A stretch of 33,973 bases of DNA from IMG/VR virus record IMGVR_UViG_3300032236_000744, positions 1 to 33,973 of that record; one strand, written 5' to 3'. Positions 1-33,973 of the stretch are shown in pieces. How positions within the stretch are numbered: the first letter of the stretch is position 1; each line of letters starts with the position of its first letter. Under the pieces are notes generated by a model. The model was not told the DNA's origin and did not search any database. It saw nothing but the letters and a program-made list of their open reading frames with translations. The DNA comes from a virus. The position numbers and the translations under genes are program-made.

Positions 1-14
1 CGCTCTTCCGATCT
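1..14. other. Illumina adapter remnant (artefact)
   Basis: Bases 1-14 (CGCTCTTCCGATCT) are identical to the last 14 bases of the Illumina TruSeq adapter read into the insert. This is a sequencing artefact at the contig edge. Biological sequence therefore starts at about base 15, and the left contig end is a read end, not proof of a physical genome end. Confidence 0.95.
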
Positions 15-37
15 GTCGTGGCAGGCGTCGGTTTCTT

Positions 38-57
38 AAAAAACGCGGCCGTTTTTT
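38..57. terminator. Palindrome AAAAAACG-CGGC-CGTTTTTT, possible terminator
   Basis: An 8-bp inverted repeat (38-45 with 50-57) encloses CGGC and lies just downstream of the HNH gene that reads leftwards. The T run on the minus strand after a short GC core resembles an intrinsic terminator, although the GC part is short. Because it sits between the HNH gene and the contig end, it could instead belong to the packaging-site region. Confidence 0.4.
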
Positions 58-78
58 GTGGGCGTTCGTCGTCTTTGT

Positions 79-348
79 TTACCAGGCGCGTTGTTGTGCG
101 CTTGTTGTCTCGGTCTTGTTGCTTCGTCGCTGGTTGCACACGAGGTGCGCGGGGCGTAGGCCGATGGTTTCGTCTGCGTGTGGTGCGTAGCTGCGTGGGA
201 TCGCATGGTCAACGCTGAACGAGTATGGGTGTGGGTATGTGAGTTCGTAGTTGATGGGATGGTGGCATAGCGCGCAGGGGAGTTGTTCGGCTTTGAGTTG
301 GGCGTGTGCTTGTTTGTATTTGGCTGAGCGTGCGCTGTACCGGCTCAT
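79..348 (-). CDS. HNH endonuclease
   Basis: This 89-aa protein has a compact HNH nuclease fold: zinc ligands C25 and C28, the D47-H48 catalytic pair in SVDHAIPR, then H68 and the closing C71-N72 followed by R75. ATG at 348 is chosen because it overlaps the upstream stop as ATGA; longer in-frame versions run into the upstream gene. HNH proteins next to the packaging site commonly cooperate with terminase in cos cleavage in HK97-like phages. The terminase genes are at the other contig end, so the two would be neighbours on a circularised map. A homing or general nicking role is the alternative. Confidence 0.88.
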   Translation of the reverse strand: MSRYSARSAKYKQAHAQLKAEQLPCALCHHPINYELTYPHPYSFSVDHAIPRSYAPHADETIGLRPAHLVCNQRRSNKTETTSAQQRAW

Positions 349-482
349 CGTTGGCTTGTGACTTCTAAGCGTTGGTCTAAGAGCTTGTCCACGTATTCGG
401 ACCAGGTACGCCACGTGTCGGTGTCGGTGGCGAATGTGAGTGCGATGTCGATGGATTCGATGTCGGCTTCTGGCTCATCCAT
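345..482 (-). CDS. Small acidic hypothetical protein
   Basis: A 45-aa protein beginning MDEPEADIESID, acidic at the N-terminus and with a helical C-terminal half containing WRTWSEYVDKLL. The start at 482 is supported by an AGGGA element about 9 bases upstream, and its TGA stop overlaps the ATG of the HNH gene, which suggests translational coupling. No family was recognised. It sits alone between an upstream terminator hairpin and the HNH gene, so a small partner or modulator of the nuclease is possible but is inference. Confidence 0.55.
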   Translation of the reverse strand: MDEPEADIESIDIALTFATDTDTWRTWSEYVDKLLDQRLEVTSQR

Positions 483-504
483 CGTTTGGTCCCTGATATG
501 ACGA

Positions 505-533
505 AACCCCACTAGCCGTGTGGCTGTGGGGTT
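505..533 (-). terminator. Hairpin terminator (AACCCCAC stem)
   Basis: AACCCCAC (505-512) plus AGCC (514-517) pairs with GGCT (522-525) plus GTGGGGTT (526-533) around a GTGT loop, with one bulged T. It lies 44 bases after the stop of the leftward zinc-finger/HTH gene. Read on the minus strand the hairpin is followed by a short T-containing stretch. The stem is closely similar to the hairpin at 13705-13730. Confidence 0.7.
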
Positions 534-576
534 ATGTGTCTCGCTCGCTTTAAGCGTAGCAGGTGAGACTGTCAAA

Positions 577-1605
577 TCAAATTCGTGTTGATGCTGCTGT
601 TCGCATGGCGTCGGGTATTGAGTACAACTCGCCACGTTTGGTGATGCGTCCGTCTTTGACCCATTGGTTGAGGGTGGTTTGGTGGATGCCGAAGTATTTC
701 CTGATCCATTCGCCTTCGCACCAAACCTCAACGTCGGGGATGCTGAGTGCGACGGCGCATAAGCGGTCGACGGTCCATACGGTTTTGCAGTTGTGGCAGG
801 TGATGAGTGCGCCGAGTTCTTCGGGGTTGATGCGTAACCGTTGACTGCAGCTGGTTCCGTCTTGGTCTGGGTGGTCGGCGGGGCAGTTGATGATTGTGTG
901 GGATACGTCGGTTGCTGGATCCAACGCGGTCAAACTGGCTGCGAGTTGTTGTGCCTCGTGGTGTAGCTCTTCGATGAGGTATGTGGGTGTTTCGGCGAGG
1001 CGTGCAAGGTTTGAGGTTAGCCAGGCGATGACGCTGAATAGTGCGGTTGTTGATGCGTTGTCGCGGTTGCGTGCTGCGCTGGCGGGTCCGTAGGGCACGA
1101 GGTCAAGGCATCGCCTAGCGGTTTTTTCTTGCTGTTCGAGGATGTTGAGTGCGGTGAGGCCGAGGGCTGCATCGAGCAGTGAAATGCTCAACGGGGGATT
1201 ACTGCTGGCCACACCAATCAGCCTGGTGTTGCCGTGTCGACGTGTCCAACCCTTTGCAGCTTTGGTGAGGGTTTCGATGGTTTGTAGGTTGTCGCTGATC
1301 CGGTTGAGGCATCGATCGCATAAGGTTCGATCGCGTTCGGGGATGGTGAGGCGGTTGTCGCAGATCATGCATCGCATATTTTTGGCTCGTTTCTCGTGCG
1401 CGTATGTGAGTGTCATACGCGGCTGGAAGTTAGATGTTTCTTCGTGAGTCCGTCCGTGGTGTCCGTCCGTCCGTTCGTGCATCTGCGACGCGGATACGTG
1501 TGATGCATTGCGTCGGGCATGCGTGCATGGCCATGGTTGGCCACAGTGTTGGCAGTAATCGTTGTCTGGTTTTTCTAGGACGATCCCGCCTGGTTTATGC
1601 GTCAC
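577..1605 (-). CDS. Multi-zinc-finger HTH DNA-binding protein
   Basis: The protein is 342 aa from a GTG at 1605. Visible parts in order are: a small zinc knuckle (CQHCGQPWPC) near the N-terminus; a second CxxC...CxxC finger (CMICDN...LCDRC) about 70 residues later; a helical middle; a third zinc ribbon (CPADH...CSQ...ITCHNC); and a C-terminal helix-turn-helix (IRKYFGIHQTTLNQWVKDGRI). The second finger plus the rest matches the architecture of a common actinophage HTH protein, which would start at ATG 1377 (MRCMICDN). The open stretch 1605-1378 adds an extra finger module and contains GGAC tetranucleotide repeats. The start is therefore uncertain. A DNA-binding or regulatory role is likely. 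Confidence 0.72.
   Translation of the reverse strand: MTHKPGGIVLEKPDNDYCQHCGQPWPCTHARRNASHVSASQMHERTDGHHGRTHEETSNFQPRMTLTYAHEKRAKNMRCMICDNRLTIPERDRTLCDRCLNRISDNLQTIETLTKAAKGWTRRHGNTRLIGVASSNPPLSISLLDAALGLTALNILEQQEKTARRCLDLVPYGPASAARNRDNASTTALFSVIAWLTSNLARLAETPTYLIEELHHEAQQLAASLTALDPATDVSHTIINCPADHPDQDGTSCSQRLRINPEELGALITCHNCKTVWTVDRLCAVALSIPDVEVWCEGEWIRKYFGIHQTTLNQWVKDGRITKRGELYSIPDAMRTAASTRI
1448..1478. repeat. GTCC/GGAC tetranucleotide repeat inside coding sequence
   Basis: GTCCGTCCGT (1448-1457) and GTCCGTCCGTCCGT (1461-1474) are short tandem tetranucleotide repeats separated by GGT. They lie in the linker between the first and second zinc fingers of the gene at 577-1605. Four-base units change reading frame when gained or lost, so this is a possible slippage point between two formerly separate genes. 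Confidence 0.6.
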
Positions 1606-1957
1606 TGGTGACCACTTGAGCCTTTGACCAACGGTGTGCAGCTGCTTTTTTGGCGCGTTCTTTACGTCGTGCGTTTTCTTCGGATGTGGGCTGATAGTCG
1701 TGCCAACTGTTGATCTCCCATCCGCCTGCGCATTCAACCCATAGGCCGACGTCGACAAGGGCTTTGGCGTCTCGTGGGCGTGCGTGGATGAAGGGGAGTG
1801 CGGCGCGTGGGATGAACCCGTCGGTCCCGTTTGCTCCCGAGTATCCGAGTCCGCACACGTAGGCGAGTGTTGCTTGGAAGTGTTTGTCTTCGACGAGGGC
1901 TAGGATTTTTGGGTTTTGTGCCAAGTTGTTTTCTAAGCGGATCCACGGTAAGCCCAT
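1595..1957 (-). CDS. Replication-organiser-like protein (actinophage family)
   Basis: This 120-aa protein starts MGLPWIRLENNL and contains NPKILALVED, GTDGFIPRAALPFIHA and GGWEINSWHDYQPT, followed by a basic tail rich in K, R and A. The pattern is a widespread actinophage family usually found beside replication genes, with a winged-helix-like N-terminal fold and a charged C-terminus. The start overlaps the upstream stop (TGATG). The role is probably replication initiation or helicase loading at the phage origin, inferred from resemblance and neighbours; no catalytic motif is visible. Confidence 0.6.
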   Translation of the reverse strand: MGLPWIRLENNLAQNPKILALVEDKHFQATLAYVCGLGYSGANGTDGFIPRAALPFIHARPRDAKALVDVGLWVECAGGWEINSWHDYQPTSEENARRKERAKKAAAHRWSKAQVVTSDA

Positions 1958-2520
1958 CAGTCGGTCTCCAATGCGTGCATGATTTGGTCGCGTGTGTAGT
2001 CGCGCAGTAGGACGCGGATGGCTTGGTTGATGTTGTCGCGTCGGTATCTGCCGTAGGGGTGGCGTATGCCTGTTTTGATGGCTGCGGCGTTGGGTGTGAT
2101 GGTCCCGTTGATAACGTCAGCTGCGATACCAGGGTTGTCGCGTTTGAGCCGAGCGACAACGTAAGACGCATCGTCTTGTTCGCTAACTTTCGTGTCACGA
2201 GAGTTAGACGGGACTGGACCGCCTTTAGCCGTTCGTGCTGGTGGGATCGCATCACGTAACAGTTCACGTACCGTCATGGCTGCTCGCCGATTGCGTGAAC
2301 GGTCCAACAGTGACTCAATGGCAAGCGCGCTGATTCCAACAAACTCGTCACAATAGGCAACAAATGTTTCGTAGCGTTGCGTGCCATGCGTTGGGTGCTC
2401 AAATTCGCGCCATGAGCCACTCTCAATGATTCGCGCCAACGCTGGTATCAGTTCTCCCGCACTACCGCTTGCAGCTCGATACACGTCCTGATTTTCAGTC
2501 CATCGTGGATCTACAGCCAT
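1957..2520 (-). CDS. Hypothetical protein with HTH-like C-terminal segment
   Basis: A 187-aa protein. The N-terminal half (about 1-75) contains the segment YETFVAYCDEF. The C-terminal half has LKRDNPGIAADVINGTITPNAAAIKTGI, a segment type common in phage and plasmid DNA-binding proteins in which a short helix-turn-helix follows an Arg/Lys-rich helix. The ATG at 2520 lies inside the helicase gene end (10-base overlap), so it is translationally coupled to the helicase. A regulatory or replication accessory role is inferred from position; no specific function is recognised. Confidence 0.6.
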   Translation of the reverse strand: MAVDPRWTENQDVYRAASGSAGELIPALARIIESGSWREFEHPTHGTQRYETFVAYCDEFVGISALAIESLLDRSRNRRAAMTVRELLRDAIPPARTAKGGPVPSNSRDTKVSEQDDASYVVARLKRDNPGIAADVINGTITPNAAAIKTGIRHPYGRYRRDNINQAIRVLLRDYTRDQIMHALETD

Positions 2521-4343
2521 GACTGCAATTCCTGGATTCGCTTGTCCAATGTTTCAAGTGACGCGTTGCCCAGGCGATCGCCGAACATTCGGTTTAGTTC
2601 CGCGTGGATGTGCCCGTAAGGCGTATCTGTATCGCGAGCGACCTTATTGACAAGTTGGTTGACCTGTTGCTTCTTGGCAACTCGTAGCGCGTCTTTTGTG
2701 TCGGTCTTTGCTGGCAGTTGAGCGTGTGCGATGGTCACTGCCGGTGCTTTGCCTAGTTCACGAATCAGCAAGGCAATGTCTGATGTGTGTGATCGTTGAA
2801 GCCCTTGAATCTTTTCTTGGTATGCCAATGCTTGGTTAAGTTCAGCCTCGGTTATTTGAACTCCACCAGGCATAAGAACGCTGTCTTGGATGATTGGCGA
2901 CGTGGAGATTGGTTGGATGATTTGAATATCGAAGTCTCTTGCTTCGGCCTTAGACATCAACTCAAGTTGCCCGACCTTGATCTCAAGTGCCAGATCAACT
3001 TCGTCTTCAATGTTTTTAGCAAGTTTGACGAGTTCGGGGAACGCGCCGATGTAAACGGTGGCCGTTAGTGAATCGTTGTCGCGGCGTACAGCTCGTCCAA
3101 CAATTTGCCGAAACCACATGTCTGTTGTCTTGTTGCTGGCATACACGATGATTGATAGCCGCGGGATGTCCACGCCTTCTGAAATCATGTCGACGGCGAC
3201 GATCCATCGTTGATGGCTTGTTCGAAATTGATCAATGACGGCGTTGGATGTGGCATCTTTTGAATGAACCACACTTGCCTTTTCGTTGGTGATCCGTTCA
3301 ATCATGACCGCGTAGGCTTCTGCTTTTTCGATGTCCGACGCAACGATTAAGCCACCTGCGTTGGGTTTTTCTTCACGCATCCGCTTGAGTTCGTTATCCG
3401 CATCGGTCATCAGACTTGTCATCCATGACTGGTTTTCTTGATACAGCGTTCGCATCAATGCGGCTTGCTGGTTTTTGTCAACGGTGGATGCGGTCGCTGA
3501 TATGAATGATGTTCCGCGAAGGTAGTTGCCTTGCCCATCCATGATTGGGAACCTGACAGGCCGGACGACTCCTTCGATGATGGCATCTTTGTATGAAATG
3601 CCGCCGTCACTAATTGCTCGGCCTTCGTCGTCATATTTGATGAATGGGATCTGGTTTCGATCTGTTCGGAATGGTGTTCCGGACAACATCAATCGACGGG
3701 TTACATGTTCAAACGCTGCAAGGAGGCTTGGACCCCACGAGGAGTTTTCTTCATCTTGACAGTGGTGAATCTCGTCAAAGATGACAAGCGTTTTGTTGGG
3801 CTTTGATGCAAGTTTCCGCCAGATATGCTTGTCTGAGTGCACTTGAGCGTAAGTTCCGACGACTCCGTTTGAGTCTTTCGGGATGAATCCGTGTTCGTTC
3901 TTGAACTCGGCGGTTACGTCTAGCCCGACGCCGTGCGCTGCTTTATTCCACTGCTTGCGCACTTGGTTGTTTGGCACGATCACGATGATGCGGTCGATGA
4001 TGCGTTGGTCAAACAGGATCTTCGCTGCCTTCATCGCCATCAACGTCTTGCCAGCGCCTGGACAAGCTGTGACAAGAAAATCATCGTGCGTTGTGCAGAA
4101 TGCTTCGACGGCTTGCTTTTGCCATACGTTGCGTGGATCTGACATGTTTTTGGTCCCCTTCTTTCGATTACATGTCGGGCACAATGCCTGCCCGTTGATT
4201 ACGTCTGTTTCACCACCGTTTGCGTGAGCGATGATGTGATCTGCGTGCCAGTCCGTTGGAAGTTCGACCTGACACATCTCGCATTTTCCATCGGCAATGA
4301 GCCACAAAGCTTCTCGTTGACGAGCTGTAAAGAATCGGCCCAT
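2511..4343 (-). CDS. HNH nuclease-SF2 helicase fusion
   Basis: A 610-aa protein with an N-terminal HNH module (C21-x2-C24, D35-H36, C55-x2-C58) fused to a superfamily 2 helicase. Helicase motifs seen: Walker A ACPGAGKT at 93-100, DEIH at 190-193 (motif II), SGTPFR at 221-226 (motif III), ISEGVDIPRL near 387-396 and QIVGRAVRR at 413-421 (motifs V and VI). The remaining ~110 C-terminal residues are helical. SF2 enzymes of this type translocate on or remodel DNA, and the HNH module would add nicking. In this compact early operon it may serve replication, recombination or attack on competing DNA. Family and motifs are clear; the biological role is inferred. Confidence 0.9.
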   Translation of the reverse strand: MGRFFTARQREALWLIADGKCEMCQVELPTDWHADHIIAHANGGETDVINGQALCPTCNRKKGTKNMSDPRNVWQKQAVEAFCTTHDDFLVTACPGAGKTLMAMKAAKILFDQRIIDRIIVIVPNNQVRKQWNKAAHGVGLDVTAEFKNEHGFIPKDSNGVVGTYAQVHSDKHIWRKLASKPNKTLVIFDEIHHCQDEENSSWGPSLLAAFEHVTRRLMLSGTPFRTDRNQIPFIKYDDEGRAISDGGISYKDAIIEGVVRPVRFPIMDGQGNYLRGTSFISATASTVDKNQQAALMRTLYQENQSWMTSLMTDADNELKRMREEKPNAGGLIVASDIEKAEAYAVMIERITNEKASVVHSKDATSNAVIDQFRTSHQRWIVAVDMISEGVDIPRLSIIVYASNKTTDMWFRQIVGRAVRRDNDSLTATVYIGAFPELVKLAKNIEDEVDLALEIKVGQLELMSKAEARDFDIQIIQPISTSPIIQDSVLMPGGVQITEAELNQALAYQEKIQGLQRSHTSDIALLIRELGKAPAVTIAHAQLPAKTDTKDALRVAKKQQVNQLVNKVARDTDTPYGHIHAELNRMFGDRLGNASLETLDKRIQELQSWL

Positions 4344-4733
4344 TTACGGCAAGTACCTGGTGCAGTCCCATCGGCCACCGGCCCACGGGCTCGGCCCGAA
4401 ATTGCGGAGCACTAACCAGAATCCGGCAGTCTGCACGGCTGCGGGCCATAGATGGATCGGCTTGTGTGCGTAGGGTGTGGATGCGAGGCGCAGCTTGGTG
4501 CGCAAGTAGTGATCCCACCAACGTGGTTCAAACTGATACAAGCCCTGGGCGAAATGACCGTCGTGTGAGACCACCGTGGGAATGTTTTCGCTCTCACGCT
4601 TACTCACGCAACGACGGAACCGTTCGTAACGACTGTCGTAATAGTGAGCGCTGACGCGTTTCCAATAGGGGACTGGTGCGCTCGTCGTGTGCAACGTGGC
4701 TGACAACAATGCGCCTGCAAGATGCTCGATCAT
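4344..4733 (-). CDS. Transglycosylase/Rpf-like muralytic protein
   Basis: A 129-aa protein with a lysozyme-like signature: FRRCVSKRESEN (catalytic Glu candidate E47), then a segment ending AQGLYQF and a Trp-rich stretch (PRWWDHYL), as in transglycosylase-like and resuscitation-promoting-factor domains that cleave peptidoglycan glycan strands. C42 and C124 could form a disulfide. The N-terminal 16 residues are mildly hydrophobic (MIEHLAGALLSATLH) but not a clear signal peptide. The start overlaps the upstream stop (ATGA) and the stop abuts the helicase start. It is in the early block rather than the lysis cassette, which is unusual. The remote family match is judged by eye. Confidence 0.65.
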   Translation of the reverse strand: MIEHLAGALLSATLHTTSAPVPYWKRVSAHYYDSRYERFRRCVSKRESENIPTVVSHDGHFAQGLYQFEPRWWDHYLRTKLRLASTPYAHKPIHLWPAAVQTAGFWLVLRNFGPSPWAGGRWDCTRYLP

Positions 4734-4924
4734 TCGGCCACCTCCACTCGTCCGCACAACACCCATCGCAGCCGGTCACATTCGAGCCGGTACACGGTTG
4801 TCGTGGTGGGGGTGAGTTGTGCGACCTTGAGCGTGCGGGCTAGGTCCGTTTCGGCTTGCAGGATGATTTCGTTGAATCGGGCGGCTGTGTCGTAGACGGG
4901 CCAACGCATTTCGTAACTGGTCAT
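4730..4924 (-). CDS. Small hypothetical protein
   Basis: A 64-aa protein beginning MTSYEMRWPVYDTAARFNE. It is mainly helical and has a C-terminal stretch with VYRLECDRLRWVLCG. Both ends overlap neighbours by four bases (ATGA with WhiB upstream and with the transglycosylase-like gene downstream), so it is part of the same translationally coupled chain. No family was recognised and no motif points to a function. Confidence 0.6.
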   Translation of the reverse strand: MTSYEMRWPVYDTAARFNEIILQAETDLARTLKVAQLTPTTTTVYRLECDRLRWVLCGRVEVAE

Positions 4925-5223
4925 GTGTTGCGTCCTTTCCATAAAGTTTTGCGTTCGTCGGGGGTGAGCCCGCCCCAAATGCCGTGCTGTTCGTGGTGTT
5001 CGATGGCGTAGGCGAGACAGGTTTCGGATACGTCGCAGCTGGCGCAGATGAGTTTCGCGTGACGGGTAGCGACGGGCATGTGTCGTCGTTCTCGTCCGTT
5101 CAGGGTTTCTGGGAACCAGATGTCGGCGATGTGGTCGTATGTTCGGCAGGCGGCTTGTGCTTGCCAAGAGATGTCTTCACCGTCGTCGTTGAGTACGAGG
5201 CGTAAGTCGGTGGTGGTTTTCAT
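4921..5223 (-). CDS. whiB: WhiB-family transcriptional regulator
   Basis: A 100-aa protein with the full WhiB signature: four cysteines (C26, C60, C63, C69) that ligate a 4Fe-4S cluster, followed by the GIWGG turn at 81-85 and a basic tail (DERKTLWKGR) that contacts DNA. WhiB proteins are confined to Actinobacteria and their phages, so this is one of the better host clues. They bind the primary sigma factor and redirect transcription. Phage copies are known to down-regulate the host homologue and can affect superinfection and septation. The gene is coupled by ATGA overlaps on both sides. The assignment is secure; its targets are unknown. Confidence 0.96.
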   Translation of the reverse strand: MKTTTDLRLVLNDDGEDISWQAQAACRTYDHIADIWFPETLNGRERRHMPVATRHAKLICASCDVSETCLAYAIEHHEQHGIWGGLTPDERKTLWKGRNT

Positions 5224-5537
5224 CGACGACCCACCCAGGTGTATGTCCTGAGTGGTTTGCCGGCGTTCCCACCTGAGACATCGGTGTTCGTCGTCCAGCC
5301 GTTTGGGACGATGACGCCCTTCTGACGTAACGACGAGTACGTGGATGAGAGTTGTCGTGGGTTCACGGTGAGGCCGTGATCGTTGCTGAGGAGGTCACGC
5401 ACACGGTTTGGGTCTAGTAAGCCCTCGTGGTTGTCAGCTGCTTCTTGCATGGCGGCGATGATGCGTTCGTGTGTTGACTGGCCGAGCGGTGTCGGATCGT
5501 CCGCGATCGCCTGCAACAGGTCTAGGAGATCGGTCAT
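5220..5537 (-). CDS. Winged-helix-like DNA-binding protein
   Basis: A 105-aa protein starting MTDLLDLLQAIADD. The pattern HERIIAAMQEAAD...PNRVRDLL...NPRQLSSTYSSLRQKGVI followed by a strand-rich Gly segment resembles a winged helix: three helices, then a wing. The ATG at 5537 overlaps the resolvase stop (ATGA). It lies between the resolvase and WhiB genes and may be a small transcriptional regulator. The fold is inferred from sequence pattern only. Confidence 0.55.
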   Translation of the reverse strand: MTDLLDLLQAIADDPTPLGQSTHERIIAAMQEAADNHEGLLDPNRVRDLLSNDHGLTVNPRQLSSTYSSLRQKGVIVPNGWTTNTDVSGGNAGKPLRTYTWVGRR

Positions 5538-5881
5538 AACGTTTCCCCGTAACCAGCCGCGCGTAACAACCAGGCGGCTTGATCTAACCTGGTCAACGCG
5601 TACCAATCCGCGGGGTTCGTCGTCCCGCGCTTCTTAATCACGGTTAGGCCGATGGCAGCGTTCGCGTTGACGCGTTCTCGCTCGGTTTCGGCTTGAAACT
5701 CGGCTAACGTGATCGCTTTCGTTGCCTTCACTTCAATGACGATCGCGTGATCGATGAGGATGTCGCCCATGTCGTAAGCGCCCGCTAACTGGCGGCGTTC
5801 CGCGTGTGGCCACCCATGCGCTTGCAAGTAACGAACCACAGCGGTTTCCGCAGCTGTACCCTTCTGCTTCGACGCGCTCAT
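5534..5881 (-). CDS. PD-(D/E)XK nuclease, Holliday junction resolvase-like
   Basis: A 115-aa protein with the archaeal/phage Hjc-type nuclease layout: KGTAAETAVVRYL (E12), then GAYDMGDILI (D40), then IVIEVKATK (E50, K52), which together form the metal-binding PD-(D/E)XK site. Such enzymes cut four-way or branched DNA during recombination and before packaging. Its placement directly after the probable annealing protein supports a recombination module. Starts and stops overlap the neighbours by four bases. Confidence 0.82.
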   Translation of the reverse strand: MSASKQKGTAAETAVVRYLQAHGWPHAERRQLAGAYDMGDILIDHAIVIEVKATKAITLAEFQAETERERVNANAAIGLTVIKKRGTTNPADWYALTRLDQAAWLLRAAGYGETL

Positions 5882-6543
5882 GAGGCTTCACCCGTCGTCG
5901 CCAACTGCTGCGTCTTAGCGATCACAGTGGTCAACTGCTCGATCACTTTCGATGCTTCAAGCTTCGTTAATTGTGAAATACCAGAGATTTCATGTTTAAC
6001 GATGTCCTGCACATACGTGCGTGCTCGATCACCCTTAGGCACGTTCAACGTTGCTAACTGCGCTTGAATCTTCCGCACCTGCGCGTCAGTGATGTTCGCC
6101 GTTGGCTCGTTCATCCACGTACCGTTGGACAGAAACGTGTCGGGTGTTTTACGTGGTGTCGGCGCTGATGGGGGAGTGATACTGGATTTGGTATCAGCGT
6201 CCTGTTCGGCTTTACGGCGTAGCACGTCCTCACGGGTGGCAATGCTGCGCTTCGATGCAATACCGAGCAGGCCGAGCGCTCGACCAACCGCGCTCGTTTC
6301 CGCGTTCATCGCTTCTGAATCGCGCGTGAAATTCGTCTTACCTGGCCACGCTTCCCACGCTTGAGCGATACCTGGTCGTTGATCGTCAGGCGTCCGGTAT
6401 GCGCGAGCGATGACGGTGATGAACACTTTATCGCCGATGGTGACGATCTTTGCCTCGTCGGCTTGGATGCTCCCATCGGGATACTTTTGAAAGAATAGGC
6501 TGACGCGTTCGGCGACTTCGACGTAATCGTTGGCGAAACTCAC
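5878..6543 (-). CDS. Probable ssDNA-annealing / ERF-like recombination protein
   Basis: A 221-aa protein. The N-terminal domain (about 1-100) starts DYVEVAERVSLFFQKYP and ends with MNAETSAVGRALGLLGI, a pattern shared by many actinophage recombination proteins and reminiscent of the ERF annealing family. A Pro/Ser/Thr-rich linker (about 117-135) leads to a C-terminal domain (ITDAQVRKIQAQL...LTKLEASKVIEQL) that often follows phage recombinases and may bind ssDNA or partners. The resolvase gene follows with a four-base overlap, so the pair probably anneals and resolves DNA during replication. The family call is moderate. Confidence 0.65.
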   Translation of the reverse strand: MSFANDYVEVAERVSLFFQKYPDGSIQADEAKIVTIGDKVFITVIARAYRTPDDQRPGIAQAWEAWPGKTNFTRDSEAMNAETSAVGRALGLLGIASKRSIATREDVLRRKAEQDADTKSSITPPSAPTPRKTPDTFLSNGTWMNEPTANITDAQVRKIQAQLATLNVPKGDRARTYVQDIVKHEISGISQLTKLEASKVIEQLTTVIAKTQQLATTGEAS

Positions 6544-6860
6544 TGTGCACCGTCCTCGTCCTCGTAATAACCGTCATGGATGTCGGCTGAGTGCAGCTCG
6601 ATGGTTGGTTTCGGGTGCGCTAAAGGTTCCTGCCAATTCGGGCTCACCAAATGCGCGGCCAACTTGTCCAGGTATTCAGGGTCGGCCAGTGACTTTTCGA
6701 TCTGAGCCCTAAACGCTGCATCGTCACGGGTTGGCCATTCGTCGAGGTCTTCGACGGTCCCGCACTCCCAACAAAGCCATTCCGCTGGATTCGTGTAACG
6801 GCCTTTAGTCGTGTGACCGCAGAACCAACAGTGGCGCGTATCGTCGATGGGTGTGCTCAT
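6540..6860 (-). CDS. Small zinc-finger protein
   Basis: A 106-aa protein with an N-terminal zinc finger: HCWFCGHTTKG followed by WLCWECG, that is CxxC-x16-CxxC. Beyond it is an acidic helical region (WPTRDDAAFRAQIEKSLADPEYL) and an acidic C-terminus (YYEDEDGAQ). It is overlapped by four bases at both ends. The finger could bind nucleic acid or a protein partner; the specific role is not recognisable. Confidence 0.65.
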   Translation of the reverse strand: MSTPIDDTRHCWFCGHTTKGRYTNPAEWLCWECGTVEDLDEWPTRDDAAFRAQIEKSLADPEYLDKLAAHLVSPNWQEPLAHPKPTIELHSADIHDGYYEDEDGAQ

Positions 6861-7036
6861 GCGACACCATCCGAATCATCGTGACGGGTCGGAAAGTCAA
6901 CAACGTTGGATGGTTCAAGCTCGTCATCCAAGATTCGGTCGATCGTGTCCCGCGCATCAATCAGCAAGACGACGACGCTGGCAACGCCAACGGTTAACAG
7001 GATGATCAGCGGCAGACCGATGAATAGCCATTCCAT
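6857..7036 (-). CDS. Small single-TM membrane protein
   Basis: A 59-aa protein starting ATG at 7036 (MEWLFIGLPLIILLTVG). An N-terminal transmembrane helix of about 22 residues is followed by a charged tail (DARDTIDRILDDELEPS) likely to be cytoplasmic. Its start overlaps the upstream stop as TGATG and its stop overlaps the next start as ATGA, which is strong evidence that this unusually short frame is real. With the next membrane gene and the exported flavoprotein upstream it forms an envelope gene cluster. Function unknown. Confidence 0.72.
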   Translation of the reverse strand: MEWLFIGLPLIILLTVGVASVVVLLIDARDTIDRILDDELEPSNVVDFPTRHDDSDGVA

Positions 7037-7251
7037 CAGGCACCATCCCGTAACAACCAGGCGATGCCGTACAAAGCGATGGCGAGCAGGCCGATAACGC
7101 CGACATCGAGGATTGCGCGGGTCACAAACCCGTCCGTTATGATGTTGACGCCGGTCAACACTGCGACGAGCAGGATGATCGAGCGGATAAGCCGTAGGTC
7201 TGCGCGACGCCTGGCAGCTGGTGCAGACTTACGGTTTTTTGTTTGTTCCAT
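7036..7251 (-). CDS. Small two-TM membrane protein
   Basis: A 71-aa protein with a basic N-terminus (EQTKNRKSAPAARRRADLR), two hydrophobic helices (about 22-40 and 49-66) separated by a short loop, and a short RDGA end. ATG at 7251 is chosen because AAGGGG lies six bases upstream; a GTG three bases earlier is possible. The basic N-terminus predicts N-in topology. It follows the exported flavoprotein after 25 bases, so the two may be co-made at the membrane. It could be holin-like by shape, but it is far from the lysis genes. Confidence 0.7.
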   Translation of the reverse strand: MEQTKNRKSAPAARRRADLRLIRSIILLVAVLTGVNIITDGFVTRAILDVGVIGLLAIALYGIAWLLRDGA

Positions 7252-7276
7252 CACATACCCCTTCAGTTGTGGTGGT

Positions 7277-8155
7277 TTAGTAACCGGCTGCGGTCAGCGC
7301 GGTTTGAAGACTCTTTGAGAATGCGGTGGTCAGGATTGTTGCCCCGCTGACGGCGGCGATGTTCGCTGAGTTCGCCGTGATCGCCTCGTAGATCATCGTC
7401 GGATTCGACGGATCTGAATTCAGGCTGGCCGTCGTTGCCACGTTAAACTTGATGATGGTTTTACTCGTGGAATCCGTTGGTGCCGTGGGTGTTGCGAACG
7501 TAATCCCCGTGATCTTCCCGCCGGTAATCGTTGCCGTGACCTGAGCGCTATACGTCTCGTTAGCGTCAGGAATGAACACCGATTGGACCGAGCCGACATA
7601 CGTGCCATCAACGATCGTCTTCGACGGTGATGAGCTTGGCGTTGCTGTTGGTGTAACGGTTGGCGATACGGTCGGTGATGGGCTCGCAGCCGGTCCCACA
7701 ACGGTCTTAGCCGTTACCCGCGCCGCGTTCTGCTGATCCTTCAGGATCGTTGTTGAACACGTGTACTTCCACGTTTCGCCAGGATCAAGCTGCTTGTTGG
7801 CGTTCGGATCGGATGACGCAACGAACGTGACGGGCTCACACTTATCATCGGTGACCACGACCTGGTTAAATGCCGTGTCTGTCGTCAGGTTCTGGACGAG
7901 GTACGTGTACGTGATCCGTGAACCAGGCGTTACCGTTTGTGGTGCCACCGAGGTCGTCAACGACAACTGAGGCGACCGAGCGTAAGCCCACGTGTTTGCT
8001 GATGCGGTGACATCCTGCGGCACTGTCAGATCAGTGTTCGGCGGCAGGGGAGCGGACGGGTCAGCGTGCGACAACGCGACCTGATTAAAAGCGACCAACG
8101 CGCCGAAACCTGCAACGGTCCCAGCAGCAGCCGCAGCCAAACGTGACTTCTTCAT
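7277..8155 (-). CDS. Exported DUF11/FMN-binding-domain protein
   Basis: A 292-aa protein. The ATG at 8155 has GGAG seven bases upstream and overlaps the previous stop (ATGA). A signal peptide (KKSR, then an Ala/Gly-rich hydrophobic core, cleavage likely after SHA near residue 31) directs export. Residues about 55-150 form a DUF11-type beta-sandwich (PGSRITYTYLVQN...LDPGETWKYTC, with a possible C106-C133 disulfide). A Pro/Ser/Thr linker follows (about 158-180). The C-terminal 110 residues match the FMN-binding domain of NqrC/RnfG type: DGTYVGS, then ITGGKITGI, and a final VSGATILTTAF whose SGAT Thr (T273) is the expected site of covalent FMN attachment by host ApbE. Flavin domains are known from bacterial redox systems; a phage copy is unusual. 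Role unknown. Confidence 0.85.
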   Translation of the reverse strand: MKKSRLAAAAAGTVAGFGALVAFNQVALSHADPSAPLPPNTDLTVPQDVTASANTWAYARSPQLSLTTSVAPQTVTPGSRITYTYLVQNLTTDTAFNQVVVTDDKCEPVTFVASSDPNANKQLDPGETWKYTCSTTILKDQQNAARVTAKTVVGPAASPSPTVSPTVTPTATPSSSPSKTIVDGTYVGSVQSVFIPDANETYSAQVTATITGGKITGITFATPTAPTDSTSKTIIKFNVATTASLNSDPSNPTMIYEAITANSANIAAVSGATILTTAFSKSLQTALTAAGY

Positions 8156-8463
8156 GAGCAATCTCCATGATTCGGATTAGTGACAGAACGCAAATACCTG
8201 CGCTCATCGCTAGGCACCAACAACACGAGATGCCCGCAAATCTCACCCCTAATAACGCCGGTCATCGCGTCAGGGATCGGATCGTGATCAAACACCGAAC
8301 GCAACGACTGGCAGATCGCCAAAAAATCGCACTCGTCCGATTGAGGTTGCACCACGGTGCAATGCGTCGAAATTTGGAAGTCAACGCAGTCGCTTAACGA
8401 CTCGTTGCCGATCGCGTCGCGCATCTTCTCAAAGGCAAGCTGCGCCGGATATAACGACGCCAT
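8152..8463 (-). CDS. Hypothetical protein
   Basis: A 103-aa protein (MASLYPAQLAFEKMRDAIG...). It contains five cysteines and a mixed alpha/beta-looking core (MTGVIRGEICGHLVLLVPSDERRYL). ATG at 8463 overlaps the HTH gene stop (TGATG); a GTG at 8466 (GTGA overlap) is equally plausible. It ends with a four-base overlap into the flavoprotein gene. No family was recognised. Its place as second gene after the operator region suggests early expression. Confidence 0.6.
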   Translation of the reverse strand: MASLYPAQLAFEKMRDAIGNESLSDCVDFQISTHCTVVQPQSDECDFLAICQSLRSVFDHDPIPDAMTGVIRGEICGHLVLLVPSDERRYLRSVTNPNHGDCS

Positions 8464-8648
8464 CACGCGACCCGCTGCGATTCAGCCAACGCCAACACAG
8501 CAGCCAACTCGTACCTGGCATAACCGCCATCAGTACGAAACGCCGGCCGAATCAAACCCTTAGCGACCCAACGGTCAACCGTGCGCGGCGCAACCTTGAG
8601 AATGCGTGCCGCTTCGGTCGTACCGATGTACCCGTTCGGCCCATGCAT
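8463..8648 (-). CDS. Excisionase/MerR-like HTH DNA-binding protein
   Basis: A 61-aa protein that is essentially one winged HTH: YIGTTEAARILKVAPRTVDRWVAKGLI followed by a wing (RTDGGYARYELAAVLAL). It has the layout of the helix-turn-helix domain 17/excisionase group used by phage recombination-directionality factors and small regulators. ATG at 8648 has GGAGG seven bases upstream. It is the first gene of the leftward early operon and directly abuts a palindrome cluster at 8659-8726, so autoregulation is a natural inference. With no integrase in the window, a transcriptional role is favoured over excision. Confidence 0.85.
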   Translation of the reverse strand: MHGPNGYIGTTEAARILKVAPRTVDRWVAKGLIRPAFRTDGGYARYELAAVLALAESQRVA

Positions 8649-8658
8649 GTGAACCCCT

Positions 8659-8726
8659 CCACAACGTAAGTTCGTTGTGGGTTCTACAACATTACATAAT
8701 GTCCCTAGTCGGCGTTATCACCGACT
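8659..8726. promoter_or_regulatory. Divergent operator/promoter region with three palindromes
   Basis: Three perfect inverted repeats lie within 68 bases between the leftward HTH gene and the rightward pair: CCACAAC-N8-GTTGTGG (8659-8680), ACATTA-CA-TAATGT (8689-8702) and AGTCGG-N8-CCGACT (8707-8726). A further ACAAC half-copy at 8686-8690 can pair with GTTGT at 8674-8678. The AT-rich centre (TACATAAT) is the best -10-like element on either strand, and TTGACA is present on the minus strand at 8741-8746. This is the only divergent junction in the window. The palindromes are certain; their function as operators is inferred. Confidence 0.7.
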
Positions 8727-8852
8727 GCGTGCGTGGATTATGTCAAGTTAGAGAACCCGCCCCTTTATCAAGATCATCGTGCAATCCTGACGAACAACGA
8801 AATTAGCACCTCTTTGTTGTCGGTCAAGCGCGACACGCCGTGGGTGGGTGAA

Positions 8853-9143
8853 ATGCGCGAGAAACAGTGGCTGCGAGCCGTCTGGTTAGAGATGCGCGCC
8901 CAAAGCATTCCCAACATTCCACATTACGAGGATTCCGTTTTCCCGAAATTCGCTCAGCGACATGGGTTTTCGCCATATTCGCCTGCTCGGTTAGCTCGTA
9001 TTGAGGCTATGTATGCAGAGTATGCGGCTCGAGCGAACGAGCCTGAGCCTGTTTTGGCTGAGATTATTGAGTTCCCGCAGGAGCCGAGCGCGGAAGTTGT
9101 CGATTTGCGTCTTGAGCGTTTACGTCGTCGGGGGATTTCTTAG
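8853..9143 (+). CDS. Hypothetical protein, first gene of the plus-strand pair
   Basis: A 96-aa protein from ATG 8853 (MREKQWLRAVWLEMRAQSI). The frame is open back to a GTG at 8733, giving 136 aa. Neither start has a strong ribosome binding site; the G-rich stretch before 8853 is slightly better. The sequence is helical, with an HYEDSVFPKFAQRHG segment and a Glu-rich, then Arg-rich, C-terminus (LRLERLRRRGIS). No family was recognised. It shares orientation with the Ltp lipoprotein gene 121 bases downstream and faces the HTH gene across the operator cluster, so a regulator or immunity-linked protein is plausible. Confidence 0.6.
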   Translation: MREKQWLRAVWLEMRAQSIPNIPHYEDSVFPKFAQRHGFSPYSPARLARIEAMYAEYAARANEPEPVLAEIIEFPQEPSAEVVDLRLERLRRRGIS

Positions 9144-9253
9144 GTTGATCTGATTCAACGGTTATGTGTCATCGTGCGCAAATGGGACCATTTTTGGTCT
9201 TGTCACGGCTTACTGATGATGACTAAGTTGATCAAGAATTATTTCATTGATCA
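9144..9253 (+). promoter_or_regulatory. Candidate promoter/operator before the Ltp gene (TTGATC boxes)
   Basis: The gap before the lipoprotein gene contains TTGATCA twice (9228-9234 and 9247-9253, spaced 19 bases, about two helical turns). It also contains a related imperfect dyad GTTGA-N6-TCAAC at 9144-9159 and a small GACCA-TTTT-TGGTC hairpin at 9185-9198. A TTGTCA at 9200-9205 could be a -35 element, but no good -10 follows. The spacing suggests a bound dimer that controls the lipoprotein. This is inference. Confidence 0.4.
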
Positions 9254-9264
9254 GGGGAGTTGTC

Positions 9265-9897
9265 GTGCGCGCATCACGGATCGTTGTTGGGATAAGTGTG
9301 GTTTTGTCGGTGGTGTTGCTTTCCGCTTGTGGAGTGGCTGACTCGTCATCAGGATCGTCGGATGCGCCAACGCCTGCATCGTCGGGTGCTGCGCCTGTAA
9401 CGTCGACGGCGCCGACTCCTGACACGCCCCAGGGAACGACGGCTCAGATGAACGCGTTGCAGTCAGCGCAGTCGTACTTGTCGATGGGTAGTGGGTTCAG
9501 TGAGAAAGGTTTGTTGGGTCAGTTAACCTCGACGGCTGCTGATGGGTATTCGAAGGCTGATGCCGAGTGGGCTGTCAAGAATAGTGGCGCTGATTGGAAT
9601 GCTCAGGCGTTGGAAGCTGCGAAGGGTTATTTGGATAGCGGTGGGGGTATGAGTGAGAAGGGTTTGTTGGATCAGTTAACGTCGTCGGCGGGTTCTGGGT
9701 TTACGCAGGCTCAAGCCGAGTATGCGATTAAGAACAGTCGGGCTGATTGGAACGCGCAAGCCCTCGAGGCTGCGAAGGGTTACATGACGATGGGTGGCTT
9801 CAGTAAGTCGTCGTTGATGGATCAGTTGACGTCTTCGGCTGGGGCTGGGTTTACGAAGGCTCAGGCTGCTTATGCGGTTTCGAAGGTTGGTTTGTAG
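9265..9897 (+). CDS. Ltp-type lipoprotein, probable superinfection exclusion protein
   Basis: A 210-aa protein. GTG at 9265 is chosen because GGGGAG lies five bases upstream. A signal sequence ends in the lipobox LSAC (C22), predicting lipid anchoring on the outer face of the membrane. A Ser/Thr/Pro linker leads to three tandem 51-residue helical repeats of the host-surface lipoprotein (Ltp) family, starting at bases 9454, 9607 and 9760; units share GLL.QLTS, a GF/GY and (A/E)YA(V/I)(K/S). In Streptococcus phage TP-J34, an Ltp protein blocks DNA injection of incoming phage by acting on their tape measure protein. The gene is isolated on the plus strand and followed by a convergent terminator, fitting independent expression. 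Family call strong, role inferred by homology. Confidence 0.88.
   Translation: MRASRIVVGISVVLSVVLLSACGVADSSSGSSDAPTPASSGAAPVTSTAPTPDTPQGTTAQMNALQSAQSYLSMGSGFSEKGLLGQLTSTAADGYSKADAEWAVKNSGADWNAQALEAAKGYLDSGGGMSEKGLLDQLTSSAGSGFTQAQAEYAIKNSRADWNAQALEAAKGYMTMGGFSKSSLMDQLTSSAGAGFTKAQAAYAVSKVGL
9454..9894 (+). repeat. Three tandem 51-codon Ltp repeats
   Basis: Units begin at 9454, 9607 and 9760, exactly 153 bases apart. Units 2 and 3 are very similar at both DNA and protein level (both contain CTGCGAAGGGTTA), indicating recent duplication. Unit 3 lacks the last few residues. Copy number could change by recombination. Confidence 0.9.
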
Positions 9898-9945
9898 TTG
9901 GGGTTGGTATCCATGGGGATACGGTCATCGGTAATAAGAAAAATG

Positions 9946-9968
9946 ACCCCCACCAGATCGGTGGGGGT
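9946..9968 (-). terminator. Intrinsic terminator between convergent genes
   Basis: A perfect 9-bp stem, ACCCCCACC (9946-9954) with GGTGGGGGT (9960-9968), and a 5-base loop. On the minus strand it is followed by CATTTTTCTT, a proper U tract, so it ends leftward transcription from the exonuclease block. The stem can also slow rightward transcription from the lipoprotein gene, 49 bases upstream. Confidence 0.85.
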
Positions 9969-10166
9969 GTGTCGATGATCGTGCGCATGATCGTCTATCT
10001 GACTAGCGTTTCTGGTTCTGTTTTCGTCTATTTTGATAGTTGATCCGTGGCCGGTTGTTAGTTCCATTTTTGGCACAGCTGCGCATCAGCCAGTGTTGTG
10101 CTGTTTTTGGCGTTTAACGCTGCCACAAGGCGCGTAAGGTTACATATAACGACCATTTATGTCAGG
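9969..10166. other. Non-coding gap between exonuclease block and terminator
   Basis: No convincing gene is seen here. A minus-strand frame starting MELTTGHG crosses the terminator hairpin and has no ribosome binding site. Small dyads are present (GTTACATATAAC near 10139-10150 and GCGTTTAACGC near 10109-10119), whose function is unknown. Confidence 0.5.
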
Positions 10167-10376
10167 TTATTCGTCGGTGTCGTCATCCCCGACGGGCTCA
10201 TACCCATATTCAGTGTTCAGCTTCAACGCGGCTTCAAACATGGCTGTGCATTCCTGGCGAACTTCGCTCAACAAATATGGCAATGCGCCATCAGCGCGAA
10301 CGGGCATCTTTAAGGCGACGCTGATCCCACACAGCTCGTGGTTCATGACGGCGGTTAACTCGGGTGATTCACTCAT
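10167..10376 (-). CDS. Small hypothetical protein
   Basis: A 69-aa protein starting MSESPELTAVMNHEL. It has a helical core (LPYLLSEVRQECTAMFEAALKL) and a strongly acidic C-terminus (VGDDDTDE). ATG at 10376 lies two bases after the exonuclease stop. It is the last gene of the three-gene block and is followed by a terminator at 9946-9968. No family was recognised. Confidence 0.6.
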   Translation of the reverse strand: MSESPELTAVMNHELCGISVALKMPVRADGALPYLLSEVRQECTAMFEAALKLNTEYGYEPVGDDDTDE

Positions 10377-10378
10377 GG

Positions 10379-11236
10379 TTAGACCCCTCGCATTGTGACG
10401 GCGTGTTTTCTGTGCGAATTGCGAGCGAGTGAACCGCATCCACCACGCTCGAGGGAGCATCGGTAGGCGGCGTATTTGGTGAGTGCGGTGGCGGCCCATC
10501 CTGCGGGCTCGAGGGTGTCTGTTTTCCCGCAGCTGGGGCAGCGGGTTTGTTCATCCATCCCGTAATGGAGGTTGAGGTTGAGTCCCTTAACGTAGGGGCG
10601 TAAGCGTTCGTAGACCGCTTCAGTGGCTAGGACGTCGCCACGGTTGTATTTAGCCAGGGCACGTTGAGCTTTGATATCACCGGCAACGGCTCGTTCGGCT
10701 TGCTCGGCATCGTAGTGTCCGTCTTTGTTGACTACTCCGAGACGTTCGCATAGGTGGCGTAGGCTTTTGGATTCAAACCCGAACTGTGAACGGTTGACCC
10801 TGTAGAGGTCTATTGATTTCCATGGCCGTGGCGGTGGTAGACCTTTGCCACCGTTAGCGGTAAGCCAAAGCGAGCGTAGATGGGGTTCGTCGAAGCGGAT
10901 ACCGTTATACGAGATTGCGATATCGCACGCGTCAAACAGTTTCCATGTCTCGTTCGCTAGGTGATCGGGGTCCTCGGACTGCCACACCGCGTGAAACATG
11001 ACGCGGCTTTTCCCATACCACTTCGATGCCATGCAGATGGTTTCCGCATAACTGACAAACGATGAGATGGGCACGTAACGCGTTTTTGGATCCCAGACGC
11101 GGGCTCGTCCGCTGATGCGTTCAATGTCGTAGATCAGGATTGAGGGTTGCGCGTTCTCACGAGCAAACGCATCCTTGAGTGACCCTTTGGACGGTTCGGA
11201 AACAGGAATATCGTCCCCGCTATTCCTGTTTGTCAT
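10379..11236 (-). CDS. DnaQ/RNase H-like 3'-5' exonuclease with zinc ribbon
   Basis: A 285-aa protein. ATG at 11236 is chosen because it overlaps the upstream stop (ATGA). The exonuclease motifs are ILIYDIER (D37, E39; Exo I), ISYNGIRFDEP (D116; Exo II) and YNRGDVLATEAVY (D201; Exo III), matching the DEDD superfamily (YprB/RNase H-like type). Residues 233-267 form a C-terminal zinc ribbon (CPSC...CSLERGGC). DEDD enzymes remove nucleotides from 3' ends during proofreading, recombination or host DNA degradation. It is not attached to a polymerase here, so recombination or degradation is likelier than proofreading. Confidence 0.85.
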   Translation of the reverse strand: MTNRNSGDDIPVSEPSKGSLKDAFARENAQPSILIYDIERISGRARVWDPKTRYVPISSFVSYAETICMASKWYGKSRVMFHAVWQSEDPDHLANETWKLFDACDIAISYNGIRFDEPHLRSLWLTANGGKGLPPPRPWKSIDLYRVNRSQFGFESKSLRHLCERLGVVNKDGHYDAEQAERAVAGDIKAQRALAKYNRGDVLATEAVYERLRPYVKGLNLNLHYGMDEQTRCPSCGKTDTLEPAGWAATALTKYAAYRCSLERGGCGSLARNSHRKHAVTMRGV

Positions 11237-11472
11237 GCGACGCATTGGCAGAGTTGTGAGCGGTGACGGTTCACAACCCAATAGCCGATTTGATGACCTT
11301 GCGATTGGAGGACGTTGGCGATTCGCGTGGCTGACCAGGTGAAATCGTTCATGACGGCGACGAGCGTGTCACGGTCCTCATCGTTCAGTGTTTTGAGCAG
11401 GATTCCCATCGTGCAATACGCGCCGTGTTTCCGTTTGCTCTTGTCCTCGTCGAATGCGTCGGCTAGTGACAT
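11233..11472 (-). CDS. HTH protein of a small actinophage family
   Basis: A 79-aa protein. The C-terminal half (TLVAVMNDFTWSATRIANVLQSQGHQIGYWVVNRHRSQLCQC) shows two helices plus a recognition-like helix ending in NRHR and CxC. This matches a known class of small actinophage helix-turn-helix proteins found near nuclease genes. ATG at 11472 is preceded by a G-rich ribosome binding site. It overlaps the exonuclease gene by four bases. Palindromes immediately upstream (11486-11532) could be its own operators. Confidence 0.68.
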   Translation of the reverse strand: MSLADAFDEDKSKRKHGAYCTMGILLKTLNDEDRDTLVAVMNDFTWSATRIANVLQSQGHQIGYWVVNRHRSQLCQCVA

Positions 11473-11485
11473 GTGCCCCCCTCAT

Positions 11486-11532
11486 ATCTGTACGGCTATG
11501 TGTACAGGTTGTACAGATCGACCACCGATCTG
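11486..11532. promoter_or_regulatory. Overlapping palindromes upstream of the HTH/exonuclease block
   Basis: ATCTGTAC (11486-11493) is inverted as GTACAGAT (11511-11518), with a TGTACA between them (11501-11506). The right arm is reused in a second perfect dyad, CAGATCG-ACCAC-CGATCTG (11514-11532). The region lies just before the leftward HTH gene and after the lysis-block terminator, so it probably holds the promoter and operators of the exonuclease block. No clear -10/-35 pair was identified. Confidence 0.55.
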
Positions 11533-11596
11533 CGTGTTTTGGAGCGTTACTAATGCGTTTTTTGTCGGCTAGTTGATGTGGTTTTTGCCATGTGCA

Positions 11597-11630
11597 GGCA
11601 CCCCCGCACCAAATCGGATGCGAGGGTGCC
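11597..11630 (-). terminator. Hairpin terminator after the lysis block
   Basis: GGCACCC (11597-11603) and CGCA (11605-11608) pair with TGCG (11619-11622) and GGGTGCC (11624-11630), with one mismatch and a 10-base loop. It is 32 bases past the papain-like protease stop. The following minus-strand sequence has no good U tract, so termination may be factor-assisted. Confidence 0.6.
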
Positions 11631-11661
11631 GCGCCCAGTAGCCGAAGCATCTGGGGGAGTG

Positions 11662-12552
11662 TTAATGCAGGCCGTTTGAGGTCGCCCAGGCGGTGAGCTC
11701 GTTGGCGACGCGCTTGCAGTTCGGGTTGTAGTGATGCGCGAGCGCCCATGAGGCAACCGCTGACCATAGAGCTGCATCACTGACTGGGGACGGGCTCGGC
11801 GATGGTGACGGTGTCGGTGTAGGTGTTGGTGGCGTAGGCGTGGGGATTGGTTGCGGCGTCGGTGCAGGCTTAGACAATGGCGTAAAAATCGTCACATCAC
11901 CCTGCTCGCTCAACAACCGTTGCAACATCGCCCAAGTCATCCATGCGCGACCTTCAACGCCCCAGCTCGTACCCCACGAGTTCTGCATCCAAACGCGTTG
12001 GTTGGGTACGTCGATCTCGTCGAGAATGTATTCGTGACCCCCAGCGATGCTATCCCCGGCGTTGATGGTGAGTTCACCGTCGGTGGTGGGGTTGAACATG
12101 CCTGAGTACCAGTTGGTGCCGACGATGACGGGTCCGTGTGTGCTGAGAGCTGCGAGCGCATCATTGAGGGTGAATGCGTGTTGGTAGCCGGATATCCATC
12201 CTCGGGTGACGGCGATTTTTGCCCCGCTGATCCCGTCACTGCCGGTGTCGGTGGGTGGGTATTGTCCTGGTGCGCTATCAATCTTTGTCGCATCGGAGTA
12301 GACGCTGATCGCGTCCTGCTCGGTCAGAGTAATGCCGGTCAACTGATCGAAGTATGGCGAGGTCATGACGGCGCCGCTGACCGCATTCCCAACGCACGAG
12401 CCGAGTTGGCCTTGATCATAGGTTGGTACGTGTCGCGTCCAACGCTGTGATACGAGGGTTGATCCCTCATCGGCCTTGTATGGGTAGGCGAGGCTGCGTG
12501 GATCGTGGTTGACGTGACGGCCTAACGGGTACGTTGATACCACCGTGATCAT
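11662..12552 (-). CDS. Papain-like (C1) cysteine protease, lysis cassette
   Basis: A 296-aa protein with a papain active site: YDQGQLGSCVGNA (oxyanion Q47, catalytic C53), GGHEYIL (H173) and QNSWGTSWG (N191). A Pro/Thr/Ser tract (about 229-257) links to a C-terminal helical domain (ALWSAVASWALAHHYNPNC) that may bind the cell wall or virion. There is no evident signal peptide. A GTG at 12543 is an alternative start with better spacing from the AAGGG element. It ends the holin-endolysin cluster. C1 peptidases cut peptide bonds; the substrate could be a wall peptide or a host surface protein. Family call strong, target unknown. Confidence 0.88.
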   Translation of the reverse strand: MITVVSTYPLGRHVNHDPRSLAYPYKADEGSTLVSQRWTRHVPTYDQGQLGSCVGNAVSGAVMTSPYFDQLTGITLTEQDAISVYSDATKIDSAPGQYPPTDTGSDGISGAKIAVTRGWISGYQHAFTLNDALAALSTHGPVIVGTNWYSGMFNPTTDGELTINAGDSIAGGHEYILDEIDVPNQRVWMQNSWGTSWGVEGRAWMTWAMLQRLLSEQGDVTIFTPLSKPAPTPQPIPTPTPPTPTPTPSPSPSPSPVSDAALWSAVASWALAHHYNPNCKRVANELTAWATSNGLH

Positions 12553-12559
12553 CCCTTTT

Positions 12560-12643
12560 TTAGAATTTGCTCATGATGTAAATGCCGGCGGCGAACATGC
12601 CCGCGATGATGAGGTAAAGCGCAGCTGCTAGGCCGAGGGTCAT
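12560..12643 (-). CDS. 27-residue membrane peptide in the lysis cassette
   Basis: A 27-aa frame starting ATG at 12643 (MTLGLAAALYLIIAG...) and ending SKF. It is almost entirely one transmembrane helix. Its ATG overlaps the endolysin stop as ATGA, the same arrangement as most real genes here, and the protease gene begins 7 bases after its stop. Its place between endolysin and protease suggests a lysis accessory such as a pinholin-like or antiholin-like peptide. It could instead be only a coupling leader for the next gene. Confidence 0.6.
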   Translation of the reverse strand: MTLGLAAALYLIIAGMFAAGIYIMSKF

Positions 12644-13425
12644 ACGGGGCGGGCTAGTGCCTTGTAGGTGCGCGAGTTGACGACACCTGCACGCGTTGGT
12701 GGCAGCAGCAGCAAGAGCCGGTGTGCCTTCTGGTAGGCGCTGACGGCTGCGAGAGTGCGCGGCCCGAACTGGCCATCAACTGTGATGCCTAGACCCTTCT
12801 GAATGGCCTTTACCTGTGGTGCTTGCTTTGTGCCCACGGTGAAGTTGGAAATGAACGGTGGGATCTTCGCAACGGGCGCAGGCGTAGGTGCCTTTGAACG
12901 TCCATCAGGTTGAATGCCAAGACGCTTGATGACTTCTTGCACGTCCGCGAGGGTCGTGTTCCGCTTGGCAGCGTTTTTCGTGTCCCACCCTTGAGACAAT
13001 TCGGTGTGCATTTCGTCGGCGTATTTTCCGACGGTCCACTCGTATCCGTTGGCGAGGACGTGATGACCGTCAGCGGTGACGTACCGGCTCAGGATGCGCT
13101 TAAGGATCGCGGTTTCGTCCGCTGTCATGTGCAACTGGTGATCGGCCTTGAGAATGTCATACCGAAGGTCGACCGCAGTGCCTGACGCGTGATTGCTGTA
13201 GTTGGCTGAGACACGACTTTGACGGACCTCAAGCGAGTCGACGGGACCGTGATCCAGTTTGAGTCGTGCAGGCATTTCCTGATGCCATGCGGCGCAAAAG
13301 TGAAGGAACAACGGCAAGCACGCGTCACGCATCGTCAACGATCGTGTCGTACCAGGAATCGTTCCTGTCTTGATGCGTGAATCACCAGCGAATAGGACTG
13401 GCCACCCGTTCAAGCTTGTTGCCAT
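12640..13425 (-). CDS. Endolysin: M15 peptidase with peptidoglycan-binding domain
   Basis: A 261-aa protein. The N-terminal catalytic domain is VanY/M15C-like: SNHASGTAVDLR supplies zinc ligands H79 and D86, and DEMHTEL supplies H140 with E138 nearby. Such enzymes cut D-Ala-containing peptides or cross-links in peptidoglycan. After a Pro/Ala linker (about 178-190), residues 200-260 form a PG_binding_1 domain (QVKAIQKGLGITVDGQFGPRTLAAVSAYQ). There is no signal peptide, so release through the adjoining holin is expected. The start overlaps the holin stop by one base (TAATG). Confidence 0.93.
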   Translation of the reverse strand: MATSLNGWPVLFAGDSRIKTGTIPGTTRSLTMRDACLPLFLHFCAAWHQEMPARLKLDHGPVDSLEVRQSRVSANYSNHASGTAVDLRYDILKADHQLHMTADETAILKRILSRYVTADGHHVLANGYEWTVGKYADEMHTELSQGWDTKNAAKRNTTLADVQEVIKRLGIQPDGRSKAPTPAPVAKIPPFISNFTVGTKQAPQVKAIQKGLGITVDGQFGPRTLAAVSAYQKAHRLLLLLPPTRAGVVNSRTYKALARPV

Positions 13426-13676
13426 TAGTGTGATTCCAACGCGCTCGGATCAGATGGGATGTTGGGTGATCCAACGCCGTACTGTTGCGTCAAAGGCGTC
13501 AACACGTTGATCGCCATCGGGATGAGGAAGCCGAGGATGCCGACGATTTGCGGGCTGAGATTCCATGTTGTGTAGTTTGCTTGCACGTATTGAATGAGTG
13601 CGGTGAAAACGATGCCCGAGGCGACGAGGAGAGCGTGGCGTAGTGCAGGGGTGAGCTTGTCTAACCAACCAGACAT
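13425..13676 (-). CDS. Holin (two transmembrane segments)
   Basis: An 83-aa protein with two hydrophobic helices (about 14-33 and 43-62). Between them is a short polar loop (QANYTTWNLSP); the N-terminus is basic (KLTPALRH) and the C-terminus polar (PNIPSDPSALESH). The size, topology and position directly before the endolysin match class II holins, which permeabilise the inner membrane to release endolysin. The ATG at 13676 is the only sensible start, with an AAGGG-type element upstream. Confidence 0.85.
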   Translation of the reverse strand: MSGWLDKLTPALRHALLVASGIVFTALIQYVQANYTTWNLSPQIVGILGFLIPMAINVLTPLTQQYGVGSPNIPSDPSALESH

Positions 13677-13704
13677 GTCAGTGTTTCCCTTCAGAATTGA
13701 GGAA

Positions 13705-13730
13705 ACCCCACGACCATGTTGGTGTGGGGT
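13705..13730 (-). terminator. Hairpin terminator (ACCCCAC stem) before holin
   Basis: ACCCCAC (13705-13711) and ACCA (13713-13716) pair with TGGT (13720-13723) and GTGGGGT (13724-13730) around a TGT loop, with one bulged G. It separates the tail block from the lysis block. The minus-strand flank GGGGTTTCC gives a short U run. Its stem nearly matches the hairpin at 505-533. Confidence 0.7.
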
Positions 13731-13742
13731 ACGAGGTGGGGC

Positions 13743-13816
13743 GCCCTGGCGTGCCTACTAACCCGCAACCGCGTTGAAGGGGTATCGCGGCGGCGAGGTG
13801 TTCAACACGCCAGGGC
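13743..13816. other. Long inverted repeat, possible structured RNA
   Basis: GCCCTGGCGTG (13743-13753) and CACGCCAGGGC (13806-13816) form a perfect 11-bp stem that closes a 52-base interior. The interior contains a CCGCG/CGCGG 5-bp stem and an alternative TTGAA/TTCAA pairing. It lies in the 159-base gap between the tail spike and the holin. It does not fit a tRNA: the closing stem is too long and there is no anticodon arm. It could be a second terminator, a processing signal or a small RNA. Confidence 0.55.
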
Positions 13817-13835
13817 AGCGTGAGGGTTACGCAGA

Positions 13836-15431
13836 TTAAGCAGTCGTTGAATCGGTAATCAGGCCGATCGTGGCTAGAGCTGTAATCAATGACGCAAGAG
13901 CCGCGTTGCCACCGCGTGAACCCGTCACCGTCTGCTTACTGGCTGGAGCAGTTCCATAGAATCCAATGTTTTGATAGAACTCAGTAGGAACTTGCATGTC
14001 AATGCGAGCAGTAGTCGCCGTTCCCTTGTTTACAACGATTGGGTCTTGGCTGTTTGCCATGTCGCGCACTTTCCATACGTTTGCGCCTGACTGGCCTACC
14101 TGCCATGCGTTGACTCCACCATATTTGTGGACGATGTAACCCTGACCTGTGCCATTGGGGTTGAGCGTGAAGTTTGCGTCCCAGTTTGTTGTCGTTGGGG
14201 TGTAGGTGAGTGCATTGCCGTAAAAGGTTGTTGAACCGATCTGAATGTTTGCTTGGTCTGATGGGTCAATCTTGACATTGCCAACTAGTCGAATGCCTTG
14301 GTGGCCACCAGAAGAGTCGCCGACAAGCACATTAAAGTTTGTGCTCATTGTGTCTTCTGACAAATGAGTTCCACCACCGATGAAATTGCCAAGAATGTAA
14401 TTGCCAGTTGCTGGACGGTTAGCGCCATCCACGACACCTTCGCACCGAACCGCTGACACCCATGCAGCCGATGGGTCGTAAAAACCGTTACCACTGACGT
14501 GGTTCCAGCTCGCTTTGACCAATTTTACGCCATACGTGTAGCCGCCAGTCAGTTCCACGACATTTGCAGAGACAACATTGCCAGTGTCGCCATCAACGGG
14601 CTGAGTCCAACCAGGGAAAAGGCTCCCATCGAACTCAATCGGTGCGCCATTTGCTAGGTTTGTTCCGCACCCGTAACCAATCAAGTTGTCTCTGAACACG
14701 ATGCCGTTACAGAATGAGCGACCGTAGACAGCGCGACGGATGTTATGAAATGCGGTGTTTTGAATGACTGTTCCGTAACCTTGGAACGGTGCGTCGGTGG
14801 CGTTGTTGCTTGCACTGAACCCGGTCACCTTTGTGGTTCCACCAAGCACAATCGCATCCTGAGCACATGATGACAAACCTGTAGCACCAAGGAACGCACA
14901 GTTACTAATCTTCAAAGTGGTGTTTGTTGTCATCAGAAACGGTGTGATTGCGCTGGCTGTCGTGTCCTGAAGAATCAAATTGTCAAGGGTCAACTGACCA
15001 ACACCATAAGTAACAATTTTTGCGTTGTTATAAGTGCCGCTTGCATACGTCAAAATTAGACGCGAACCACCCGACCCCAAACCGCCTTGACCCGAGGACC
15101 AAGAGCCAGCACCAACAAGTTTAATTGATCGTTGAGTGTAAACCGTCGTTGATGTGTCCAACGGGAACGTTAACTGTCCTGTGACTTTGTATGTTGCAAT
15201 GGGGAAGTACACGATGCCGCCACCAGCTGCACCAGCCGCGTTGATCGCGTTTTGGATTGCTGTGGTGTCGTCCGTGGTGCCGTCGCCTTTAGCACCGTAA
15301 TTCTTTACGTTGAACACGGTCGAGTTTTCGAGCGCTTCTAACCCTGTTGCCATCGCGCCAAGTAGCACGGTCAAATCTGTCGCGCTGCCGTCCGAGAAAG
15401 GGGATGAGTGCGTGACCCGCGTATACGACAT
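13836..15431 (-). CDS. Tail spike/fibre with pectate-lyase-type beta helix
   Basis: A 531-aa protein. The N-terminal ~38 residues (SYTRVTHSSPFSDGS...GLEALEN) match the N-terminus of the neighbouring fibre and probably attach to the tail. NVKNYGAKGDGTTDDTTAIQ at about 41-60 opens a right-handed beta-helix of the pectate-lyase/Pfam pectate_lyase_3 type, running through Asn-rich rungs to about residue 400. The C-terminus (GFYGTAPASKQTVTGSRGGN...) is a trimerisation-type tip shared by many actinophage fibres. Such spikes bind and often depolymerise surface polysaccharide. Catalytic residues were not assigned. Confidence 0.87.
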   Translation of the reverse strand: MSYTRVTHSSPFSDGSATDLTVLLGAMATGLEALENSTVFNVKNYGAKGDGTTDDTTAIQNAINAAGAAGGGIVYFPIATYKVTGQLTFPLDTSTTVYTQRSIKLVGAGSWSSGQGGLGSGGSRLILTYASGTYNNAKIVTYGVGQLTLDNLILQDTTASAITPFLMTTNTTLKISNCAFLGATGLSSCAQDAIVLGGTTKVTGFSASNNATDAPFQGYGTVIQNTAFHNIRRAVYGRSFCNGIVFRDNLIGYGCGTNLANGAPIEFDGSLFPGWTQPVDGDTGNVVSANVVELTGGYTYGVKLVKASWNHVSGNGFYDPSAAWVSAVRCEGVVDGANRPATGNYILGNFIGGGTHLSEDTMSTNFNVLVGDSSGGHQGIRLVGNVKIDPSDQANIQIGSTTFYGNALTYTPTTTNWDANFTLNPNGTGQGYIVHKYGGVNAWQVGQSGANVWKVRDMANSQDPIVVNKGTATTARIDMQVPTEFYQNIGFYGTAPASKQTVTGSRGGNAALASLITALATIGLITDSTTA

Positions 15432-15462
15432 GCTGATTCCTTCAAGTTGGACGGGTAAAGGG

Positions 15463-17499
15463 TTAGATGAGTGCGGCTGCGGTGGCTAAGGCTGCGGCCA
15501 TCGCGAGTTGACCAGTGAGGTTCGGGTGGACGCCTGTGTTTTCCGTCTTGTTCCGGTCATATGTGATGCCGTCACCTGTTGACATGGGCGTGGCGATATC
15601 CACCATGCGCGCCTGAGCGGTCGTCGTACCAGTGTTTGTGTTGAAGCTTTGGAACCACGTGAACATGGCTTGCTGCACTGACGAGTAGCCAAGGGTCGTA
15701 ATGTTGTACGTCGGTGGAATGTTGCAATACAGAACCTTGTAACCCTTACCGACAAGGTTCGATACGGTGCTGACCACGTTCGCTTGTATTTGCGCTGCCG
15801 TGTACCCAAGCGTGCAATCGTTAACGCCGACGCCGACAAGTACATAATCGGGTGACCAAATGTCTACATCGGTTGCGATGCGTTGCAAGAATGATTCGGT
15901 GGGTTGCCCACCGATCCCCGCATTCGATACGAGCATTTTCGTGCCACCCGCACGGTTCAAACCTTCATGAACCCATGAGCCGAACGACGCAAAATATGAG
16001 TCGCCAATCGCGACAAGTTTTGATGGGCGTGTTGCACTGTTCGCCTGGTCAAGCATGACAACCGAATAGACACCGTTGCTGCTGCCGAATTGGTTCGCTG
16101 TACCCGTGTTGATACTCGGGTTTGTGACAATGCTGGTTTGTAATGGGTTATCGTCGCGTACCCATGAGAAGTATCCGCCGGTGCCTGCTGTCGTGAAGTT
16201 ACCTGGCACAACGACGGTGATACTCGTTGTGGTGAGCGCGGTAACTTTAACGTTGGTCACGTTATGGTTCGTGCTTGAGTTACCAAACACTGTAATGCTG
16301 TCGCCAGCTTTGTATGTGCTGCCGTTAGTCGACGTTTGTGATGGGACTGTGTAAACGATGGTCGTGTTCGCTGACCCATCGTAAGTTCCGGCTGAAGATG
16401 TGATGGTTCCGTGTTGCAAGGCTTGCGTTGAAATGAGTGCGGCTGGGCTTTGACTCCAACCTGCTACTTGTGGACGGATAGCGCCAGCGGTCGTATGAAC
16501 AAACGCATAAAAGTTGCCTAAATCAGTTCCATCAAGGATTTGGCACGCAACATAATATTGCTGCCCTGCAATGAGCTTAACTTTTGTCGGATACCCATTA
16601 GTGCTGTCAAATAGGCGCACGTTGGGTCCAATGACGCTACCGATGGTTGTATCGTTCGCGGTTTGCGCAATGGGAACAATTTTCCAACCACTCGCAGTTG
16701 CGGCTTGTGCGACACCTTTAGAGTTGCTACCAGCTGTCGTATACGTTTGCCCTGATGCTTGCGATGAGGCGACAGTCACGGTGAGATTGTCCGATGCAGT
16801 GATGACCGCATTGGTCACGTTGAATGCGGTGTTGACACTGTTGCGCACTGTGAGCGTGTTTCCTGGCATCAGCGGGACAGGTCCAGTGAATACGTAAGTG
16901 ATCGTTGATGCGGTAGCGGTCGCACTGGTCACGGCGGCGTTGAAATGCGAGCCCGCGAAAAGGATGTAACGAGCACTCTTTGGGGTTAAGAGGACGGTGC
17001 CACCCGTCGTTTGGGAGACGCCTCCCGCGTTCACGATCGTGAACGTTGTCGTGTTGGTGACGGTGACAACGAATGTCCCATTGTTACCCGGTGTTGCACC
17101 TGTAATGGTGATGGTTTGCCCTGTGGCGAGACCATGCGTCGCTGTGACAACCGTTTGAACATTCGATGCCGGAACGGAAATGCTTGTGATTGCGACGCTG
17201 CCCGTACTCGCCCACGACCAGCCCACACCCGTCGCGGTCATGTCACGTGGCGCAACAAACCCACACATATCAATGATATTCAAGCTGACAGCACGCACGT
17301 TTGTGCCACTGATGTACTTATGTGGCACAGGCTCATACACGACTGGTTCCCACAAATAGTTCGCCGTGTTCAACTGCTCAGCCGTCGTCACATTTGTTTC
17401 AAGTGTTTCCAAGCCCGCCTCAATGGCGTTCACAATCGTGACGGCGCTCGTTGCTCCTGAATTGAACGAGTCAGAGCTGGTGACACGTTGATACGCCAT
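15463..17499 (-). CDS. Tail fibre with C-terminal SGNH/GDSL esterase
   Basis: A 678-aa protein. The N-terminal ~37 residues (AYQRVTSSDSFNSGA...EAGLETLET) parallel the tail-spike N-terminus. The middle (about 50-480) is beta-rich, with three inserted Thr/Ser/Val-rich modules; two are alike (each with a GNTLTV/GDSITV strand and NVTN). Residues from about 493 form an SGNH hydrolase: IGDSY (S501), GIGGQ, VGVND (N560) and GVHPN (H658). SGNH domains on tail fibres typically remove acetyl or other ester groups from surface glycans during adsorption. The enzyme call is strong; the substrate is unknown. Confidence 0.9.
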   Translation of the reverse strand: MAYQRVTSSDSFNSGATSAVTIVNAIEAGLETLETNVTTAEQLNTANYLWEPVVYEPVPHKYISGTNVRAVSLNIIDMCGFVAPRDMTATGVGWSWASTGSVAITSISVPASNVQTVVTATHGLATGQTITITGATPGNNGTFVVTVTNTTTFTIVNAGGVSQTTGGTVLLTPKSARYILFAGSHFNAAVTSATATASTITYVFTGPVPLMPGNTLTVRNSVNTAFNVTNAVITASDNLTVTVASSQASGQTYTTAGSNSKGVAQAATASGWKIVPIAQTANDTTIGSVIGPNVRLFDSTNGYPTKVKLIAGQQYYVACQILDGTDLGNFYAFVHTTAGAIRPQVAGWSQSPAALISTQALQHGTITSSAGTYDGSANTTIVYTVPSQTSTNGSTYKAGDSITVFGNSSTNHNVTNVKVTALTTTSITVVVPGNFTTAGTGGYFSWVRDDNPLQTSIVTNPSINTGTANQFGSSNGVYSVVMLDQANSATRPSKLVAIGDSYFASFGSWVHEGLNRAGGTKMLVSNAGIGGQPTESFLQRIATDVDIWSPDYVLVGVGVNDCTLGYTAAQIQANVVSTVSNLVGKGYKVLYCNIPPTYNITTLGYSSVQQAMFTWFQSFNTNTGTTTAQARMVDIATPMSTGDGITYDRNKTENTGVHPNLTGQLAMAAALATAAALI

Positions 17500-17502
17500 G
17501 TC

Positions 17503-18096
17503 CTACACCTTCACTGGGATGATCGTGCCTGAATCTAACGTTTGCCCATACTCGTAAGGCTGCGCATACGACGCGTATGAGCCGTAATACACGACGGGTC
17601 GTGTTTGCCCGTAATAGTCGACCGCGCCATACGTCGCCCATTGCGCATAGGTCGCTGTCGGGCTGATGTACGACGGGGTTGTTGGGGTGATCGTTGTAAC
17701 ACTCGTCACCGTGACAGGCGTGATCACGCCACGCGTGTTCGCTTGAGCGGTTGACGTGGCAGTAACCGTCAGATTCGCAGTTGCTGTCTTAACTTGACTG
17801 ACCGACGCGGAAACGGTCGCTGTAACAGTTAAGGACGCTGACACGTTGAACGAAACTGTGCCCGCCGCCGCAGTTGACGGCGTAACCACTAATGCGACCG
17901 TGATTGGTCGTGTCCAGTACGCGGCTGCACTCGTCGACGCCGTAGACGTCAAACTGACGCTGACTGTTTGAATTTGAACACCAGACGCGGCAGGCGTCGC
18001 CGTCTGCGTCACACCCGTCGCAGTGGACGAATATGTGTAAGACCAGGTTGGGGGACTGGACCAGAAACTGATCCCACCCCATGTGAGGACGGCCAT
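17503..18096 (-). CDS. Ser/Thr/Ala-rich tail-associated protein
   Basis: A 197-aa protein of low complexity with many V/T/S/A repeats (VSVSLTSTAST, LVVTPSTAAAGTVSF, VTSVTTITPTTPS) and a Tyr/Gln-rich end (YAQWATYGAVDYYGQ, SYASYAQPYEYG). This composition suggests a beta-structured virion surface protein. It lies between a small tail protein and the esterase fibre with only 3-4 bases of spacing, so it belongs to the tail operon. No known domain was identified. Confidence 0.6.
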   Translation of the reverse strand: MAVLTWGGISFWSSPPTWSYTYSSTATGVTQTATPAASGVQIQTVSVSLTSTASTSAAAYWTRPITVALVVTPSTAAAGTVSFNVSASLTVTATVSASVSQVKTATANLTVTATSTAQANTRGVITPVTVTSVTTITPTTPSYISPTATYAQWATYGAVDYYGQTRPVVYYGSYASYAQPYEYGQTLDSGTIIPVKV

Positions 18097-18100
18097 GAGC

Positions 18101-18502
18101 CTAGGACGCGGTTGTTAAGGTCAGACTGCTGGATGTGAGCTGCAAAGTTGCACCCGTCACCATGGTGACACTAGTCCCGAAGTTCGCAGACCACAGGAAG
18201 TTACCGCCCGAGGCTGCATCCCAGAATGAGACACCCGTGACGACCTCGTTGTTGGTTCCAGCCCATGATGCCCATGCGGGAACGTTGCTGAGGCTGATCG
18301 CACCAGCCGAGGCAGCGCCGAACGTGGCAGCGGGACGCGTCGTCACGGAACTCACATTAGAGGTGCCCGCAGAACCCGCTCCCGTACTCGTGTGCAGCTG
18401 CACATAAACCGCTGACGGTGCCGTGTACGACGAGCCAGCCGCACCACCACGAACCGTGTTCAACCAAGCATTCGCCAACGTGCTACTGATATTGACAGCC
18501 AT
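18101..18502 (-). CDS. Small tail fibre-like protein
   Basis: A 133-aa protein (MAVNISSTLANAWLNTVRGG...). The pattern of an N-terminal LANAWLN, then YVQLHTSTGAGSAGTSN, then FWDAASGGNFLWSANFG matches small actinophage tail-fibre-like proteins that carry one beta domain. Its ATG at 18502 follows the tiny upstream frame's TGA by one base. It is probably a virion component near the tail tip. Family recognition is moderate. Confidence 0.65.
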   Translation of the reverse strand: MAVNISSTLANAWLNTVRGGAAGSSYTAPSAVYVQLHTSTGAGSAGTSNVSSVTTRPAATFGAASAGAISLSNVPAWASWAGTNNEVVTGVSFWDAASGGNFLWSANFGTSVTMVTGATLQLTSSSLTLTTAS

Positions 18503-18503
18503 G

Positions 18504-18590
18504 TCAGTTTTCCTCAGATTCTTCAGTTGCGGGTGGGATTACGACCGCATCAGCCGTAGCCGTAGCGATAAGAACAGTCTCAGGATTCAT
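18504..18590 (-). CDS. 28-residue peptide between tail genes
   Basis: A 28-aa frame starting ATG 18590 (MNPETVLIATATADAVV...) and ending SEEN. GGGAA lies about six bases before the start. Its ATG overlaps the upstream stop as ATGA and its TGA is followed after one base by the next ATG, so it exactly fills the gap between two genes. It could be a real small protein or a translational bridge. No homologue is known to me. Confidence 0.5.
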   Translation of the reverse strand: MNPETVLIATATADAVVIPPATEESEEN

Positions 18591-18859
18591 TCGTTGTTCC
18601 CTTCGGCGTGCATCATCAGGTGCTGGTCGATCCGTTGCGTTTCCTTATCCAACGTGACCTCTAACCGCCGGATCGACTCAGATAAGCGGAACCCGTTCGT
18701 CCCGAACTGCCGGTCCAGTGTTTCTCGCAAATGAGCCACATCGTTGTCTTGTTTGTCGAGGCGGCGTTGCAACCGGCGTTCATAACGGAAGATCGCGACC
18801 AGGACAATCCCGGTGACGGAAATGATTTGAGCCCACGAGGCGAGAACATCGATCGACAT
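18587..18859 (-). CDS. Membrane-anchored coiled-coil protein
   Basis: A 90-aa protein with an N-terminal transmembrane helix (about 9-24: WAQIISVTGIVLVAIF), then a long charged coiled coil (YERRLQRRLDKQDNDVAHLRE...IRRLEVTLDKETQRIDQHL). It is similar in plan to DUF2746-type phage membrane proteins. The start is three bases past the upstream stop. Found among tail genes, it might be a tail-tip membrane-contact factor or an early lysis (spanin-like) protein. Plan clear, role uncertain. Confidence 0.65.
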   Translation of the reverse strand: MSIDVLASWAQIISVTGIVLVAIFRYERRLQRRLDKQDNDVAHLRETLDRQFGTNGFRLSESIRRLEVTLDKETQRIDQHLMMHAEGNNE

Positions 18860-18862
18860 GGG

Positions 18863-19399
18863 TCACGAACCGATCCATTCAACGGTCAAGTAACTTTGGA
18901 ACGTTCCAGATACAACAGTGTTAAGCGACCCAGCACTGCTTTGGTAACCGTAAAGTTGTACATAATCAGTGACAGATGTTGCTTGCACGTATCCAACAAC
19001 GTTCGTGCTAATAAGCGCGGTGCTTGATGGGTGGCTGATTGAGTAACCATTGGAAGCCCCGCCGTTCAAATAAATGACAGCTCGTCGGTCACCTGTCGCA
19101 TTCCCCGCATAGGCGATAGATCCCGTGATCCGATACCAGCCGAGTGTGCTCCCAATGATTACCCTGTCAGTGTTTGAGCTCGTTGAATGCTGGTTGTCAC
19201 GGTCCAACGTTTCAACGTCAAACGTGATCGCTGTCAACGTTGCCGTGGTGAGGCTTTGCACGGTGCCTTGTTTCAGGACGCAGATGGGCCGGTTGACGCG
19301 AAAGAACTCTTCCGGCAACTGCACCTGATTATTCCAGTTAGTGGCCGTGATCTTCGACCCGACCGTCGCAGCTGCTGGTGTTGATGGGAGCGTTGCCAC
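18863..19399 (-). CDS. Minor tail protein, C1q/TNF-like jelly-roll
   Basis: A 178-aa protein. The N-terminal segment VGSKITATNWNNQVQLPEEFF is characteristic of actinophage minor tail proteins. The remainder is strand-rich (LTAITFDVETLDRDNQ, GWYRITGSIAYAGN, DRRAVIYLNGG, QATSVTDYVQLYGYQ) and resembles a C1q/TNF-type beta jelly-roll found at fibre tips. It lies just downstream of the large LamG-like tail protein with 12 bases between. It probably helps adsorption. Confidence 0.72.
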   Translation of the reverse strand: MATLPSTPAAATVGSKITATNWNNQVQLPEEFFRVNRPICVLKQGTVQSLTTATLTAITFDVETLDRDNQHSTSSNTDRVIIGSTLGWYRITGSIAYAGNATGDRRAVIYLNGGASNGYSISHPSSTALISTNVVGYVQATSVTDYVQLYGYQSSAGSLNTVVSGTFQSYLTVEWIGS

Positions 19400-19411
19400 A
19401 AGATTCCCCTT

Positions 19412-22096
19412 CTAAAAAGCGTAAGTAAACCCGTTCCACAAGTCGACGGGTTCACCTGCCGAATGAGCTCGAGCCACCGTCGGTGAAACACCACGAGTGA
19501 CGGTGACAGTTTGCGGTGATGATCCACCCGAGGGCGCTGAGGTGATCGTGACTCGTTCACCGTTCACGTTCAGATCCAACGGGTAATCACCCGCCGTGGT
19601 CGATAGGACGCTCGTACCCGTCCAGGTCAGTGTTAACGATGTCGCGCTCGCTGTGCAGGCGGAAACCGAGCAGACACCATCACCCCACGCGAACCGTGAC
19701 GTGTCATAATCGGCTTCACCTGGCGCATCAGCGGGTGTCGTATCAAACGTCCACAAGACTTGAGTGGCCGCATATGTTTCGGTCCATCCTTGAACGTAAA
19801 CGTCGGTTTGGGTGACGCCCACGAACCCTGATGGGATGTTTGACACGGTGAAACGCATACCAGGGAATGCGCCACCGGCGAGAGATGCATAGAAATCGTG
19901 TTCGGCTGTTACGAGGTCAATGCTGAACTGTGACAGTCGCAATGTTGACGACGTTTTTAACCGTGACCAGGCAACATCTGTTGCCGCATTCTGATCTGCT
20001 GCCCATGTGTCAACGTTTGTTTCACTGACAGGAATGCCGGCGGCTTCAGATGTCGCATCAACGATCGTTGCCGAGACTGCTGGTGAGTTCACGGTCACAC
20101 GAGTGGGCTTGTTTTGAACGTTCTGCGTCCATTGCTGGCCGCCACTAATCTCATCATCATTCCCCAAAGCGACCGTTAGCGTCGCCGTGGCGGGTCGTGC
20201 ACTGTCAGCCATGATCGCCGTGGGTAGGCCCGTTGTGGGATCAACCCAATATGTGCCGCCGATGGTCCGGTTCAGTTTCGCGATTGCGTCACCGAGCGTT
20301 GTTCCCGTGGTTAGCGCGTTACTGATCCGACGATTATCTGAACCGATGACCTGATAGTTAGTTCCAGCGGTGGCGGTAGCGCCAAGGTCCGAACGGATCA
20401 ACCATTTCAGCGTATCCTGCGCGGTATTGCTACCCGAGTAGCTTTGGTTACCGATGGGGAAACCCCATTTTTCGAAACCGCCGATGTCAACGCCTGGGCT
20501 GCCCGTCGACGCGGCGAGACCTGTGATGTCACCTTGGAACCCATACACGTTTTTATATTGACCGCCGACGCTGAACGATCCGATACTGCTGACCGTCCAC
20601 GATCCGGTGGATACGCCGAGAAACGTGCCCGTTAACGTGGCCGTGCTGTTCCCATCGATGTATATGGCGATCGTGTTTGTCCCACTGTCATACATGAACA
20701 CGCTGTGCCATTGACCATCGTCATATCTGACTGTGCCGTTCAGCTGCGTAAACCTGCTCGATGGTAGTTCGACGGTGAACGTGCCTAAAAGGGTTATGGT
20801 GAACGGTTGATCCTGCAACGGTTGAAAGAACACGATTTGGTTGATCGTGTCCGCGGCTGTTACCAAGCATCCGGCGGGTAACCCTGAACCGCTTATGGAT
20901 ACGGCATTAACGAAATAGACCGAGGTTGCGGATAAGGCGCGCAGCGTTGGCGTGTCAATTGTGATTGTTGTACCACTGACAGCGGTTACGGTCGTGCCGT
21001 ATGCGATGGTGTCGCCGCCTGCGGCCTGATCACCTGTCACCGTTTGACCGACGGTGATGCCGGTAGCCGATGCGACGGTGAGCGTGAAACTGCCCGATGT
21101 TGCTGTCGCTGTTGTTTTTGCTTGTCGTAATGCGGTCGCGACGGAACCAGCTTGAGTGGTCGTAATGAAATAGTGTCGACCAGCGCCGAGGCTCGTGTCA
21201 TATCCGGATGTTCCCGTGATGATGACCGGCGTGATGTTTGTTGCGGGCGCGTTATCCCATTGAAGAGCACCATTCGCGTCCATGAGCATACGGCCAAGGG
21301 GCGCGGTTGTCAGGTTCGTTGACGTGCTCGAATATACGCCCATCAAAAACTGGTCAGCGGTGGACGTTCGGAACCAGAACATCCATTGTTTGTGTGTGCT
21401 GCCAACCCAATTTTGGGGGACACATGCGACAGTTGGACCTAGCTGCGTTGAACTGTTATCTCGTGTGAACTTTAACGATCCATCAGCGTAAACACCTTTC
21501 GGTGTTTGCTCCAAAGTGACTGATCCGGTGCCCGTGCGTGGACTGTTCACCGCCGCTGGTAAACCTGACTGGTTCAGGTTCCGGTATTGGGCGGCGTTCG
21601 CTGACTCGTCTAACGGCCACACATCCCACGAACGCGCATAATAGTTCGCAACGTTCTTCCAATACTCTGACCATAATGCGTTGATCGGTAACGAGTTCTG
21701 AATCGCTAAACGATCCGTCGCGGTCACAGTCACCGTCGATGACATGACCGATTCGGCTAGGTTCACCGACCACGCTTGAATCCATCCGATGAAACGTTGA
21801 TACGCGGTCGCACCACGATAAACCTTAAACCGTACCCGCTTACCCTTCGTAACGTTTGGGTAATACGGGGAGACAGGCGAGTCAGGTGTGAACGGGGCAA
21901 TACCCGTGGTCACGTCGGGGACGTTCTGCAACGTGAACACGCATTGCCCTGGGCCGATGTCGTCGAACTCTGATGTTCGGCCTTGTTTCGTTTGAACGCC
22001 ACGCGTCCAATCAACGAACGTGGACACGTCCGTCCATGTTCCCGAGACGAACTCGATTTCGACGGTCATGTTCGTGGGACGGCCAGCCGCTGACAT
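19412..22096 (-). CDS. Large minor tail protein with LamG-like domain
   Basis: An 894-aa protein. The N-terminus (about 1-140) has tail-hub features (VEIEFVSGTWTDVSTFVDW, GQCVFTLQN, VRFKVYRG). The middle contains a LamG/concanavalin-like jelly-roll split by an inserted Thr-rich module; the exposed pair GQWHSVFMYDSG and IAIYIDGN is a LamG hallmark. The C-terminus (LNVNGERVTITS...VTVTRGV...ARAHSAGEPVDLW) is shared by actinophage tail-tip proteins. It sits next to the tape measure gene with a shared TAATG junction, as expected for a distal-tail/tail-associated protein that binds surface sugar. Confidence 0.82.
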   Translation of the reverse strand: MSAAGRPTNMTVEIEFVSGTWTDVSTFVDWTRGVQTKQGRTSEFDDIGPGQCVFTLQNVPDVTTGIAPFTPDSPVSPYYPNVTKGKRVRFKVYRGATAYQRFIGWIQAWSVNLAESVMSSTVTVTATDRLAIQNSLPINALWSEYWKNVANYYARSWDVWPLDESANAAQYRNLNQSGLPAAVNSPRTGTGSVTLEQTPKGVYADGSLKFTRDNSSTQLGPTVACVPQNWVGSTHKQWMFWFRTSTADQFLMGVYSSTSTNLTTAPLGRMLMDANGALQWDNAPATNITPVIITGTSGYDTSLGAGRHYFITTTQAGSVATALRQAKTTATATSGSFTLTVASATGITVGQTVTGDQAAGGDTIAYGTTVTAVSGTTITIDTPTLRALSATSVYFVNAVSISGSGLPAGCLVTAADTINQIVFFQPLQDQPFTITLLGTFTVELPSSRFTQLNGTVRYDDGQWHSVFMYDSGTNTIAIYIDGNSTATLTGTFLGVSTGSWTVSSIGSFSVGGQYKNVYGFQGDITGLAASTGSPGVDIGGFEKWGFPIGNQSYSGSNTAQDTLKWLIRSDLGATATAGTNYQVIGSDNRRISNALTTGTTLGDAIAKLNRTIGGTYWVDPTTGLPTAIMADSARPATATLTVALGNDDEISGGQQWTQNVQNKPTRVTVNSPAVSATIVDATSEAAGIPVSETNVDTWAADQNAATDVAWSRLKTSSTLRLSQFSIDLVTAEHDFYASLAGGAFPGMRFTVSNIPSGFVGVTQTDVYVQGWTETYAATQVLWTFDTTPADAPGEADYDTSRFAWGDGVCSVSACTASATSLTLTWTGTSVLSTTAGDYPLDLNVNGERVTITSAPSGGSSPQTVTVTRGVSPTVARAHSAGEPVDLWNGFTYAF

Positions 22097-23973
22097 TACG
22101 CGACCTTCACGTTACGAGGTGACCATCCTTGAGCTCGAGCCACACCCAAAGCCGTATCGATCAGAGTTGCCATGCCACGTTGGTCAACGAACGCTGTCGT
22201 ATGCACGTGAATGTGCATGTCCGATCCGGTTCCGTAACGGTTCGATGGGGTGACTGTGCTCCCACCTGGGAGGGTGAGAACTTCCGGACCATTCTCTCCA
22301 ACGAGGACTGTTCCCGTGTTCGCGAGCGTCCCACCCTTGGCGAGCATGGGCATGTGCGGTAATGACCAGGTTGATCCACCGATACCAGGTACCCATGAGG
22401 GGATGCTGAACGAGAATTTGCCGAGGGTCGCATTCCATAAGCCAGCGACCGCGTTGAACGCTGACCGGAATGGTTGCGTGATCGCGCTTGTGACCGCTCC
22501 AAAGATCGTGCCGATCGTGCTAACAACGTTTGAGAAACCAGCTTTGATCGTGTCGAAATGGCTCGTGATAAATAGGACGGCAAGCCCGATCGGACCTGTG
22601 ATGATCGCGAGGACGAGCTGCCAGTGACCTTTTAACCAGTCGAATACTTCACCAGCTTTGGTGACGATCCACCCGAACGCGATTTTGATCCCGTTCATTG
22701 CTGTGTCGACTCCATCGTGGAACCAGCCGACCTTGTTATATGCCAGAACGATCGCACCAATCAACGCGGCGATCGCTAGGACAACGAGACCGATCGGGTT
22801 CGCTAGGAAAGCGACGTTCAAACCTTCTTGGGCGACGGTTGCCTCTTCGGTGACAACGGTTTCGGCTTCTTCAGCGGCTGCGAGCGCGGCTGTGGCGGCT
22901 GCTGCGGCGGCTTTCCGCGCGGTCACAATTTCTAAGACTGTGCCAACGACCATAAGCGCCGGACCAACAACCTGTAGCGCAGAACCGAGCGGGCCAGCCA
23001 TCTCAGCGGCCCAATCGCCAATCTTCGCTTTAATGATCGTGATTTTCGCGGCGAAATTGTCGACGGATGCGTCAGCTTGACCGGACAGTTTCTTCGCTAA
23101 CTCGTCGGTTCGTTGCTTAATCTCATCCGTGTTTCGAGCGACCGCACCATGAGCACGTACCAGGTCAGCCTCAGATGATGCGACCTTCGTTTGTGCTTTC
23201 ACAACCGCATCATGCGCAGCAGCGAGGCGATGCTGTTCGGCAGCACTCAACTTCGTCTTACCGGCAAGCTCATCCTGAATGGTCTTATATTTCGCTTGCG
23301 CACCCGCCAACGCCTGCTGACTTTTACCTAGGCTATCCTGCGCTTTGGTGACTTCTTTGGTCGGGTTTTCCAACGCGTTAACGCTGACCCCGTACTCTTT
23401 GAGGGCTTTCCCACCGCCACCGTTGAGAACTTTCGCGACCGTGCTCGCCGCATCAGCTAACGACATATGCTTCGACGCGGCAAGGTTCGCGACGATACCC
23501 ATCTCGTCCAACGCTTTTTTCGGATCGTTCGTTGCCTGCGTCAATTTCATCAACGCGGCCTTCGTATCCTCAGCGTTATGACCGAAGTTCTCTTGTACTT
23601 TAACTGCCGAATCGACTTGGGCTTCGTACTCTTCCCACGAATGCCCTGACGCTTCAACAGCGGTCTTCAACTGGTCGGTGGCTTGCTGCTCAGCGGAACC
23701 CAACATTTGTAGAGCCGTGCCGATGCCGGCGACAGCTGCACCACCAGCGAGCAGTTTCTGACCCTTCGAACCATGCTCGGCGAGAATGTCTAAACCTTCG
23801 GATGCTTTGCTGATAACTTCGCCGAGTTCACCACCGATCGCTTGACCCATCTTGTGGAACGAGTCACGGATCGCACCTGACGTGCTGGTCGCGTGGGAGC
23901 CGAGAGCGTTGAACAGGCCACCGGCACCCTTATCTTCACCGAAGAGTAAGAATTTGAGGGCTTTAGTGGCCAC
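22096..23973 (-). CDS. Tape measure protein
   Basis: A 625-aa protein. The start is GTG at 23973 with GGAGGG five bases upstream. Long Ala-rich and charged coiled-coil stretches (about 60-320) are followed by three hydrophobic segments (about 330-350, 390-420 and 450-470), then Gly/Ser repeats and the motif VGENGPEVLTLPGG, common near the C-terminus of tape measure proteins. The length sets the tail; at about 1.5 A per residue it predicts a tail near 90-95 nm. The chaperone genes immediately upstream support the call. Confidence 0.93.
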   Translation of the reverse strand: MATKALKFLLFGEDKGAGGLFNALGSHATSTSGAIRDSFHKMGQAIGGELGEVISKASEGLDILAEHGSKGQKLLAGGAAVAGIGTALQMLGSAEQQATDQLKTAVEASGHSWEEYEAQVDSAVKVQENFGHNAEDTKAALMKLTQATNDPKKALDEMGIVANLAASKHMSLADAASTVAKVLNGGGGKALKEYGVSVNALENPTKEVTKAQDSLGKSQQALAGAQAKYKTIQDELAGKTKLSAAEQHRLAAAHDAVVKAQTKVASSEADLVRAHGAVARNTDEIKQRTDELAKKLSGQADASVDNFAAKITIIKAKIGDWAAEMAGPLGSALQVVGPALMVVGTVLEIVTARKAAAAAATAALAAAEEAETVVTEEATVAQEGLNVAFLANPIGLVVLAIAALIGAIVLAYNKVGWFHDGVDTAMNGIKIAFGWIVTKAGEVFDWLKGHWQLVLAIITGPIGLAVLFITSHFDTIKAGFSNVVSTIGTIFGAVTSAITQPFRSAFNAVAGLWNATLGKFSFSIPSWVPGIGGSTWSLPHMPMLAKGGTLANTGTVLVGENGPEVLTLPGGSTVTPSNRYGTGSDMHIHVHTTAFVDQRGMATLIDTALGVARAQGWSPRNVKVA

Positions 23974-24142
23974 GTGATCCCTCCTCAGCTTGTTTATTGG
24001 TTTCGATGCAGAAGTGCACGAGACGTTCGAAATCGTTCACGCTGAGAGCGTCAACGTCCGCTGGTGTCAGGTGACAGTAGTAGGCGAGGAGTCCGAGGTA
24101 CTTGTTTCGTCGGGCTCGGAGCCCGACCCCGTAGGGTCCGGC
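23963..24142 (-). CDS. Tail chaperone T extension, made by -1 frameshift
   Basis: This frame is open from 24142 to 23963 in the -1 frame relative to the upstream chaperone and has no start of its own. The latter part encodes a plausible helical domain (RNKYLGLLAYYCHLTPAD, then FERLVHFCIETN) ending 11 bases inside the tape measure gene. This is the usual G/G-T chaperone layout. The frameshift probably happens at a GGGG run (24127-24130), followed directly by a perfect 7-bp hairpin (24110-24126). No perfect slippery heptamer was found, so the exact site is uncertain. Confidence 0.72.
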   Translation of the reverse strand, partial: AGPYGVGLRARRNKYLGLLAYYCHLTPADVDALSVNDFERLVHFCIETNKQAEEGSRGH

Positions 24143-24402
24143 TCATCATCTTCAATCTCGTCGACGCGTAGATCAGCGATTTTGAAGTCGATCGTGCGAA
24201 TGTCTTCGGGTCGACCGTTCTTTTGACGTAACCACCAGATCAGGGTTTGCAAACTTAACGGGCTCATCGTGTTCAACCCGTTTTGGAATGGTACGAGGTC
24301 TAAACCGGATGCGCTTTTGATCGCGAACGCGTCCGCGAGGGTGAGGCTTTGATCGTCGAACACGTACCGTTCATCGCCGAGAGCAATGATTTTCTTTGTC
24401 AT
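24067..24402 (-). CDS. Tail assembly chaperone G
   Basis: A 111-aa protein (MTKKIIALGDERYVFDDQ...). The first ~70 residues form the typical small alpha/beta fold of siphophage chaperone G, including LQTLIWWLRQKNGR. The C-terminus becomes acidic and low-complexity (IEDDEPDPTGSGSEPDETSTSDSS), as seen where frameshifting into T occurs. It lies directly before the tape measure gene. The G and G-T forms keep the tape measure soluble while the tail tube polymerises around it. Confidence 0.85.
   Translation of the reverse strand: MTKKIIALGDERYVFDDQSLTLADAFAIKSASGLDLVPFQNGLNTMSPLSLQTLIWWLRQKNGRPEDIRTIDFKIADLRVDEIEDDEPDPTGSGSEPDETSTSDSSPTTVT
24110..24126 (-). promoter_or_regulatory. Frameshift-stimulating hairpin after GGGG
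   Basis: TCGGGCT (24110-24116), CGG loop, AGCCCGA (24120-24126): a perfect 7-bp stem with a 3-base loop on the coding (minus) strand, placed immediately downstream of the GGGG run at 24127-24130. The spacing is shorter than the usual 5-9 bases between slippery site and stem, so the role is inferred. Confidence 0.5.
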
Positions 24403-24416
24403 GCTGACCCCTTCAG

Positions 24417-25007
24417 TCAGTTACCTGTGAACCCGATCTCTTTCGTGATCTGTTCCAACATCAGGTTCATGCGTGCCGTGAAATACAGGTCACGTTGTTG
24501 GACAGCTTTAAAGAAGAATGGGCGGGTGGACATTTCCGTCCACGCCCACTCGTCACGGGTTTTGTCTTTGCGTGCGAACACGGGGTGACGTAACCCTCGA
24601 CCAGCAGGAGCGATACGCGACGTTCCGTAGCCGAGGTGTTCACCTTTTTTCGCTCGCATAGGAATCGGGTACACGTTCTTGTTACCCATTTCGAGTGCTC
24701 GAGCGTGAGGCGCGTTTTTTCCACCAGCAACAACGGATGCGCCCGCTGTTTTCGGCCCGAACGTGACACTCATTTTGACGGTGTTCGGGATACGAGTTGA
24801 CCAGGACGCGTTCGCTTTAATCTGAGTCGTCAAATCTTGGCCTAGGTCACGGACAGCTCGACGGATTTGAGATTTCACCGCCGACTGCTGTTTCTTGTCT
24901 AGGTCTTGAAGGATGACGCCGATGTCGGCGAGGATGCCCCCGTATTCCCATTTGAACGATGTTTCGGTGAGCCCCGTTCCGACGGATTGATATACGGGGC
25001 GTGGCAT
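24417..25007 (-). CDS. HK97 gp10-like tail/neck protein
   Basis: A 196-aa protein. The segment AGGKNAPHARALEMGNKN is the signature of the HK97-gp10/tail-completion group, followed by a Gly/Arg-rich middle and a hydrophobic, Glu-rich end (LYFTARMNLMLEQITKEIG). This family sits at the head-tail or tail-end joint. It is unusual that it follows the tail tube gene here rather than preceding it. Its start overlaps the tail tube stop by one base. Confidence 0.7.
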   Translation of the reverse strand: MPRPVYQSVGTGLTETSFKWEYGGILADIGVILQDLDKKQQSAVKSQIRRAVRDLGQDLTTQIKANASWSTRIPNTVKMSVTFGPKTAGASVVAGGKNAPHARALEMGNKNVYPIPMRAKKGEHLGYGTSRIAPAGRGLRHPVFARKDKTRDEWAWTEMSTRPFFFKAVQQRDLYFTARMNLMLEQITKEIGFTGN

Positions 25008-26317
25008 TAAACGCTCGTATCCGTTGAGATCACGTAAGCCTGAAGGGTGCCGTTGGTGCCATCGTCGAGAGCGGTGAACGCGAGTTTCTGCGTGATCACG
25101 TCTGGTCCTGGTGCTTGCAACGACGCGCCATCTTCGAACGTGATTGCTGGCAAGTAGAACTGGACTGTCGGGTATTTACCCGTTGATCCGATCTGCGCGT
25201 CAAGGTTCTGAAACGTCATCACCAGTGCGAGTGCCTGGTCAACCTGATATGCGTCGTAGAACCAACGATTGTTGTACTCGATGTCGAGTGATCCGGTGAT
25301 GTCACGGAAACCATTCTCAAGCTGTTCGGCGACGGTCTGTGACCCAGCACCGTAACGGTCAACCTTGAGAGCGTTGGAACCCTTGAGATCAATGTTCTTG
25401 ATGACGATACCGTTCGCGGGTGTGCACGCGATGCCACCCGTGTTTGTCCACACGCCACTGACCTGACTGGTGGTGCCACCGACAACGAAATGTGCATCCT
25501 TGAACGAAAACAGGCCCGTCGTTGCCGTATATGAGGCGGTTTGTAATTTGGTGAGGCTGTTGTAAACGTTCGGTGAGCTACCAACGGGAGCACCACTCGC
25601 GTGCGCATACTTCAGGCCGTTACCTGTGCCGGTGCCGGTGATCGGGATCGTGTACGGTCCGGAGCCCGTTGGCGTGCCCGTGGTCACGTATTCGGTGAGC
25701 GCATCCGTTCCGATACTGATGTACGTGCCGGCGGGAATGCTCGCTGTGGTTGAGATGGACGTGGCAGCAGCTGACGCGGACGCGGCAAGCGTCGTTGGTG
25801 CGACCAACTGTGATTCGGTGACTTCATCAACCGCATCAATGCTCAACTTGAACTTAACAAGTCCACCAGGCTGCGCAGAAATCTCCCACGACGTCACCTT
25901 CGCACCAGGATACGTGTACGGGTGAATGTAACCCGTCGTATCCGCGATACCTTTCTGCGCGGTGAACGTTTTACCCTGCAACGATCCCGTGTTATGGATC
26001 TGCTGGTAAGCCGTACCCGACAGGACAGTCGCCGTGGTGCTAAACGATCCGAGACAATGCTGAAGGATCTTTCCCATACCGTTCGTGGGCAAGTCGAATG
26101 GGACGTCACCTTTCGCGTGACGACCCACAAGAACACGACGAGCATCACGACGGTACAGGTTGCCACGAAGGCCCTGACCCTGCGCGATCGTATGATCAGC
26201 CATCAACGAGTCGGAGTCGATTTCCACGAAACGAGTCACAGCAACGGGAGTGCCGATCGTTGATTCGGTTTCGATACCGAACTGAGTGGAAAGGCCGGAG
26301 CCAATACCAGTTGCCAT
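25007..26317 (-). CDS. Major tail (tube) protein
   Basis: A 436-aa protein (ATGIGSGLSTQFGIETESTIGTPVAVTRFVEI...). The N-terminal pattern is typical of siphophage tube proteins in actinophages, as are DVPFDLPTNGMGKILQ and the paired sheet segments (TSWEISAQPGGLVKFKLSID, GSLDIEYNN). A Ser/Thr/Ala-rich insert (about 170-245) resembles a surface-exposed decorating loop or domain. It would polymerise around the tape measure. Position before the chaperones agrees. Confidence 0.85.
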   Translation of the reverse strand: MATGIGSGLSTQFGIETESTIGTPVAVTRFVEIDSDSLMADHTIAQGQGLRGNLYRRDARRVLVGRHAKGDVPFDLPTNGMGKILQHCLGSFSTTATVLSGTAYQQIHNTGSLQGKTFTAQKGIADTTGYIHPYTYPGAKVTSWEISAQPGGLVKFKLSIDAVDEVTESQLVAPTTLAASASAAATSISTTASIPAGTYISIGTDALTEYVTTGTPTGSGPYTIPITGTGTGNGLKYAHASGAPVGSSPNVYNSLTKLQTASYTATTGLFSFKDAHFVVGGTTSQVSGVWTNTGGIACTPANGIVIKNIDLKGSNALKVDRYGAGSQTVAEQLENGFRDITGSLDIEYNNRWFYDAYQVDQALALVMTFQNLDAQIGSTGKYPTVQFYLPAITFEDGASLQAPGPDVITQKLAFTALDDGTNGTLQAYVISTDTSV

Positions 26318-26320
26318 GTC

Positions 26321-26587
26321 TTACTCCGTTACGGTGGTTGGGTCGACGGTGATGAAAGATGGTTCGTCGGTTGGTTCGACGGCTACCTCGTCGGCGGGTG
26401 CCTGGTCGCGGCCTTCATCAACGGCGGGTGGCGTCCACGTTGATCCGACAAGTTCAAAGTTTTCGAGCTGGTGCACGAGGGTGACCGCTTCGTCTTCGGT
26501 GACAGTGAAATCAGCGCCAGCCATGACCACGCCGTGACCGTTCACGTACAAGTCACCGAGGGGGCTAATGTTTCGAAGGATGGGCAT
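26321..26587 (-). CDS. Small protein before the tail tube gene
   Basis: An 88-aa protein (MPILRNISPLGDLYVNGHG...). The first half is hydrophobic/strand-rich (VVMAGADFTVTEDEAVTLVHQL) and the second half is Pro/Glu/Asp/Thr-rich and probably disordered. It is two genes after the head-tail connector and three bases before the tail tube gene, so it may be a small neck or tail accessory protein. No family was recognised. Confidence 0.6.
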   Translation of the reverse strand: MPILRNISPLGDLYVNGHGVVMAGADFTVTEDEAVTLVHQLENFELVGSTWTPPAVDEGRDQAPADEVAVEPTDEPSFITVDPTTVTE

Positions 26588-26598
26588 GAGTGCTCCGT

Positions 26599-27084
26599 TT
26601 AGTAAAGGTTGCTGGCTTGAATGGCGAAGCTGAGAACAGCTCGTCGACCGTGGGTGGCTTCTTCCTCGTCGCGTGTACCGACCAAGGAAATGTCAACGAT
26701 TTGAGCGAAACGGCCACGCTTCAGATTCCCGCCGAGGGTGAGATCCGCGCGGATCACGTCAACGAACTTGTCAAAGATCGTGCACGCTTTCTTGCGTGCG
26801 GTTGCTTGCTCGTTGATACCGATAACGAACACGTCGATATAACAGGGGATGGTGAATGTTTCTTCGACATTGCCAGCGCCGAGGGTCACGTATTGGCGGG
26901 ACTCGTTCGCGACAAGAGCATCATCAGGGTGTGGCATGCCCACGACAACGATCGGTGCGGGTGGTGGGGGAGCGGTAACAACGAACCCTTCTGAGACGAT
27001 CCCATTCGTGTCGACGGTCGCGAGGACGGTCGTGAATTGTGTCAACAAATAGTCGATAGACCCTGATAGGGCTGACGTGCTCAT
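26599..27084 (-). CDS. Tail terminator-like protein
   Basis: A 161-aa protein (MSTSALSGSIDYLLTQFTTVLATVD...). ATG at 27084 is chosen because it overlaps the connector stop (ATGA). The size, the YLLTQF helix, the central FTIPCYIDVFVIG strand pair and the DEEEATHGRRAVLSFAIQ strand near the end suit lambda gpU/HK97-type tail terminators or neck proteins. Its place between connector and tail tube agrees. The exact subfamily is not assignable by eye. Confidence 0.62.
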   Translation of the reverse strand: MSTSALSGSIDYLLTQFTTVLATVDTNGIVSEGFVVTAPPPPAPIVVVGMPHPDDALVANESRQYVTLGAGNVEETFTIPCYIDVFVIGINEQATARKKACTIFDKFVDVIRADLTLGGNLKRGRFAQIVDISLVGTRDEEEATHGRRAVLSFAIQASNLY

Positions 27085-27887
27085 CCCAAACCTGGCATCC
27101 GGTATGGGGCGAGGGGACGCATGAGCCATTTCGGTAACGCGTCAGAGAGCAACCCTTGGTCTTGGCTGCTCGTGTAACCAGGGCGACCGTTCTGTTGAGT
27201 GTTGTTCCACTTCCAGCGCAAAATTTCGAGGACACCATCGCGTAGGTCCGCAGCTGGTGCGGATTGTCCTGCAACATACGTGACGGTGATGTTGTCGACG
27301 CCGATGATCCACGGGACCGTGTACGCGTAAGTGCCGCGATACAAAATGCCTGACTTCTTGTTTAACACGTAATCGGTTGATGCGAGAGTGACACCGTTTT
27401 CGACGACGGATGTGAGGGATAAAACTTCAGGCAACCACAGTTGCAGGAACGTTTTCCCACCCGAAAACACTTGCGTGATTGTTTTTCTCGATATTGCTCG
27501 GTTGGTGTATTGCTCGGCGATGGCCGTGGCGGTCGTGATCAGTCCGCGCAACTTCTCGTCATACGCGCTACTCGTTATGTTCAAATAGTCTTTTGCCTCG
27601 GCGAGGCTAACAACGGGTAGGTATGCAGGATCTGCGACGTCTAACACGTCGGTGTAACTGCCAGCGTTCGCACCCGTCGCAACCCATCGAATCCCGTATA
27701 AACCAATTTGTGTTGGCGTGAACACGATCTGATAGTTACCTGTTGACGGGTTGGTAACTGTTGGACTGCTCGTTGTACCGTCTGGCGCGGTTACTGTGCA
27801 CGCAATCGTGCCGGCGTTCGCGAGCGTGCCGGTTGCGTCTTTGATTTGGACCGCAAGTGTGGCAACGTCGCCGAGGTCGAACGCCAT
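27081..27887 (-). CDS. Head-tail connector with N-terminal Ig-like domain
   Basis: A 268-aa protein. The N-terminal ~85 residues form an Ig-like beta-sandwich (DVATLAVQIKDATGTLANAG, TGNYQIVFTPTQIGLYGIRW). The rest matches gp6/YqbG-type connectors: VSLAEAKDYLNITSSAYDEKLRGLI, then ATAIAEQYTNR and a C-terminal helix. Connectors of this group form a ring below the portal. The fused Ig-like domain could decorate the neck. It precedes the tail terminator gene by a four-base overlap. Confidence 0.8.
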   Translation of the reverse strand: MAFDLGDVATLAVQIKDATGTLANAGTIACTVTAPDGTTSSPTVTNPSTGNYQIVFTPTQIGLYGIRWVATGANAGSYTDVLDVADPAYLPVVSLAEAKDYLNITSSAYDEKLRGLITTATAIAEQYTNRAISRKTITQVFSGGKTFLQLWLPEVLSLTSVVENGVTLASTDYVLNKKSGILYRGTYAYTVPWIIGVDNITVTYVAGQSAPAADLRDGVLEILRWKWNNTQQNGRPGYTSSQDQGLLSDALPKWLMRPLAPYRMPGLG

Positions 27888-27912
27888 GAGCGTGGTCCCT
27901 TACGTTAGATGT

Positions 27913-28107
27913 TCAGACGGTTTCTTCGGTCGCTGAGCTGCGACGCTTTGCGGGTGCTTGCGTTGTTGGTGTTTTTGCTTGTGCACGCAAAACAGCGGCG
28001 AGGGCTGTTGCACCGACGGCTTCAACTCGATTGGCGATCGAATCCATTGATTCGCCGGTTGTTTCGCTGAGGGTTGTGTAACTGTCGAGCAATTCTTTGT
28101 CGTCCAC
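27913..28107 (-). CDS. Small helical protein after the capsid gene
   Basis: A 64-aa protein starting GTG at 28107, with GGAG five bases upstream. The sequence is helical and Ala-rich (SYTTLSETTGESMDSIANRVEAVG) with a Thr/Lys/Arg-rich tail. It sits after the capsid terminator and before the connector. A head accessory role is plausible but not shown. No family was recognised. Confidence 0.6.
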   Translation of the reverse strand: MDDKELLDSYTTLSETTGESMDSIANRVEAVGATALAAVLRAQAKTPTTQAPAKRRSSATEETV

Positions 28108-28130
28108 GGATACTCCGATTGATAGAACCG

Positions 28131-28161
28131 TGTGGGGGGCGGCATGAGGCCACCCCCCACA
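28131..28161 (-). terminator. Hairpin downstream of the major capsid gene
   Basis: TGTGGGGGG (28131-28139) pairs with CCCCCCACA (28153-28161), extended by GGC/GCC across one mismatch. It is 13 bases past the capsid stop. A partial terminator here would raise capsid transcript relative to downstream tail genes. Confidence 0.75.
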
Positions 28162-28173
28162 GGGTTAGTTGGT

Positions 28174-29640
28174 TTAGAACGATGGAGCAACGAGACCGTA
28201 GGTCGCGGTCGAGTCGAGGCCACCGACCTTCGCAGCTGCGCCAGGGTAACGGCCAGCGGTGAAAGCGATGTACGAGTAGACAACGAGCGTGGTGGTCAGG
28301 TTGTTGCCGGACGTCTGCTCAAACGAGAGCTGACGGGGCAGGCCGTCGCCGTCTTCCCACAGGTGCTGCTCGTGAGTGTCGAGGGCGAGGATGATGTCTT
28401 CGCTGTTCGTTCCAACGGTCGTTGGAATGTTCAGGTCAGTAATCACGGGCAACCCGCTGTTGTGAATACCAACGAACGTGGCACCGTTGAGATCCTGATT
28501 CGGATCGCCACCATAACCACCAGGAGCGGTGATCAGGCTCATCGCGTTCCACGGGCCGAGCTGCTGAGCAGTCACAATCGGCCGGTTGGAACTGTCTACG
28601 AGTCCCGTCAAGTAGCCCCATCGGCGGGGGTGCATCGCCAGTACCTTCGGGAAGATGCCGGCACCAGTTGCGGTCACGTTGTAGATAGCGCCAGCGATCT
28701 TCAGCGACGTATTAGCAGCTGATGGGGCAGCGCCGAACGCGGTTGCAGCACCGATGCCGGACGTGTTCAGGATGCCGAGGGGCTGACCTGATGAGCCGGA
28801 ACCGTTGATGACCATGTTGTCGACCTGAGCACCGTGTGCGCGGGCGAGGTCCATGTAGATGATTTCGTCGACGCCTTCGCCACGCTCAAGCGACTGACGG
28901 GATACCTGCTGCTGACCGGCGACCGTACAAACGGGAACGGTCAGGTTCGACCAGACCTCGTCAGTGCTGGAAACAGCCGAGTTCTCAGATGCCTGAATCG
29001 TCGCACTAGCACCAGTGGTGCCACGTGGGATGATCAGCGACATACCCTCATCGGGGATCTGGTGACGGTTGATAACGTTCGCCAACGGACGACCAGCGCG
29101 AATGATTGGCGCTGCCATATCAATCAGGTACTGAGGGACGGTCAGACCGGCGATGCCACCCGTGGCAAGTGCACGAGACGTCATCTCACCCTCAACGGCT
29201 ACCTCGCGACCGTGACGCTCAATGCGCTCACGAGCTTCGAAGTTTCCACGCTGAGCATTCCACGCATCCTGGAAGAAACGTGCCTCACCCTTGAGTGATG
29301 AACGCTGCGTGTAGGTGCGTGGCTCAGAGGCAACGCGACCAACCTGATCGTACTTAGGTGCTGAGGTTTCGCGGGCGAGACGATCAGCAGCATCATCCTT
29401 GGAACGCTCAACCTCGAGTTCGGACTTAGCGGTCTCGAGAACGTCGATCTCAGCGGCAAGCATCGTTGCTGCGCTACGAGCAGCAGTAACACGAGCAGCC
29501 TCAGCATCGGACGGGTCACGTGACTCAGCGAGGCACGCGGAACGAACACTGTCGATGATGTCTTCGTGGGTCTTCTTTTCTGCACGCTTCATGACAATCT
29601 TGTCAGCCTGCGCGCGGATGATCTCATCCCATGACGGCAT
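28174..29640 (-). CDS. Major capsid protein, HK97 fold
   Basis: A 488-aa protein with an N-terminal coiled coil/delta-domain (about 1-110; SELEVERSKDDAADRLARE) expected to scaffold assembly and be removed by the protease. The mature part begins near 120 and shows HK97-type patterns: TVPQYLIDM, AAPIIRAGRPLANVI, VAGQQQVSRQSLERGEG and NMVINGSGSSGQPLGILN. AAGGAG sits seven bases before ATG 29640. The strength of this ribosome site fits an abundant protein. A hairpin follows the gene. Confidence 0.93.
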   Translation of the reverse strand: MPSWDEIIRAQADKIVMKRAEKKTHEDIIDSVRSACLAESRDPSDAEAARVTAARSAATMLAAEIDVLETAKSELEVERSKDDAADRLARETSAPKYDQVGRVASEPRTYTQRSSLKGEARFFQDAWNAQRGNFEARERIERHGREVAVEGEMTSRALATGGIAGLTVPQYLIDMAAPIIRAGRPLANVINRHQIPDEGMSLIIPRGTTGASATIQASENSAVSSTDEVWSNLTVPVCTVAGQQQVSRQSLERGEGVDEIIYMDLARAHGAQVDNMVINGSGSSGQPLGILNTSGIGAATAFGAAPSAANTSLKIAGAIYNVTATGAGIFPKVLAMHPRRWGYLTGLVDSSNRPIVTAQQLGPWNAMSLITAPGGYGGDPNQDLNGATFVGIHNSGLPVITDLNIPTTVGTNSEDIILALDTHEQHLWEDGDGLPRQLSFEQTSGNNLTTTLVVYSYIAFTAGRYPGAAAKVGGLDSTATYGLVAPSF

Positions 29641-29649
29641 GATGATTCT

Positions 29650-29718
29650 CCTTACGGTGTAATGGGTGTGCTTGGGATTTAGTGCTTGTCGTTTTCCCAG
29701 GCAGGCCAGGCCGTAAGG
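29650..29718 (-). promoter_or_regulatory. Capsid leader RNA that can pair with its ribosome site
   Basis: In the mRNA, CCUUACGG (29718-29711) is perfectly complementary to CCGUAAGG (29657-29650), which overlaps the AAGGAG ribosome binding site of the capsid gene. A small UGGGA/UCCCA stem lies inside the loop. The 116-base gap has no gene. The pairing could regulate capsid translation; this is inferred. Confidence 0.45.
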
Positions 29719-29756
29719 GCGCAGCGCGCGCAGTGCAACGTGCTTTCGTGCGGTTG

Positions 29757-30626
29757 TTACATGGCGAGAAGTTCGAGCAAGCTCATCGCTGCCTGTGGTG
29801 GCAGTTGAGCCAAACCAGCACCTGTTTCCGTATCGTTAACGGGTTCGGTTTCGGTTTCTTCCATCTCGTCATCCTCATCAGGGTTCGGCACGCCGAGGTA
29901 CTCTGATAGGGCGGTTTGAGCTTGATCGACGATCAGGTCGATCGCGGCGAACCATGCAAGTGCTTGCGTTAACTGGTTCACGTCTTGTGGGTCGAGAGCG
30001 CGCGCGGTCACGCTGCGCATCTCTGAATAAGCGTTCGGGTTCGCTCCGAAGTTCACTGATGACACGTCACCACGCTCCAAATCAACTTGTTGAATCCGGA
30101 ACTCGGTGTAATCCGGAGACCAAACACCCGCATCAATGCGGAATTTGAATGATGCTTCGCCCATATCGCCACGGGCGAGCGCGAGAAGAAGATTGTTTAC
30201 GTCGGAACGACGAGGGTCGACAGTCGCTTCGAAACCGAGACCCGTCTTGTCTTGGCTCAGGATCAGCGTGCCGTTACGCGTGTGCGCCATCGGTAACGCG
30301 CCACCCTCACCATGGTTCACGGTGAACTCAACAAGTGGATTCGTTGCGAGGGTTCGCGTGAACGCGTCACGAGAAACAACTTCGTTATACGGGCCGAACG
30401 CGTCATACATTTGATACGGCGTCTCGGTGATCGACGCGTAACCACCGATCCGTGCGACGGGCTCACCGTCCACGCTACGCGTCATAACAGTGCGAACAAT
30501 GTGTCGCATCTCAGCGGGCGAACCAGCGCCCTGTGACGCGTTACGGCGCTCCCGTGGACGATCAGCGGGAGCGCTCATCGCTTCAGCGCGCAACTCGGCG
30601 GCCCGCGCGAGCAGATCAGTGGTCAT
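29757..30626 (-). CDS. Prohead protease (HK97 family, S78)
   Basis: A 289-aa protein. The core (about 45-200) shows the S78 pattern: GGYASITETPYQMYD, FTVNHGEGG with catalytic H105, and GEASFKFRI with catalytic S159. The C-terminal ~85 residues are acidic (PNPDEDDEMEETE) and probably removed. It cleaves the capsid delta-domain before packaging. Its start overlaps the portal stop by four bases, and capsid follows, the standard order. Confidence 0.92.
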   Translation of the reverse strand: MTTDLLARAAELRAEAMSAPADRPRERRNASQGAGSPAEMRHIVRTVMTRSVDGEPVARIGGYASITETPYQMYDAFGPYNEVVSRDAFTRTLATNPLVEFTVNHGEGGALPMAHTRNGTLILSQDKTGLGFEATVDPRRSDVNNLLLALARGDMGEASFKFRIDAGVWSPDYTEFRIQQVDLERGDVSSVNFGANPNAYSEMRSVTARALDPQDVNQLTQALAWFAAIDLIVDQAQTALSEYLGVPNPDEDDEMEETETEPVNDTETGAGLAQLPPQAAMSLLELLAM

Positions 30627-31825
30627 TGCGTATCTCCGATAGGTGGTAGATCAATGGGCATCGCACCCGCTGGTGCCATACCTGAACCAGGCTTCGGCGG
30701 GAACAAACGATCAAACTCGTTCGCCTCAACCTCAGTGATCGGTGGCAAGTTCAACAATGCGCGACCCTCAGATGGGGTTCTCAACCGTGCATTCACCTGC
30801 TTGGCAAGGTTCTCCGTCAAACTCAACGGGTCCATGCGTAACAACGAGTCCGTATTGAACCGGACAGCTCGAGGACCAGCGATCGCAGCGCTCAACGCGT
30901 TTTCACGGCGAACAATCGCCGGACCGAGATGCATGATTAACAGTTGCAAGTTGCGTTGCGTAATGTTCGCATAAGTGATCCCTGACGAGCTCGTCTCAGC
31001 GCCGATGATGTCACCTGGCACGTCGAAGAATCGGCACACGTCCGCGATCCCGTAACGCATCTCATCAAGGAACGCGGTTTGTGCCGCGTCAACGGTCGCC
31101 GGTGACCATTCCCAATCAGAACCTGATACGAAAATGTCACGCTGCTGCGCAGCAGCTTTGAAACGTTCCTTCGTCACCTGAATAACATCCTGCGACAAGC
31201 CATCCTGCATGACGTTCTTCAAATGACCAGCCGGATGCGCACCAGACGAGAACCAGTCCAACGCGAACTTCTGAGCGGACAAATAACCGCCGATACTCAT
31301 GGCCGCATACATGACAGGGGACAAGCCCACAGGAATACCAGGAAGAGTGAACTGACGTTCATGCCAAATGTCGGACTGCTTCTGAACTTCCCCATACACG
31401 CTGATCGACGAAATCTGGTTGTGCGCGATACGGATCTTCACCGCAGTGAACGGCACAAGGTCAACGCGTAACGGTTTACCTAACCCGTCACGTTCCTTAA
31501 TGATCCCGAACGCGTTCCCACAACGATCCAAATCAACTTGAGATGCTTGCAACCATTCATGCCTGGGCACGTCCGGTCCACCAGGGGCAGCGATGAACGG
31601 TGAATCAGGCAGATCAACCGTCAACCCGTTATTCATCCGATACGTTTCAATGGGCATCGTCGAAATCAGATTCGACCTGATCCGCAGGCACGCCCACACA
31701 GCTGAATGACGCAACGCCGTATCGTGATCAACGTTCACCATCCCCGATGACGGGTTAATGGGACGGATCGGGATCAACTGGTTAGACGTGTCACCCAGAC
31801 CGCGTTTGGTGAATAAGAGTGACAT
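30623..31825 (-). CDS. Portal protein, HK97 type
   Basis: A 400-aa protein. HK97-type features: HSAVWACLRIRSNLISTMPIET, PRHEWLQASQVDLDRCGNAFG, SPVMYAAMSIGGYLSAQKFALDWFSSGA (the stem/wing region) and VPGDIIGAETSSSGITYANI. The C-terminus is Pro-rich. Twelve copies form the channel for DNA entry and exit. Its start immediately follows the small membrane protein stop; the protease overlaps its end by four bases. Confidence 0.93.
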   Translation of the reverse strand: MSLLFTKRGLGDTSNQLIPIRPINPSSGMVNVDHDTALRHSAVWACLRIRSNLISTMPIETYRMNNGLTVDLPDSPFIAAPGGPDVPRHEWLQASQVDLDRCGNAFGIIKERDGLGKPLRVDLVPFTAVKIRIAHNQISSISVYGEVQKQSDIWHERQFTLPGIPVGLSPVMYAAMSIGGYLSAQKFALDWFSSGAHPAGHLKNVMQDGLSQDVIQVTKERFKAAAQQRDIFVSGSDWEWSPATVDAAQTAFLDEMRYGIADVCRFFDVPGDIIGAETSSSGITYANITQRNLQLLIMHLGPAIVRRENALSAAIAGPRAVRFNTDSLLRMDPLSLTENLAKQVNARLRTPSEGRALLNLPPITEVEANEFDRLFPPKPGSGMAPAGAMPIDLPPIGDTQ

Positions 31826-31996
31826 TTAATCTCCAGAATTTTGACGCGCAATGATCAGGCTTGTCGCGATGAGTAAGCCACCAGCCACGATCAGCCCACC
31901 AGCGACCGAATAACGAGCCACGAACACTCCAACGCCCACACAAACAAGCAACAAACCAACCAGTTCCAGAAGAGTGGTGATCACGTCACGTGTCAC
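31826..31996 (-). CDS. Small membrane protein between terminase and portal
   Basis: A 56-aa protein, mostly two transmembrane helices (about 6-24 and 28-46). GTG at 31996 is preferred because AGGAG lies seven bases upstream and the gene then begins ten bases after the terminase stop; an ATG at 32035 would overlap terminase. Small membrane proteins occur between terminase and portal in several actinophages; the role is unknown. Confidence 0.68.
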   Translation of the reverse strand: MTRDVITTLLELVGLLLVCVGVGVFVARYSVAGGLIVAGGLLIATSLIIARQNSGD

Positions 31997-32006
31997 AATC
32001 CATCTC

Positions 32007-33452
32007 CTAACCGAGACTGGCCAACAATTCAGCATCCGACTTCCGAGGACGAGTACGCGTCACGGCCCAATGCGCGAGCACCGCAGCAACCAAAGGTGAA
32101 ATGTTCACGGACGCGTGACGACGATCCAACGCCCACGCATCACCCAACGTTCGCTTCCGAGCCCCATAAACCGCTGCCGTCAACTCAACATGCGGCACAT
32201 GCCGGATCGCATCATGTTGAATCGCATCAAACATGCCCCCACACGCAGCGGACATGTCACGAGCCGACGCGACCCTGACGAGGAACCCGTCCAACTCGAG
32301 CGCGGGGATCAACGATGCAGCAGCACCAGCACCATCAACCGTGATCTCACGAATACGACGACGTTGACGCATATCGTTCAAACGGTCCAACACCCAATCA
32401 ACACCAGGGCGCACATCAACAACCTCAACCTGCGGTAACCCGTCAGGACGTCGACCAGCTGCCACGATCGTCGTCGAGGAACGCTCCGGTGGCATATCCA
32501 CAGCAAGCCGAACATCATCCAAATCGATAGCGGCACCCAAATAATCGGCGCGTGCCTCCCACAACGATGGGTCAAACGGTAATAACACGTCAGCAGGCTC
32601 ATCCCACCAGCCGAGACATTCACGAGCGAACTCTTCCGGCGGTAACGACCGCCTCAAATTCGCGATCGACTCTTCACTGATACGTGAACCCAACGCAGGA
32701 TTCGTCGCCCACCAACGAGACCGATCATCCAACGCGCAACCCTCACGCGTAATCGCATGATCACAACCATCAATCACACAACCCTGACGAGCACGCTCAT
32801 CCGACCATTCAAAATAAGCGAGACGCGCATCTCCACGCCTGCCACGATCACGCAACCCACGCAAAATATCCGAATCAGCCAACCCCGACGAAGAACCCGT
32901 CAACAATTGACCATCACGTTTCGTCAACATCGTCGGCAACAACGAACCCAAATGCAACGGTTTCAACGCGAAACCCTCATCAAGGATCGTCGCCGCAGCT
33001 GACAACCCACGCGACCCAGATTTCGTTCGAGCCTTAAAAATGATTCGGCCACCATTACGGAACCGGATATGTTCGCGACCATCACCCCGATACACTTGGG
33101 CAACGTGCGATGATAAGAAATCGGACCCCTCAAGCATGTCCACGAGATCCTTAAACGACTCGTTCGACGTCGTGGTCTCATGCGCTGACCAAATAACCAA
33201 AGGTTTCAAACCTAAAATCATCCAACCCAACGCGGCCTGCTTCATCAAACCCGTCTTCAAATTCTGACGCGGCACAATCGTCACAATCTCAGCCGCAGAC
33301 GGAACACCAGGTTTCACAAACCCGAAAATATGATCCAAAATCAACGCTTGCGCAGCATCAGGAGCGAAACCCGCCGCCGCGTTAATCTCAGCAACATCCG
33401 GACCCAACGTGAACGCGTAATCCGGAACCGTCATCCACGTCGGCTCAATCAT
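32007..33452 (-). CDS. Terminase large subunit
   Basis: A 481-aa protein. The ATPase part has a variant Walker A PRQNLKT (61-67), Walker B ATILDEG (154-160, with D158-E159), and coupling motif LLTGSSS (183-189). The nuclease part has conserved acidic residues (D319 in LAVDMPP, D373 in ITVDGAG, and D438 in LGDAW). These motors pump DNA through the portal and cut concatemers. Overlaps the small subunit gene (ATGA). Confidence 0.93.
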   Translation of the reverse strand: MIEPTWMTVPDYAFTLGPDVAEINAAAGFAPDAAQALILDHIFGFVKPGVPSAAEIVTIVPRQNLKTGLMKQAALGWMILGLKPLVIWSAHETTTSNESFKDLVDMLEGSDFLSSHVAQVYRGDGREHIRFRNGGRIIFKARTKSGSRGLSAAATILDEGFALKPLHLGSLLPTMLTKRDGQLLTGSSSGLADSDILRGLRDRGRRGDARLAYFEWSDERARQGCVIDGCDHAITREGCALDDRSRWWATNPALGSRISEESIANLRRSLPPEEFARECLGWWDEPADVLLPFDPSLWEARADYLGAAIDLDDVRLAVDMPPERSSTTIVAAGRRPDGLPQVEVVDVRPGVDWVLDRLNDMRQRRRIREITVDGAGAAASLIPALELDGFLVRVASARDMSAACGGMFDAIQHDAIRHVPHVELTAAVYGARKRTLGDAWALDRRHASVNISPLVAAVLAHWAVTRTRPRKSDAELLASLG

Positions 33453-33877
33453 GCGTTATCCGCGAGCTTCTCCAACACGCGTAACTGGATACGCCGAATC
33501 GGATCATCAGCGATCACACGACGAGACAACGCCTCATCCAACGATGCTGCATGCTGCTTCGCCAACGCAGCCATCGACGAACCAGAATCCTGCGCACGAT
33601 CAATTTGAGCTGCTAACAACAACGCCGCCACCCCAGACGGATCATCCAACAAACCAGCATCCTCAAGACGAGCACGCGTCGACCGATACAACGAAACATC
33701 AACCTGATCATCGACAACCGTCGGTGATTGCATATTCACAACCTGCGCCAACGCCACCGGAGACATCCGATCAGGTCGAGCACGACGCGGCGAACACTTT
33801 TCACAATATTTCCGTGGACGCCCAGACGAATGCGACGGCAACACGCCACCACAAATTGAGCACACAAGCTTGCTCAT
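33449..33877 (-). CDS. Terminase small subunit (probable)
   Basis: A 142-aa protein starting MSKLVCSICGG; the upstream extension is unlikely because GAGGTGA lies just before ATG 33877. The N-terminus has a zinc ribbon (CSICGG...KYCEKCS) followed by a basic stretch and a helical part (LALAQVV-like region, then ALLLAAQIDRAQDSG). It is assigned from position directly before the large subunit and size; DNA-recognising zinc ribbons are found in some actinophage small subunits. Confidence 0.72.
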   Translation of the reverse strand: MSKLVCSICGGVLPSHSSGRPRKYCEKCSPRRARPDRMSPVALAQVVNMQSPTVVDDQVDVSLYRSTRARLEDAGLLDDPSGVAALLLAAQIDRAQDSGSSMAALAKQHAASLDEALSRRVIADDPIRRIQLRVLEKLADNA

Positions 33878-33973
33878 GCTCACCTCAAAAATTCGCGTAA
33901 AAAATGGGCCTTCAGGGTCGCCCTGGACGCGTTTTGGGGCGGCCCCAACTTTGACGCGAGCGCGCAAAAGACA
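33878..33973. other. Terminase leader with two hairpins; possible packaging-site region
   Basis: This end stretch has no gene. It contains CAGGG-TCG-CCCTG (33913-33925), GGGGC-G-GCCCC (33936-33946) and GC-rich GACGCGAGCGCG near the end. It could include the cos/pac region together with the left end of the window, or promoter and leader of the late operon. No promoter was clear. Confidence 0.45.

Follow-up and report, generated by a model that had tools for sequence, protein, structure and literature searches.

Bacteria and archaea are known to flavinylate extracytosolic proteins, and a 2021 survey of 31,910 genomes makes no mention of phages (PMC8238504). The motif linked to the flavin transferase ApbE reads D-x-x-[ST]-G-A-[ST] (PMC12052999). 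NqrC and RnfG, which belong to the FMN_bind superfamily and carry covalent FMN on the motif Thr, are membrane redox pump subunits with an intact motif. SaFMN3 of Streptomyces azureus (PDB 8P2A) is a chromosomally encoded protein with three exported small FMN_bind domains, which carry the SGAT Thr and are joined by low-complexity linkers. No paper on a phage FMN_bind protein was found in the literature searched.

Here we describe such a protein, encoded in a 33,973-nucleotide stretch of viral DNA (IMG/VR record IMGVR_UViG_3300032236_000744; hereafter, the window). A first-pass annotation, made by reading the sequence, had proposed an exported phage protein in which a covalent-FMN domain is combined with a DUF11 domain. 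Our analysis bears out this reading of the domains, which is an unusual one. The mechanistic interpretation proposed alongside it is partly supported.

The phage, the gene and its operon

The contig carrying the gene also encodes a large terminase, portal, protease, major capsid, tape measure, tail and endolysin proteins, together with a WhiB regulator and a DNA-polymerase-type exonuclease. The carrier is a genuine, uncultured actinobacterial siphophage, and the presence of capsid, portal, terminase, tape measure and WhiB genes on the same contig bears out the earlier statement that the protein is phage-encoded. Because the capsid (31% identity) and the terminase (39% identity) match those of actinobacterial phages, the host is most likely an actinobacterium. 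The window may be a fragment, and no integrase was noticed in it; PADLOC defence models gave no match. Elsewhere on the contig, positions 2511-4343 (minus strand) encode one 610-aa protein in which an HNH endonuclease domain is fused to a helicase.

The open reading frame at positions 7277-8155 on the minus strand (7280-8155 without the stop codon) is confirmed as a real gene. It starts with an ATG at 8155 and encodes 292 amino acids followed by a stop. A ribosome-binding site, GGAG, is located 7 bases 5′ of the ATG (8163-8166, minus strand), and the gene overlaps the preceding gene by 4 bp (ATGA). This translationally coupled upstream gene (8152-8466, minus strand) encodes a 104-aa protein with no family match and is itself preceded by the first gene of the operon, which encodes an excisionase/MerR-like helix-turn-helix (HTH) protein (8463-8648, minus strand; PHROG 66, E 1.6e-8; PHROG 2474, E 3.9e-8). 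The next gene downstream encodes a 72-aa candidate small membrane protein (7036-7254, minus strand), again with no family match, and further genes lead to a RusA-like resolvase and WhiB. This setting looks like an early operon, outside the structural genes.

Facing the operon, 1.1 kb from the gene for the FMN_bind protein, is a gene for an Ltp-type superinfection-exclusion lipoprotein (9265-9897, plus strand) with the lipobox LLSAC and three Ltp repeats (PF07553, E 1.7e-47; PHROG 4980 'superinfection exclusion', E 1.1e-56). The Ltp family has been described in the Streptococcus thermophilus phage TP-J34 (PMC3952083). Its members are phage-encoded and exported to the host surface, as is predicted for the FMN_bind protein, but they have a lipid anchor and no sequence relation to it. 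Because this phage already exports Ltp to the host surface, a surface role for the FMN_bind protein during infection or lysogeny, whether in redox chemistry or in binding, is the natural reading. A 136-aa open reading frame without a family match (8733-9143, plus strand) separates the HTH and Ltp genes, and an inverted repeat near 9946-9968, after the Ltp gene, looks like a terminator.

Domain architecture and the flavinylation motif

From its N terminus, the protein is composed of a signal peptide, a short Pro-rich segment, a DUF7507/DUF11 domain, a Ser/Pro/Thr linker (residues 154-178; 7622-7696, minus strand) and the FMN_bind domain. The signal peptide (residues 1-31; 8063-8155, minus strand), judged from hydropathy and by eye, is of the Sec type. 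Its sequence, MKKSRLAAAAAGTVAGFGALVAFNQVALSHA followed by DPS, contains KKSR and then a hydrophobic stretch that leads to the predicted cleavage site between SHA and DPS, where the homologue described below has ALA and DPS. The DUF7507/DUF11 domain (residues 61-153; 7697-7975, minus strand) matches DUF7507 (PF24346, E 1.3e-8) with 35.3 bits, compared with 26.2 bits in the homologue (cut-off 27). The match to DUF11 itself (PF01345, E 2.8e-4) reaches 21.6 bits, under the cut-off of 24.6. The signal peptide, DUF11-type domain and linker read earlier from the sequence all stand, with PF24346 as the profile that exceeds its threshold. Cys106 and Cys133 of this domain are also kept in the homologue.

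The C-terminal domain (residues 179-292; 7280-7621, minus strand) matches the FMN_bind profile PF04205 over residues 205-287 with E 3.3e-4 and 21.7 bits in hmmscan (cut-off 22), and with 22.8 bits, over that cut-off, in a genome search. For the homologue the score is 24.7 bits. Since this leaves the Pfam assignment of the window protein marginal, the FMN_bind call was tested by other routes. A profile of bacterial domains alone, gathered from public genomes with the phage domains and a typed consensus in the seed, found the window open reading frame with 44.1 bits (E 6.5e-13) and the homologue with 55.0 bits (E 2.5e-16), and matched nothing further among all open reading frames of both phages. 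A profile of the two phage domains matched 8P2A, which is a crystallised covalent-FMN domain, with E 2.8e-8. The fold of the domain was also modelled (pLDDT 76), from an alignment of 43 rows that included bacterial FMN_bind rows, so that the model is not fully independent of the profile tests. Among PDB structures the model again matches 8P2A best (TM 0.78 on the target). Its first PDB matches, 8P2A, 3O6U and 8P2B, are all FMN_bind structures, and the model has the three-strand sheet, the two helices that follow and the motif before the last helix that characterize FMN_bind. Whole-protein AlphaFold modelling with two rows was poor (pLDDT 43). The profile, PDB and fold tests depend on one another to some extent, whereas the Pfam result is independent of them, and these profile and model comparisons confirm the predicted membership of the C-terminal domain in FMN_bind. 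The earlier assignment to the NqrC/RnfG type holds at the level of the family, but the closest solved relatives are small actinobacterial and clostridial domains (8P2A, 3O6U, 8P2B). NqrC and RnfG were the closest relatives in no search, and no other Nqr or Rnf subunit genes occur among the family matches and open reading frames of the window.

Alignment to 202 bacterial domains and 8P2A places the predicted flavin attachment motif at S270-G-A-T273 (7337-7348, minus strand; T273 at 7337-7339). Both phages retain the [ST]-G-A-[ST] portion with its acceptor Thr, and SGATYTS is complete in the homologue. The opening Asp of the full ApbE motif is replaced by Ala in both phages (A267 in the window copy; 7355-7357, minus strand), a position occupied by Asp in 192 of the 202 bacterial relatives and by Ala in one. 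Thus, the flavinylation motif claimed by the first-pass annotation is present as SGAT with T273, but not in its complete form. In addition, L275 (7331-7333, minus strand) takes the place of a conserved Thr/Ser at the +2 position, which is Thr in the homologue and in 198 bacterial relatives, Ser in four and Leu in none of the 202. The equivalent residue of 8P2A, Thr74, hydrogen-bonds flavin N3 (PMC10339131). The motif Asp has been called 'essential' (PMC10722498), and its replacement by Ala in fumarate reductase had 'only minor effects', as reviewed in PMC12052999. The loss of the motif Asp and the Leu at +2 in the window copy weaken the redox reading.

In both phages, the loop of the flavin-stacking Tyr is extended by an insertion of 6-7 residues, which is 92% identical between them. 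Because of this insertion, the equivalent of Tyr14 of 8P2A is ambiguous in the alignment, and insertions likewise obscure first-helix residues in the comparison with the flavin contacts of 8P2A (Tyr14, Ser42, Ile45 and Thr74). Neither phage contig encodes ApbE, which also weakens the redox reading, and flavinylation would therefore need a host enzyme. ApbE is present in all four tested bacterial genomes with related FMN_bind genes, and 30 of the 198 genomes searched from one actinobacterial class have FMN_bind, so the host could supply the transferase. Judging from these sequences, flavinylation of the phage protein by host ApbE is plausible, at near even odds.

A second phage and the sampled bacteria

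The search of viral databases for the same domain pair that had been suggested earlier yielded a single homologue among 2.9 million IMG/VR contigs. This protein (P0002), on IMGVR_UViG_3300032236_000643 (70,410 bases), is 69% identical to the window protein over its whole length. Scanning IMG/VR with full-length proteins, with the FMN domain by itself and with alignments led by bacterial sequences gave no further viral relatives, and the fusion protein has no match in 50,697 cultured phages and 72,556 plasmids. Another 14 IMG/VR matches, to the motif pattern DxVSGATYTS, were rejected as chance hits in other proteins, with a best single-domain FMN-profile score of 7.2 bits.

Identity between the two copies is 78% in the FMN domain, 70% in the DUF11 domain and 52% in the linker, which is, after the signal peptide, the least conserved stretch. 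For the FMN domain, dN is 0.18 and dS is 2.3, which gives a dN/dS of about 0.08, an approximate ratio because dS is near saturation. The FMN domain is under strong purifying selection, more so than the DUF11 domain or the linker.

By gene comparison, the second phage is otherwise largely unrelated to the window phage. Their head genes do not match, and the other clear genes in common are those for a C1-type peptidase (53%), an endolysin (41%), a holin (46%) and WhiB (30%), along with a few weaker matches. Both phages carry the fusion gene in a non-structural operon, and in the second phage an integrase and a repressor-type HTH gene are nearby (a tyrosine integrase at L002:5438-6553, minus strand, with an HTH_26 gene). 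Ltp is absent from the second phage; therefore, Ltp and the FMN_bind protein are not a conserved pair. The C1 (papain)-type peptidase is encoded at 11662-12552 (minus strand) in the window and at L002:10896-11708 (plus strand) in the second phage. It has Cys, His and Asn motifs, a P/T linker and a C-terminal extension, and the relatives it has in 54 records of cultured phages, most of them actinophages, correspond to the catalytic part only. Each phage also encodes a small exported-looking protein with a lysozyme-like look (4344-4766, minus strand, in the window; L002:9454-9879, plus strand, in the second phage). Neither protein has a Pfam match, and a common exported lysozyme-like gene was rejected because the two show no similarity to each other.

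In a search of 396 Actinomycetota genomes, the proteins matched by the DUF11 half were large and of surface type, those matched by the FMN half were distinct FMN_bind proteins, and no match spanned both halves. Likewise, no protein carries both halves in 240 Patescibacteria-side genomes, and the fetched loci hold no single open reading frame with both. Because the halves match different proteins in the sampled bacteria, the DUF11-FMN_bind fusion looks phage-specific as far as sampled. A tree of 43 FMN domains puts the two phage copies beside patescibacterial rows (99/94), but on a branch of 1.6, too long to name the donor.

Possible functions and relation to known systems

We favor, with a probability of about 0.45, a reading in which the protein is expressed early or in lysogeny, resides in the envelope, is flavinylated by the host on Thr273 and acts as a tethered redox carrier. 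A temperate-type actinobacterial phage would express it early in infection or from the prophage, with an excisionase-like regulator heading the operon. The Sec pathway would then export the protein with cleavage presumably after Ala31, and the disulfide-capable DUF11-type domain would place it in the cell envelope, probably at the surface. There, host ApbE, whose presence we assume, would attach FMN to Thr273 of the FMN_bind domain on its flexible linker, and this domain might carry electrons alongside the electron-transfer proteins of the host envelope, perhaps to the benefit of the phage. No membrane electron donor was noticed among the genes of either phage. We consider it possible, but less likely than not, that a surface-anchored covalent flavoprotein dependent on host ApbE plugs a phage electron carrier into the host envelope redox chain during infection or lysogeny.

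It is possible, and we suggest it tentatively, that the FMN_bind fold is kept without flavinylation, as a stable binding scaffold within a protein that binds at, or shields, the surface of an infected or lysogenic cell and might serve, for example, in superinfection exclusion. The loss of the motif Asp in both phages and of the +2 Thr/Ser in one is consistent with this proposal. So are the beta1-beta2 hairpin insertion, which is phage-specific, 92% identical between the phages and could form a new binding surface, the neighboring gene for an Ltp superinfection-exclusion lipoprotein and the matches of the DUF11-type half to large actinobacterial surface-type proteins. However, the motif retains its S, G, A and T, YTS is preserved in the homologue as well, replacing Asp by Ala had little effect in one protein in which it was tried (PMC12052999), and the exclusion link is not conserved, given that the second phage is without Ltp.

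Other explanations are less appealing. In the second phage (G001), the C1-type cysteine peptidase gene is directly 3′ of the FMN gene, and peptidase, endolysin and holin are all common to both phages, as might be expected of an exported lysis- or cell-wall-associated protein that works with the peptidase. We regard this role as improbable because the window peptidase is 3.5 kb away, beside the endolysin, and because its relatives occur in cultured phages, none of which match the FMN_bind protein; the peptidase therefore does not need that protein. Beta-sandwich domains decorate many capsids and tails, but a virion-associated decoration protein is highly improbable for a gene product that has a signal peptide and is encoded in an early-operon position, away from the head and tail genes, in both phages. 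Least credible of all is that a host gene was assigned to a viral contig by mistake. Although FMN_bind is common in bacteria, translational coupling ties this gene to early genes of the phage, its contig also holds head, tail and lysis genes, it recurs in a second, different phage contig, and the fusion is found in no sampled bacterial genome.

If the tethered redox carrier reading is true, a phage flavin protein fused to a surface domain would mean that envelope electron transfer is open to intervention by phages. If flavin is absent, the protein would be an unambiguous example of a phage turning a redox fold to surface binding. Flavodoxins bind FMN non-covalently and differ in fold and location from the FMN_bind protein. 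The flavodoxin of phage 0305phi8-36 is also a phage-encoded FMN protein, but its family is unrelated to that of the window protein (PMC9405906).

An FMN_bind protein of a phage is already in public databases. This 'FMN-binding' entry in UniProt from an uncultured Caudovirales phage (A0A6J5KPU6) is the only significant match among viral predicted structures, with 34% identity and a TM of 0.68, but its 171 aa in all are too short for an added DUF11 domain. The earlier remark that no known phage system has the present architecture is therefore sound as to the combination, which we found in a single further phage and in none of the bacteria sampled, but not as to phage FMN_bind proteins in general. 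The nearest tree rows, across a long branch, are exported patescibacterial FMN_bind proteins of 140-230 aa (L006, L007, L009-L011 and L034). Like the phage protein, they have an N-terminal membrane/export segment, a P/T-rich linker and one FMN_bind domain; unlike it, they have neither DUF11 nor the hairpin insertion, and identity over the aligned domain is 38-50%. SaFMN3, the best PDB match by both sequence and fold, is also exported and likewise carries the SGAT Thr and low-complexity linkers, but it lacks DUF11, has three FMN domains rather than one and retains both the motif Asp and the +2 Thr. Set beside these systems, the window protein is a phage-borne, domain-fused variant of exported FMN_bind proteins.
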